A DNA stretch of 43,670 nt from a virus: IMG/VR virus record IMGVR_UViG_3300025674_000091, positions 1-43,670 of that record; one strand, 5' to 3'. Positions 1-43,670 of this stretch are shown in pieces (positions within the stretch are counted from its first letter, which is position 1; each line of letters begins with the position of its first letter). The notes under the pieces are model-generated. The model saw only the letters and a list, made by a program, of their open reading frames with translations, made no database searches and was not told where the DNA came from. Made by a program: the position numbers and the translations under genes.

Positions 1-161
1 TGGCAGAAATCAACGCCTCAGCCCAGATCATTCCCGCTCTTGCTCAGATGGCGGGGACTCAAGCGACGGCAACCGGCGGAGCAGCTCAAGAATTCCTGCG
101 TAGCTATCTCGCACGCCCTGATTTCCAACAATCTCTTAGTACAATTGGAACAGGGAAATAG
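1..161 (+). CDS. 3' end of a hypothetical protein (cut by window edge)
   Basis: The frame starting at base 3 is open to a TAG at 159-161 and encodes 52 residues, rich in Ala, Gln and Thr and ending in STIGTGK. If the base before the window is an A, the first complete codon would be preceded by an ATG, so the gene could be nearly complete. A coding gene starts 5 bases after the stop, which fits a tight operon with the next three genes. No family recognised. The composition (AEINASAQIIPALAQMAG) suits a small virion or scaffold-like protein. Confidence 0.6.
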   Translation, partial: AEINASAQIIPALAQMAGTQATATGGAAQEFLRSYLARPDFQQSLSTIGTGK

Positions 162-166
162 AGAAG

Positions 167-820
167 ATGTCGACTTCATTTTTTGATACTGCAGAAGGAC
201 GGGCACTTCGAGCTCTTCCTCAAATTTTTGGAAGGTTGACCAAGCCTTTTGAGGCTCCTGGTGAAATTAATCGGTTAGCCCAAAAAATGGCTGGGCAGCA
301 AGCCCAAACTCCGGTTACTACAGAAGCCGAAAAGCTGGCCAGGGAACAGGAGCAGAGGGCCAAGGAAGCGGAGGAGGCGGCTGCTAAGGGCCAACAGCGC
401 ACGCAACAAGCAGAACAAGCTGGTCAACAGCAACGAGGACAGGCTCAGACCGGAACCTTTGGGGCTCAAGAGCAGTATTTAAATATTCTCCGAGATCTGC
501 TCGAGCAGTCGGTTGACCCGGTAATACTTCAGCGAAGAGCTGACATTGACGCTGATCTTTATGCGCGTCAAGTAAAAGCCGCTAACCAAGCGGCGATGGA
601 GCAGACGCGTGAGCTGACTCAGCGAGCTCTTGAGCGCGACACTATTAACGCCTGGTCGAACATCACTCAGAAACAGATCGACCGCGACACCCAGCTTGCT
701 GTGGGCATGATGAGCCTCAGTGCAACGCTGGGTATGCCTAACCCTAATGTTCTTCAGGGCATGGCTTCCGCAGGTGCGAGTGCTGCTCGTGCTTATTCAC
801 CGATCAAGGCTCTGTACTGA
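167..820 (+). CDS. Hypothetical coiled-coil virion-type protein
   Basis: The gene encodes 217 residues. Residues about 45-95 are a highly charged Glu/Lys/Gln/Ala stretch (repeated EAEEAA, QQAEQAGQQ) that should form a long coiled coil or a disordered helix. Residues 100-190 look helical too, with many Gln, Arg and Ala. The C-terminus is small-residue rich (MASAGASAARAY). It begins with ATG behind a GAGAAG-type ribosome site and is followed within 3 bases by the next gene, so the four genes at the left edge are one operon. No enzyme motif is visible. An internal virion or tail-associated structural role is an inference from composition and context. Confidence 0.75.
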   Translation: MSTSFFDTAEGRALRALPQIFGRLTKPFEAPGEINRLAQKMAGQQAQTPVTTEAEKLAREQEQRAKEAEEAAAKGQQRTQQAEQAGQQQRGQAQTGTFGAQEQYLNILRDLLEQSVDPVILQRRADIDADLYARQVKAANQAAMEQTRELTQRALERDTINAWSNITQKQIDRDTQLAVGMMSLSATLGMPNPNVLQGMASAGASAARAYSPIKALY

Positions 821-822
821 TC

Positions 823-1554
823 ATGGTTCTTCCTGCTATTGCTGGAACGCTTTTAACCGGAGTTGGGGCTGGCGCCGCCAGTAGTCTTTTAGATGGCCTA
901 TTCGGCGGCGGGGGAGGAGGCTCCTCATCTTCTGACTACTACTCGCAGTATGGCGCTTTGGCCGCTCAGCTGAATAACCCTCTCACTGCAGCCATGAACG
1001 GGCTCGCAGTGCTACAGGGTTCTCTTGGAGGTGCTCTCGGTCTCGAGGGTTCTACTATTGCTAACGCTCAGTTGGGCGTCCTGAAAGAAGCCCTAAATCG
1101 CGCTGAGAAGGCAACTACGGCTCAAGCTGCTGTCACCACGGGTGCAGCTGGCGCGGGTATTGATACTCTTAAGAACTTAGCTAACGCACGTACTGCCACC
1201 GAGTTAGCTGGTCCTCAGTTCCTCGGTCAAGCCGGTTCTGCAGCTTTAGCTGGTGAGAATCAATTAGCTCAAAGCCTGGCGGGCACAAACTTAGGCCTTA
1301 AATCTCTTCAGGAGCAGACCAGGGCCGCTGTTGCTCAGAAACAGTCCGATACTCTTGCAGATGTCTTCAGCACTCGAGCTAAAACTGAGGGTAGTTTGGC
1401 ACTCGGCGCTCAGGCTCTCGAGAGTGGTCTGAAATTGCAGCAAGCAAAAACCCTCAGCGACCTCGCAACTATCAAAGGTCAAACTAAGGGTCAGCTTGCA
1501 CTGAAGCGCTATGGTGCTAGCCAAGCCCTGGCTGGTACGCGCTTCTTTGCATGA
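823..1554 (+). CDS. Gly/Ala-rich hypothetical virion protein
   Basis: The gene encodes 243 residues. The N-terminus is hydrophobic and glycine-rich (PAIAGTLLTGVGAGAASSLL, then a run of Gly and Ser), which could be a membrane-active segment. The rest is an Ala/Leu/Gln-rich helical region with repeating ANA, ALA and TAT patterns. Small hydrophobic Ala/Gly proteins of this style are often found among the ejection or internal virion proteins of short-tailed phages, so that role is possible but unproven. It starts 3 bases after the upstream stop and overlaps the next gene by 4 bases (ATGA). Confidence 0.75.
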   Translation: MVLPAIAGTLLTGVGAGAASSLLDGLFGGGGGGSSSSDYYSQYGALAAQLNNPLTAAMNGLAVLQGSLGGALGLEGSTIANAQLGVLKEALNRAEKATTAQAAVTTGAAGAGIDTLKNLANARTATELAGPQFLGQAGSAALAGENQLAQSLAGTNLGLKSLQEQTRAAVAQKQSDTLADVFSTRAKTEGSLALGAQALESGLKLQQAKTLSDLATIKGQTKGQLALKRYGASQALAGTRFFA

Positions 1555-2081
1555 TCCAATCAAAAGTTGGTGATTCGACCACCGTCGCAGCGTGGTTGGA
1601 TTCTTTAAGTAAGTCGCAACGTGACGCGTTCACGTACTACGCGAAAAACTCGACCAGCGATATCGAGGCGTTCCTTTTCGCGAGGTTCTTAAAGCCTGGG
1701 TTTGACGGCTCGATATCCGATCTGACGGCGTTTATTCAGGAGCGTTACCCCAAAGCCGATCTTCGTAAAGATCTATTGATCGAGATCGACGCTCTGAAAA
1801 TCGATTTAGGCAATGTCCGCCAGATGACCTTAACGGGCATGTTGGACCACGCGACGGCAGCTACCAAGATCGCTGTCCTTCAGAAGGAACTTCGTTCTCA
1901 TATCCAAGCTGTTCGTCAGTTGACTGACGGTCTGGACCGCCGTGGCTTATTGCTTGCAGGCGCGGATCGCTGCTTGCGTGAGCTCGTAAATAGTTTCGAG
2001 GATCAACCGACTATGAGTGCTCTGCTGGAAGAAGCTTCTCTAATTGTTTGGTCGGTTATTGAACGCGAAGAGAAGAATTAA
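1551..2081 (+). CDS. Hypothetical protein, last gene of left operon
   Basis: The gene encodes 176 residues and is mainly helical and acidic, with no recognised domain. The ATG overlaps the previous stop (ATGA), which implies translational coupling. Residues 60-120 (for example LRKDLLIEIDALKIDLGNV) suggest amphipathic helices. The stop lies directly beside the hairpin at 2080-2103. Its function is unknown; the likely role is structural or assembly-related because it is co-transcribed with virion-like proteins. Confidence 0.75.
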   Translation: MIQSKVGDSTTVAAWLDSLSKSQRDAFTYYAKNSTSDIEAFLFARFLKPGFDGSISDLTAFIQERYPKADLRKDLLIEIDALKIDLGNVRQMTLTGMLDHATAATKIAVLQKELRSHIQAVRQLTDGLDRRGLLLAGADRCLRELVNSFEDQPTMSALLEEASLIVWSVIEREEKN

Positions 2082-2103
2082 AAAAGGGGGCTCGAAAGCC
2101 CCC
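2080..2103 (-). terminator. Rho-independent terminator (mainly for the leftward genes)
   Basis: The stem GGGGGCT / AGCCCCC (7 bp, 2086-2092 with 2097-2103) closes a CGAA loop. Read on the minus strand the stem is followed by six T, a classic intrinsic terminator for the glycosyl genes 4386->2132. On the plus strand only TT follows, so it would stop the left operon less efficiently. It lies between two convergent operons. Confidence 0.85.
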
Positions 2104-2131
2104 TTCTAGCGTATTCAACCCTTGGCTTCAA

Positions 2132-3217
2132 TTAAACACGCCGCATTAAACTTAGCACGTTTAACACGGGTGTTCTGAAGATACCCATAAAGGAATCATT
2201 AACACCAAGCGACATTACCAGCTCTTGTTCGTCTTCAATAAAGCAGCCGAATGGGAGGACACACGCTGGTTGATTAGAGATATCGTTGCCAACAGGGTCC
2301 GACCACGTAATCAGGTCATCGTTAGTGGAGCCGACAAAGAGCGGCTCATCCATCATGCGAACTATCTTCGTTTGGTCCTCGTCCAGGGTGTAAGCACTTA
2401 AGGCGTACAAAAGGTAGGGTCTACGGTCTAGCTCTTGAACCATGTACTTCCAATGGTAAAAAACTAGCCATTCGTCGCCCAACTTCACAGGAGCCGTGGA
2501 GTTGAAAGTCGGGTGACCCGCAGTAACTTCTTTAAGACAGCTTGGGTCGATTACCTTGTCCGGTTTTCCTGGACTCTTGATGACGATAGGTACTGTTGAG
2601 TAAAGAAGTTTTAACTCGTCCCCATCAGAGTAAAAGCACCAGTTTTTCTCCGCCTGCCCATCCTCTAGGTTTTTTCCGATAGGAGGGAAGTAGCAATCCG
2701 TCAGGTGCCCGTATTCGTTGATGACACCTGTGCAGATCTTTGGACTCTTAACCAGTTTGTGGCTTGAAGAGTCCCACTTGGTGGCGTAGCTACTCGTTAC
2801 AAACTGACAGTGAAGGCTGTCGTCGGGAGAGATAAAAATCCGGGGGTCTTCATAGCTGAGTCTGTGCTTTGATTCCCTGAGCTTTTGTCCTGCAACGATC
2901 GTCTCGTCATTGATCATCTCCCCTACATAAATATCAGTAGGGGTGTTGTTGTAGTAGAAGTACTTCATGTCGTGCCTGAACACGAAGGGCTCCGGCTGAG
3001 ATCGCCACGCGATAAGGGTCGACCCCTTGTGCTTAAGAATGCAGGGGCTGAAGTTAGCTACTGAGGTCGGTGGGAGACCATAAAGTATGCGAGTGAATTC
3101 GCCGCCGATTTCCTGAGCTTGTACGTAGACAGAAGGAAATCCAGACTTTGTCGGGAGATGGACTTTGCGGACGGCACGCTCGTGGTACGTGCGGTAGCGA
3201 TGAAATTGAAGACTCAT
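2132..3217 (-). CDS. GH130-like five-bladed propeller glycosidase/phosphorylase-like protein
   Basis: The gene encodes 361 residues. The pattern matches the five-bladed beta-propeller glycoside families (GH43/GH130 type): an early RSQPEPF strand, an EDPRIF motif at residues 123-128 typical of GH130-like enzymes, then GHPTFNSTAPV and WLVFYHW, the usual GSAPV...FYH region. There is no signal peptide. GH130 enzymes phosphorolyse or hydrolyse mannosides, but the substrate cannot be inferred here. It overlaps the upstream GT4 gene by 4 bases (ATGA), so a glycosyltransferase and a glycan-active protein are translationally coupled. A binding-only propeller is the main alternative. Confidence 0.7.
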   Translation of the reverse strand: MSLQFHRYRTYHERAVRKVHLPTKSGFPSVYVQAQEIGGEFTRILYGLPPTSVANFSPCILKHKGSTLIAWRSQPEPFVFRHDMKYFYYNNTPTDIYVGEMINDETIVAGQKLRESKHRLSYEDPRIFISPDDSLHCQFVTSSYATKWDSSSHKLVKSPKICTGVINEYGHLTDCYFPPIGKNLEDGQAEKNWCFYSDGDELKLLYSTVPIVIKSPGKPDKVIDPSCLKEVTAGHPTFNSTAPVKLGDEWLVFYHWKYMVQELDRRPYLLYALSAYTLDEDQTKIVRMMDEPLFVGSTNDDLITWSDPVGNDISNQPACVLPFGCFIEDEQELVMSLGVNDSFMGIFRTPVLNVLSLMRRV

Positions 3218-4386
3218 TTGCTCAGCTCCTCCATGGCTGTCTGAAAACCTTCAGAGATTTTGTCCCAGCGATACGAGGGGTTTTTCGTCACCTCATAGCA
3301 AGACTCAGCGGTGTGCTTGCGGTACGTTTCGTCTTCATAGAGTTCGGTAAGAAGCTCCGCTGCGTGATTCGTGTCCACGATGCCTCGCTCCAAACCGAGA
3401 TCTTTGTCGTAAATCCAGGCTGCGACACGCGCTAGTGGGGTTTTGTTCCGCCAGATATCAGCAAACGACGTGTGGTCTGGGAGAACCAAGGGGCGTTTGC
3501 ATGAAGCATGCTCAAAGGGTACTAATCCCCAGCCTTCTCCATTTGCTGTATTAATTCCAACGTCACTTGCGTTATAGATTTTGTTTAGCAGCTCGTCGGG
3601 TGGAGCATCCATATAGTTGATGTTGTTTGACGTCATGATTAATCGGCCATTCGAGTCAAGACCCTGTTTCTTCATCTCTGCCTCAAACAGCGCTCGGACG
3701 TCCCAACCGAGATCCTTTTCGCTCATATGGAGGTAAAGCATCGCGTCTTCCTTATCCTTCGCGAATTGCGCGAAGGCCTTGATGGTTAGATCGATCTGCT
3801 TACGAGGCTGGTTTCTATTTGCATTAAGAACGATGAACTTATCTAGAGGTAATCCGAGCTGTCTACGCGCTTCATCCCGTTCCATCGGGAAGAATTTTGA
3901 GGTATCTAAACCGTGGGGAATTACGCCAAGCAGTTTGGGCTCGACACCTTGCCTGATCAAGCGCTGGGCTTGTTCGATCGTGAATGTGATCGCGAAATCC
4001 CAGTCCTTGATGTAGCGCAAGTGGCTCTCGATATACCACTCAGAGTCAATTGGGAAGTAAGCTATGAACTTAAACTTATGCTGTGCTTTCAGTAAATGAA
4101 TGCGCTCCCAGACTTGGTTTACGATCCAGATATCGTTTAAGCAGATAATGAAATCCGGTTTCTCTTCCTCTACGACTTGAGGTAGTCGCCCGATCCCAAA
4201 ACGGTCGCTCGGATTCAGGGCTCCAGCTGGGTAGACCTTAAAGGGTAGATCATGAGGGTCACCACTGTAGTTAATACCAAACGCAACGATCTCATTATTT
4301 TTTGCGAGGTGCTCCAGAATACTGTGTGTTACACGAGCAAATCCAGTATTCGAGAGGATGTCCCCGTACCAGAGAATCTTTGCCAT
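3214..4386 (-). CDS. GT4-family glycosyltransferase (GT-B fold)
   Basis: The gene encodes 390 residues, the usual GT4 length. The N-terminal Rossmann domain opens with KILWYGDILSNTGFARVT. The VIPHGLDTSKF linker (155-165) and NRNQPRKQIDL (190-200) are typical of the donor domain. EGWGLVPFEHA (284-294) is the E-x7-E nucleotide-sugar site, followed by the PLVLPDHTS loop. It should transfer a sugar from a nucleotide donor to an unknown acceptor (phage DNA, virion protein or host surface glycan). It is divergent from TerL with only 48 bases between them and coupled to the GH130-like gene downstream. Confidence 0.85.
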   Translation of the reverse strand: MAKILWYGDILSNTGFARVTHSILEHLAKNNEIVAFGINYSGDPHDLPFKVYPAGALNPSDRFGIGRLPQVVEEEKPDFIICLNDIWIVNQVWERIHLLKAQHKFKFIAYFPIDSEWYIESHLRYIKDWDFAITFTIEQAQRLIRQGVEPKLLGVIPHGLDTSKFFPMERDEARRQLGLPLDKFIVLNANRNQPRKQIDLTIKAFAQFAKDKEDAMLYLHMSEKDLGWDVRALFEAEMKKQGLDSNGRLIMTSNNINYMDAPPDELLNKIYNASDVGINTANGEGWGLVPFEHASCKRPLVLPDHTSFADIWRNKTPLARVAAWIYDKDLGLERGIVDTNHAAELLTELYEDETYRKHTAESCYEVTKNPSYRWDKISEGFQTAMEELSK

Positions 4387-4434
4387 TTAGCGGTAGAATC
4401 TGGCTATTAGTATACAGACATTGTTTTAAATCGC
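4387..4434. promoter_or_regulatory. Candidate divergent promoter region between GT4 and terL
   Basis: The 48-base gap must serve two divergent operons. On the minus strand TATACT (plus 4409-4414) is a near-consensus -10 box 22 bases before the GT4 start. On the plus strand TAGAAT at 4394-4399 lies 35 bases before the terL ATG. No convincing -35 box is visible for either, so this is tentative. Confidence 0.3.
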
Positions 4435-5958
4435 ATGCCGAGTAGAGAATCATTTGCTTACCGTCGTGCGCTCAAGTTACGCGCAGCTAAGGCTGTGGAT
4501 TCCGACGTACAAGAGCTAAGTTCGATATTTTCTAGAGCAGCAGATGACTTCCCTACTTTCTGTACTGTTATGGATAAGGCTCCGGCAAAGCATATGCTGG
4601 AGTGGCATCAGCATTTAGTGACTGGCGAGAGCAATAGATACTTAATAGACATTGCTGGGCCTAATCTTGATATCCTTGCACCTCGAGGTAGTGCAAAGTC
4701 CACGGTGCTCAACATGTTCACCGCCTGGATCATTGGGCGGCATACGACAGCTGGTCTGCCTCTACAGATTATCTACTGTTCCTACAACATCGCGACGGCA
4801 ATCCCCAAGAGTCGAATCATCAAACAAATTATCGACTCGTCTTCTTATAAAAAGATTTTTCCGAAAGTCCAGCTCCGCTCTGGTATGCAGTCGGACATCG
4901 GCTGGAGTATTGACTTTGACTACGCAGGGATCAGCCGTGTGGGCGACGAAGAATTTACCCTTCGTGCTGCTGGGCTGAGAGGTTCGATTACGTCTAAGCG
5001 TGCCCACCTTGTGATCGTCGATGACCCTATTAAGTCGAGCACCGACATCAAGAACCCAACCATTAGGGAGGAGATGAACAACAACTGGAGTTCAGTTATC
5101 GCTCCCATTATTTTTGAAGGAGGGAGAGCTATCTGTCTTGGGACTCGATTCCACCCACTTGATATCCACAAGACGATGTTCGTGCCTCAGAAGGGGTGGA
5201 AGCAGGTAACGCAAGAGGCTTTAACTTACGACGATAAAGGTGACCCCGAGAGTTATTGGCCGGAACAGTGGAGTGTTGACTATCTACAAGGACAGAAAGA
5301 ACTCGATCCAGTTGCTTTTGCCTTCCAGTATCAGCAACAGCCGGTGATGACTTCCGACTTGGTCTTGTCTCCGGATCTTCTGATTAAAGGTGACGTCGTT
5401 ACCGAGTTCGACAGTCTCGCCGTAGGTATTGATCTTTCGGCTAGTAAGAACGAAACGTCGGACTATACCGCTTTTGTCCTAGCCGGTCGTCTCAAAGACA
5501 AGTACTACGTTATCGATGCTCACCAGGTTAGATCGATCGGAAACCTGGAAAAAATCGATCTACTCTGCAAAATGCTCGTCGAGTGGGGAATCCTACAGGA
5601 AAACAGTGAGGGCGAATACTTCCCCACGTACTCCACATGCACTCTTGTTGTCGAATCAGTTGCTTATCAAGCTTCTTTAGCGGCGGACTTGAGGCGGATT
5701 TTATTGAGTGAGAGAGGTTTGGGGAACATTCATATCCACGAAGCGAAGGGTTTCCGTGGCGATAAGATCGCTCGCTTCAGAGGTACCCTTGGCTTATTAG
5801 AAAATAAAAAGGTGACGTTTAATCGTTTCCGTAAGTTTGATGCTCTCTTCGATCAGTTAATAAATATCGGTGCGACCTCCCACGATGACCTACTCGATGC
5901 GTATACCTGGGTAATTACCTATCTGCAGCGTCGCGGTAATTTCGAGATGGAGTATTGA
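4435..5958 (+). CDS. terL: Terminase large subunit (ATPase-nuclease)
   Basis: The gene encodes 507 residues. The N-terminal ATPase has a Walker A-like APRGSAKST (82-90) and a Walker B LVIVDD (192-197); LGTRFHPLD (235-243) lies where the coupling motif is expected. The C-terminal RNase H-like nuclease has AVGIDLSASKNETSDYT (329-345, first acidic residue D333), a VVESVAYQ strand with the second acidic residue, and SHDDLLDAY near residue 490 for the last metal ligands. The enzyme cuts concatemers and pumps DNA through the portal. No small terminase subunit was recognised nearby. The start ATG follows a short divergent promoter gap. Confidence 0.95.
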   Translation: MPSRESFAYRRALKLRAAKAVDSDVQELSSIFSRAADDFPTFCTVMDKAPAKHMLEWHQHLVTGESNRYLIDIAGPNLDILAPRGSAKSTVLNMFTAWIIGRHTTAGLPLQIIYCSYNIATAIPKSRIIKQIIDSSSYKKIFPKVQLRSGMQSDIGWSIDFDYAGISRVGDEEFTLRAAGLRGSITSKRAHLVIVDDPIKSSTDIKNPTIREEMNNNWSSVIAPIIFEGGRAICLGTRFHPLDIHKTMFVPQKGWKQVTQEALTYDDKGDPESYWPEQWSVDYLQGQKELDPVAFAFQYQQQPVMTSDLVLSPDLLIKGDVVTEFDSLAVGIDLSASKNETSDYTAFVLAGRLKDKYYVIDAHQVRSIGNLEKIDLLCKMLVEWGILQENSEGEYFPTYSTCTLVVESVAYQASLAADLRRILLSERGLGNIHIHEAKGFRGDKIARFRGTLGLLENKKVTFNRFRKFDALFDQLINIGATSHDDLLDAYTWVITYLQRRGNFEMEY

Positions 5959-5960
5959 TA

Positions 5961-6869
5961 ATGGATATTTCCTCCTGCTCTAACGCACTGCTGTACTCTT
6001 CTAAGTACTTTATAGCCATTACAGCCCATAACCCTTTAAATCGTTTTGATCCTCTTCTCGCGGTTCTTCGTGGGTACGGGGAGCTTCCCGGTCGAAAGGA
6101 GGTCTTTATTTTTATTGATTATGAGCACCGTGAAGACGAGGGTCCCCTTCTTGAGCTCTTAGAAGCAAACGTGAAGGGTCTAAGTTTAAACGTTATTATA
6201 GCTCCGGAAGTATACACTGGTTTTTATCTTACATGGAGTCATAAGGATCTTCTTAAAAAAGCTGTAGAGGCTAGAGCGTATGACTTCTATATTTATAGTG
6301 AGAACGATATGCTTTTATCTAGCGAGAACTTTGTTTATTGGTACAACTGGAAAGACCGTTTGAAGAGTCTGAACCTGGAGCCTGGTTTCTGTCGGTTTGA
6401 GCGGTTCGAGGATAAGTTCGTACCTTTCGATAACCATTGGAAGTGGAATTTAAGTAAGCCCACTCCCAGTGTTTGGGGCGACCGTCCCTTCGAGGTCAAA
6501 ACCTACTTAACGCCTGGGTCTGAATTTATAGGTTTCGCGTCTCTCGGAAATCCGTATACCGGAATGATGATTCTTGACCAACAGATGGCTGAAGAGTACA
6601 TAAAGTCAGATAGTTGCGATCCCACTAAAAGCTTTTCTTTAACTAAGCACAGGTGCTGGCCAATTGCCGATCGGAGCACGATGGGGACAATTTTTGAGAA
6701 CCTCGCACCTAAGCAGGAGCATCGACGGGTCGTGCCTCTAGTTCGATGCGAAGGTCGTGTGCAGATCGCCCCCTGCGGTCTGGTCGAGCATTTAGACAAC
6801 AAGTACAGCAAAGAGCTCAGCGCAAAAGGCGAAATTTTGCTAGATATTTCTGAGTTTCTTGCAGTCTGA
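5961..6869 (+). CDS. Putative GT-A type glycosyltransferase
   Basis: The gene encodes 302 residues from the ATG at 5961; an in-frame TTG at 5955 is less likely because the ATG sits 3 bases after the terL stop. KYFIAITAHNPLNRFD followed by an alternating strand/helix pattern and FYIYSENDML (about residue 100) looks like the nucleotide-sugar domain, with END taking the place of the metal-binding DxD. The C-terminal half has many aromatic and Pro residues. No signal peptide or membrane segment. It is the third of four carbohydrate-type genes flanking terL. The family is less clear than for the GT4 and GT17 genes. Confidence 0.6.
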   Translation: MDISSCSNALLYSSKYFIAITAHNPLNRFDPLLAVLRGYGELPGRKEVFIFIDYEHREDEGPLLELLEANVKGLSLNVIIAPEVYTGFYLTWSHKDLLKKAVEARAYDFYIYSENDMLLSSENFVYWYNWKDRLKSLNLEPGFCRFERFEDKFVPFDNHWKWNLSKPTPSVWGDRPFEVKTYLTPGSEFIGFASLGNPYTGMMILDQQMAEEYIKSDSCDPTKSFSLTKHRCWPIADRSTMGTIFENLAPKQEHRRVVPLVRCEGRVQIAPCGLVEHLDNKYSKELSAKGEILLDISEFLAV

Positions 6870-7159
6870 TGCTTTTTGAGGAAGACCGTTTTATCTTTAA
6901 CGAGATTGATGACCTAACGCCACGCAAGACAATGTCGTTTGACGATAATGTGAACCACCCTATGCACTACACGCAGGGCAGTATTGAGTGCATTGATGCT
7001 ATGGAAGCCGCCTTAGGTAAGGAAGGCTTACGCGCTTACTGTAAGGGAGCCTGTTTGAAATACCTTTGGCGTACAGACTTTAAAAATGGTGTTGAGGATC
7101 TCAAGAAATGCGCGTGGTATCTCCAGAAATTAATCGAAATTTCTGAGGAGGAGAGTTAA
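6869..7159 (+). CDS. DUF3310 family protein
   Basis: The gene encodes 96 residues. The core fits DUF3310, a small family common in phages: NHPMHYTQGSIECIDAME, then AYCKGACLKYLWR and KNGVEDLKKCAWYLQKL. The His, Gly, Lys-Tyr-x-x-Arg and Asp-Leu-x-Lys positions are all present. Its function is unknown in general; it is often found among nucleotide or DNA metabolism genes. The first ATG overlaps the previous stop by one base, which implies co-translation with the glycosyltransferase upstream. Confidence 0.85.
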   Translation: MLFEEDRFIFNEIDDLTPRKTMSFDDNVNHPMHYTQGSIECIDAMEAALGKEGLRAYCKGACLKYLWRTDFKNGVEDLKKCAWYLQKLIEISEEES

Positions 7160-7182
7160 ACTTAAATTGGAGCTCTTTTACT

Positions 7183-7455
7183 ATGGATATTCGCGCTTTT
7201 GGTTCTGTCTTTGGGCAGACTTCTGTGCTCCCTTACGGAAGCGGAATTTCTTGGCAACCGTCTGACGGCGAAGTCCGTTTTCCGACTTGCCGTGGCGTCT
7301 ACCTGAACGCCACCTCCAGCAGCACAGTTTATCTGGAACTCTCTGACGGTCCTGGTCAGTATGTTCAGTTCTCGGCCACCGCGCCGTCTTTGGTTAACTT
7401 GGCTTGCACAGCCATTAGTGGTGGCACCGTTAGTTCCGCAGCTGTACTGTTCTAA
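7183..7455 (+). CDS. Small hypothetical beta-rich protein
   Basis: The gene encodes 90 residues with no Lys after the first residues, rich in Ser, Thr, Val and Gly. The pattern (STVYLELSDGPGQYVQFSA, then GGTVSSAAVLF) suggests a small all-beta virion protein such as a decoration or fibre module. It ends directly at the start of the next gene with a one-base overlap. No family recognised. Confidence 0.65.
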   Translation: MDIRAFGSVFGQTSVLPYGSGISWQPSDGEVRFPTCRGVYLNATSSSTVYLELSDGPGQYVQFSATAPSLVNLACTAISGGTVSSAAVLF

Positions 7456-7748
7456 TGAACCCTTATCTGAATGCCGCTACTGACTTCTCTCAGGCGTACC
7501 GTAAACAGATTGATGCGTCTGAGCGGCAACGACGTGCGGATATGTACTCCGATGAGGCGTTTGCGGACTCGGAGGAGCAGGAGGCGTACAGCCTTATCGG
7601 TGAGCCGACGCCTCAAGCGCCGATTCCTCCTACTGAGTATTCTGACGGTGTACCCAATGGTACTCCTGTCGATATGGGTGATGACCGTGGAAATGTTTTG
7701 GCACGGGCTAAGCGTCGGGTTGCCGAATACATAAAATCACGAGAGTGA
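7455..7748 (+). CDS. Small acidic hypothetical protein
   Basis: The gene encodes 97 residues. Residues 1-45 are polar and charged (QAYRKQIDASERQRRADMYS), followed by a Pro-rich stretch (EPTPQAPIPPTEY) and a short basic C-terminus (RAKRRVAEYIKSRE). Likely disordered; there is no motif. A second frame (7471-7734) is also open but its Arg-rich translation is typical of a shadow. The gene is coupled to the one before it (ATG overlaps the stop). Confidence 0.6.
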   Translation: MNPYLNAATDFSQAYRKQIDASERQRRADMYSDEAFADSEEQEAYSLIGEPTPQAPIPPTEYSDGVPNGTPVDMGDDRGNVLARAKRRVAEYIKSRE

Positions 7749-7779
7749 GTTAATATGCTGCCAGAGTCTTCTGGTTCGC

Positions 7780-8595
7780 ATGCTCATAGATTGTTTTCCT
7801 TACTTCAACGAACGTGAGATTCTTGAGCTGCGTATCCGCACGCTTGAAGATCACGTCGACGGTTTTTTGATCACAGACGCCAACCGTACTCATAGAGGCG
7901 AAGATAAGGAATTCACTTGCTTAGAGACCATTCGGGAACTCGGTCTTCCTGAGGAAAAAATTCAGGTTCTTCACGTGGAGCTCCCCACCATCGAGGAAGC
8001 CCCTGATCCCTGGATCCGCGAACGTGGTCAGCGCGATGCTTTGGGAGTCGGGCTGCATATGATGCCTGATGACACAGTCTTTATTTGTTCTGACTGCGAC
8101 GAGATTGCTAACCCAGAGAAGTTTCAAGAGCTTCTGGAGGTTGTCGAGGAGGAGAAAGAGAATGTTGTGCGTTTAAGTATGTCTATGCATTACGGACGTG
8201 CCGATCGTCAGCTTGTTTCTCCTGAGGGTGAGCTTTTTGACTGGCGTTGCGGGGTCGTCAGCACCGTGGGCAAGCTCAAGGATTTCGGAACTTTGTCCTC
8301 CATGCGTACCACGCAGGCAAACAGGTACTTCGGGGATCGTGACGCTGGTTGGCATTTCTCTTGGATGGGCGATTCCGACAAGCGGAAGCTGAAGCTAAGG
8401 TCGATCGCCGAGTATTACATCTGGGATCGCCCTGAGGTTCAGAAGCTGTGTGACGAGTTCGAACCCGAAGAAGGCAACACCGATATGCTCGGTCGGGAAG
8501 ATCATTTACTGACTTCGTACCCTGTTGAAAATCTCCCGAAAGAACTGGTTAAACTGGAGAGAGTAAAGAATTATCTGTTGCCCGATGTCCGATAA
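7780..8595 (+). CDS. GT17-like glycosyltransferase (beta-1,4-GlcNAc transferase family)
   Basis: The gene encodes 271 residues. The N-terminus IDCFPYFNEREILELRI...VDGFLITDANRTHRG carries the hallmark of glycosyltransferase family 17 (N-terminal DxFPFFNE-like strand and the THRG loop). FICSDCDEI has the DxD-like DCD at 105-107 for metal and nucleotide-sugar binding. GWHFSWMGD near residue 190 is also typical of the family. The acceptor is unknown. The next small gene overlaps by 11 bases. A third glycosyltransferase-type gene near terL points to a dedicated glycosylation function. Confidence 0.8.
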   Translation: MLIDCFPYFNEREILELRIRTLEDHVDGFLITDANRTHRGEDKEFTCLETIRELGLPEEKIQVLHVELPTIEEAPDPWIRERGQRDALGVGLHMMPDDTVFICSDCDEIANPEKFQELLEVVEEEKENVVRLSMSMHYGRADRQLVSPEGELFDWRCGVVSTVGKLKDFGTLSSMRTTQANRYFGDRDAGWHFSWMGDSDKRKLKLRSIAEYYIWDRPEVQKLCDEFEPEEGNTDMLGREDHLLTSYPVENLPKELVKLERVKNYLLPDVR

Positions 8596-8743
8596 AATGC
8601 CATCTGAAGTCTTAGCGCGTTTTAAGGAAAAGCAGGAAGAGACTAAGGCTCCCAGCGGCGAAGAGCTGCGTGGTAATTCTGAGAAACGCATGCGTGCTCG
8701 GGATAAATCCCGTAAGCACAAAGAGATGAAGTCCTCTAAGTAA
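8585..8743 (+). CDS. Small basic hypothetical protein (52 aa)
   Basis: The ATG at 8585 lies inside the end of the GT17 gene. It opens a 52-residue frame to TAA at 8741-8743: MSDKMPSEVLARFKEKQEE at the N-terminus and a Lys/Arg-rich tail (RDKSRKHKEMKSSK). The overlapping start and charged composition resemble many short genes of this phage. Probably helical or disordered, with no motif. A weak hairpin (CGGG/CCCG, 8753-8767) follows before the portal gene. Confidence 0.6.
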   Translation: MSDKMPSEVLARFKEKQEETKAPSGEELRGNSEKRMRARDKSRKHKEMKSSK

Positions 8744-8775
8744 TTTTATTTCGGGTTTTTAGCCCGCAGCAGTGA

Positions 8776-11016
8776 ATGCCTTCCGCCTCGACCGAAAGCA
8801 GAAATAGGTTCAACGAGATTCTGGAAGCTTCGCGCACTCAGGATCGGAGCAATCAATCGGCAACGATGGTTGTGCTGAGCCACTTGCAGCAGATGACTCT
8901 TCTCATGATGAAGAAGGGTCTGACGTTTTATTGTGACCAAGACACTTATAGAAGTCGTACACGCTTTTTAGAGGACGTTATTAAGCTTAATAAGCTTGAT
9001 ATTCGTTTTCCTTCGATCATTCGTAACTTTCTTATTGACGGTTGCGGACTCTTTTACTTCAGGCCTGATCCGAAGCTGAAGTATCAGATCTACTTCTTCA
9101 ATAAGAATCAGTACCGTGTGTACCATGACGTAAATGGTGATGTTGAAGAAGTCATCATCATTTACAGTTACAAGGTAAAGAACGCAAACTTAGGTTTACC
9201 TAGCAACAGCTACGGTCAGAACAAGCGCTACGTTCGTCTGTCGATCACAGCAGATGAGATTAGTGAAGTAGAGACTGATACCGAGCTTAGTTTTGATCTT
9301 GAACCAGGTGCTGTTCTAACTCCTGCTAAGAAACGACCAAACACGCTTGGTTTTATACCTGCTGTAGAGGTTCTAAACAAACCGAACGCCAGCGGAACTG
9401 AGGGGGAGGGTGAGTTTGATCCCTTCATGGAGCAGATTGTGCTTCATGATCAACTCACTCGGAATATTGCCAAGAACATTGAGTTCTTTGGTAACCCGAC
9501 TCTGATTAGCTCTCGTCCACGTAGTGATCTGGTCGAAGCTAACGATACTCAGTCGTCCTTCAGGCCCACGATCAGCAGCCAGAGTGGCTTTGCTGGTGTA
9601 GACAGCCCTTCCACTCGGGTCAGTGAGCCCTTTGGTGGAGGGATGGGCTCGGGTCTTCGCGTTCCCCGGATTATCGCGAACGTGGAGCCCTCTGACCGTG
9701 TGGGCTATATGACGCCTGACCCGGTTAACGGGGATATGAACCGTTATACCCTTCTCCTTCGGGAGGAGATTCGCACCGCCCTTGGCGGGGTAGACGAAAT
9801 ATCGATCTCCGCAGGCGCAACTGCCACGGAGATTAAAGGGTTGATGGGTCGTGCTCAGGCCACGGCCATGCGGAAGAACAAAAGCTTCCTGACCTATGGG
9901 TTTAATCGTCTCCTGGAGATGATGATCTATCACCAGGAAACTATCTTCAGAGAATCTTTCATTTTGGCTTCCGGAATGAAGGAACCTAACCCACCTAAAG
10001 AAGAGACTCCTGAGTCAATCGAGAAGTACAAGCGAGCTGTCCTTAAATTCGAAAGCAAACTCGACGAAGAAATTAAAAAAGCAGTAGCCGAGAACAAAGT
10101 CCCACGTGGCGTTGTCGGTTTACCTGAAGACGGAGACCGAGAGGTTTCCTATCGATATCAGGGTGATGTTTATGAAGATACGTCTTATGACGTACTTCAA
10201 AAATCCATGGTCGTCCGCAACATGCAGGAACTAGGTGTAGACAGCCTAGAGGCCATGAAGTATCTTTTCCCCGATAAAACTGATTCTGAGATAGCGGAAA
10301 TGCTGAAGGGTTTCCCCTTCCGCATGATCCAACAAACTCAATCTGCGATGCAACAATTTCTGGTATTATTATCCCAGATGTTGCAGTCTCCACATCCGCT
10401 TGCGCCTAACCAACCGCTTGCGGCAGATCCTAGACTGAATATCACTCCGCTCCTTTATAGGACGTTTGACCACCTAGCGGAAGAATTAACCTACTCGGGT
10501 AGCTATGAGCCAGCAGATCCAAGCTTCGACCCCGAGCCCGGTCTCCCCGGCGGCAGCCCCGGCGGTAACCTCGGACCAGGGCTCAACCGCCTTCCCGCAA
10601 TGGGTGGCGCAAACAGCTACCCCGGCGGTAGCTTCGGTTCCTACAGCCCAACCGCCGTCGCAGGTGGCACCGGCTACGGACCCTTCTATCAGCAACCAGT
10701 CCAGCCCGTCAACGTTCAACTCCTCCCCGAGCAGCAATCCTTGGGAAGCAGCGATGGGTTCGCTGGAGCGGGTGCTGCAGCAGGTCAACTCTCAATCCCT
10801 CAGCCAGGCACCACAGTATCCCTCCCAGACGGCTGGAACTCAGGGTACTCAACAGACCGAGCTGAATTTACAGGCCCAACCCTGGGCTTACCAGGCGCAG
10901 CAGGCAGCGCCGACCTCGTTTACCAACGCCTCACAGACCCAAGCTTCCTCTCAGGCTTCTACGGCCCAGACGAGCGACGTCAGTCAAATCAGCGACGCAA
11001 CTCGCGCCGTCGTTGA
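8776..11016 (+). CDS. Portal protein with long low-complexity C-terminal tail
   Basis: The gene encodes 746 residues. Residues 60-130 (RFPSIIRNFLIDGCGLFYFR, then a tyrosine-rich strand NKNQYRVYHDVNGD) and the helical core near 370-400 (GRAQATAMRKNKSF, then RLLEMMIYHQETIF) read as a phage portal, the dodecameric channel at the capsid vertex. Its size and position downstream of terL and before the capsid gene agree. The last ~170 residues are a Gly/Pro/Ser/Tyr tail ending in SNQRRNSRRR. This tail is read in a different frame from the overlapping gene starting at 10505, so either the tail or the overlap is exceptional. Confidence 0.8.
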   Translation: MPSASTESRNRFNEILEASRTQDRSNQSATMVVLSHLQQMTLLMMKKGLTFYCDQDTYRSRTRFLEDVIKLNKLDIRFPSIIRNFLIDGCGLFYFRPDPKLKYQIYFFNKNQYRVYHDVNGDVEEVIIIYSYKVKNANLGLPSNSYGQNKRYVRLSITADEISEVETDTELSFDLEPGAVLTPAKKRPNTLGFIPAVEVLNKPNASGTEGEGEFDPFMEQIVLHDQLTRNIAKNIEFFGNPTLISSRPRSDLVEANDTQSSFRPTISSQSGFAGVDSPSTRVSEPFGGGMGSGLRVPRIIANVEPSDRVGYMTPDPVNGDMNRYTLLLREEIRTALGGVDEISISAGATATEIKGLMGRAQATAMRKNKSFLTYGFNRLLEMMIYHQETIFRESFILASGMKEPNPPKEETPESIEKYKRAVLKFESKLDEEIKKAVAENKVPRGVVGLPEDGDREVSYRYQGDVYEDTSYDVLQKSMVVRNMQELGVDSLEAMKYLFPDKTDSEIAEMLKGFPFRMIQQTQSAMQQFLVLLSQMLQSPHPLAPNQPLAADPRLNITPLLYRTFDHLAEELTYSGSYEPADPSFDPEPGLPGGSPGGNLGPGLNRLPAMGGANSYPGGSFGSYSPTAVAGGTGYGPFYQQPVQPVNVQLLPEQQSLGSSDGFAGAGAAAGQLSIPQPGTTVSLPDGWNSGYSTDRAEFTGPTLGLPGAAGSADLVYQRLTDPSFLSGFYGPDERRQSNQRRNSRRR

Positions 11017-11437
11017 TCACTTCGGTATCGAGGCTCCCGGCATCCTGAATCAGTACGCATGTGCTCTCGAGGACATGCTGATTCAGCAAGCCACCGCGAT
11101 GGATGATCTGGGCGGTCGGCATAACGCTATGCAGACCATCCTGACTAATCCTGACACCTTGGCCGATTACACCGATCGTTTCTTCACCGAGGTTGTCCCC
11201 GTGGACATTGATACTCCTGCAGCTGCTTCTCCTCAGCAACAGGCTTATCAGCAGAACTACGACATGCCTGCTCCTCCCGCTAATGCTGGCGGAACTCAGC
11301 AGGGTGTTGCTCCTCAGGGTCAGTGGGAGCAGTTCAGCGACGTGATGAACCGCAGCCCCGAGAACGCCTGGCGTTATCTGAGCTCCATGGGTCCCGAGGC
11401 TCTGCGTAGCAAGCTCCTCTTCATGGACGCTGCCTGA
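10505..11437 (+). CDS. Putative scaffold/assembly protein overlapping the portal gene
   Basis: The gene encodes 310 residues. The first ~170 are read from DNA that also encodes the portal C-terminus in another frame and are Gln/Ser/Ala/Pro-rich. The last 140 (from SDATRAVVDHFGIEAPGIL onward) lie outside the overlap and look folded: helical, acidic, ending PEALRSKLLFMDAA. Its place between portal and capsid genes, its length and its Gln-rich helical style suggest a capsid scaffold; no protease motif is visible. The N-terminal start is uncertain because no independent start is obvious near 11016. A strong terminator follows. Confidence 0.65.
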   Translation: MSQQIQASTPSPVSPAAAPAVTSDQGSTAFPQWVAQTATPAVASVPTAQPPSQVAPATDPSISNQSSPSTFNSSPSSNPWEAAMGSLERVLQQVNSQSLSQAPQYPSQTAGTQGTQQTELNLQAQPWAYQAQQAAPTSFTNASQTQASSQASTAQTSDVSQISDATRAVVDHFGIEAPGILNQYACALEDMLIQQATAMDDLGGRHNAMQTILTNPDTLADYTDRFFTEVVPVDIDTPAAASPQQQAYQQNYDMPAPPANAGGTQQGVAPQGQWEQFSDVMNRSPENAWRYLSSMGPEALRSKLLFMDAA

Positions 11438-11464
11438 TAGACTTTCACCGGGATATCGCTCCGA

Positions 11465-11486
11465 CCCTCCTTCGGGAGGGTTTTTT
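11465..11486 (+). terminator. Rho-independent terminator with UUCG loop
   Basis: The stem CCCTCC (11465-11470) and GGAGGG (11475-11480) closes a TTCG loop and is followed by six T. It ends the terL-portal-scaffold transcript. It is almost identical to the terminator at 14943-14968. Confidence 0.92.
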
Positions 11487-11518
11487 ATTGCTAGTCTTTT
11501 AGAAGCAACTAAGAGACT

Positions 11519-11656
11519 ATGCGAGCTTTAGGTGATGTTCGTCGAAAGGCTCCTGTCGAGGCGCCCAAAGCCCCTGCTTCCGAGCAACCTGTGCAGGAAC
11601 CTGTACAAGACACTCAGGAGAGCTCGTCGTTCGATGAGTCCGTGGTGATCGAGTGA
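11519..11656 (+). CDS. Small hypothetical protein (45 aa)
   Basis: The ATG at 11519 opens a 45-residue frame to TGA at 11654. The product is Pro/Glu/Gln/Ser-rich (EQPVQEPVQDTQESSSF) with a basic start (MRALGDVRRK), so it is disordered or a tag-like peptide. It follows a terminator by 32 bases and overlaps the 3' end of the convergent holin-like gene by 43 bases. No clear promoter is visible. Coding status is plausible, not certain. Confidence 0.45.
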   Translation: MRALGDVRRKAPVEAPKAPASEQPVQEPVQDTQESSSFDESVVIE

Positions 11657-11976
11657 GCTCGACCTGAAATTCTTTTTTTAATTTCTTCCTCTGCCAGTTT
11701 TTCTAAACTGTTGAGGAGACGTACTCCTGCATAACCGCAGACAAAGGAGGCAGCTAATGCCTCTTTTTTTGTGAGCTTAAATTTCTCAGCTACAGCTGGG
11801 CTCACAAAAGTCGCCAGCAGATAACCAGCTAGTACCGTCTTAACTACGTAGGGGATAAATCTTTTAACTCTTTGAGGGTGCGCAAGAATATCAGTAATGG
11901 ATCCTGAGGAAGAAGCTACACAGATTTCAGGGTCTTCGATGAACATCGAAAAGGCTTCTCCAGACGGTAGCTGCAT
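11614..11976 (-). CDS. Putative holin-like small membrane protein
   Basis: The gene encodes 120 residues. After ~38 soluble residues come two hydrophobic segments: about 44-64 (YVVKTVLAGYLLATFVSPA) and about 76-95 (ALAASFVCGYAGVRLLNSL). They are separated by a short charged loop (EKFKLTKKE) and followed by a Lys/Arg/Glu tail. This architecture fits a small phage holin that forms lesions in the inner membrane for the endolysin. It lies alone on the minus strand inside the head genes, far from the endolysin at 39360. Alternative: an unrelated small membrane protein. Confidence 0.6.
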   Translation of the reverse strand: MQLPSGEAFSMFIEDPEICVASSSGSITDILAHPQRVKRFIPYVVKTVLAGYLLATFVSPAVAEKFKLTKKEALAASFVCGYAGVRLLNSLEKLAEEEIKKRISGRAHSITTDSSNDELS

Positions 11977-12036
11977 CGGCCCTTCTAATCTTTATAAATT
12001 TTAGGGCATTAAAATAGACTCATCGGGAATAAAGCG

Positions 12037-12834
12037 ATGGTCTACACTCCACAAACTAATTGGAAATACGACAAGAATTTATATCACCCGATTCAATCGG
12101 GTCCGCAAAGGACGGGTAGTGATTTAAATCTGACCAACACTTACCTAGTAGTTTCTAGCGGTTATGTACCTCCTAGTGGCGTACAACAAACTTGGGTAGG
12201 GGTGGATCTTCAAGGGGCTGACTTCGGTCGAATCCCAGTGGGTCCCCCGAACAGTAGTGGTTATCTAAATACGGAATGGAGAGCAGTCCCCCCAGCTGTC
12301 TCGGGTTATTGGACAGATTATTCAAATAGCAACCCACACGCTTCTGGTTTGCTGGATAGCTACTTGGGCTTCAGAGCTCAAGGTCTCTACCACACAGCAA
12401 ACAGCAACGTCCAGACGGCGCTAGGTCCTCAACCTGGTCTGAGGAATTTTGGAGCGTACACCTGGTTCGGTGCTTCAGTTCCCGACAATCAAAATTACGC
12501 TCCGTTTCAAACTCCCTCTAGCAACAGCAGCATAGAAGGAGGGATCACGGGAGGTCCCGGCTCTTTTGAGAGGGTTAGAACACCTATTCTTACTAACCCC
12601 ACAAACGACACATCCGGATCTAGAGCAGCGTGGGAGTACAACTACCCCGCCTACTGCCGTACATACGCTGAGGCTGTCCGGAGCTCGGTGCCAGGTCAGA
12701 TGAGCGCTGTAACAAGATTTAGTTATAGAGGTAAATCCACGCGTTACGTTCCAAATTACGGCTCAATATATGGTGTGCTTGGTGAAGGTGTACGCAATAT
12801 GGTGAGAACTTTTAGCCCCGGCACTAAAATTTAA
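12037..12834 (+). CDS. Hypothetical Tyr/Ser/Asn-rich structural protein
   Basis: The gene encodes 265 residues, very low in Lys and Glu, rich in Tyr, Ser, Asn, Pro and Gly (for example SSGYVPPSGVQQTWVGVD). That is typical of beta-rich virion proteins such as head fibres or decoration proteins. The C-terminal third contains RYVPNYGSIYGVLGEG. A TAGACT hexamer 16 bases upstream of the ATG may be a -10 box. A short inverted repeat CTAAGA/TCTTAG (12838-12843, 12853-12858) lies just after the stop. It is located directly before the capsid gene. Family unknown. Confidence 0.75.
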   Translation: MVYTPQTNWKYDKNLYHPIQSGPQRTGSDLNLTNTYLVVSSGYVPPSGVQQTWVGVDLQGADFGRIPVGPPNSSGYLNTEWRAVPPAVSGYWTDYSNSNPHASGLLDSYLGFRAQGLYHTANSNVQTALGPQPGLRNFGAYTWFGASVPDNQNYAPFQTPSSNSSIEGGITGGPGSFERVRTPILTNPTNDTSGSRAAWEYNYPAYCRTYAEAVRSSVPGQMSAVTRFSYRGKSTRYVPNYGSIYGVLGEGVRNMVRTFSPGTKI

Positions 12835-12916
12835 CCTCTAAGAACGCGACAATCTTAGGTTTATAGCTCTGCTGATGCTTTAAGATTATCTTTGTAGTTT
12901 CTTCTGGATATTATCG

Positions 12917-14032
12917 ATGTTCATCGATAATGATTTTCCGAAGATTCTTGGTGCTGAACTGTACCGTCCGCACCCCGCATACATCGTTGAGATGGCTGCG
13001 GAGCCTGTGGTTGTTCACGATTTTTCGAAACAGCCCGGCCAGACTGTACAACTGGATCGTTACCGCTTCTTCGGTAACCCCGGCTCCAAGGAATCTCGCG
13101 AGCGCACCGCTGAGCAGACCATCGGTACTGCTAACAGCCGCAATATCGTGAAAGATAAGGTTCTGGTTACTCTTAAGGAGTACACCGGACCTGCCGACCC
13201 GTCTGATCCGACTCAGCCGAGCACCTTTAAGATCGCTCGCGAGACTCTGATCACTGCCCAGCGTCTTCTGCTGGACACCGGCAACCTCACCACCTTCCAC
13301 CAGTCCATCGGCAGCCTGACTCTGCTGGATGACTACCGTCGGTGGCGCGATCGGGTGTTCATCAACGAACTCCTGAAAGCTGTTTCTAAGGGTCAAGCTT
13401 CTGATTCCCAGGGTGGTTACTACTTCCCCGGCGATCTGGCTACCGGTGCTCTGACTTACACCAACGCCGAGCAAGCTAAGTTCGACGTCAAGGACGACCT
13501 CCTCCGCGTGGTCAAGTCTCTGCGTAAGCGGAACACCCCCACCTTCCAGGATGGTTTCTATCGCTGCGTTTGCGATCCCACCTTCCTGATGCACCTGCGT
13601 CAGAACAGCGACTTCCGCGAAGTTGCTCGTTATCCTGGCAACGGTCAAATCAATCCCCTCATGTCCGGCATGCAGCCCAACGCTGCGCTGTACATGGGTC
13701 AGGGCTTCGGTCAAGCCACCTTCGTGGCTGGTGAACCGATCATGCCCACCGGCTTCGTGTTTGAAGGCGTGCGCTTCTTCGAAAGCACCAACATGCCTAC
13801 CCAAACCCAGAGCGCAACCATCGGTGGCACCACCGCTGACTACAACGCAGCAGTTGGTATCTTCTTCGGTCCTCAGTCGACCGGCGTTGGTATCGGTGGC
13901 AACAATGCTCAGGTTCTCCTGAACAACAACGACGACTTCAGCCGCTTCATCATGATGATTTGGAGCCTGTACGCAGGTTTCGAACTTCTGAACGCTGACT
14001 TCGTCACCGTTGGTTACTCTTTCGACGCTTGA
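12917..14032 (+). CDS. Probable major capsid protein
   Basis: The gene encodes 371 residues. It has the size and order expected (portal, scaffold, capsid) and an extreme preference for C-ending codons that leaves a long spurious antisense frame, a sign of very high expression. The N-terminus MFIDNDFPKILGAELYRPHP and the long polar region with RETLITAQRLLLD are compatible with an HK97-fold coat subunit of the P22/N4gp56-like kind, but no family motif is decisive by eye. The C-terminal strands end FELLNADFVTVGYSFDA. A GGAGG site sits in the gap to the next structural gene, which is probably co-transcribed. Confidence 0.75.
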   Translation: MFIDNDFPKILGAELYRPHPAYIVEMAAEPVVVHDFSKQPGQTVQLDRYRFFGNPGSKESRERTAEQTIGTANSRNIVKDKVLVTLKEYTGPADPSDPTQPSTFKIARETLITAQRLLLDTGNLTTFHQSIGSLTLLDDYRRWRDRVFINELLKAVSKGQASDSQGGYYFPGDLATGALTYTNAEQAKFDVKDDLLRVVKSLRKRNTPTFQDGFYRCVCDPTFLMHLRQNSDFREVARYPGNGQINPLMSGMQPNAALYMGQGFGQATFVAGEPIMPTGFVFEGVRFFESTNMPTQTQSATIGGTTADYNAAVGIFFGPQSTGVGIGGNNAQVLLNNNDDFSRFIMMIWSLYAGFELLNADFVTVGYSFDA

Positions 14033-14046
14033 GGAGGTAACTAACA

Positions 14047-14916
14047 ATGGCGATTAACTCTAACCAGTTGCACGTTGCCAAGATTTATCCTGGCAACTAC
14101 ACCAACGTTCTTCGTTACTGGCACGAAGAAAAAACCATGCAGTTCGAGAACGCCAATGGCGTTCAAACGAGCTACACCAACCAGCCCGTTGGTGGCCCCG
14201 TGGGCGTGGTCTTCCGTCCCGGCTGGATTGCCCAGCAGGCTGTCGGTTATGTGGACCTGAGCTTCCAAGCTCTCGGTTCCACCAACCAGCTGTCCTACTA
14301 CACCCGTCCTTATGGTTCGGGTCAGAACAGCGCCGAACAGCCCTTCCTGAACGGCTCCGTCATCGTTCCCTCTCCCGACTTCCACAAGGATGTCCGGGCT
14401 GATATCACCGACGGCATCAAGGCCCCCGCTGGCGCTTACGTCTATCGCGCTTCCCTGCGTGTTGACGGCGGCGACGTGGTGAGCTCCGGCGTTGCCGGTG
14501 GTTCCGCCACCCCCACCCTGACCCTGATCCCCGCTGTGGGCGAAGGTCTGAAGGTCGACGGCACTGTTGTGTCTGGTCAGTTCGGTACTTCTGTTACCGG
14601 CGCCACCAGCCGCATTCCTAACGGCAGCACCGCTTCCACCAACATCATCGACTCCAGCAGCCTGTCTGCTCTGGGTTCCGAGACTCAGTGGAAACTGTTC
14701 GCTTCCAGCAGCCAAGCCGCCTCCGGTATCTTCCAGGGTTCCGGTGTGTACGATCCTCGTGCCTCCGCTGGCAAACTGTCCGGCGAAGACAAGGCTCTCG
14801 CTATCTGCGAAGTCTGCTGGATCGTTCCCGACGAACCCCCCGAGCGTCAGGACGTCGCTCTGCAGCCCGATGGTGTCATCGAGTCGCAGATCTACACCTC
14901 GACCTCTCCTTCCTGA
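14047..14916 (+). CDS. Second highly expressed structural protein (decoration or tail-tube-like)
   Basis: The gene encodes 289 residues, all-beta in character, with many Gly, Ser, Val and Tyr and only a few Lys. It starts 14 bases after the capsid stop behind GAGGAGG and has the same C-ending codon bias as the capsid gene, so it must be produced at a comparable level. The middle (residues 140-215) is a Gly/Ser/Thr-rich domain. A terminator follows at once. A capsid decoration protein, minor coat or tail-tube protein would fit; I cannot choose between them. Confidence 0.75.
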   Translation: MAINSNQLHVAKIYPGNYTNVLRYWHEEKTMQFENANGVQTSYTNQPVGGPVGVVFRPGWIAQQAVGYVDLSFQALGSTNQLSYYTRPYGSGQNSAEQPFLNGSVIVPSPDFHKDVRADITDGIKAPAGAYVYRASLRVDGGDVVSSGVAGGSATPTLTLIPAVGEGLKVDGTVVSGQFGTSVTGATSRIPNGSTASTNIIDSSSLSALGSETQWKLFASSSQAASGIFQGSGVYDPRASAGKLSGEDKALAICEVCWIVPDEPPERQDVALQPDGVIESQIYTSTSPS

Positions 14917-14942
14917 TAAGGTTTCCTTGCGAAACCACGGAG

Positions 14943-14968
14943 CCCCTCCTTCGGGAGGGGTTTTTTTT
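14943..14968 (+). terminator. Rho-independent terminator with UUCG loop
   Basis: The stem CCCCTCC (14943-14949) and GGAGGGG (14954-14960) closes a TTCG loop with eight T after it. It ends the capsid operon. Its near-copy at 11465-11486 ends the portal operon. Confidence 0.95.
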
Positions 14969-14971
14969 GTG

Positions 14972-14999
14972 TTGACAAGCGACTGAGCCGTCCTAGCCT
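14972..14999 (+). promoter_or_regulatory. Sigma-70-like promoter for a small RNA
   Basis: A perfect -35 TTGACA (14972-14977), a 16-base spacer and a weaker -10 TAGCCT (14994-14999) would start transcription near 15006. The -35 box begins four bases after the T-run of the capsid terminator. No coding start lies close downstream, so the likely product is the small RNA at 15006-15072. Confidence 0.5.
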
Positions 15000-15005
15000 T
15001 GTGCT

Positions 15006-15072
15006 GAGCGTGGAGACGCTCCGATCAAAGAGAGGGAGGAGCTTAGGGAGCAATCCTTGAGCTCTTTTTTTT
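15006..15072 (+). ncRNA. Candidate small RNA with two hairpins
   Basis: The predicted transcript is about 67 bases. It starts with a perfect hairpin GAGCGT-GGAG-ACGCTC (15006-15021), then a 17-base single-stranded purine-rich linker (CGATCAAAGAGAGGGAG). It ends in an intrinsic terminator with a 10-bp stem (15039-15048 with 15055-15064, two G-U pairs) and eight T. The promoter, 5' hairpin and terminator fit together at the expected distances. The AGAGAGGGAGG linker resembles an anti-ribosome-binding or ribosome-like sequence. No family recognised; target unknown. Confidence 0.5.
15039..15072 (+). terminator. Rho-independent terminator of the candidate small RNA
   Basis: GAGCTTAGGG (15039-15048) pairs with CCTTGAGCTC (15055-15064) over 10 bp around an AGCAAT loop and is followed by eight T. 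It is 70 bases downstream of the capsid terminator, so it is not needed for the capsid operon and must serve a separate transcript or act as a backup. Confidence 0.8.
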
Positions 15073-15162
15073 ATCTTCTTTTGTCTTCTTAAAGAAATTT
15101 TTAGCACATTGAAGACATTTAGGTGCCAAAGTATATGTGGCACACCGTATTTTTAGTTTGAT

Positions 15163-15426
15163 ATGGATGACCGGGAGCTGTCAGACCTCAAGCTAGAACG
15201 TAAAGAGTGTTCTCGTTGCGGCGCAACATGGTTAAACGGTATCCACCACTGGAAAACTGGATCCAAAGGGAACGAACTAGACCTTGCAGGCCTTGTTTGT
15301 AACCGTGTTAACGACCCTGAGTGCATAAACCCCAAAAAAGGGTGTACTGGAGGCGATACCTGGGAGAAGAGAGCAGAGTTTTTAGGCAATTTTGATCGCG
15401 AATTGAAGCGTATGCGTGAGGAATAG
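15163..15426 (+). CDS. Small Cys-containing hypothetical protein
   Basis: The gene encodes 87 residues. CSRCGATW (about residues 17-24) followed by C near 46, C near 54 and C near 61 suggests a small zinc ribbon or a structural Cys cluster. The C-terminus is helical and charged (RAEFLGNFDRELKRMREE). Its leader contains a hairpin GTGCCA/TGGCAC (15123-15128, 15138-15143). It may bind nucleic acid, but no specific family is visible. It starts the connector/tail gene series. Confidence 0.65.
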   Translation: MDDRELSDLKLERKECSRCGATWLNGIHHWKTGSKGNELDLAGLVCNRVNDPECINPKKGCTGGDTWEKRAEFLGNFDRELKRMREE

Positions 15427-15469
15427 GCTAATTTGGCGTACAGTACTGCTCACATACTGACTTTTTCAG

Positions 15470-15925
15470 ATGTCTGCCAAAGTCTATAAGCCTAGTGGCG
15501 TCAAAATCGACGTACTTTCCACTCATGATGACGGTGAGTACTTGATGGTGCGGTCTAACACCACTGGTAAGGTGTTTTACGCCCACAAAGACCAAGTGGA
15601 CGAGTTCACGGAAGATACAGAAGCCAAACCGACCAGCAATTCCGTGTCAGTCCGCCGTGGCCGGAGGAATTTTAAGCAAGAGGCTGAGACACCGGTCGTT
15701 ATTAAGCCCCTGCCTCCTGTCGATAACCGGATCAACCTCAATAATTTGACCGAAGAAGGTCTGACCCAGTGTTTGCCTGGTGTTGGCTTGAAAACGGCTA
15801 AAGAAATTATTGAGCTTCGCCAATCTTTACCTGGCGAGCGCTTCACTAAGCTGGATCAACTTCAATCGATCAAACGTGTCGATTGGGATGAGGTTTTTGC
15901 TACGGGTTCTGTATACGTAGAATAG
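15470..15925 (+). CDS. Helix-hairpin-helix protein (ComEA-like domain)
   Basis: The gene encodes 151 residues. Residues 1-50 form a small beta unit (GEYLMVRSNTTGKVFYAHKD), then a basic linker (RRGRRNFK). The C-terminal domain (about 88-151) reads INLNNLTEEGLTQCLPGVG, then KTAKEIIELRQ and FTKLDQLQSI: the ComEA/PsbU-type helix-hairpin-helix, which binds DNA non-specifically or packs proteins. Sitting just after the head genes it could be a head-tail connector or a virion DNA-binding protein. A perfect 15-base palindrome directly follows its stop. Confidence 0.75.
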   Translation: MSAKVYKPSGVKIDVLSTHDDGEYLMVRSNTTGKVFYAHKDQVDEFTEDTEAKPTSNSVSVRRGRRNFKQEAETPVVIKPLPPVDNRINLNNLTEEGLTQCLPGVGLKTAKEIIELRQSLPGERFTKLDQLQSIKRVDWDEVFATGSVYVE

Positions 15926-15940
15926 AAACACTAAGTGTTT
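15926..15940. repeat. Perfect 15-base palindrome between two genes
   Basis: AAACACT-A-AGTGTTT fills the 20-base gap between the HhH gene stop and the GTG start of the next gene. It is too AT-rich and too short for a terminator, and no T-run follows. It may be an operator or an RNA element near the ribosome site. Confidence 0.5.
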
Positions 15941-15945
15941 AGGTC

Positions 15946-16566
15946 GTGGCGCAGTTAACTCCTAACGAACTTGAGCAGATTCAGTCGTATCTAGCTCAAA
16001 ACGGTGTAGTTTTTCAGCCCACGACCACTGACGCCACAAAGCGTGAGGTAATTTACGCTGCGGTTAATCAACTAACACGTAACCCGGCACAGGTTTTCGG
16101 TTATGCGTTAGATGACTTTAACTTTAGTCGTGTAGCTTACCATTTAGCATACAATATCGCTACAGTTCCTGCTGGTGACTACGCAAGGCTTCTGGAAGCT
16201 TGCAACAGCATCCCAAGTGAGTTCTATTACGACAAAATTGTTCAACAGATTGAGCGTTGCGAAGAAGCTGAGCGTCTAACTGAACTGGCTCAAGGTCGCG
16301 CCACGAGTCGCCAAGAAACGATTCTTGGTGATGTCTCTCGTTCAATCAGTATTCAAGATAAACGTGAAGTTACTCGCGTCTGGCGCGAGAACTACCACTA
16401 TGAATGTGACCGGCTCGCTCAGATGTTGTATGTGCCTAACTATCGCGACCCCGTGGCTTCTCGGTATCGCTTTGAGCGGAGTGGTGGTGAATTCATTCAA
16501 GCAATTCCTGGACCGCCTGACGTTTCACGTTCTGACAGGCTCTACTTCTACGCAAATTGGCGTTAA
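15946..16566 (+). CDS. Hypothetical neck/connector-type protein
   Basis: The gene encodes 206 residues from a GTG start (VAQLTPNELEQIQSYLAQNG). It is mostly helical in the first 130 residues, then has a Tyr/Arg-rich C-terminus (NYHYECDRLAQMLYVPNYRD). The gene order (capsid, HhH protein, this protein) and the length suit a head completion or adaptor protein, but there is no sequence motif to confirm it. Confidence 0.65.
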   Translation: MAQLTPNELEQIQSYLAQNGVVFQPTTTDATKREVIYAAVNQLTRNPAQVFGYALDDFNFSRVAYHLAYNIATVPAGDYARLLEACNSIPSEFYYDKIVQQIERCEEAERLTELAQGRATSRQETILGDVSRSISIQDKREVTRVWRENYHYECDRLAQMLYVPNYRDPVASRYRFERSGGEFIQAIPGPPDVSRSDRLYFYANWR

Positions 16567-16598
16567 ACTGGCACTATTGACTTAGAGCTTTAGCGGTA

Positions 16599-18407
16599 AT
16601 GGGTGTTATTAAAGATTTAGTCTGGGACGTGGTTCAGCAAGGTGGCCAAGCACTCGCTAGGCGTTTACTACCGCAGATTTTGCCTCTCACCGAAATGACC
16701 GGTGGCGTACTTCAGAAGGCAGCACGACAGTCAGCTGTAGACACTGGCCTCTTGAAACCTTTAGATGCCTTTCCCTCTGTTGTCTCGCAGAGGGGTATGA
16801 ACCAGGGTCTTTTAGGTACTCTCGATGTTCCTACAAAGATTCCCGGACAGGCACCTAAGCCTGCTTGGCCGGGTGCTCGCGAGTTTCCCGCTGGTAGCCG
16901 CGCTACTAGTTTTCTCCCTCAGCCTTATCAAGGTCCTCGCACCCGTGGCGGAGCGCTCGCTCCTCGTATGGAGGCTCCTTCGGCTCCGCGACCCGCTGTC
17001 GACTTTACCGAGGATCTGATTACGCCCTCGATGCCGACGCCTTCTGCCCCTCGTGTTGCTGAGGAGCTCGGAGGCGATCTGCCCCTCCGTCAGCGTGCTG
17101 GAGCTGAGGCACTTACTGAATACACAACTTCTAAAGGTGCCGTCCGTCAACCAGGCACCAAACTTGGCGGTCAGCCTTACAGCGGCAAACCATACGCTAC
17201 GGAGGGGAATATTGAAGCAGCCCGCGCAGCGGCATCGCCCGAGTTGAGTCCCTCGAGTTTTTTACGAGAGGGTCGCCCTTTTGCTGGGGAGGAGCTCGGT
17301 CGGAGCATGTTCCTGGATGAAGGGTTCCCCGATATGTTTACGGGTGAGTACCGGATCGACCCGGAGCTCCTGCGTCGACTCCCTCCTGAGGCTGTAGAGC
17401 GCTTTGTTCGGATGGGGCGCCAGCAGACTCCCGAAATGAGTCCAGGCATTCGCGCCGCCTTTGGTGTAGACGCTGGTCCTGCACCCGTGGATCTTGCTTC
17501 CGACCGTGCTTTCGAGCTTGCTCGAGGTCTTCGCAACTCGGCAGCAGGAGCCCGCACTCTCGATCTTTCCGGCATCGACCCGAGAGTTTTACTTGCCTTC
17601 GGAGGGGGAGCCTCTGCTGCGGCGTTAGGCCTTGACCTGGCGATGAGCGACCGTGGCAAAGAGGGCAGCGCTCGTGTCGGTAAAGTCCCTACCACCGCAC
17701 AAGCTCCTGAGGCTTCCGGCGCCGACCGTGTTTTAGATCTTGCTCAACTTATCCTTAACTCGCCAGCAGGAGCCAACATCGACCCTAGGAAACTGTTTAC
17801 TGAGGACAACGGCGCTCCTTTGGCTCCTGTAGGAATTCCTCAGGGGGATGTTCCTTCTTCTGCTAATGCCATGACCACCTCGGGCGGTATCGAAAAGAAT
17901 AGTGCTGAACTGGCTGCACTGGCTCAAGCTAATCCTGCTGCGGCTGCTGCGGCTCGAATGCTTGCACCCATGAGCCCTGAGAAGTATTCGTCTCCTCGCG
18001 AATATTTTGCCGCTCGTGAGGCCTACGCGAATAAGCCTGCTGTTAGAGATGCTCTTGCTGCTTTCGCCGGATCTACTGCTTCTAGCCCCGAGATGGCAAC
18101 CAACCTGCAGCAGTGGGCGCAAGCGAATCCCGCTTTGGCCTATGAACTTCAGCGTCGTGCTTTGGCTAATCCCGCAGCTAATCAACAGAGCGCTGAATCT
18201 GTAACTACTTCAGCTATTGACACCCCTCTCGGTTCTGACAACCAAGCAAACGCCGTGGGTAATGCTCAAGCTGTTGGCGCCGCTGCGGTCGCACCGACTC
18301 AAGGTAATTTCGATATGGCTGCTGCTACTAGCATCCAACAGAAACCCCATTTACAGCTTACCCAGCGGTTAATTAACCAAGCTCGTCAAAGGGCTGGGCT
18401 TTTTTGA
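16599..18407 (+). CDS. Large low-complexity virion protein
   Basis: The gene encodes 602 residues. A short amphipathic N-terminus (IKDLVWDVVQQGGQALARRL) is followed by ~250 Pro/Gly/Ala/Arg-rich, probably disordered residues. A hydrophobic stretch follows near 330-345 (LLAFGGGASAAALGLDLA), then an Ala/Asn/Pro-rich helical C-terminus with repeated ANPA units (AQANPAAAAAA, AQANPALAYEL, ALANPAANQQS). This looks like an internal or ejected virion protein. A TTAGAGC hexamer lies 10 bases upstream. No enzymatic motif. Confidence 0.7.
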   Translation: MGVIKDLVWDVVQQGGQALARRLLPQILPLTEMTGGVLQKAARQSAVDTGLLKPLDAFPSVVSQRGMNQGLLGTLDVPTKIPGQAPKPAWPGAREFPAGSRATSFLPQPYQGPRTRGGALAPRMEAPSAPRPAVDFTEDLITPSMPTPSAPRVAEELGGDLPLRQRAGAEALTEYTTSKGAVRQPGTKLGGQPYSGKPYATEGNIEAARAAASPELSPSSFLREGRPFAGEELGRSMFLDEGFPDMFTGEYRIDPELLRRLPPEAVERFVRMGRQQTPEMSPGIRAAFGVDAGPAPVDLASDRAFELARGLRNSAAGARTLDLSGIDPRVLLAFGGGASAAALGLDLAMSDRGKEGSARVGKVPTTAQAPEASGADRVLDLAQLILNSPAGANIDPRKLFTEDNGAPLAPVGIPQGDVPSSANAMTTSGGIEKNSAELAALAQANPAAAAAARMLAPMSPEKYSSPREYFAAREAYANKPAVRDALAAFAGSTASSPEMATNLQQWAQANPALAYELQRRALANPAANQQSAESVTTSAIDTPLGSDNQANAVGNAQAVGAAAVAPTQGNFDMAAATSIQQKPHLQLTQRLINQARQRAGLF

Positions 18408-18436
18408 ATTAAACTAGAGCTAACGGAGTACGTTTA

Positions 18437-18853
18437 ATGGCAGGTCCTATCTACGGTCAAGGTTACGCTCCGGGGGTCGCAATGACCACGACCCCTCCCG
18501 GAGTGGCTGCTCAAGGCGGTGGGCTTCTTGGTGATCTAGCGACCGTTGTCGAGGGCGCTGCCGATATCTTTAGGGGCGTTAAAGGAATGCCTCTTCGTTT
18601 CCAACCGGCTAACCAACGTCGGATGGCAGCCCAGGCTTTGGGTCAGTACTTGATGGATCGGGACAAGAGGGCAGACGAAGCTAAAGAAGCTGAAGAAGCG
18701 ACACCGGAAGAACCCAAGGGTGATTTCGAGAAAGTCGGAGAGGATTTCTTGAGAAAAGGAATGCAAGAGAAGTTTGCAGAGCTTTTTGCTAATCCTGAAG
18801 TTCTGCTGAGCTTTCCCGAGGCATTTGAGGCGACTAAGGGTAACCTCTTTTAA
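18437..18853 (+). CDS. Hypothetical protein, small virion-type
   Basis: The gene encodes 138 residues. The Gly/Pro/Thr-rich start (YGQGYAPGVAMTTTPPGVAA) is followed by a Leu/Val helix (GGLLGDLATVVEGAADIFRG), then a highly charged Glu/Lys stretch (KRADEAKEAEEATPEEPKG). It contains the residues NPEVLLSFPEAF, which echo the NPA units of the preceding large protein. A function in the same virion complex is a guess. A good GGAG site precedes the ATG. Confidence 0.65.
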   Translation: MAGPIYGQGYAPGVAMTTTPPGVAAQGGGLLGDLATVVEGAADIFRGVKGMPLRFQPANQRRMAAQALGQYLMDRDKRADEAKEAEEATPEEPKGDFEKVGEDFLRKGMQEKFAELFANPEVLLSFPEAFEATKGNLF

Positions 18854-18891
18854 TAACTTTTTGCTCCTCCGTCCTTAAGCAGGTTTAAGCC

Positions 18892-19449
18892 ATGGCCTCG
18901 ACTTCAACTAACAAACAACCATTGATGGTTGATCGTCCCTTTCTCCGGGGCGCCAAGATTAATAATGGTTCGTCCATCACCGCTGATCCCAGCAACCCTG
19001 AGTTCGGCAACTTGATCCAACTTGTCCGAGTTGGTGATATTCCTTCCGAGGACGGTGCTCTTGTCGAGGACATCTTCGTTGTTTCTAATGAAGGTTATCC
19101 CAACGACGCCGGGGTCCGTAGTGCAGCCTTTGGTGTCTACGTCTATGCACCTAACCAGGCAGCTCCTTCAACTTCGGCATCCTTGATGGTCGGAAAGTTT
19201 GAAGTCGGTCTTTCTGGTGATACCGAAGGGCTGATTCAGCGCGTTGAGCTCCCTGCGACCGTGGCTCCCACACCTCAGACAGGCGATACCAACTTAATTC
19301 GCCCGATCGAGGTGGGTAAATCTGAGGCTCTGTACCTGGAAAAGGGCTATATCCTCTGCATTGGCTACCTTGGCGATGGTCCTGCAGCAGTTTCCGGCGG
19401 TTTGAGTGCTTCTGGTATCTCTGTCTGGGCTCAAGGCGGTTTCTATTAA
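18892..19449 (+). CDS. Hypothetical beta-rich structural protein
   Basis: The gene encodes 185 residues, with alternating polar/hydrophobic strands (for example DGALVEDIFVVSNEGYPND, AAFGVYVYAPNQAA) and a Gly-rich C-terminus ending ISVWAQGGFY. This suggests an all-beta sandwich such as a tail or head accessory protein. It starts 38 bases after the previous stop and ends 6 bases before the next gene, in the middle of a long virion operon. Family unknown. Confidence 0.7.
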   Translation: MASTSTNKQPLMVDRPFLRGAKINNGSSITADPSNPEFGNLIQLVRVGDIPSEDGALVEDIFVVSNEGYPNDAGVRSAAFGVYVYAPNQAAPSTSASLMVGKFEVGLSGDTEGLIQRVELPATVAPTPQTGDTNLIRPIEVGKSEALYLEKGYILCIGYLGDGPAAVSGGLSASGISVWAQGGFY

Positions 19450-19455
19450 GTAAAA

Positions 19456-20997
19456 ATGCCAAAAAAAGGTGGCGACGACTTCAGCTGGGGCGGCCACCAG
19501 CCGAAGAAGTCTAAGTTCGCCTTTAAAAGTTTCGAAGGGTGTAGTTCGTCTCACCAGTTATCTCACTCTGTACCTTTCAAACGTAAATTCCGACCAGATT
19601 TCAACTTAAAAGACTTTAGTATTCTCTTTGACTACAACTACGCGTCTATGTGGACGCGCTGGAGGAGAGGTTACGAGCTTTATATGTACGCCAATCAGGC
19701 GTATGTAGGCCTTAATTACTCTTTTAGGTACTGGACTACGGGAATTGTGGGCGTTGGAGCGGCGCTTCCGGGCGTTTGCTACATGTACCCCTCGATGAAC
19801 CAGGATATGGCCATGCGTATGGTGGCCATACGTCCTAGGGATTCGTTTAACTTCCTCGATTTCGGCTATTCGATCAAATCAGTCACTCAAACTTCAGGTA
19901 CGGTCTACGCTGTAGAGCTTTCGAGTAATTTCGGTCCTCCCATCTCTTTCTTTACGGGAGAGATCCTCTCAGATCGGTTTGCTTCCGACGGTACTGAGAA
20001 AACTACTTATAACAACTACGTTGTTATTGGGGTCGGGAACGGTACTACACCGCTTGAGCCTTCTTTTGCTCCAGTTTTCAACAGCATTTTTATATCCCTT
20101 GACACCGACAATAGTTGGTCAGTCGTAGACAACGAGACTCTCCAGGCTCCGGCATCTTTACCCACTGTGGGCGATTATTTCACCACGGAGATGAGGTTCG
20201 GGTGTAACTGCCCTGATTATCTCGCTAGAGAAGACTTTAATCTCTATGAATACAGTCTCAAGCGTCGCTACCCTTACACTCTGCCTCAGGACTTAAAACC
20301 CGGTCTATATGACGCAGGTGAGGACTACTTGGCCTCGCGTGAGTCGAACTCCAGAGATTATCCAGGTTTCACAAGAGACTTCGGTTTCCTCTATGTGAAA
20401 AAGCTTTTAAATCTTCCTTCTTATACAGACGGGAATAAAGTTTACTCAGATCCTAATCTTATTTATTTTGCCCCTAGGTGGTGTAAACATATTTATGCTT
20501 CTTTCTGGGACATGCAGAATCGGTTTGGTTCGGACATGTTCCCTGAGGCGTGGTTATCTCAGCCGACTGACGAACCGATGGACGATCGGTACCGAGAGCA
20601 GTTCGAGATCAACCTAGTCAAGCAAACAACATTCGATAAACGTCAGAAGCATCTCCGTTGGTGGGAGAAGTATTCACCCTCTCAGAACACAGTGCCGGTA
20701 CACATGATGTATCCGGACATGCACCCAACGATGGTGAAGACACTGAACTTCGACACGTTGGCTTCGGGTACTACTACGCCGATGACGGCAAGTGGATTCG
20801 AGATGTTTACGATTGAGCAATACGACCCGTTTGCACCGCCAGACCCCGACATCACCCCTAAGTTGGATGGTGGCACATACGCTGATGGTGTTCTTATTAG
20901 TGGAGCTAGTCTGATCTACGACGGAGGTCAGTACGCTAATGGCGTCTTGATACCTTATCCGTCCTATCCTTCACTGATTAATGGAGGTACGTACTAA
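19456..20997 (+). CDS. Large hypothetical tail/neck protein with C-terminal DGG repeats
   Basis: The gene encodes 513 residues. It is aromatic-rich throughout, with a CNCPDYLAREDFNLYEYSLK segment near residue 255 that contains the only Cys pair (CNC). The C-terminal 60 residues contain imperfect repeats LDGGTYADGVLISG, IYDGGQYANGVLIP and LINGGTY, which look like short beta-turn repeats. A basic Trp/Arg stretch (MWTRWRRGYELYMYANQ) lies near 56-73. Such a protein could be a tail, fibre-attachment or baseplate component. No known domain was recognised. The next fibre-like gene begins two bases after its stop. Confidence 0.7.
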   Translation: MPKKGGDDFSWGGHQPKKSKFAFKSFEGCSSSHQLSHSVPFKRKFRPDFNLKDFSILFDYNYASMWTRWRRGYELYMYANQAYVGLNYSFRYWTTGIVGVGAALPGVCYMYPSMNQDMAMRMVAIRPRDSFNFLDFGYSIKSVTQTSGTVYAVELSSNFGPPISFFTGEILSDRFASDGTEKTTYNNYVVIGVGNGTTPLEPSFAPVFNSIFISLDTDNSWSVVDNETLQAPASLPTVGDYFTTEMRFGCNCPDYLAREDFNLYEYSLKRRYPYTLPQDLKPGLYDAGEDYLASRESNSRDYPGFTRDFGFLYVKKLLNLPSYTDGNKVYSDPNLIYFAPRWCKHIYASFWDMQNRFGSDMFPEAWLSQPTDEPMDDRYREQFEINLVKQTTFDKRQKHLRWWEKYSPSQNTVPVHMMYPDMHPTMVKTLNFDTLASGTTTPMTASGFEMFTIEQYDPFAPPDPDITPKLDGGTYADGVLISGASLIYDGGQYANGVLIPYPSYPSLINGGTY

Positions 20998-20999
20998 GG

Positions 21000-21539
21000 A
21001 TGGCGTCAACACCAGTAATTCTGCTCTTAAAGAGAACAGGTAACTCCTCCGACAGGCCGAATACGGCTACGGTTCAGGCCGGTGAGGCTGCTTTGAGCTT
21101 TGGTGGTGCTGACCCTGGTCTCTACTTCAAAGATTCTGCTGGTTCTATCCGCAAGATTGGGCCTAGTCATTACGCCTCTACGGCTCCTAACTCGGCTCCC
21201 GTTGGTTCAGCTGGTAACTCTGTCGGAGAGTTGTGGACAGATTCGTCCACATCAGAGTATTACCTAAGGGTTTGGACTGGTTCCGCGTGGCAGAAAGTCG
21301 GTGCCGCCTTTGCTGACACAGCCAACACAGCAAACTCAGCTACAACCGCAGGGTCGGCTGCAACCGCAACAGTTGCTAATTCCGCCATTGTCGCTTCGGG
21401 AGCTTACGTTGCTGACTTGGCCTCGGGAATCGCCGTAGTTAATTCCCTTCCCACGGCGTATACCGGAGGTCTTGTCTATCTAAACGTGGCGCCTAGTGGT
21501 CTTTATGTCTCAGCCAACGGAGGCTGGATCCTCACATAG
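21000..21539 (+). CDS. Small tail-fibre-type protein
   Basis: The gene encodes 179 residues. The N-terminus RTGNSSDRPNTATVQAGEAA and GLYFKDSAGSIRKIGP are typical of the first part of phage fibre proteins. EYYLRVWTGSAWQKVG is a small fibre motif also seen in the 29120 fibre. The middle has an Ala/Thr/Asn-rich repeat tract (ADTANTANSATTAGSAATAT) suited to a trimeric coiled stalk. It ends GLYVSANGGWILT. It overlaps the convergent Dps-like gene by 8 bases. Confidence 0.7.
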   Translation: MASTPVILLLKRTGNSSDRPNTATVQAGEAALSFGGADPGLYFKDSAGSIRKIGPSHYASTAPNSAPVGSAGNSVGELWTDSSTSEYYLRVWTGSAWQKVGAAFADTANTANSATTAGSAATATVANSAIVASGAYVADLASGIAVVNSLPTAYTGGLVYLNVAPSGLYVSANGGWILT

Positions 21540-22074
21540 AGGTCCGGAGAGTAGCCTTCAGCATCCAAGCTGATTTGAACAGGTTGCCGCAGATTGCAGC
21601 AGCGTGGTTTTCCACGTCGGGCGCACCTGTTTCCCGAGCTGCGTCCACCAGGTCTTTAGCAAGCATCCCGCCTGCCTCAAGATTTTTAGTGTAAAGAGTC
21701 AGACCTTCCTTCGCGTCGTAGGTCTTTACGGAGGGGAATTTTTTGTAAGCGTCCGTAAGGCCGCACTGACACATGGGCATCAAGTAGTCCATGCTGCGGA
21801 CGAGCTCAGAAACGATGTCGAAATCCTCGATGTGCTGCTCATACTGAGCTTTAAGGAACTCGTGGATAGCAAGGAAGTTGCTGCACTCGACGTTCAGGTG
21901 CAGAAGGTGAGCCTGGGTGTTCAGCTGGTAGAGATAAGAAGCAAAGGAGACCATCCGGAAAACAAGGTTATCCGGCGTAGCCTCCTTCGTAACAATGACC
22001 TCTTCAGTCACGATTTCTTGAGTCGGTGCCTGAGCAGCGCTCTGGAAGATATCAGCGATAGATGAAGAAGCCAT
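21532..22074 (-). CDS. Dps/ferritin-like four-helix protein
   Basis: The gene encodes 180 residues. Residues about 40-95 read LVFRMVSFASYLYQLNTQAH, LLHLNVECSNFLAIHEFLKA and EQHIEDFDIVSELVRSMD. This follows the Dps pattern H...HxN(V)...F..lH..l..qYe...D...E, with His and Asp/Glu at positions used for the ferroxidase site. Dps proteins bind iron and peroxide and often DNA. Here the C-terminal half (LVDAARETGAPDVENHAA) continues the helical bundle. It is a leftward gene inside a rightward structural block and is paired with the HTH gene behind it (9-base gap). Iron storage is an inference. Confidence 0.6.
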   Translation of the reverse strand: MASSSIADIFQSAAQAPTQEIVTEEVIVTKEATPDNLVFRMVSFASYLYQLNTQAHLLHLNVECSNFLAIHEFLKAQYEQHIEDFDIVSELVRSMDYLMPMCQCGLTDAYKKFPSVKTYDAKEGLTLYTKNLEAGGMLAKDLVDAARETGAPDVENHAAAICGNLFKSAWMLKATLRTSM

Positions 22075-22083
22075 GGCCCGTTA

Positions 22084-22344
22084 TCAGACAGCGCAAGCAG
22101 ATGCTTCTTCTACTTTAGCTTCAACAGCGCCTACTGCTTCACCCTTCAAATAATCTTGAAGTGCATCCTGATTGATGCGGTAAAGAGATTTAGCGCCGTT
22201 GGGCTGAAGATTCACGAAGATACCCTTAGGCCAACCACCAGGCTGGTTGGATTCAGTCAGAGCAATACGCTTGCGAACAAAACCTGCAGAGCAGTTAAGC
22301 AGCTCTGCGGTCTGAGCGATGGTCAGGAGCCGTGCAGTCTCCAT
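22084..22344 (-). CDS. Small helix-turn-helix (excisionase-like) DNA-binding protein
   Basis: The gene encodes 86 residues from the ATG at 22344, which has an AAGG ribosome site 7 bases upstream. An in-frame TTG at 22350 is less likely. RLLTIAQTAELLNCSAGFVRKRI matches the MerR/excisionase-type wHTH, and GWPKGIFVNLQPNGAKSLYR with DALQDYLKG fits the wing and last helix. It probably regulates the downstream Dps-like gene or acts on its own promoter. The divergent gap (22345-22478) has a TAGACT box on the plus strand. Confidence 0.75.
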   Translation of the reverse strand: METARLLTIAQTAELLNCSAGFVRKRIALTESNQPGGWPKGIFVNLQPNGAKSLYRINQDALQDYLKGEAVGAVEAKVEEASACAV

Positions 22345-22478
22345 TGGCAACCTTGAGTTAAATGTGGAGGACGCTTAGAGAGTAGCAGGAATTCTTTAGA
22401 AGTGATTAGGTGAATTTGGCTTTTAGAATTTCTTTCGTTTTGGATCCCCTAGACTAACAGCAAGACGGTCGCTCAACG

Positions 22479-22727
22479 ATGTCAATCCGAATCGCTGGGG
22501 AAGTATTCAAAGGATACAACCAGCCCCGCCGTGACTCAGACGGAGGTAAGAAGTTCGCCGTGGCTGCGAAGGAGGGCGACGAAGTGCGTCTCGTAAGATT
22601 CGGTGATCCCAACATGACTATCAAGAAACACATCCCTGAACGCCGTGAGAACTTCAGGGCTCGACATAACTGCGACAACCCCGGAAGCAAATTGAAAGCG
22701 CGTTACTGGGCATGTAAGTCATGGTAA
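22479..22727 (+). CDS. Small conserved-phage-type domain protein (FGDPNM-type)
   Basis: The gene encodes 82 residues. The segment VRLVRFGDPNMTIKKHIPER...FRARHNCDNPGSKLKARYWACKSW resembles a short domain often seen in phage proteins, either alone or at the C-terminus of longer phage proteins, with the strongly conserved FGDPNM, FRARHNCD and ARYW-CK elements. Its function is not known to me. A Zn or structural role for the two Cys is possible. It lies upstream of the NblA-like gene with a divergent leftward HTH gene behind it. Confidence 0.7.
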   Translation: MSIRIAGEVFKGYNQPRRDSDGGKKFAVAAKEGDEVRLVRFGDPNMTIKKHIPERRENFRARHNCDNPGSKLKARYWACKSW

Positions 22728-22780
22728 GCACACAATGTTTAATTTCACCGTGTAAGATGGTATAAGAGGGGACCTCGATC

Positions 22781-23014
22781 GTGGCCAAGGATCATGATCA
22801 GATTAAAGTCGGACTGACACTCGAAGACGACTTCACTCTTACGCGCATCAAGAACGCTGCTCGCTCGCTAACGGGTGAGGATCGAGATAAGTACCTCTGG
22901 AAAACTATCTTCCGCTTTGTCTGTCGGGAAAGAGCCTTCAAGTCCGTTATGGAGCAGATCGGCGTGGTTATAGATACTAATATTGATATATTCGAAGAAG
23001 TAGAAGATGCCTAG
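22781..23014 (+). CDS. nblA: NblA-like phycobilisome degradation adaptor
   Basis: The gene encodes 77 residues from a GTG start. The core GLTLEDDFTLTRIKN...FVCRERAFKSVMEQIG aligns without gaps to the NblA pattern LSLEQxF...QAxxFLxxLYxxMxxREAxYxxLLKHQWG. Leu, Leu-Glu, Phe, a helix of similar length and then R-E plus an aromatic at the same spacing are all shared. NblA proteins present phycobilisomes to the Clp protease; phage versions are known from cyanophages. The start GTG is behind a strong GAGGGG site. The C-terminal Glu/Asp tail is longer than usual. Confidence 0.65.
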   Translation: MAKDHDQIKVGLTLEDDFTLTRIKNAARSLTGEDRDKYLWKTIFRFVCRERAFKSVMEQIGVVIDTNIDIFEEVEDA

Positions 23015-23804
23015 CGGCGGTCAGATTAGCCCGAACGCACGTCGTTGGCTGGATACTATTTCGTTTGCTGAGGGTACTTGGGGAGGAAAGGCTCCTCGTT
23101 ACGCAATCACCTTCGGCTATCAACCTATTGCAGATCTGTCTAAACATCCGGATCGGGTCGTTAAGAGTGGTAGATACGCTAGTGCCGCTGCAGGTGCTTA
23201 TCAGTTCATGCCGCAAACCTGGGAGGCAGTCAGAGGTAAGTTGGGACTCCGCGATTTCGGCCCCGTATCTCAGGATTTAGGTGCGCTCGAGCTCATCCGT
23301 CAGCGAGGGGTCGACCCTGATCGCGATCCGATTACCCGTGAAACCCTCGCAAAGTTGTCCGGAGAGTGGGCTTCTATACCCACCCTCAGTGGTAAGAGCG
23401 CTTACGGGCAACCTGTTAAGTCAGCAGAACAGCTTCTGAAATTTGCTGGTAGTCCGATGAGCGTCGCTACCTCTCGAGAGGACGACAAAACCCCTGTGGA
23501 TAAGAAAAGTTCCGAGGGGCTCGGTAAAGCTTTTTACGAAGCGTTTCTTCGTAGACTTACTAAAAGGAGTGGACTAGATGCTCCCGAGATCCCTTTCGTC
23601 GCAAGGGAAATCGGGGTCGACACTCCCGTAACGAGGGAAGAAATTATTGATTTATTTAGTTCAACTAAATCTGATCGGGCGTTAGAGGACCAGCGAGCTA
23701 GGGACGCCTCCTTGGTTTTTAATCAGGTTGCCCGTAATAAGGCGATGATGCAAAAGCTTATGGAGAATGCTCAGGCATCTTTTAAAATAAATCCAATAGT
23801 GTGA
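23007..23804 (+). CDS. GH104 (lambda R-like) lytic transglycosylase, virion-associated
   Basis: The gene encodes 265 residues. Residues 12-115 follow the lambda R/GH104 pattern: RRWLDTISFAEGTWG with the catalytic Glu at 22, YQPIADLSKHPDRVVK, AAGAYQFMPQTWEAV, LRDFGPVSQDLGALELI and LAKLSGEWASIP. The extra ~110 residues (from SPMSVATSRED) are charged and helical. Located among tail genes and not next to the endolysin, it is probably a wall-opening enzyme carried on the virion. It overlaps the NblA-like gene by 8 bases. Confidence 0.85.
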   Translation: MPSGGQISPNARRWLDTISFAEGTWGGKAPRYAITFGYQPIADLSKHPDRVVKSGRYASAAAGAYQFMPQTWEAVRGKLGLRDFGPVSQDLGALELIRQRGVDPDRDPITRETLAKLSGEWASIPTLSGKSAYGQPVKSAEQLLKFAGSPMSVATSREDDKTPVDKKSSEGLGKAFYEAFLRRLTKRSGLDAPEIPFVAREIGVDTPVTREEIIDLFSSTKSDRALEDQRARDASLVFNQVARNKAMMQKLMENAQASFKINPIV

Positions 23805-23817
23805 GCGTAGTTTTACT

Positions 23818-24690
23818 GTGACCTATACCGCTGTTAGATCGGGCTTCACGGGTCCCAGTGCGCACATTGGAGGATCGAGTGATTACCACATCGACCTCAA
23901 GCTAAATGAGTCTCTTCCGATTGCTCAGCGGGTTAACGCTTTAGACGCGCTAGCTAGACAATACAAGTCGATTGGACGCGAAATCGAGTTCTCGAACCAG
24001 AATGTTGCTGGTGCTCGCTGGAATCCTGAAGCAGGACTGGCGGATAAAGTTGACCTCCTGAACCGGGCTGCAGGTGCTCACGCTCCTCGTCCGGGCTGGC
24101 AGTCAGTTGACTTCTATGTGCCTTTCGCCGGTAAATCTCGGTTTGATCCTGGTGCTGTCGAGGGAGCCTCTATTTATGTGCCTGCGGTAGCTGGAGGTAA
24201 GGTCCGTCGAGGATCTGGTGGCGATTACGGCTACTTCTCAGAAGCTCTAAGTCCTTCTGGTGAAGTCCTTTTTCGTGTTGGCCACGGAGACGTTCGTCGA
24301 CCCGAGGACTCGACAGAGGTTGCGGTTGCAGGTGGTGCCGTCCCTCCCTCTAAAGAAGAGGGTGCGGAAAGTGGAGCTCCCGGTAGCAAGGATTTTCTTG
24401 AAGCTGCGATCGGGACTATTCTCGCAGACGCTGTAGCTGGCGGAAAGCTAAAGCCGCCGGGTATGCCTGAGGTCAAGAAGAAAGACATAGATGAAAACGG
24501 TATTACTCGTGACGAACTTTATAAGCTGCAACAAATTAAGAACTTGCAGACCCGTGAGCAAGAGCGAGAGCGCATTGAGAGACAGGGTTTAAACCAGTTC
24601 TTAAGCGCTGTGGATGCAGCTAAGACTCAGATGGCGAAAGCTTCGGCGTTAGCACAGCAGTCTTTTAGAGCTCCTGGGACGACTGTTTGA
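23818..24690 (+). CDS. Putative M23-like peptidase domain virion protein
   Basis: The gene encodes 290 residues from a GTG start. The segment HAPRPGWQSVDFYVPFAGKS...IYVPAVAGGKVRRGSGGDYGYF...VLFRVGHGD resembles an M23 metallopeptidase (first His and Asp, YVPA-GKV strand, GxYGY, then a His-containing loop), but the second zinc site reads GHGD where HxH is expected. It could be a degenerate peptidase. The last 70 residues are a charged coiled coil (QTREQERERIERQGL). It follows the GH104 gene by 13 bases, so both may act on the wall during entry. Confidence 0.45.
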   Translation: MTYTAVRSGFTGPSAHIGGSSDYHIDLKLNESLPIAQRVNALDALARQYKSIGREIEFSNQNVAGARWNPEAGLADKVDLLNRAAGAHAPRPGWQSVDFYVPFAGKSRFDPGAVEGASIYVPAVAGGKVRRGSGGDYGYFSEALSPSGEVLFRVGHGDVRRPEDSTEVAVAGGAVPPSKEEGAESGAPGSKDFLEAAIGTILADAVAGGKLKPPGMPEVKKKDIDENGITRDELYKLQQIKNLQTREQERERIERQGLNQFLSAVDAAKTQMAKASALAQQSFRAPGTTV

Positions 24691-24720
24691 CTTATTATTA
24701 GGCAATAGGTTACGCAAAAA

Positions 24721-25392
24721 ATGGCTCAAGTTCCTTCTAATCAGATTCCGGGAAATGCTTATCCCTCTACGGGAGCCGCTATCGCTGGTCAGAATAATAG
24801 CGGTGGCTTTTTAAAAGGTTTAGCGGGTGCGATTCCGAGTCTCACTCGAATTGCAGGCGGCATTGGTGATATTTATTCAATTGCCACTCAGGGTCAGAGA
24901 CAGCAACAGTCCATCGATCAGATTCAGGATTGGGCAAAACAAACTCTTAGCGATATTCAAGACGTTTTTGGGCGCATCGGTGATCTTACTGGTCTGCCTA
25001 CAGAGGAAGCTCGAGGCGAATATTACAAAGACTATTCCGACACAATGGATAAAATCTGGAATCAGGCTCGAGCTGATCTAGACGTAGATCCTCGTATCGA
25101 CGCTCCCTATGAGCGCTTAGGTGGTCGTATTCAGGACATTACTAAGCAGTACAGCTTACTTCGTAACCCTGTTTATGAAGCGGCTTATAAGGCTCCGGAT
25201 GCTGTAGCTCCTATTGATACGGATTCTATTAAGAACGTTATGACTCTCGGTCCTTCGTTCCGTGAACATTACAGCTATTCGGATCCCGAGACTCAAAAGC
25301 TGATCAAGGGCGGTGGTGACACTCTCGCTGCATACGCTGCTGCACTCAGCAGCGGCCCTGATGTTCAGCGCCTGATGACCTACAACATCTGA
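24721..25392 (+). CDS. Hypothetical virion protein
   Basis: The gene encodes 223 residues. The N-terminus is Gly/Asn-rich then hydrophobic (FLKGLAGAIPSLTRIAGGIG), similar in style to the 823-1554 product and possibly membrane-active. The middle is an acidic helical part (QSIDQIQDWAKQTLSDIQDV) and a Tyr/Asp-rich end. An ejection or tail-needle role is a guess from composition. It starts 30 bases after the previous stop and overlaps the next gene by a single base (TGATG). Confidence 0.65.
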   Translation: MAQVPSNQIPGNAYPSTGAAIAGQNNSGGFLKGLAGAIPSLTRIAGGIGDIYSIATQGQRQQQSIDQIQDWAKQTLSDIQDVFGRIGDLTGLPTEEARGEYYKDYSDTMDKIWNQARADLDVDPRIDAPYERLGGRIQDITKQYSLLRNPVYEAAYKAPDAVAPIDTDSIKNVMTLGPSFREHYSYSDPETQKLIKGGGDTLAAYAAALSSGPDVQRLMTYNI

Positions 25393-25718
25393 TGTACGGG
25401 ATCGCACCCAGCGGATCGGAACGCCGCGCCGACAGTTTCGGAGCTCGGCGTTTCAGTCACCTCGAGAAAACCACTCGGGGCTTTCGATTCGCAGGTGAGC
25501 TTTTTGAGACGCAACGCCGAGAGCACGAACGGTCTATCCAGAGAGAAGCTCGGCGCAAGTTGAGCACTCAAGAGCCTGTTGGTGTCGGCTTCGGCGAAAG
25601 AGATAGCTACGGCCCTGATGAGTCCTGGGACACGAAGGATCCAATCACGTATACACCCGTCCCAAAGTACTACACAAGTTATAGAAGTTCTGCACCCCAG
25701 CTTGGTAGGCCTCAGTAG
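25392..25718 (+). CDS. Small basic hypothetical protein
   Basis: The gene encodes 108 residues, rich in Arg, Ser and Glu with a helical charged middle (LFETQRREHERSIQREARRK) and a Pro/Tyr-rich C-terminus (YTPVPKYYTSYRSSAPQ). It is coupled to the upstream gene by the shared ATG/stop base. Its last 74 bases overlap the 3' end of the convergent Dam-like gene, so the two operons collide here with no terminator between them. Confidence 0.6.
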   Translation: MYGIAPSGSERRADSFGARRFSHLEKTTRGFRFAGELFETQRREHERSIQREARRKLSTQEPVGVGFGERDSYGPDESWDTKDPITYTPVPKYYTSYRSSAPQLGRPQ

Positions 25719-26238
25719 GAGGTAGGTAGTAAAGGAACCCTAAAGCCTTAGTGTGTCTTATCTTCTGTAGCCGTTCGTCGTCTACAAGAAGTCTTGGTTT
25801 CTCACTCAATATGCAGAGAGGGAAGTCAAAACCGATCCGTTGCGTGGAGAGAAGAGCTACTTCTGTAGAGGTCAGAAAAATCAGAGCTTGATCGAACTCC
25901 TGTCTGATCCATTTTCGATGCGCTTCTTCAAGCCACACGCGTTGTGCTGACTTTTTAAATTGATGAGTCTTCTCGTAGAGGAGTTTGCTTGAGGGCTGCT
26001 GTGCTTTAAAGAGAATCTCCCTTGGTGGGAATAAATAAACGTTTTTGGCTTTCCATTCCTGGAATAGTCCGTTGTTCTCCCTGGTGAAGTACCGGTTTGC
26101 CTGAACGATTTGATTGGCGTTGTGGCTTGAAGCAGGGTCTAGATCAATCTCGCCTCCGAATAACGCCGCAGCTACGGCAACGATCTCGGGAGGCGAGACG
26201 AAGTCTTTAGTAGATAAGTCCGTTTTTGAACTCATCAA
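25645..26238 (-). CDS. Dam-like N6-adenine methyltransferase homologue with altered catalytic motif
   Basis: The gene encodes 197 residues. It has the phage Dam family (Pfam DNA N-6-adenine-methyltransferase) layout: DFVSPPEIVAVAAALFGG, EIDLDPASSHNANQIVQANR (31-50) and YFTRENNGLFQEW. Where the family has the catalytic NPPY it reads FPPR (70-73, in NVYLFPPRE). Without the Asn and Tyr the amino group of adenine could not be held in the usual way, so activity is doubtful. The rest of the family pattern is intact. It may bind DNA or AdoMet without methylating. It overlaps the next leftward gene by 32 bases. Confidence 0.7.
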   Translation of the reverse strand: MMSSKTDLSTKDFVSPPEIVAVAAALFGGEIDLDPASSHNANQIVQANRYFTRENNGLFQEWKAKNVYLFPPREILFKAQQPSSKLLYEKTHQFKKSAQRVWLEEAHRKWIRQEFDQALIFLTSTEVALLSTQRIGFDFPLCILSEKPRLLVDDERLQKIRHTKALGFLYYLPPTEAYQAGVQNFYNLCSTLGRVYT

Positions 26239-26626
26239 TCCGAGTGTTCGCTTCCTTCGGGTCCAGGATGTGGAGAGCTACGCCGCTGCCTTCAATTAGA
26301 GCCACGAGGGCTAAGTCGCCTTCGCTCTCCTTCTCGATGAACTTAATGATTTTCTCGAACATGGCGCTGGCTTCTTCGTGACACATTTCCTGCGCCACAG
26401 CAAGATCGCTTTCGAGATCTACGATTGTCAGGTACCTGCTCTTCTCCGGGTCGGTCGGGTTGAAGATAAGGATTCCTCGACCCAGAGCATTCTGGTTCTC
26501 AAAGAACAGGCGGGTGATGTCCGCGATGATGGTGCGTGCGACACCAGCGGCGATCATGTTCTCCGTTTCGTTGCCACCAAAGAGGGTCTTGATGAGCTGT
26601 TTAGCTCTACCGGATAGATCAGACAT
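26207..26626 (-). CDS. Hypothetical protein, regulatory island
   Basis: The gene encodes 139 residues from the ATG at 26626, which has a GGGAGGG site about 10 bases upstream; an upstream in-frame extension to 26668 is not needed. MSDLSGRAKQLIKTLFGG is followed by alternating helices and a strand NALGRGILIFNPT. LTIVDLESDLAVAQEMCHEE and LALVALIEGSGVALHILDP give an alpha/beta look. No family recognised. The ATG overlaps the upstream stop (ATGTCTGA), so it is translated with the HTH protein before it. Confidence 0.65.
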   Translation of the reverse strand: MSDLSGRAKQLIKTLFGGNETENMIAAGVARTIIADITRLFFENQNALGRGILIFNPTDPEKSRYLTIVDLESDLAVAQEMCHEEASAMFEKIIKFIEKESEGDLALVALIEGSGVALHILDPKEANTRIDEFKNGLIY

Positions 26627-26957
26627 TCTTGAAACCCTCCCAGGCAGAGTCGATGATCGCCTGTGCATCGTATAGGAATTTAGCGCTGTTGTTATCTGAT
26701 GGGTCTAGTTTGCAGTAGTGTTTACCCTCCACTAGACCCGACGCACCCTTCGAGGCGATTCCCTGGTGAATCAACTTGTCGATCGCCACTGAGGGGATAT
26801 TCAGTCGTTGCGTAATAACTTTTTTTGACACAAACGCCGTGGTCCTCCTGTGCTCCCCACTTGTGCTGGCGAGGAGCTGAAGGGAGACGTCAATGCTCTG
26901 AAGTGCTTTCAGGATTTCCTTGATTTCTCGGATGTTGGTGTCCATGTGAAAAAGCAT
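26619..26957 (-). CDS. Small helix-turn-helix-type regulator
   Basis: The gene encodes 112 residues. FVSKKVITQRLNIPSVAIDKLIHQGI fits an HTH with a recognition helix, and HYCKLDPSDNNSAKFLYDAQ looks like a wing of the excisionase/MerR-like type. The first 30 residues (LKALQSIDVSLQLLAST) form a helix possibly for dimerisation. The first ATG is preceded by GGGGAG. A perfect palindrome (26976-26987) lies 19 bases upstream, a candidate site for autoregulation. It is coupled to the downstream gene. Confidence 0.6.
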   Translation of the reverse strand: MLFHMDTNIREIKEILKALQSIDVSLQLLASTSGEHRRTTAFVSKKVITQRLNIPSVAIDKLIHQGIASKGASGLVEGKHYCKLDPSDNNSAKFLYDAQAIIDSAWEGFKNV

Positions 26958-26975
26958 GAGGGCTCCCCTTGACCA

Positions 26976-26987
26976 CCAAGCGCTTGG
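26976..26987. promoter_or_regulatory. Perfect 12-base palindrome upstream of the HTH gene
   Basis: CCAAGCGCTTGG is perfectly symmetric and centred 24-25 bases before the HTH gene start (26957) on the minus strand. It sits in the only sizeable gap of the leftward operon (26958-27079). A second partial dyad, GTTAC...GTAAC (27063-27080), is at the other end of that gap. Confidence 0.4.
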
Positions 26988-27079
26988 CAGTCTGAGCGAC
27001 TTAACGCCGAGCCGGAAACGACAAAAACGGTACTCGGACCCTCAGGTGTCAGCGTGGTCGTTGTTACACGTTGACGTAA

Positions 27080-27547
27080 CTAGTTTAAAAGAGCTTCTGC
27101 TTGCTCAACAAAGTCTTTAGGATCTTCGATTAGCAATTTAATGAGTCTCTTAACTCTCTTGTCGAGACTCAGCTCTTCTGGTTGATTTTTGATTAGCCAG
27201 TAAGTCAAAGCGTTTAAAACGTATAGGTGCGTTTGCTTTGCTTTCAGAGCACCTATGCGCCACTTCTCGAAGTCAAACGTGGAGTTGTGACGAGAGTTAC
27301 CCGTCCGGAGCTCGAGTTCGCGTACCTCGAGCTGTAAGTCGATGTCTTTGAGCGTGAACTCTAATGCGCTGATTCTCGCTCGGCAGTCTCGGATCGAAGT
27401 CGGTTGTTCGTGATTTTCATAGATCCAAAAAGGAAGATTTTCAATGACGTACTCGGAGTCCCAGAGGTTTGGCTTGGGTTCCGGTTTGACCTCAGACGTA
27501 TTCGAGCGTTCTGAGTATTTCGGAGACAAGTAGGTGTTGATGACCAT
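27080..27547 (-). CDS. Hypothetical helical protein
   Basis: The gene encodes 155 residues. A polar N-terminus is followed from about residue 50 by long charged helices (ISALEFTLKDIDLQLEVREL, AKQTHLYVLNALTYWLIK) and an acidic end. No known motif. It overlaps the upstream HTH ORF by 56 bases in another frame. Its neighbours and strand place it in the regulatory island. Confidence 0.65.
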   Translation of the reverse strand: MVINTYLSPKYSERSNTSEVKPEPKPNLWDSEYVIENLPFWIYENHEQPTSIRDCRARISALEFTLKDIDLQLEVRELELRTGNSRHNSTFDFEKWRIGALKAKQTHLYVLNALTYWLIKNQPEELSLDKRVKRLIKLLIEDPKDFVEQAEALLN

Positions 27548-27896
27548 TTAGGCAATAGAGAACATGCTGTTCAAACCGAGTCCTAACAACAAGGTCAAGA
27601 CGCCTCAGTTGATCGAGCTGTGAGCGCGTGGTGTTTAAGGATTGCCCGAGAGCTTCAGCGAGCGCACTGATCTCTACAGGTTGAATGCACTGTAACTCAT
27701 AAACTAAGTGTGCGAGCTTAGCTGCTGCTCTTTTTCTGTAAGCACGCGTCTGATCGATCTCTCTGAAAGTTCGACTGAGTACTTCTCGCGCAAGAGTCTC
27801 CGGATGGTTGGCCTGGAGACGCCAGCCTTGTACAGCTGACAGATCACTGAGCGCGTCTGCTTCGAAATTTTCTGAGCGGGGGCGGAGGTCAGGCAT
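27492..27896 (-). CDS. Possible second HTH protein, or frameshifted C-terminus of the HNH/HTH protein
   Basis: The frame encodes 134 residues, but the first ~64 are read across DNA that encodes the HTH end of the 27704-28456 protein. The only ATG is at the far end, and there is no internal ATG, GTG or TTG. Residues 75-134 contain a convincing winged-helix pattern (VEISALAEALGQSLNTTRSQ, LRRLDLVVRTRFEQHVLYCL). So the C-terminal half is probably real. It may be made by initiation upstream, by -1 frameshifting from the upstream gene near its A-rich GAAAAAGAG, or the gap may reflect a sequence error. Confidence 0.45.
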   Translation of the reverse strand: MPDLRPRSENFEADALSDLSAVQGWRLQANHPETLAREVLSRTFREIDQTRAYRKRAAAKLAHLVYELQCIQPVEISALAEALGQSLNTTRSQLDQLRRLDLVVRTRFEQHVLYCLNGHQHLLVSEILRTLEYV

Positions 27897-28456
27897 AAAT
27901 GGTGAGGGTTTATACAGTCAGCATCGTTGCAGCTGGTGCGCACGTAGTCACAGGATCTTAATTGTGTCTTATGGAACCTTTCGTAAATGAAACGACGGGT
28001 GCTGACGGAAGCCTGTCGTTCGGTGTCCCTGCAGAAACCCAGATCATCGGGTAACAACAAGCAAGCGTGCCGATCGAAGCTGGTCCTGTTGCGCTCGAGC
28101 CAAGCTCTGAGGAGACCGCTTTTCCCTCGAGCAGCCTCGTATTCGTCTCTACAGACCTCGCAAGCGCGTAAGAGGTCGTTGGGGAGGCGTACCCGCTGCA
28201 TCAAGGGCTGGGGGACGACGATCGGGTTCGACCGTGTGCAGCGGCAGCGCCAGACCACTACTTCTTGAAAGTGCTCGACCTGCCAGTGATCTAGGTGCTC
28301 TACGGACTCAGGGATACCCGTGGGCGGGGCTGAGTTTGCAACTGCAGGGTCAAGGTCGAGCAGACCCAGCAAAGCAACAGCACGAACGTCAAAAGCCATG
28401 AGAACCGTGCGTCTCCATGACGATCTTAGCAAACCAGTGACCTCTAATACGTCCAT
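27704..28456 (-). CDS. HNH-like zinc-finger protein with C-terminal HTH
   Basis: The frame is open from a GTG at 28534, but a dyad at 28467-28487 and the weak upstream codons favour ATG 28456 (or 28399). The segment CRCTRSNPIVVP...LRACEVC, then CDYVRTSCNDADCINPHHLCL is an HNH-like cysteine/histidine cluster (C..C...NPHHL). The end QTRSVICQLYKAGVSRPTIR, then SERSIRRVLTE is an HTH of the resolvase/homeodomain type. This combination suggests a DNA-binding, possibly homing-type, protein. About 250 residues from the ATG. Start uncertain. Confidence 0.6.
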   Translation of the reverse strand: MDVLEVTGLLRSSWRRTVLMAFDVRAVALLGLLDLDPAVANSAPPTGIPESVEHLDHWQVEHFQEVVVWRCRCTRSNPIVVPQPLMQRVRLPNDLLRACEVCRDEYEAARGKSGLLRAWLERNRTSFDRHACLLLPDDLGFCRDTERQASVSTRRFIYERFHKTQLRSCDYVRTSCNDADCINPHHLCLTSAPAQKISKQTRSVICQLYKAGVSRPTIRRLLREKYSVELSERSIRRVLTEKEQQLSSHT

Positions 28457-28466
28457 AGGTATAGGA

Positions 28467-28487
28467 CTCACCGTAAGTCTCGGTGAG
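28467..28487. promoter_or_regulatory. 21-base dyad near the HNH/HTH gene start
   Basis: CTCACCG and CGGTGAG (28467-28473, 28481-28487) form a perfect 7-bp inverted repeat around a 7-base spacer (TAAGTCT). It lies 10 bases upstream of the ATG at 28456 on the minus strand, where a repressor or RNA hairpin would control this leftward gene. If the longer GTG start is used, the dyad would lie inside the gene. Confidence 0.45.
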
Positions 28488-28534
28488 ACTGCGCTGAGGA
28501 CGCTCTGCAAGGGCACAGAGAGCATTAAGCACAC

Positions 28535-28863
28535 AGAAGGGTAGGCACACTCAAAAACCCTAAAAAAATCATCTTTTTTCTAATAGGACTTTGACCGTCA
28601 TTTGCCCTCAGGTTAGCGGCTTTTAAAAGTTCCCTTTGATCGGTCACTTGAAGGCGCTTTTTCGACGCTGTTACCACTAAGACACTTTATATATAAATAA
28701 AGCACTCGAATTTAGATAAGTTAAATACTCTCAATTAAGGGGCAATTGCCGGTCAGCACGGAACTCTAGAGACTTTTTTTCAAGGAGAATTTTTTCAGAC
28801 GACCCCGTGGATGAGCTGACCACCATATAGTTTGGTAAACTTTAAAGAATTATTCAAGCGTCC
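28535..28863. promoter_or_regulatory. AT-rich intergenic control region with CGGTCA-type hexamers
   Basis: This 329-base stretch holds no convincing gene. It separates the leftward regulatory island from rightward genes and should hold promoters for both. It has TGACCG (28592-28597), CGGTCA (28641-28646), CGGTCA (28750-28755) and TGACCA (28817-28822), i.e. three copies and one near-copy of one hexamer on both strands. It also has an AT-rich block with TTATATATAAATAAAG (about 28687-28702) and CTCTAGAG (28764-28771). No defined -35/-10 pair stands out. Confidence 0.45.
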
Positions 28864-29022
28864 ATGACCAAGACAACGCTAAAGCCGCCTCGAGAACTTA
28901 CTTGGGAAGCCTTGCGTCGAAGAGCTTCTGCACTCGGGGTGCCCGCCTGGAAACTTGCTGAAGAGCTCGCTTCCCATGAACGTAATGGTGAACTTATCTT
29001 CTTGGACTTCTCCGGTAACTGA
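28864..29022 (+). CDS. Small hypothetical protein (52 aa)
   Basis: ATG 28864 to TGA 29020-29022 encodes 52 residues: a polar N-terminus (MTKTTLKPPRELT), then a helix (WEALRRRASALGVPAWKLAE), then ELASHERNGELIFLDFSGN. The middle part reads like a compact HTH-like helix pair (LGVPAWKLAEEL), but this is too short to be sure. It is the first rightward gene after the control region, which makes a small regulator plausible. Confidence 0.45.
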   Translation: MTKTTLKPPRELTWEALRRRASALGVPAWKLAEELASHERNGELIFLDFSGN

Positions 29023-29119
29023 GGCCGAACTCCCTAGTTTGGTCTTTTGTTGTATCTGTAGAATTTATTCTTGCGCAGACATCCGCTAAAGTAGTGGATA
29101 CGGAGGGTTTTGTATTTTA

Positions 29120-30022
29120 ATGCCTGAAATCAACTCACCTCCCTGTCCGACACACGGTGTTTTTCCCCGCGCTCTTCACTCCGAGAGTTTCGAGGGCATC
29201 GTCACCGTCATTGAAGAAATCATTGCAACTGTAAGCGGTGTGGGAACCTCAAGCTACTCTCGATGCCCTTACGGCTACCCCTGGAATTTTGAAGGCGTAG
29301 TTCGAGCTTTAGAAGACTTAAATACGAGTATTAGCGGAATATCGGGAGGAGGAGCTGCCGGTAGTGGGATTGTTGCTGGCTCTGGTATTTACATCACTCA
29401 GAGCGGTACGTTTGAAGTCATCAACGCAACGGTTGTTTCCGCTTCTGGCATCACGTACACAGCTGGCTCCGGTATTTATCTTTCTGACGGCGGCACTAAG
29501 TTCAATCTTTATGCCGAAGGTGAAGGCACTGTCACCGTCAGCTATAGCGGAAGCATGGCTGTCATTAGTGGCACCGAGAGTGCTGCTGGAGGCGGCGCTT
29601 CCGTAACCGTTTCTGGGGAACCCGGCTCCAACTACTCGACTGGCGACCTCTGGTTCGATACCAACGAAGGTCGTCTGTTTGTCTATGCGAGCGGAGGCTC
29701 GGTCTCCGACCCCGCGTGGTACCAGACGAATGCGGAAGCAATCGCATCCAAGGGAGAGGCACCGCCTTCTGGCACTGGCTTGAACGCGCCGCCTCGAGAC
29801 GGCTCCATCTGGTTCAACAGCCTGATGGGATCGTTGTTCGTTTACGACGCAACGACCAGCGGCTGGTACGAAACCGGACCTTCCCGCAGCTTTGCTTACG
29901 GACCTGCTGCTCCTGCTCCGAGTACTCAGGGTGCTGGTTGGTTCGATTCCTCTACAAACCGCCTGAAGGTTTGGGACGGTTCGACCTGGACTGATCTTGA
30001 CATCGATGGAGGTGTGGTCTGA
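29120..30022 (+). CDS. Tail-fibre/adhesin protein with C-terminal beta repeats
   Basis: The gene encodes 300 residues. The N-terminal part has paired Cys motifs (CPTHGVFPRALHSESFEGIV, CPYGYPWNFEGVVRALEDLN) whose similar FEG(I/V)V helices suggest an internal duplication. The middle is Gly/Ser-rich. The C-terminal half holds three imperfect repeats: GDLWFDTNEGRLFVYASGG, GSIWFNSLMGSLFVYDATTS and GAGWFDSSTNRLKVWDGS, a motif common in phage fibre proteins. It starts the fibre gene block; the GGAGG site lies 13 bases before the ATG. Confidence 0.75.
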   Translation: MPEINSPPCPTHGVFPRALHSESFEGIVTVIEEIIATVSGVGTSSYSRCPYGYPWNFEGVVRALEDLNTSISGISGGGAAGSGIVAGSGIYITQSGTFEVINATVVSASGITYTAGSGIYLSDGGTKFNLYAEGEGTVTVSYSGSMAVISGTESAAGGGASVTVSGEPGSNYSTGDLWFDTNEGRLFVYASGGSVSDPAWYQTNAEAIASKGEAPPSGTGLNAPPRDGSIWFNSLMGSLFVYDATTSGWYETGPSRSFAYGPAAPAPSTQGAGWFDSSTNRLKVWDGSTWTDLDIDGGVV

Positions 30023-30684
30023 TGCCTAACTTTCAACGTCTAAAACGCACCGCTTCCGGGGTTTTTACGGGGGATCCTGCTATTGGTGAGTTGATGCTCG
30101 ATACGCCCTCGGGCTATCTGTACACGACTCGAGACGATGGTGCGCTTGTCCTTATCAATAACGGGATACCTGGTCCTACTGGTCCTAGTGGCGCTGTGGG
30201 TCCCAGTGGTGCTGCAGGTACTGACGCTACGCAGCGTTACTTTTTAAACGCTTTTGACACGACAACTCAGACAAACCTCTCAGCAGCCTCCGGTAACGCC
30301 TTCACATACAACACCACTGTTGACTCTCGTGGCGTCGCAGTGGTGTCTGGTTCGATGATCCAGGTAGCGAACTCGGGCGTTTACAACATTCAATTCTCTG
30401 CTCAGCTCGAGAAAAGTAGTGCTAACAAAGAGGATGTTGATATCTGGTTAAGCAAGAACGGTGTAGGTGTGCCTTGGAGTGCAACCACTATCGTTGTCGA
30501 AGGCTCTTCTGATCGTCAGGTAGCTGCTTGGAACTTCTTGTTAAGCATGGACTCCAATGAGTTTGCAGAGCTTTACTGGCACTCAGATGATCTGAATGTT
30601 GTTGCACTTGCTGCAAGTGGGCACGCAGTTCCAGCACATCCCGATATTCCGAGTATCATCCTGACCGTCAACAACGTCGATTGA
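30022..30684 (+). CDS. Fibre protein with collagen-like stretch and C1q/TNF-like domain
   Basis: The gene encodes 220 residues. A small N-terminal beta unit (DPAIGELMLDTPSGYLYTTR) is followed by Gly-X-Y repeats (GPTGPSGAVGPSGAAG, about 50-66). The C-terminal domain of ~140 residues (FDTTTQTNLSAASGNAFTYN, GVYNIQFSAQLEKSS, VDIWLSKNGVGVPWS) resembles the trimeric jelly-roll fold (C1q/TNF type) seen at the tips of phage fibres. The ATG overlaps the upstream stop. Confidence 0.75.
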   Translation: MPNFQRLKRTASGVFTGDPAIGELMLDTPSGYLYTTRDDGALVLINNGIPGPTGPSGAVGPSGAAGTDATQRYFLNAFDTTTQTNLSAASGNAFTYNTTVDSRGVAVVSGSMIQVANSGVYNIQFSAQLEKSSANKEDVDIWLSKNGVGVPWSATTIVVEGSSDRQVAAWNFLLSMDSNEFAELYWHSDDLNVVALAASGHAVPAHPDIPSIILTVNNVD

Positions 30685-30806
30685 TGTCTAAGCCCAAGAA
30701 CGTCCAGCTAATCGAGCGCAAACCGAAAAAGACTCGCCAGGGACAGGGAAGGCACAGCCTGGCAAATCACGGACGTAAAAAATCTCGTGGTCAAGGAAAA
30801 GGCTAA
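30684..30806 (+). CDS. Tiny basic protein (40 aa)
   Basis: ATG 30684 to TAA 30804-30806 encodes 40 residues, nearly all polar and basic, with RKPKKTRQGQGRHSLANHG and RKKSRGQGKG. The RQGQGRHS...RGQGKG pattern resembles short Lys/Arg/Gly proteins of T4-like cyanophages, which I know only as hypothetical. The ATG overlaps the previous stop, so it is translated with the fibre gene. It could bind nucleic acid. Confidence 0.55.
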   Translation: MSKPKNVQLIERKPKKTRQGQGRHSLANHGRKKSRGQGKG

Positions 30807-30831
30807 AATTATAAATAGTTAGTGCGCTGCG

Positions 30832-31230
30832 ATGGCTATTGCGAGTTTTAGGGCTGGTGAAACCATCGCAGCTGGTGATGTTGTTTATGTCAGCTCGAAT
30901 GGCCTGACCTACAAGGCCAGTGGTCTGAATTTGACGCAGGCCAGCGTTGGTGGCGTTGCGATTGATGGCGGTAGCGTCGGTTCCCTCATCCGTGTCAACG
31001 TTGATTCTCTCTATGAGGGTCTCAGCGGTCTGACACCTGGTGAGTACCAATACCTCTCTATTACTACCTCAGGTGCTCTTGTTGACTATGCAGCATGGTC
31101 TGCTGAGTTGGCAGGTATCAGTGCTGATGGGTACCTCACAAACGTCGGTCGTGCAACAAGTACGACGAGCGTGGCTGTAGAGATTGAACCACCGGTTTTG
31201 GTCGTTAACCCAACGTCATCCGGCAGCTGA
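30832..31230 (+). CDS. DUF2190-like small fibre/decoration module
   Basis: The gene encodes 132 residues. FRAGETIAAGDVVYVSSNG, then KASGLNLTQASVGGVAIDGG and VNVDSLYEGLSGLTPGEYQY carry the DUF2190-like pattern (AGDVVYVS..., V-G-A..., G-Y) found in small phage decoration proteins. The end GRATSTTSVAVEIEPPVLV is repeated in the 31369 product, so the two genes share a module. It follows the tiny basic gene by 25 bases, with an ATTATAAAT box 16 bases upstream. Confidence 0.65.
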   Translation: MAIASFRAGETIAAGDVVYVSSNGLTYKASGLNLTQASVGGVAIDGGSVGSLIRVNVDSLYEGLSGLTPGEYQYLSITTSGALVDYAAWSAELAGISADGYLTNVGRATSTTSVAVEIEPPVLVVNPTSSGS

Positions 31231-31231
31231 T

Positions 31232-31321
31232 ATGACCACTCTTATTGGCCTTACTGCGATCGGTCTTGGTTACTTAGTAGCCTTTAGTCTTCTAGCGATT
31301 AATCCTCGCGACGACGACTGA
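31232..31321 (+). CDS. Tiny single-pass membrane peptide (29 aa)
   Basis: ATG 31232 to TGA 31319-31321 encodes MTTLIGLTAIGLGYLVAFSL then LAINPRDDD. The first ~22 residues are one hydrophobic helix and the tail is acidic. The size resembles small photosynthetic membrane subunits or a small holin/spanin-like peptide, but no family signature is visible. It starts two bases after the upstream stop. Coding status plausible on frame and composition only. Confidence 0.5.
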   Translation: MTTLIGLTAIGLGYLVAFSLLAINPRDDD

Positions 31322-31368
31322 ATTTGAGAGCTCAGTTATAATTTAAATACTGAAGTCCGCGCTCTAAG

Positions 31369-31872
31369 ATGACAGAAAGAGCCATATTTAATCGTCGTTA
31401 TACGGACTTCACGCCCGGCGGCACTCAGGTCTGGTTAGTCAACGGTGCTGGTGTAACCACTAGCGTCGCATCGACTCAAGAGTTCACCGCAGGCGCGAAC
31501 CTGATTCAGGGTGAAGTCGTGTACGTCAGTGGCGTATATGCACTGCCCGCATCCGCCGCTAGCGGCGTGGCGTCTGAGCAATATCAAGCCATCGGTATCA
31601 CCGCCGCTGCTGCGACAGCCTCGAGCACCGTGGCTGTGAACCTTGATGATATCGCTGTTGTTAGTGACGCCAATATCACCGCTGATTCGGTCCTTGTCCC
31701 CGGTCAGTACTACTACTTGTCCCAGTACGACGGACAACTAACCCGTTTCAGCACTGCATCCGGCACGGTTACACAAGCCAGCGGTTACGCAGCACTCGTC
31801 AATCTCGGTTTAGCGCTCAGCACCACCGAGCTGCACGTCGAGATTCAGCCCCCTGTGGACCTCTTCAGCTAG
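31369..31872 (+). CDS. DUF2190-like fibre/decoration protein
   Basis: The gene encodes 167 residues. The N-terminal 30 residues (FNRRYTDFTPGGTQVWLVN) lead into FTAGANLIQGEVVYVSGVYA, then AIGITAAAATASSTVAVNLD and SVLVPGQYYYLSQYDGQLTR, the same module as in 30832-31230. It ends VNLGLALSTTELHVEIQPPV, nearly the same end as that gene. TATAAT (31337-31342) lies 26 bases upstream and may be a promoter -10 box. Confidence 0.65.
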   Translation: MTERAIFNRRYTDFTPGGTQVWLVNGAGVTTSVASTQEFTAGANLIQGEVVYVSGVYALPASAASGVASEQYQAIGITAAAATASSTVAVNLDDIAVVSDANITADSVLVPGQYYYLSQYDGQLTRFSTASGTVTQASGYAALVNLGLALSTTELHVEIQPPVDLFS

Positions 31873-31897
31873 GTCTCTTTATTACTGAGGTTCTGCC

Positions 31898-32641
31898 ATG
31901 GTCACCCGTCGCCCGCTTGTTGTTCAGGATGGTTTTGTCGCTGAACTTCCTGTCGGCGATACGGTAGCTGCTGGAACCTCGACGACTGAAGTTGTTGCTG
32001 GTAGTGGTTTAGTCGGCGGTGGTTTGGTCTCGAGTAGCCCTCGCGTTGATTTCGCTCTAGCTGCAAATCCCAGCGGGATTATTTACGTCGGTGACTCACT
32101 GGGTATCGACGGCGCTGCCCAGGTTTCTGCTGATACTGCTTTAGCCAGTGGTTCAGCCGCTGCAGTCTTGGCTGATTCGGCGCTGGCTAGCGGTAACGCG
32201 TCTTTGGTGACGGCGTCTGCTGCACTTGCTTCGGGTAACGCTGCGCTGGATTTAGTTCCGACCCTCGGTGGCGGCGGTACGGTTGCTGAGTTCACAGCTG
32301 CGAGTGCTATTGCGTCTGGGTATGTTGTTGGTGTTGATGACGCCGGTAAAATTCAAGCTGTTGTCAGTGGCAACCCTCTGCTAAATGGCAAAAACAATGT
32401 ATTAGGTATCGCACAATCTACAGTTTCTAGCGGATCACTTTGCACTGTTAACTTACCGGGGACTCTGTACAACGACCCAGCCGCAAGTTTGACGACTGGC
32501 GCTTTTTACTACGCCGACCCGACCACAAGTGGCGTCACAACAACTTCGACCAAACCGACGCCGTGGGACGGCCAAGTTCCTTGGAATTACATCGGTCGCG
32601 CTGTGACTTCGAGCGGTTTAATGCTGCTTAAGTCTATTTAA
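31898..32641 (+). CDS. Short fibre paralogue without propeller
   Basis: The gene encodes 247 residues. The N-terminal RRPLVVQDGFVAELPVGDTV, the GSGLVGGGLVSSSPRVDFAL unit and Ala/Ser/Gly repeats (ALASGNASL, ALASGNAAL) form a trimer-type stalk. The C-terminal VVGVDDAGKIQAV...VLGIAQSTVSSG and TGAFYYADPTTSGVTT module is shared with the two long paralogues at 32676 and 34866. In this copy the two modules are joined directly where the others carry ~350 extra residues. It is the base form of a fibre family. Confidence 0.75.
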   Translation: MVTRRPLVVQDGFVAELPVGDTVAAGTSTTEVVAGSGLVGGGLVSSSPRVDFALAANPSGIIYVGDSLGIDGAAQVSADTALASGSAAAVLADSALASGNASLVTASAALASGNAALDLVPTLGGGGTVAEFTAASAIASGYVVGVDDAGKIQAVVSGNPLLNGKNNVLGIAQSTVSSGSLCTVNLPGTLYNDPAASLTTGAFYYADPTTSGVTTTSTKPTPWDGQVPWNYIGRAVTSSGLMLLKSI

Positions 32642-32675
32642 CCCGAGTTAGAGTATCTTTAGGAACTGATCAGTC

Positions 32676-34520
32676 ATGGTAGCTCGTCGCCCTGTCGTTG
32701 TTATTAGCGGTCAGCGGACTGAGCTACCTCCCGGTGACTCGATTGTTGGCGGTTCTGTAGGTACTCTGACCGCTGGCAGTGGTTTAGACGGCGGCGGTGA
32801 TTTATCGAGTACAACCGAGACAAATGTGTCGCTGGCACCGAATCCCAGCGGCCTGATTTTTGTTGATAATAAGTACCTGGCGACTGATGGTGTCGCACAG
32901 CGCACTGGTGAAACCGCTTTAGCTAGTGGTAACTACTCCCTGGCCGCTGGTACTGCTGCACTAGCGAGCGGTATTGCTGGCAGTTCGCTGGCTGCTACGG
33001 CGTTGGCTAGTGGTAACGCTGCACTGGCTGATATTACTGCGATTCCCGGCGGCACGATTGAGACTTTTACGGCTGCTAGCGCGGTTGCGTCTGGTTACGC
33101 CGTGGGTTTGGATGATGGTGGGAGTGTGCAGAGTGTTAGAGGTTTAACTGTTGACAACACAAACCCCGTTGCCTTTGGTTCTCCTACAGTCTTTGCATCT
33201 ACAAACGATATTGTTGCACAAATAGATACCGCATACGACGCTACTAACCAACGTGTCGTTGTGGTTTATAGAGGGAACACAACTACTCGTTATGGTCAAT
33301 CGATTGTAGGGACTGTTTCTGGTAGTTCAATCTCGTTCGGTACTCCTGTAGTCTTTAATTCAGGCATTACAAACTATATAACTTGTTCGTATGATTCATC
33401 TTCTTCTAAGATCCTCATAGCGTATCAGGACGAGTCTGATACAGATAATGGTAACGCTATTGTAGGCACTGTATCCGGTACGTCTATTAGTTTTGGTAGT
33501 GAAGCAACTTTCTCTACAGGAAATGTAGATTATCTAACTTCAAGTTTTGATAGTGTTAATAATAAATTTGCTGTTAGTTATCGCGACGCTAATTTTTCAA
33601 ACTACGGTCGTACTGTTATAGGTACAGTTTCTGGTACATCCATTTCTTTCGGCAGTCCTGTTAATTTTACTTCGTATGTCTCGTATTACTTTGCGTCCAC
33701 GTTTGACTCCACTTCAGGAAAACTTGTTGTTGCTTACACTAGAGACACTCCCCAGAGTGTAGAGTGCGTCGCTGGTACTATTAGCGGTACATCTATTACA
33801 TTTGGGTCCCCAGTTTCTGCTGGAAGTGGCTCTAATTGTCGGTATGAAACAGTTACTCATGATAGTACTCTAAATAAACTGATCCTTACCTATTTTATAG
33901 ATAGTGTTGGTTATACGAGAACAGGATCTTTATCTGGGACTACTATCACTTTAGACGCAGCTTCAACTCTTTCTTTCATCCCTCAAAGCACTGATTCTTT
34001 GTTTGACAGTTCATCAGACAAATATGTTCTTGTTTATCAAGGTACTTCGAACTACGGAACAATAGCTATCGGCACTAACAACGGTAGTTCAATATCTTAT
34101 GCAACACCTACTGTATATAAATCTGCTGGTTCGTATCCAAATGTTGTTTGTTTAGACACAGCAAATAATGTTCCTGTAATTTCGTATATCTTACCAGGTA
34201 CCTCTACGGGAGAAAGTATAGTTGTTTCCGGTCAGTTATTTAGTGAAAATTACTTCCCCACCATCTCCTCCCAAAACAACTTCATCGGTATCGCCCAAAC
34301 CACAGCAGCCAGTGGTTCAGCAGTTCAAGTCCGTTTACCTGGATCATACGACCAGAACAACACTGGTTTAACCCCCGGCGCTGTGTATTACGTCAATCCC
34401 ACCACAAGTGGATTCACCACAACCGCGACCCAACCGAGCGCGTGGTCAGGTGCAGTCAACTGGGGTCCAATTGGTCGGGCGGTTAATTCGACAACATTAT
34501 TGCTGACCGACATGATTTAG
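32676..34520 (+). CDS. Fibre/adhesin with inserted seven-repeat beta-propeller
   Basis: The gene encodes 614 residues. Residues 1-155 and ~530-614 match the short paralogue (RRPVVVISGQRTELPPGDSI, GSGLDGGGDLSS, ALASGN repeats, then NNFIGIAQTTAASGSAV and GAVYYVNPTTSGFTT). Between them (about 165-520) are seven ~50-residue units of the form TPVVFxS...YDSxxxKxxxxYxD...YGxxxxGTVSGTSISFG. Seven such units suggest one closed seven-bladed propeller, here probably a receptor- or sugar-binding head. The insert is AT-richer than its flanks. TTAGAGT lies 21 bases upstream. Confidence 0.8.
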   Translation: MVARRPVVVISGQRTELPPGDSIVGGSVGTLTAGSGLDGGGDLSSTTETNVSLAPNPSGLIFVDNKYLATDGVAQRTGETALASGNYSLAAGTAALASGIAGSSLAATALASGNAALADITAIPGGTIETFTAASAVASGYAVGLDDGGSVQSVRGLTVDNTNPVAFGSPTVFASTNDIVAQIDTAYDATNQRVVVVYRGNTTTRYGQSIVGTVSGSSISFGTPVVFNSGITNYITCSYDSSSSKILIAYQDESDTDNGNAIVGTVSGTSISFGSEATFSTGNVDYLTSSFDSVNNKFAVSYRDANFSNYGRTVIGTVSGTSISFGSPVNFTSYVSYYFASTFDSTSGKLVVAYTRDTPQSVECVAGTISGTSITFGSPVSAGSGSNCRYETVTHDSTLNKLILTYFIDSVGYTRTGSLSGTTITLDAASTLSFIPQSTDSLFDSSSDKYVLVYQGTSNYGTIAIGTNNGSSISYATPTVYKSAGSYPNVVCLDTANNVPVISYILPGTSTGESIVVSGQLFSENYFPTISSQNNFIGIAQTTAASGSAVQVRLPGSYDQNNTGLTPGAVYYVNPTTSGFTTTATQPSAWSGAVNWGPIGRAVNSTTLLLTDMI

Positions 34521-34552
34521 TCGGTTAAAGTACTTTAGTGCTCTAGAGCCCC

Positions 34553-34828
34553 ATGAAGACCATTTGCCGCCTTGCGGACTTTTCAGTCCCCAACGTCAGT
34601 CTCTACCTGTTTGAAGACGCCAAGCCTGTGTCGATTGAAGCCGATCGCACCGTGGTTGGCGACCCCGCAAGTCCTGATCTGATCATCATGGACTGCACCA
34701 CGGCTAACTGCGTGATGCATGAAGGTGTTACTGATCCCGCCGATTGGTTCGGTTGGAAGTACACCTACACCGACGCCGATGGTTGGGTTCTGAATCCTGA
34801 TTGGGTCGATCCTCGTACTCAAAGCTGA
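34553..34828 (+). CDS. Small hypothetical protein between fibre paralogues
   Basis: The gene encodes 91 residues, acidic, rich in Asp, Trp and Tyr at the end (FGWKYTYTDADGWVLNPDW). The first part is RLADFSVPNVSLYLFEDAKP. The GWKYTYTDADGWVL pattern suggests a small beta protein that may associate with fibres or act as a chaperone. No family recognised. It sits between two long fibre paralogues with normal spacing on both sides. Confidence 0.6.
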   Translation: MKTICRLADFSVPNVSLYLFEDAKPVSIEADRTVVGDPASPDLIIMDCTTANCVMHEGVTDPADWFGWKYTYTDADGWVLNPDWVDPRTQS

Positions 34829-34865
34829 GTCAATCGGATAAAATAAAGTTAACTAGGCGGTAGAA

Positions 34866-36713
34866 ATGGCTGAGAAACTTCCTCTGGTTTATGTAGACGG
34901 AGGACTCAGCCAGCTGCCGCCTGGTGACTCCATCGAAGGTGTTCAGTTTGGCACGCTAACTGCTGGTAGCGGTTTGGTTGGTGGTGGCGACCTGAGTACT
35001 GGTAATAAAAGACTTGATGTTGCACTGGCTTCCAACGCTAGTGGTGTGATTTTTGTCGGTGACGCCATTGGTCTCGATGGTGTCGCTGAAGCTACGGCTA
35101 CTGAGGCGCTGGCTTCTGGTAACGCTGGTTTGGTTCTGGGTGAAACTGCGCTTTCGAGCGGCGTGGTTGCTCAGGGTGAAGCTGCAACTGCACTTGCTTC
35201 TGGTAATGCTGCGTTAGAAGCTGCGGTTAATTTTGTCGGCAGTAGTTCGCTTGAGTTGACTGCTGCTAGCCCGATCAGTATTGGGTCCGCTGTGGGTTTG
35301 GATGATACTGGAAGTGTTCAGGCTATTAGAGATGTAGAAGATATTGATAGTACTGACCCAGGTTCTCCTGTTGTGTTTAATAGCGCAAGGAGTGATCCTA
35401 CTTCTATAATTTACGATCCTGACAACGATAAAGTTTTAATTTCTTATCGTAATGCTGGATCTACCAGTGACGGAGAATCGATAGTAGGAACTGTTTCGGG
35501 AACTTCAATTAGTTTCGGTACGCCTAGTACTTTTGAGACCGGGACGGTATCTCTTAATTATTTAGTTTCCGTTTACGATACCGCTAATAATGCGACTGTT
35601 ATCGCTTATGAAGACACAAGTAACTCCAGTTACGGCACCGCTGTTGTTGCCACTATTTCTGGCACTTCCGTTTCCTTCGGTACTCCCGTCGTTTTTGAGT
35701 CTTCTGCTACGACTCACATTGCTATTGCTTTCGACTCTACGAGTAATCAAGTTGTTATCGGCTATAGCGGCATAGGAGGACTGACCGATGGTGGCGCCGT
35801 GGTCGGCGCTGTATCCGGAACTTCGATATCCTTTGGTACCCCTGTAACGTTTGAGACTGAGGGTACGTCTTATATATCGGTTGTTTACGATCCAGTTAGC
35901 GATAAATCAGTCTTTCTTTATCGAAGTGCTTCTGGACCAGCTGGATACGGAATAGTAGGCACTGTCTCAGGGACTTCCATCTCTTTTGGTACCCGAGTTT
36001 TACTTGTTTCTAGTTCAATTACATGGACCTCAGGAGTCTTTGATTCTACTAATAATAAAGTAGTGTTCTTTTATTCAGTATCGAGTGATAGTTATGGTGT
36101 AGTAGCTACCGTATCTGGTACAACCGTTTCTTTTGGCACTCCTGTACAATTCGCGAACTCCAGCCGAGCAGATTGTTTTGCGACCAACAGTGCCTATAGT
36201 CCTTATGCTGACCGGATTGCTCATTTCTACCAAGACACAGCTAATTCTAATTATGGAACCGTAATACTTAGCTCTGTATCGGGAACATCTTTATCTTTCT
36301 ATTCTCCTATTGTATTTAGTTCAGCTGCTACCTATTTTCCCTCCACAGCTTACGACACGGTTACTGACAGTTTTGTCACTTCTTATAGAGATGGAGGAAA
36401 TTCAAATTACGGGACAGCTGTAGTGAGTCCTTTTGGGACCAAGACCATCCCGACCGTTTCAGCTCAAACTAATTTTCTCGGTGTATCCCAAGCCACCGTG
36501 GCAAGCGGAACCAACCTCAACGTTTTGCTTCCTAGGGCTATTGACACAAACCAGACTGGCTTGACCCCCGGCTCTTTTTACTATGTTGACTCCACGGTCA
36601 GCGGATTTACAACTGCATCCGGTCAGCCTTCAACATGGTCTGGTGCATACAACTGGGGTCCTGTCGGTAAAGCCGTGTCGTCTTCTGGTCTCTTACTCCT
36701 TAATCCCCTTTAA
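34866..36713 (+). CDS. Second fibre/adhesin with seven-repeat beta-propeller
   Basis: The gene encodes 615 residues, the sister of 32676-34520 with the same N-terminal unit (LPPGDSIEGVQFGTLTAGSG, then LVGGGDLS) and C-terminal unit (NFLGVSQATVASGTNLN, GSFYYVDSTVSGFTT). The middle holds seven repeats ending in GTVSGTSISFGTP-like strands: for example TPVVFESSATTHIAIAFDS and TPVTFETEGTSYISVVYD. The stalk modules are close to those of the sister, while the propeller strands have drifted more, as expected of a receptor-binding part. A TAAAAT box lies near 34838. Confidence 0.8.
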   Translation: MAEKLPLVYVDGGLSQLPPGDSIEGVQFGTLTAGSGLVGGGDLSTGNKRLDVALASNASGVIFVGDAIGLDGVAEATATEALASGNAGLVLGETALSSGVVAQGEAATALASGNAALEAAVNFVGSSSLELTAASPISIGSAVGLDDTGSVQAIRDVEDIDSTDPGSPVVFNSARSDPTSIIYDPDNDKVLISYRNAGSTSDGESIVGTVSGTSISFGTPSTFETGTVSLNYLVSVYDTANNATVIAYEDTSNSSYGTAVVATISGTSVSFGTPVVFESSATTHIAIAFDSTSNQVVIGYSGIGGLTDGGAVVGAVSGTSISFGTPVTFETEGTSYISVVYDPVSDKSVFLYRSASGPAGYGIVGTVSGTSISFGTRVLLVSSSITWTSGVFDSTNNKVVFFYSVSSDSYGVVATVSGTTVSFGTPVQFANSSRADCFATNSAYSPYADRIAHFYQDTANSNYGTVILSSVSGTSLSFYSPIVFSSAATYFPSTAYDTVTDSFVTSYRDGGNSNYGTAVVSPFGTKTIPTVSAQTNFLGVSQATVASGTNLNVLLPRAIDTNQTGLTPGSFYYVDSTVSGFTTASGQPSTWSGAYNWGPVGKAVSSSGLLLLNPL

Positions 36714-36771
36714 TTTTTTAACGGTTAGTCCCAATTACTGACTTAGAATAGATGCAGCCGCACTCACATTT

Positions 36772-37137
36772 GTGAGCGAACGGGACCTTTTATTTGATCT
36801 GAGTTGTTTACAAAAAAGATGCGCTAGAAAAAAATTTCGACGACAGATCTTAGATGAGTGGGGTTTCTGCGCTTATTGCGGCAGGTCCAAACCCACAACG
36901 CTCGATCATGTTGTCCCCAAGGCCAACGGTGGGACGACAACCAAGCAAAATCTTATTGCTGCTTGTGGAGCTTGTAATCTTGAAAAGAGCTCACACAGTT
37001 GGTTCGAGTGGTACAGAGCTCAAGACTTTTGGACTCCAGATAGAGAAGATCGGATTCTGCGCTGGGTGAATCAGCCAGAACCCGATCTTTTTCCTTTATT
37101 ACCGGTTCACTTACCGATGGTACCTATGGCCGCTTAG
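36772..37137 (+). CDS. HNH endonuclease
   Basis: The gene encodes 121 residues from a GTG start; the frame closes only 33 bases upstream, so no longer start exists. FCAYCGRSKPTTLDHVVPKA, then NGGTTTKQNLIAACGACNLE and KS is the classic HNH motif: CxxC zinc pair, D-H-V, N and C-x-x-C-N-x-x-K. A free-standing nuclease like this may be a homing enzyme or take part in DNA packaging. A TTAGAAT box (36743-36749) lies just upstream. It is immediately followed by a convergent small gene. Confidence 0.9.
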   Translation: MSERDLLFDLSCLQKRCARKKFRRQILDEWGFCAYCGRSKPTTLDHVVPKANGGTTTKQNLIAACGACNLEKSSHSWFEWYRAQDFWTPDREDRILRWVNQPEPDLFPLLPVHLPMVPMAA

Positions 37138-37317
37138 TTATTTCTTAGCGGTTTTTGTCACCACGCCGCCGATAATCTCGATCACGCGGTAGATCTTGCC
37201 ATAGATCTCGTCGTCTTTCGGCGTGGGCGTTGCGTTAACAACTGCGAGGCAGAGCAAGTGAAGTGCACCTGCGATGCCAGCGACTTCTGCCCAGTTGTTG
37301 AGGAGATAGTCGATCAT
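37138..37317 (-). CDS. Small membrane protein (59 aa), holin-like
   Basis: ATG 37317 to TAA (37138-37140) encodes 59 residues: MIDYLLNNWAEVAGIAGALH, then LLCLAVVNATPTPKDDEIYG and KIYRVIEIIGGVVTKTAKK. One membrane helix (about 10-28) is followed by the ATPTPKDDE turn and a second amphipathic helix. This pattern is frequent in small phage proteins annotated as holins, so a lysis role is possible. An AGGA site precedes the ATG. It lies within two kilobases of the endolysin. Confidence 0.7.
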   Translation of the reverse strand: MIDYLLNNWAEVAGIAGALHLLCLAVVNATPTPKDDEIYGKIYRVIEIIGGVVTKTAKK

Positions 37318-37363
37318 TTTGAGGTCCTGTATCTATTAAAATTATACGAGCGCCTGTATCAGT

Positions 37364-37609
37364 ATGCCAGCGATCCTTGAGGATGCCGTCAAAAGCATCA
37401 TGAAAGAAAATCCGAAGATGGATAAGTCCTCGGCTTATGCTATCGCCACTAAATCTCTTCAAAAATCGGGTGATTTAAAAGAAGGTACCGTTGAAGCGAC
37501 TAAAAAAGGTGACCGCCGTGGTGAGATGTCAAAAGCAGATCGCGCGAAGGCTCGCGCTCGGAAATATAAAAAGGAGCGTAAAATGAAAGATAACTCGTCC
37601 ATGCGCTGA
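37364..37609 (+). CDS. Small basic protein of a cyanophage-type family
   Basis: The gene encodes 81 residues. LEDAVKSIMKENPKMDKSSA, then YAIATKSLQKSGDLKEGT and the Lys/Arg-rich end (RAKARARKYKKERKMKDNSS) match a style of short proteins repeatedly found in cyanophages, where AYAIATxxLQKSG is a constant element. Its function is unknown. A TATACG box sits 20 bases before the ATG. The basic C-terminus might bind DNA or RNA. Confidence 0.65.
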   Translation: MPAILEDAVKSIMKENPKMDKSSAYAIATKSLQKSGDLKEGTVEATKKGDRRGEMSKADRAKARARKYKKERKMKDNSSMR

Positions 37610-37611
37610 CT

Positions 37612-38037
37612 GTGTCAAGCTACCTGTTTACTTCTGAACTTGATTTAAACAAATATCTTCAGGGGCTAGACGGCGGGCGCCCTAGCAATCCCTTTGAACG
37701 TAGAAAGGTACGACAATTAGAAAGACAGATAAAAAAAGACCGGAAAAACTTCGATCCCCCTGTATTTCCGAGGGGGGAAATGCTCGGTCCCGACGGTAAT
37801 CCATATGTTCGGCCAAAAGGGATCCCGGACGAGGGTCCCACCGATCAAATTACTCGCGGTAACACACCCACTGATAGGCCAAGTGGCCGACCAGAAGGGC
37901 TCCCCGATGATGCCCTTCAACAGAGTAAAGTTGAAGACCTTCGGCAAGAAAGAAGGCGTCGTGCGAAAAACCGCGCCAAAGTATTTAAGACGGTACGTAG
38001 AAAAAGGCGTAACACTTCAGGCGAAACTAATGGCTGA
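37612..38037 (+). CDS. Basic Pro-rich hypothetical protein
   Basis: The gene encodes 141 residues from a GTG start two bases after the upstream stop. NPFERRKVRQLERQIKKDRK is a charged helix, the middle is Pro/Gly/Asp-rich (FPRGEMLGPDGNPYVRPKGI) and the C-terminus Arg-rich (LRQERRRRAKNRAKVFKTVR). The last ~130 bases are also open in a second frame (see next gene). I consider this frame real because of its start and coupling; the C-terminal part may be of dual use. Confidence 0.55.
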   Translation: MSSYLFTSELDLNKYLQGLDGGRPSNPFERRKVRQLERQIKKDRKNFDPPVFPRGEMLGPDGNPYVRPKGIPDEGPTDQITRGNTPTDRPSGRPEGLPDDALQQSKVEDLRQERRRRAKNRAKVFKTVRRKRRNTSGETNG

Positions 38038-38254
38038 AGTTGCTAAGAAGAAACACCCTGAAAAATGGGCTCGAGCTGTAGCGAAGGCCCGCAAGAAACT
38101 CGGTGGCCACAGCGCACGTGCGATGCAGTTGGCAACAAAAATATATAAAGAGTCTGGTGGCGAGTACGAAGGTAAGAAATCAAGTAAAAATAAGCTTTCT
38201 AAATGGAGTCGTGAAGATTGGCAGACTAGAGAAGAGTACGAGAAAGATAAATGA
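37907..38254 (+). CDS. DUF5872-like small basic protein (start uncertain)
   Basis: From ATG 37907 the frame gives 115 residues; from ATG 38030 it gives 74. LGGHSARAMQLATKIYKESG, then GEYEGKKSSKNKLSKWSRED resembles the phage DUF5872 pattern (GGKPGQWSARKAQLLAKxYxxxGGGYKGxK...LxKW). The upstream start has a GAAGGG site 10 bases away; the 38030 start overlaps the previous stop (ATGGCTGA). I keep the longer form but the shorter is quite possible. A nucleic-acid-binding role is suggested by the many Lys residues. Confidence 0.55.
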   Translation: MMPFNRVKLKTFGKKEGVVRKTAPKYLRRYVEKGVTLQAKLMAEVAKKKHPEKWARAVAKARKKLGGHSARAMQLATKIYKESGGEYEGKKSSKNKLSKWSREDWQTREEYEKDK

Positions 38255-38370
38255 ATGAGGAGGACCTAGAGGAGCTTCAGGAGAGAGTACAGCAGATGCG
38301 AAACTCTCTTTTATTTGAGGAACCTTGTCCCCTTTTTGAGCCTTTTGAGGAAGAGGAACTCCATGGCTGA
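38251..38370 (+). CDS. Tiny acidic protein (39 aa)
   Basis: ATG 38251 (overlapping the previous TGA) to TGA 38368-38370 encodes MNEEDLEELQERVQQMRNSL, then LFEEPCPLFEPFEEEELHG. The first half is a likely acidic helix. It is tightly coupled to genes on both sides (overlaps of 4 and 8 bases) and is so acidic that it might partner one of the neighbouring basic proteins. Coding status inferred from overlaps only. Confidence 0.5.
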   Translation: MNEEDLEELQERVQQMRNSLLFEEPCPLFEPFEEEELHG

Positions 38371-38575
38371 TTTAGCACGCGAAAAAGGTCGTACTGAGCG
38401 ATACCTACCTAAAGCCGCCTGGGCAGCCATGTCGGCTGAGGAGCGTCGTGCGACTGACGAGAAGAAAAAACGGGCCACCCGTGGCAAACCCGTTAATACT
38501 CACGTCGAAAATACCGAAGTAGCTAAGCGTGCGGGTCGGAAAGCTCGTGCTTGGAAGCGTTCCAAGGAGAAGTGA
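38363..38575 (+). CDS. Small basic hypothetical protein (70 aa)
   Basis: ATG 38363 overlaps the stop of the tiny acidic gene (ATGGCTGA). An in-frame ATG at 38315 would give a longer product but is less natural. MADLAREKGRTERYLPKAAW is followed by AMSAEERRATDEKKKRATRG and a Lys/Arg-rich end (RKARAWKRSKEK). Similar short basic proteins are known from phages, without known function. Its 3' end overlaps a convergent leftward gene by 53 bases. Confidence 0.55.
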   Translation: MADLAREKGRTERYLPKAAWAAMSAEERRATDEKKKRATRGKPVNTHVENTEVAKRAGRKARAWKRSKEK

Positions 38576-38855
38576 GGCGCATAGAACCTCCCAGTAATTC
38601 TTGGGCTTTAGATCCGTCAGGAGTGCTCTCGCTGTAGATGGGTTTTTGCTTCGCTTTTTGTTCCGCATCCCACGCAGCATGTAAGTCGGCGATCTGTTCG
38701 TCTACCTCCTGCATGACTACTTCTGCTCTAAATGCACACCAGTCATCTAGACAGTATTTAAGAATTTTTTGAATTAATGGGTTTCGTTTTAATGGATAAA
38801 ATCGACAGAGGAAGATAATCAGCTCGTAAGTGAGGGCATTGAACTTGTTGTACAT
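38523..38855 (-). CDS. Hypothetical small helical protein
   Basis: The gene encodes 110 residues. The N-terminus has a hydrophobic/aromatic helix (FNALTYELIIFLCRFYPLKR), then helical charged parts (AEVVMQEVDEQIADLHAAWD, AEQKAKQKPIYSES). The N-terminal helix may sit on a membrane. The C-terminal 18 residues are read over the end of the convergent gene. It starts divergent from 38895. No family recognised. Confidence 0.55.
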   Translation of the reverse strand: MYNKFNALTYELIIFLCRFYPLKRNPLIQKILKYCLDDWCAFRAEVVMQEVDEQIADLHAAWDAEQKAKQKPIYSESTPDGSKAQELLGGSMRLTSPWNASKHELSDPHA

Positions 38856-38894
38856 GAACTAGAATTTAATTAATAAGGTTGTCCGACTCTAGCC

Positions 38895-39293
38895 ATGGCA
38901 GAAACTACTTTCAACCGTGAGTTAGGTGCTGCGCCTGCTGGTATTACCCGGTTTGGCCAAATCCGTACTAATGATGGTCTGAACGTAACTGTCGATTCCT
39001 ATCGGGCTTTCGCAGGCGACGGCAAGTATCCCCTCTCGGACGTTTACACGGTTACCTACGGAAGCACCGGCACTGCTACTTTCCTTCTCGACGCAGAGGC
39101 TTTTGGGGTAAGCGGCATCACAGTCGTTGGCTCCGATGGAGTCGAAGATGGGACCGCAAAAGCACCTAAGATGACTCGTCGTCAGAGCAGCGGCGTGGCC
39201 TTCTCCGTCACTTCCGGAGATACAGCTACTGTCTATGTTCACCGAACTGATCGCAGCGCTTCTGAGTATCGCGTGACAATTTTGGTTGCTTAA
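38895..39293 (+). CDS. Hypothetical beta-rich structural protein
   Basis: The gene encodes 132 residues, Thr/Ser/Gly/Val-rich with alternating strands (DGLNVTVDSYRAFAGDGKYP, VTYGSTGTATFLLDAEAFG). The end is SASEYRVTILVA. It has the look of a small beta-sandwich head or tail accessory protein. It is separated by 38 bases from the divergent gene on its left. A strong hairpin lies between its stop and the endolysin start. Confidence 0.65.
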   Translation: MAETTFNRELGAAPAGITRFGQIRTNDGLNVTVDSYRAFAGDGKYPLSDVYTVTYGSTGTATFLLDAEAFGVSGITVVGSDGVEDGTAKAPKMTRRQSSGVAFSVTSGDTATVYVHRTDRSASEYRVTILVA

Positions 39294-39318
39294 TTTATAA
39301 AAAATTCAGTTAATTTAC

Positions 39319-39351
39319 GCCCAGTCTCTGTCAAAGTATTTGAGGCTGGGC
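39319..39351 (+). promoter_or_regulatory. 10-bp hairpin covering the endolysin ribosome site
   Basis: GCCCAGTCTC (39319-39328) pairs with GAGGCTGGGC (39342-39351) over 10 bp with one G-T pair and a 13-base loop, followed by TTT then AAAAAA and the ATG at 39360. The only GAGG ribosome-like sequence (39342-39345) is inside the right arm. It could act as a weak terminator, and/or hide the start site of the endolysin gene. Confidence 0.6.
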
Positions 39352-39359
39352 TTTAAAAA

Positions 39360-40595
39360 ATGACCCTCTCCCAACGTGGGTTAGACCTTATTAAAAAGTT
39401 TGAGGGTCTTCGTCTTACTGCGTATAAGTGTGTTGCTGGAGTCGATACCATCGGCTATGGGCATACAGGTTCTGACGTAAAACCTGGAATGAGAATTACG
39501 CAGGAGGAGGCCGAGAGACTCCTGTGGAAAGATACTGAAAGCGCTCAGCAGGCTGTACATAGCTTTGTGAACGTCAAGCTAAATCAAAATGAGTATGACG
39601 CTTTAGTCTCTTTTGTATTTAATGTTGGACCTACAGCTTTTATTCACAGCACGTTACTCAGGCTGCTCAATGGAAATGCTGACCGTAAAATTGTCGCGGC
39701 GGAGTTTGCCAGGTGGGTGAAGGCTGGGAGTGACAAGCCTGTTCCCGGTTTGGTCCGCCGACGTCAGCACGAAAAAGCTCTATTCTTGGAGAAGATTAAG
39801 CACCCTCTCTTGGGAAAATCGATCCTCGCCAAGCGCGACACGTGGCTTAAGCGTAAGCCCGTCGACTCTTCCAAGCTTGAAGCCGAGGAGAAGCTTTTTG
39901 TACCTAAGGGAGCCGCGTGGCAGTGGACCGAGATTCGCATGTATGCGGGCGAATCGCACCAACGCGTATTTCTTGAGCAGCAACCAGACAAGGAGTGGTG
40001 GTTCTGGCCTGATCACTGGAAGGTTATTAATGATGTTGATACACCTAGTGATAAACCCTCCGTCTCGTCTGACATCAAGCTGACTGTTCCCTATTACTCC
40101 CAGAGAGACAACTACAGAGACGCCAACCGAACCTGCTTTTCTAGTAGCTGCGCCATGCTTTTGAGTTGCCTCGATCCTGAGGCGATTGAAAATGATGACG
40201 ACTATATCCGGGAAGTCTTTAAGCTTGGTGATACTACAGACGCTTCAGTTCAAGTCAAAGCCCTCGCCTTATTCGGCGTGGAAGCCCAGTTCTCGACGAG
40301 AGGTGATTGGGGCTCCGTTGAATCCCAGCTCGAGAAGGGTATTGCTGTTCCCATCGGAATCCTTCACCACGGTACGGTCGACCACCCGAGCGGTGGAGGA
40401 CATTGGATTTGCGTAGTAGGTGTGACGTCAGATAAATCTAAGTTCTGGGTACACGACCCTTGGGGTGAGCTTGATCTAGTCAGCGGTACTTATGTCAGCT
40501 CTGATGGCAACTACAAGCTCTACTCCAAAAAGAATCTTGAGCCGCGTTGGATGGTCGAAGGTGACAAATCTGGCTGGTTTATGAAGGGTCAGTAA
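39360..40595 (+). CDS. Bifunctional endolysin: GH24 muramidase plus C39-like cysteine peptidase
   Basis: The gene encodes 411 residues. Residues 1-145 are a T4-lysozyme-type GH24 domain: FEGLRLTAYKCVAGVDTIGY gives Glu15, Cys24 at the usual Asp position and Thr30. A linker domain with Trp residues (about 160-225, KEWWFWPDHWK) follows. The C-terminal domain (240-411) has VPYYSQRDN (Gln248), NRTCFSSSCAML (Cys259), GGGHWICVVGV (His348) and VHDPWGE (Asp366), the Peptidase_C39_2 catalytic layout. It can cut glycan strands and probably peptide cross-links. There is no signal peptide, so a holin is needed. Confidence 0.88.
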   Translation: MTLSQRGLDLIKKFEGLRLTAYKCVAGVDTIGYGHTGSDVKPGMRITQEEAERLLWKDTESAQQAVHSFVNVKLNQNEYDALVSFVFNVGPTAFIHSTLLRLLNGNADRKIVAAEFARWVKAGSDKPVPGLVRRRQHEKALFLEKIKHPLLGKSILAKRDTWLKRKPVDSSKLEAEEKLFVPKGAAWQWTEIRMYAGESHQRVFLEQQPDKEWWFWPDHWKVINDVDTPSDKPSVSSDIKLTVPYYSQRDNYRDANRTCFSSSCAMLLSCLDPEAIENDDDYIREVFKLGDTTDASVQVKALALFGVEAQFSTRGDWGSVESQLEKGIAVPIGILHHGTVDHPSGGGHWICVVGVTSDKSKFWVHDPWGELDLVSGTYVSSDGNYKLYSKKNLEPRWMVEGDKSGWFMKGQ

Positions 40596-40641
40596 TAAGC
40601 GCCTCGAATCCATTAAGCTGGCTCTCTGTCTCAACCCCGCC

Positions 40642-40875
40642 ATGGCTGCTGTCTACTTCGATTATCAAGAGATTCTCGATAATTGGAGCGTCGAGTCTGA
40701 ACAAGCAAAAGCTGACTTCCTCGATGCGTTGTATGAGTTCTATGGCTGTAACGATGGGCTCTATACAGGACTTTGGGAGCGGTATAAGAATGATATTGCC
40801 GAGTTCGGCAGAGACATGGTCGTTCGCCGTGGCTATAAAGTTGTCGACCTTTTTGCTCTGGGATTAGAATCATAG
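40642..40875 (+). CDS. Small acidic hypothetical protein
   Basis: The gene encodes 77 residues, rich in Tyr, Asp and Leu, predominantly helical (VYFDYQEILDNWSVESEQAK, FLDALYEFYGCNDGLYT). No motif recognised. It follows the endolysin by 46 bases with no terminator, so it may belong to a lysis transcript; a regulator or spanin-like role cannot be shown (no signal or lipobox). Confidence 0.55.
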   Translation: MAAVYFDYQEILDNWSVESEQAKADFLDALYEFYGCNDGLYTGLWERYKNDIAEFGRDMVVRRGYKVVDLFALGLES

Positions 40876-40887
40876 AAAACTAAACCC

Positions 40888-41127
40888 GTGGCTCAGGATC
40901 GAGACTACTCTAAAGAGTACCGTGAGCACGGAGGTACAGAGAGACAAAAGAAAAGACGCGCCGCTAGAAATAAAGCTCGACGATTTATGGAGCGTAACGG
41001 TCGTGCTCGAAAGGGAGATGGAAAGGAAGTAGACCATAAAGACTTCAACCCTGAAAATAACTCTCCCTCAAACCTCCGTATGGTTAGTAAGGAAACTAAC
41101 CGCGAAAAACAACCTAAACGCAGTTAG
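40888..41127 (+). CDS. HNH-type nuclease-like small protein
   Basis: The gene encodes 79 residues from a GTG start. A long Arg/Lys-rich helix (ERQKKRRAARNKARRFMERN) leads to KGDGKEVDHKDFNPENNSPS, then NLRMVSKETNREKQ. The VDHKDxNPxNNxxxNLRxxxxxxNR pattern is the compact HNH found in many small phage proteins, with the DH and the N/NR residues conserved. It could be a homing or nicking nuclease. The gene is flanked by small genes, and the next start is 10 bases away. Confidence 0.75.
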   Translation: MAQDRDYSKEYREHGGTERQKKRRAARNKARRFMERNGRARKGDGKEVDHKDFNPENNSPSNLRMVSKETNREKQPKRS

Positions 41128-41136
41128 AATCTAATC

Positions 41137-41649
41137 ATGGAAGGTCAACAGTTCTTACAGCGCCCAGGTGGACTTGGTCCCATGGCTGCTCGTGTCAAGC
41201 CTCTGGGTTCTCTCGCAAGCGAGATCCCAGGCCTCTACACCAACACGCCTGAAGCGATCGATTTACGTCGGTCTTCTTCGCTCGATAATGTCAATCGAGT
41301 TACGTCGCAATATCAACGCGATCGTGGTGAGTATGTGAGATCTGCTGTCGGTCCCACTAACTATCAAGAGGGTAATATTATGCCTTCTAACGAGATCACC
41401 GGTCTGCCTGGATATAACCACCGTGACTCCCTGGTGATGCCAGAGCGAGCTGCAGACCTGTCTAAGGCTCAATATCTTGTTGACACAAGCAACTCGATGG
41501 ATCCCAATCTGCGTGCGCAGATGCAGATCCTGACTTCACTGCCTCAGCAGAATTTCTTAAATGCTCCGGATCCCGCAGCATCTCTGATGTCGATGGACTT
41601 CAGAACTCCTGGTTCGTTGCCCCTCCAGCTCCCCACTAAAGGCAAATGA
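41137..41649 (+). CDS. Hypothetical protein upstream of thyX
   Basis: The gene encodes 170 residues, polar and Pro/Ser/Asn-rich with no hydrophobic core (SSSLDNVNRVTSQYQRDRGE, DPAASLMSMDFRTPGSLPLQ). It may be largely disordered. It overlaps the next tiny gene by 4 bases. TTAGAAT at 41124-41130 is too near the start for a normal promoter of this gene. Function unknown. Confidence 0.55.
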   Translation: MEGQQFLQRPGGLGPMAARVKPLGSLASEIPGLYTNTPEAIDLRRSSSLDNVNRVTSQYQRDRGEYVRSAVGPTNYQEGNIMPSNEITGLPGYNHRDSLVMPERAADLSKAQYLVDTSNSMDPNLRAQMQILTSLPQQNFLNAPDPAASLMSMDFRTPGSLPLQLPTKGK

Positions 41650-41786
41650 TGACTCGGGAGACTGATAATGTTCGCATGGCGGGCATGAAGCTCGGTTGGG
41701 GTCCTGCCGATTTAGCTCGAATGGTGTCAAATCCCAGCGAAATCACTGCTAGGCTGCGCTATAGCCAGACGTTCCCCCGCAGCTAA
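41646..41786 (+). CDS. Tiny hypothetical protein (46 aa) coupled to thyX
   Basis: ATGATG at 41646 overlaps the previous stop; the TAA at 41784-41786 overlaps the ATG of thyX by one base. The 46 residues are MMTRETDNVRMAGMKLGWGP, then ADLARMVSNPSEITARLRYS and QTFPRS. They have helical potential in the middle. The double overlap argues that it is a real gene translated together with thyX. Confidence 0.5.
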   Translation: MMTRETDNVRMAGMKLGWGPADLARMVSNPSEITARLRYSQTFPRS

Positions 41787-43183
41787 TGCAGCTTCACACT
41801 GCTGATCTGGATTGGATCACACCAGAAGCTGAAAAAGTTATTGCGAGGCACGCCAGGGTATCTACTAAAGACCCTGATCGTGAGGAGTACGAGAATCTTT
41901 TAACTTACTGTATCAAGCACGCACACTGGAGCGTCTTCGAGCAAGCATCTGCGAGTTTTGAAATATCAACAACTAGAGCAATCTCACCACAAATCTTGAG
42001 ACATAGAAGCTTTGTATTTCAAGAAGCTTGTATTACAGGGGACTCCCTCATTTCTTTTGAGTTGCCTCACGGACATACAAAAAATAAAAGAAGCCACTAC
42101 ACAAGATCTATTTCATACTTATATGATAGGTTTCATTTTGGGGCAGCACCTATAAACTCCCGGTGGGACTCAGAAAATAAACGTAGAATCCCACTAAAAG
42201 ATCGAATTCAAAATATGCGTATTCGAGTCTTCGATCAGAACACTAACGAGTTCATAACTAGCAATATAGTAGATATATATAAAACTGGCGTTAAACCATG
42301 TTATGAAATTAAATTCTCTAATGGCAAAAAAATAAAGAGTACACTAGACCACAAATTTTTAACTAAAAGTGGGTTTGCCCCTCTTAAAGAAATACTAGAT
42401 TTACGAGTGACTTCTAATAATACTGTCGCCATCCCTATCGAACGTGCGGACATACTATTTGCTACTAACGGAGTACCTGTTTACTCTCATCCAGACAAAG
42501 CTTACGATTTGTCGAATATAGAAGTTCTCTGTAAAGAGTGTCATTCTCGTACACATGGTACTGAAGGTCATCGTGTTGAATGGAGGCATCGTAGTAGTGG
42601 TAATAAATTGACTGCGCGTTGGACTACCGTGGAGTCTATTACTTATCTAGGGTTACTAGATACTTATGACTTAGAAGTAGATCACGACTCTCATAACTAT
42701 GTCGCAAACGGTGTAGTTGTTCACAACTCTCAGCGCTATTGCAACCCAAATGAAACTCTAGATATTGAGGAGAAGCCTTTTCAGTTTGAACTTCGGTTTC
42801 AAGCTCAAAAGAATCGGCAGAGCAGCGTCGATCGTCTGCCGGTTTACATGTGTGAGTCGTTCTGGGATCGTTTAGAGATCGTCGATAGTCAGATCCAAGG
42901 ACTGTACAACGAGATGCTTGAAGCCGGCGTGGCGCGTGAGTGCGCACGTAATATCCTTCCTTTGTATACACCGACTCGTATGCACATGAGTGGCACAGTG
43001 CGTAGTTTTATACATTATGTAGGTTTACGCGGCAAGGAAGATACCCAGAAGGAGCATCGTCAAATTGCTCGTTCAATCGGGTATCGTCTAGCTCGTGAGC
43101 TCCCAGATATCATTAAAGCTGTGAAGGACTCTAAAGATTCTTCACTCAAAGGCTGGGATTTTATTCGTTACGCGCCGAACTAA
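41786..43183 (+). CDS. thyX: Flavin-dependent thymidylate synthase (ThyX) interrupted by an intein
   Basis: The gene encodes 465 residues, of which 232 are ThyX. The N-extein (1-81) has the ThyX start (SVFEQASASFEISTTRAISP, then LRHRSFVFQEA) and the C-extein starts SQRYCNPNETLD. Joined, they give RHR-x7-S followed by QRY, the ThyX signature, exactly interrupted before the Ser by a 233-residue intein. The C-extein holds the rest, ending FIRYAPN. ThyX makes dTMP from dUMP using methylenetetrahydrofolate and FAD, supplying phage DNA synthesis. A one-base overlap with the upstream tiny gene suggests coupling. Confidence 0.93.
   Translation: MQLHTADLDWITPEAEKVIARHARVSTKDPDREEYENLLTYCIKHAHWSVFEQASASFEISTTRAISPQILRHRSFVFQEACITGDSLISFELPHGHTKNKRSHYTRSISYLYDRFHFGAAPINSRWDSENKRRIPLKDRIQNMRIRVFDQNTNEFITSNIVDIYKTGVKPCYEIKFSNGKKIKSTLDHKFLTKSGFAPLKEILDLRVTSNNTVAIPIERADILFATNGVPVYSHPDKAYDLSNIEVLCKECHSRTHGTEGHRVEWRHRSSGNKLTARWTTVESITYLGLLDTYDLEVDHDSHNYVANGVVVHNSQRYCNPNETLDIEEKPFQFELRFQAQKNRQSSVDRLPVYMCESFWDRLEIVDSQIQGLYNEMLEAGVARECARNILPLYTPTRMHMSGTVRSFIHYVGLRGKEDTQKEHRQIARSIGYRLARELPDIIKAVKDSKDSSLKGWDFIRYAPN
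42029..42727 (+). mobile_element. ThyX intein (233 aa) with remnant HNH endonuclease
   Basis: The intein begins CITGDSLISF (Cys1, block A) and ends VVVHN (block G), with Ser as +1 extein residue. Block B is STLDHKFLTKSG, and block F reads YDLEVDHDSHNYVANG. The splicing residues are all in place. Between them NIEVLCKECHSRTHG is the C-terminal part of an HNH nuclease, but the first half of that motif is missing or changed, so the element is probably no longer mobile. The DNA is visibly AT-richer than the thyX exteins, a mark of separate origin. Confidence 0.92.
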
Positions 43184-43234
43184 TGGTATTTTTCTAAAAT
43201 GATTTTGGGTTAGACTTTTTCTAGAGTAGTTTTA

Positions 43235-43670
43235 ATGATGTCGCGAGATTGGAGTACAGCTAGAGAGTTTGGACGCTCGATGCAGAGCCTCCACCTCCTT
43301 CAGGGAGCTAATTCTGGAGATCTTAGCGGCGACGACATTCTCTTTTTGTTGAATGTCAATGAGATTCCGGCAGATGCTCAGCCCAAAAAAGTTACCATAA
43401 GCGGACTCGCAGATGCTTCTGGACCTTTTGTTGTTGCTGGCTCAAACACTCAAATTCAATATAATGATAACGGTGATTTTGGTGCTAGCTCTGACCTGAC
43501 CTGGGACGACAGCGCCAAAGAGCTAGGCGTTGGTGGCGACATCAACCTTGATGACGGCGGCACCTACGAAACCACCGTGCAGGTGGTCACACCTACTGCT
43601 AACCGCACGATCAGCTTCCCGGATGCAACCGGAACTGTCGCATTAGTTGCTGGGTCTACTGGGCAAGTTA
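43235..43670 (+). CDS. N-terminal part of a large fibre-type protein (runs off window)
   Basis: Starts ATGATG (43235/43238) behind a TTAGACT box (43210-43216) and is open to the window end, at least 145 residues. The N-terminus MMSRDWSTAREFGRSMQSLH is followed by GDDILFLLNVNEIPADAQ, then repeats typical of fibres: NTQIQYNDNGDFGASSDLTW, DDSAKELGVGGDINLDDG and NRTISFPDATGTVALVAG. These are standard phage tail-fibre modules. The gene is incomplete at the 3' side. Confidence 0.75.
   Translation, partial: MMSRDWSTAREFGRSMQSLHLLQGANSGDLSGDDILFLLNVNEIPADAQPKKVTISGLADASGPFVVAGSNTQIQYNDNGDFGASSDLTWDDSAKELGVGGDINLDDGGTYETTVQVVTPTANRTISFPDATGTVALVAGSTGQV

Follow-up and report, generated by a model that had tools for sequence, protein, structure and literature searches.

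Near-complete members of a phage lineage related to the Synechococcus phage S-EIV1 carry two NblA-like genes, and this is the main new result of the analysis. One of them lies in the window (the whole stretch of 43,670 nucleotides of viral DNA that was analysed), and the other is a more ordinary nblA found elsewhere in the genomes of the relatives. Sequence comparison indicates that the resemblance of the window protein to NblA is real, specific and beyond chance, yet remote. We regard this protein as a divergent member of the NblA type, the second of two in the lineage, which most likely serves as an adaptor beside the ordinary NblA; to this reading we assign a probability of slightly under one half.

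The gene, its neighbourhood and its phage

The NblA-like gene and the features that surround it in the window are as follows.

21532-22074, minus strand: Dps/ferritin-like protein (Pfam Ferritin, 29.2 bits), part of the fixed neighbourhood
22084-22350, minus strand: small HTH protein (HTH_17, below cut-off), part of the fixed neighbourhood
22450-22455, plus strand: exact TAGACT between the divergent HTH and phrog_7595 genes, upstream of the latter (alignment and scan)
22479-22727, plus strand: phrog_7595 protein of 82 residues, the upstream neighbour in nearly all relatives
22753-22758, plus strand: TAAGAT, at the site of the conserved TAGACT of the relatives (alignment of relatives)
22765-22772, plus strand: AGAGGGGA, ribosome-binding-like sequence read from the DNA, 8 bases upstream of the GTG of the NblA-like gene
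22781-23014, plus strand: NblA-like gene, 77 residues, GTG start (open reading frame call, PF04485 at 16.9 bits, ranking by a host NblA profile)
22814-22951, plus strand: NblA-homologous core, profile positions 2-47, predicted helix-loop-helix (profile alignments, AF2)
22952-23011, plus strand: C-terminal extension with family-specific conserved G, D, N and F and an acidic end, which host NblA does not have (alignments)
23007-23804, plus strand: lysozyme of lambda-R/GH104 type (phage endolysin families, phrog_90 at 2e-28, and lambda-R-type lysozyme matches)

The sequence-only reading had described a GTG-started product of 77 residues coupled to a GH104 gene, and both statements are borne out, the stop of the NblA-like gene overlapping the ATG of the lysozyme gene at 23007 by 8 bases. 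The frame is genuine, coding and under strong purifying selection, with dN/dS values of 0.04-0.17 against the nearer relatives and a median of 0.13 over 435 unsaturated pairs. The same order recurs in about 90 relatives, namely a tail-type gene, the Dps and HTH genes on the minus strand, the phrog_7595 and NblA-like genes on the plus strand and, mostly, a recognisable lysozyme gene. To keep the sampling from being circular, loci were also fetched through another gene (19456-20997), and the NblA-like gene was present in 37 of the 37 relatives that covered the site. Among more distant records the phrog_7595 gene is sometimes missing beside the NblA-like gene, and in one of them (G239) the hydrolase is unlike GH104 and the NblA-like gene still stands in front of it.

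The Dps/ferritin-like gene is kept at this site lineage-wide, and the S-EIV1 copy, 45% identical, lies elsewhere in that genome. The phrog_7595 gene seems to move between sites, as its product (90-93% identical) is encoded between the terminase and portal genes of one sub-lineage (L313, L323 and loci like them), with no adjoining NblA-like gene. A further plus-strand gene of the window (39360-40595) encodes a phage lysozyme fused to a C39-like peptidase domain; it probably specifies the main endolysin, so that the GH104 enzyme beside the NblA-like gene would be an additional one.

Placement of the gene inside the tail block, as originally described, holds in that tail-type genes lie on both sides of it. 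However, the Dps and HTH genes, on the minus strand, stand between it and the tail genes upstream, and most relatives possess a promoter-like element directly before it; thus it is not simply one link of a tail operon. Of 55 distinct upstream regions, 32 show an exact TAGACT, resembling a -10 box, some tens of bases ahead of the start (background, 0.18 per kb), and others carry close variants. A generic sigma-70 scan gave no promoter at this site, the motif having emerged from the alignment of relatives. Probably the gene is transcribed from a promoter of its own. A late promoter held in common with the capsid gene was considered and dropped, since the upstream regions of the capsid gene are without TAGACT. 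Late expression is possible; the gene adjoins that of a cell-wall hydrolase, and the promoter-like element does not reveal its timing.

The major capsid protein of the window is 69% identical to that of S-EIV1, the terminase (TerL) 53% and the portal 46%, and the three shared proteins together place the phage in this lineage. The record of S-EIV1 gives a Synechococcus host and a high arctic lake. Given the capsid identity, a cyanobacterial host is almost certain, and it may be one bearing phycobilisomes, to judge from the host of S-EIV1 and from the second nblA of the relatives. These are better signs of such a host than the window gene itself, which had been proposed as the best one. Among markers of photosynthetic hosts, psbA was absent from the 37 records searched, and CpeT was absent from 14 lineage records and from S-EIV1. 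Relatives of the NblA-like protein are encoded on at least 111 matching IMG/VR stretches, and the family is confined to relatives of a Synechococcus phage. The window also carries a thymidylate synthase gene, thyX, split by an intein with an HNH-like region (41786-43183, plus strand; Pfam Thy1 and Intein_splicing), as well as glycosyltransferase and glycoside-phosphorylase-like genes (2132-4386, minus strand; 7780-8595, plus strand) that flank the terminase gene.

Resemblance to NblA

The top Pfam match of the window protein is NblA (PF04485), at 16.9 bits and an E-value of 0.0088, a score that does not reach the curated cut-off of 25 bits. This best family match runs along the whole NblA profile without gaps, with residues 12-57 aligned to positions 2-47 of 50, which agrees with the gap-free NblA spacing noticed from the letters alone. 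All 14 relatives tested match Pfam NblA as well (best E-value, 4.8e-4), and when a profile of the family was compared with the PDB, its top and sole notable match was NblA 1ojh, ungapped and weak (E-value, 0.2-0.24). On a profile of 37 host NblAs the window protein scores 17.9 bits, and 20,000 shuffles of it reach at most 8.4 bits. The same search over 12,790 open reading frames of this phage group ranked an S-EIV1 frame first and members of the NblA-like family in the next 51 places; 66 of the 67 family frames were listed, 51 of them within the first 52 ranks, and the first unrelated frame appeared at an E-value of 0.53. A comparison of the family with 26 host NblAs by hhalign gave a probability of 79.7% (P 1.5e-5) over 51 ungapped columns. 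No family matching the protein was found in PHROGs, and tblastn retrieved no relative in a phage collection. Nor did a set holding one genome per bacterial or archaeal species contain any relative, so the gene is not one that hosts or prophages commonly carry. When 194 cyanobacterial genomes were scanned in six frames with the family profile, their NblA genes were not retrieved.

The family retains L7, L9, E10, F13 and the R44-E45 pair of host NblA, together with the hydrophobic pattern. Its N-terminal LxLEQxF motif is not intact, Q11, invariant in 26 host NblAs, being replaced by D in 35 of 35 family members. At the other end, position 53 is K or R in 21 of the 26 host NblAs and D or E in 22 of the 35 family members, and W56 of host NblA has become G. 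Invariants private to the family are a W at position 35 and CRERA at 43-47, and its strongest constraint falls on these residues, which are absent from NblA. An acidic extension past the usual NblA end, as the sequence-only reading had noted, is present and partly conserved, the conserved part being GVxxDxNxxxF. In Anabaena NblA, K53 is reportedly important for phycobilisome binding (Bienert 2006), and L51 has a role as well. According to a published report (PMC4103541), NblA contacts ClpC close to the N terminus and phycobiliproteins close to the C terminus; thus, the changes of the family affect either end, and the C-terminal end more strongly.

An AF2 model of the window protein built with 35 relatives has helices at 14-27 and 33-60 (pLDDT 70, pTM 0.50), and host NblA modelled identically has helices at 9-23 and 27-55 (pLDDT 85). 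The monomer is thus predicted, with moderate confidence, to be a helix-loop-helix resembling the host NblA model. A Foldseek search of the PDB with the model retrieved no NblA; the result was set aside because the model of host NblA, used as a positive control, missed NblA likewise. HMM comparison and structure prediction, which had been proposed as checks, gave a specific match and a two-helix model, while the score remained below threshold.

Relative to the cyanobacterial NblAs (PF04485; PDB 1ojh, 2q8v, 2qdo and 3cs5), the window protein shares the length class, the ungapped register, the LxLExxF start, the R-E pair and the two predicted helices, whereas it falls short of the Pfam cut-off, has D for Q and D or E for the C-terminal K, has no terminal W, and adds a conserved extension of approximately 15-20 residues. 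It is not filed as a certified NblA member, because the Pfam cut-off is missed and motif residues are changed. NblA is also carried by the cyanophages Ma-LMM01, MaMV-DC, PaV-LD and S-SCSM1. The proteins of the first three score 45-52 bits on PF04485, retain the Q and are clear members, whereas the published nblA of S-SCSM1 reaches 0.6 bits on the host profile and lies directly behind virion genes. The Synechococcus podoviruses S-CBP1, S-CBP3 and S-RIP2 likewise encode NblA-like proteins that are sub-threshold on PF04485 (15-24 bits) and have extended ends, but these have retained the Q in their N-terminal motif and belong to an unrelated phage backbone. On the host profile the better members of the present family score 17-22 bits, S-CBP1 16.9 and S-CBP3 21.3. 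Hence neither a weak score nor a site among structural genes is disqualifying. Genes for NblA have been reported in cyanopodoviruses and in S-TIM5, and several viral NblAs expressed in cyanobacteria caused loss of phycobilin (PMC9602691).

A second, ordinary nblA in the same phages

A PF04485 scan of whole records revealed a second nblA, which exceeds the Pfam cut-off in five of them (35.8 bits in G003, 30.7 in G006, 30.0 in G238, 29.3 in G001 and 25.5 in G004). The profile of this second gene (alignment A4) matches host NblA with an hhalign probability of 96.7% (3.3e-10) and recovers all four NblA structures from the PDB. Of the 14 lineage records that reach 70 kb or more, 13 contain the gene, which adjoins non-structural genes and overlaps or adjoins a gene on the opposite strand. 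It lies in the same phages as the window-type gene, and both proteins extend past the usual NblA end; the second differs in exceeding the Pfam cut-off, in its distance of about 28-31 kb and in its lower conservation (mean column identity 42% versus 60% in the alignments). The two families do not recognise each other (7.5%). Positions of the second nblA, with those of the S-EIV1 protein discussed below, are as follows.

G001, 18168-18404, minus strand: second nblA
G003, 18449-18682, minus strand: second nblA
G004, 52463-52696, plus strand: second nblA
G006, 53844-54077, minus strand: second nblA
Loci L416-L436: further copies of the second nblA
S-EIV1, KJ410740 73902-74222 (L094:33903-34223): AHV82245, annotated as hypothetical, NblA match of 16.3 bits

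In G001, G003, G004 and G006 the second gene follows the structural-region copy at a distance of 28-31 kb. The window itself shows one NblA-like copy, and the expected site of the other falls beyond its 43.67-kb end; the phage of the window presumably carries it as well.

S-EIV1 is the only cultured relative found. A first search with the family profile had suggested that it was without a homologue, which was overturned when a Pfam search gave an NblA-like frame beside its lysozyme gene. The product, AHV82245, matches NblA weakly, and its gene is near those for lysozyme and phrog_7595 (2.7e-38), but it is unrecognised by the family profile, follows the lysozyme gene directly instead of preceding it, and has a longer acidic tail.

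Possible roles of the divergent protein

The sequence-only reading had taken the gene for one that breaks the host light-harvesting antenna. Its NblA-like identity and the cyanobacterial host stand; as an antenna-breaking gene, the second nblA of the relatives is the better candidate. Phycobilisome breakdown by the window copy is nevertheless plausible. The protein would form a helix-loop-helix, dimerise like host NblA, use its LTLEDxF end to dock on ClpC, a chaperone of the host, and deliver a phycobilisome protein, which it would have to bind, to the Clp protease, so that amino acids would be freed and light capture lowered during infection. Since these phages also encode a more ordinary NblA, the divergent copy most likely works beside that one, either as a heterodimer partner, in the manner of NblA1/NblA2 of Synechocystis (Baier 2014, as cited in PMC7966870), or on another part of the antenna. 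Against the adaptor reading count the score short of the Pfam cut-off, the hhalign probability of about 80%, not above 95%, the missing mutual match with the second viral NblA, the changes at Q11, K53 and W56, and the focus of constraint on residues foreign to NblA. The ordinary nblA could also do the work alone, and the linkage to a cell-wall hydrolase would also fit a role in lysis or in the tail. A bolder reading, which we consider less likely than not, is that one lineage has two NblA-type adaptors, the ordinary one and a rebuilt one that is present lineage-wide and tied to the hydrolase gene, and that the rebuilt one either enters a heterodimer encoded by the phage or hijacks ClpC for another target late in infection.

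Three other explanations share parts of this evidence. The protein could be an NblA descendant that has been retargeted, keeping the end that docks on ClpC and rebuilding the cargo end so as to supply the Clp protease with some other protein of host or phage. Retention of LxLExxF beside a new invariant set in the C-terminal half (W, CRERA and the GVxxDxN tail) fits such a change, as do the opposite placement of the two binding sites in NblA and the persistence of a separate ordinary nblA in the same phages; but the motif on the ClpC side is itself altered from Q to D, no such cargo is known, and a rewritten C terminus might equally suit another phycobiliprotein. We hold retargeting to be unlikely, yet a serious alternative. 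A late accessory of the virion or of lysis, with an NblA-like two-helix fold and no part in antenna breakdown, for instance one that chaperones or regulates the tail lysozyme, would account for the single neighbourhood in about 90 loci, mostly directly before a recognisable cell-wall hydrolase gene, for the maintenance of that position even with the enzyme of G239, for the overlap of stop and start in the window, and for conservation stronger than that of the second viral NblA. The sequence signal, however, leads to NblA and to nothing else in Pfam or the PDB, the site of the S-SCSM1 gene is compatible with an adaptor role, and the gene possesses a promoter-like element of its own; this explanation, too, is unlikely but a serious alternative.

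Convergence is the least probable of the alternatives and we consider it very unlikely, namely that a short amphipathic helical hairpin shares the LxLExxF start by chance. Weak look-alikes are common among short helical proteins, the family and the second viral NblA have no mutual match, and the family profile failed to retrieve NblA genes from the cyanobacterial genomes. On the other hand, chance hardly explains the top rank against 12,790 frames and 20,000 shuffles, the ungapped register over 50 residues, NblA as the top match in two independent libraries, or the confinement of the family to phages related to a Synechococcus phage. We retain the adaptor beside the ordinary NblA as our preferred reading.

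Currently, viral NblA is viewed as a means by which cyanophages shut down the light harvesting of their hosts. If a gene of this type is indeed fixed in the structural and lysis region of a lineage that carries a separate nblA, control of the antenna or of Clp would belong to the core programme of the phage and not to its optional borrowed genes. The divergent copy also offers a natural way to test which residues of NblA govern docking on ClpC and which govern the choice of cargo.
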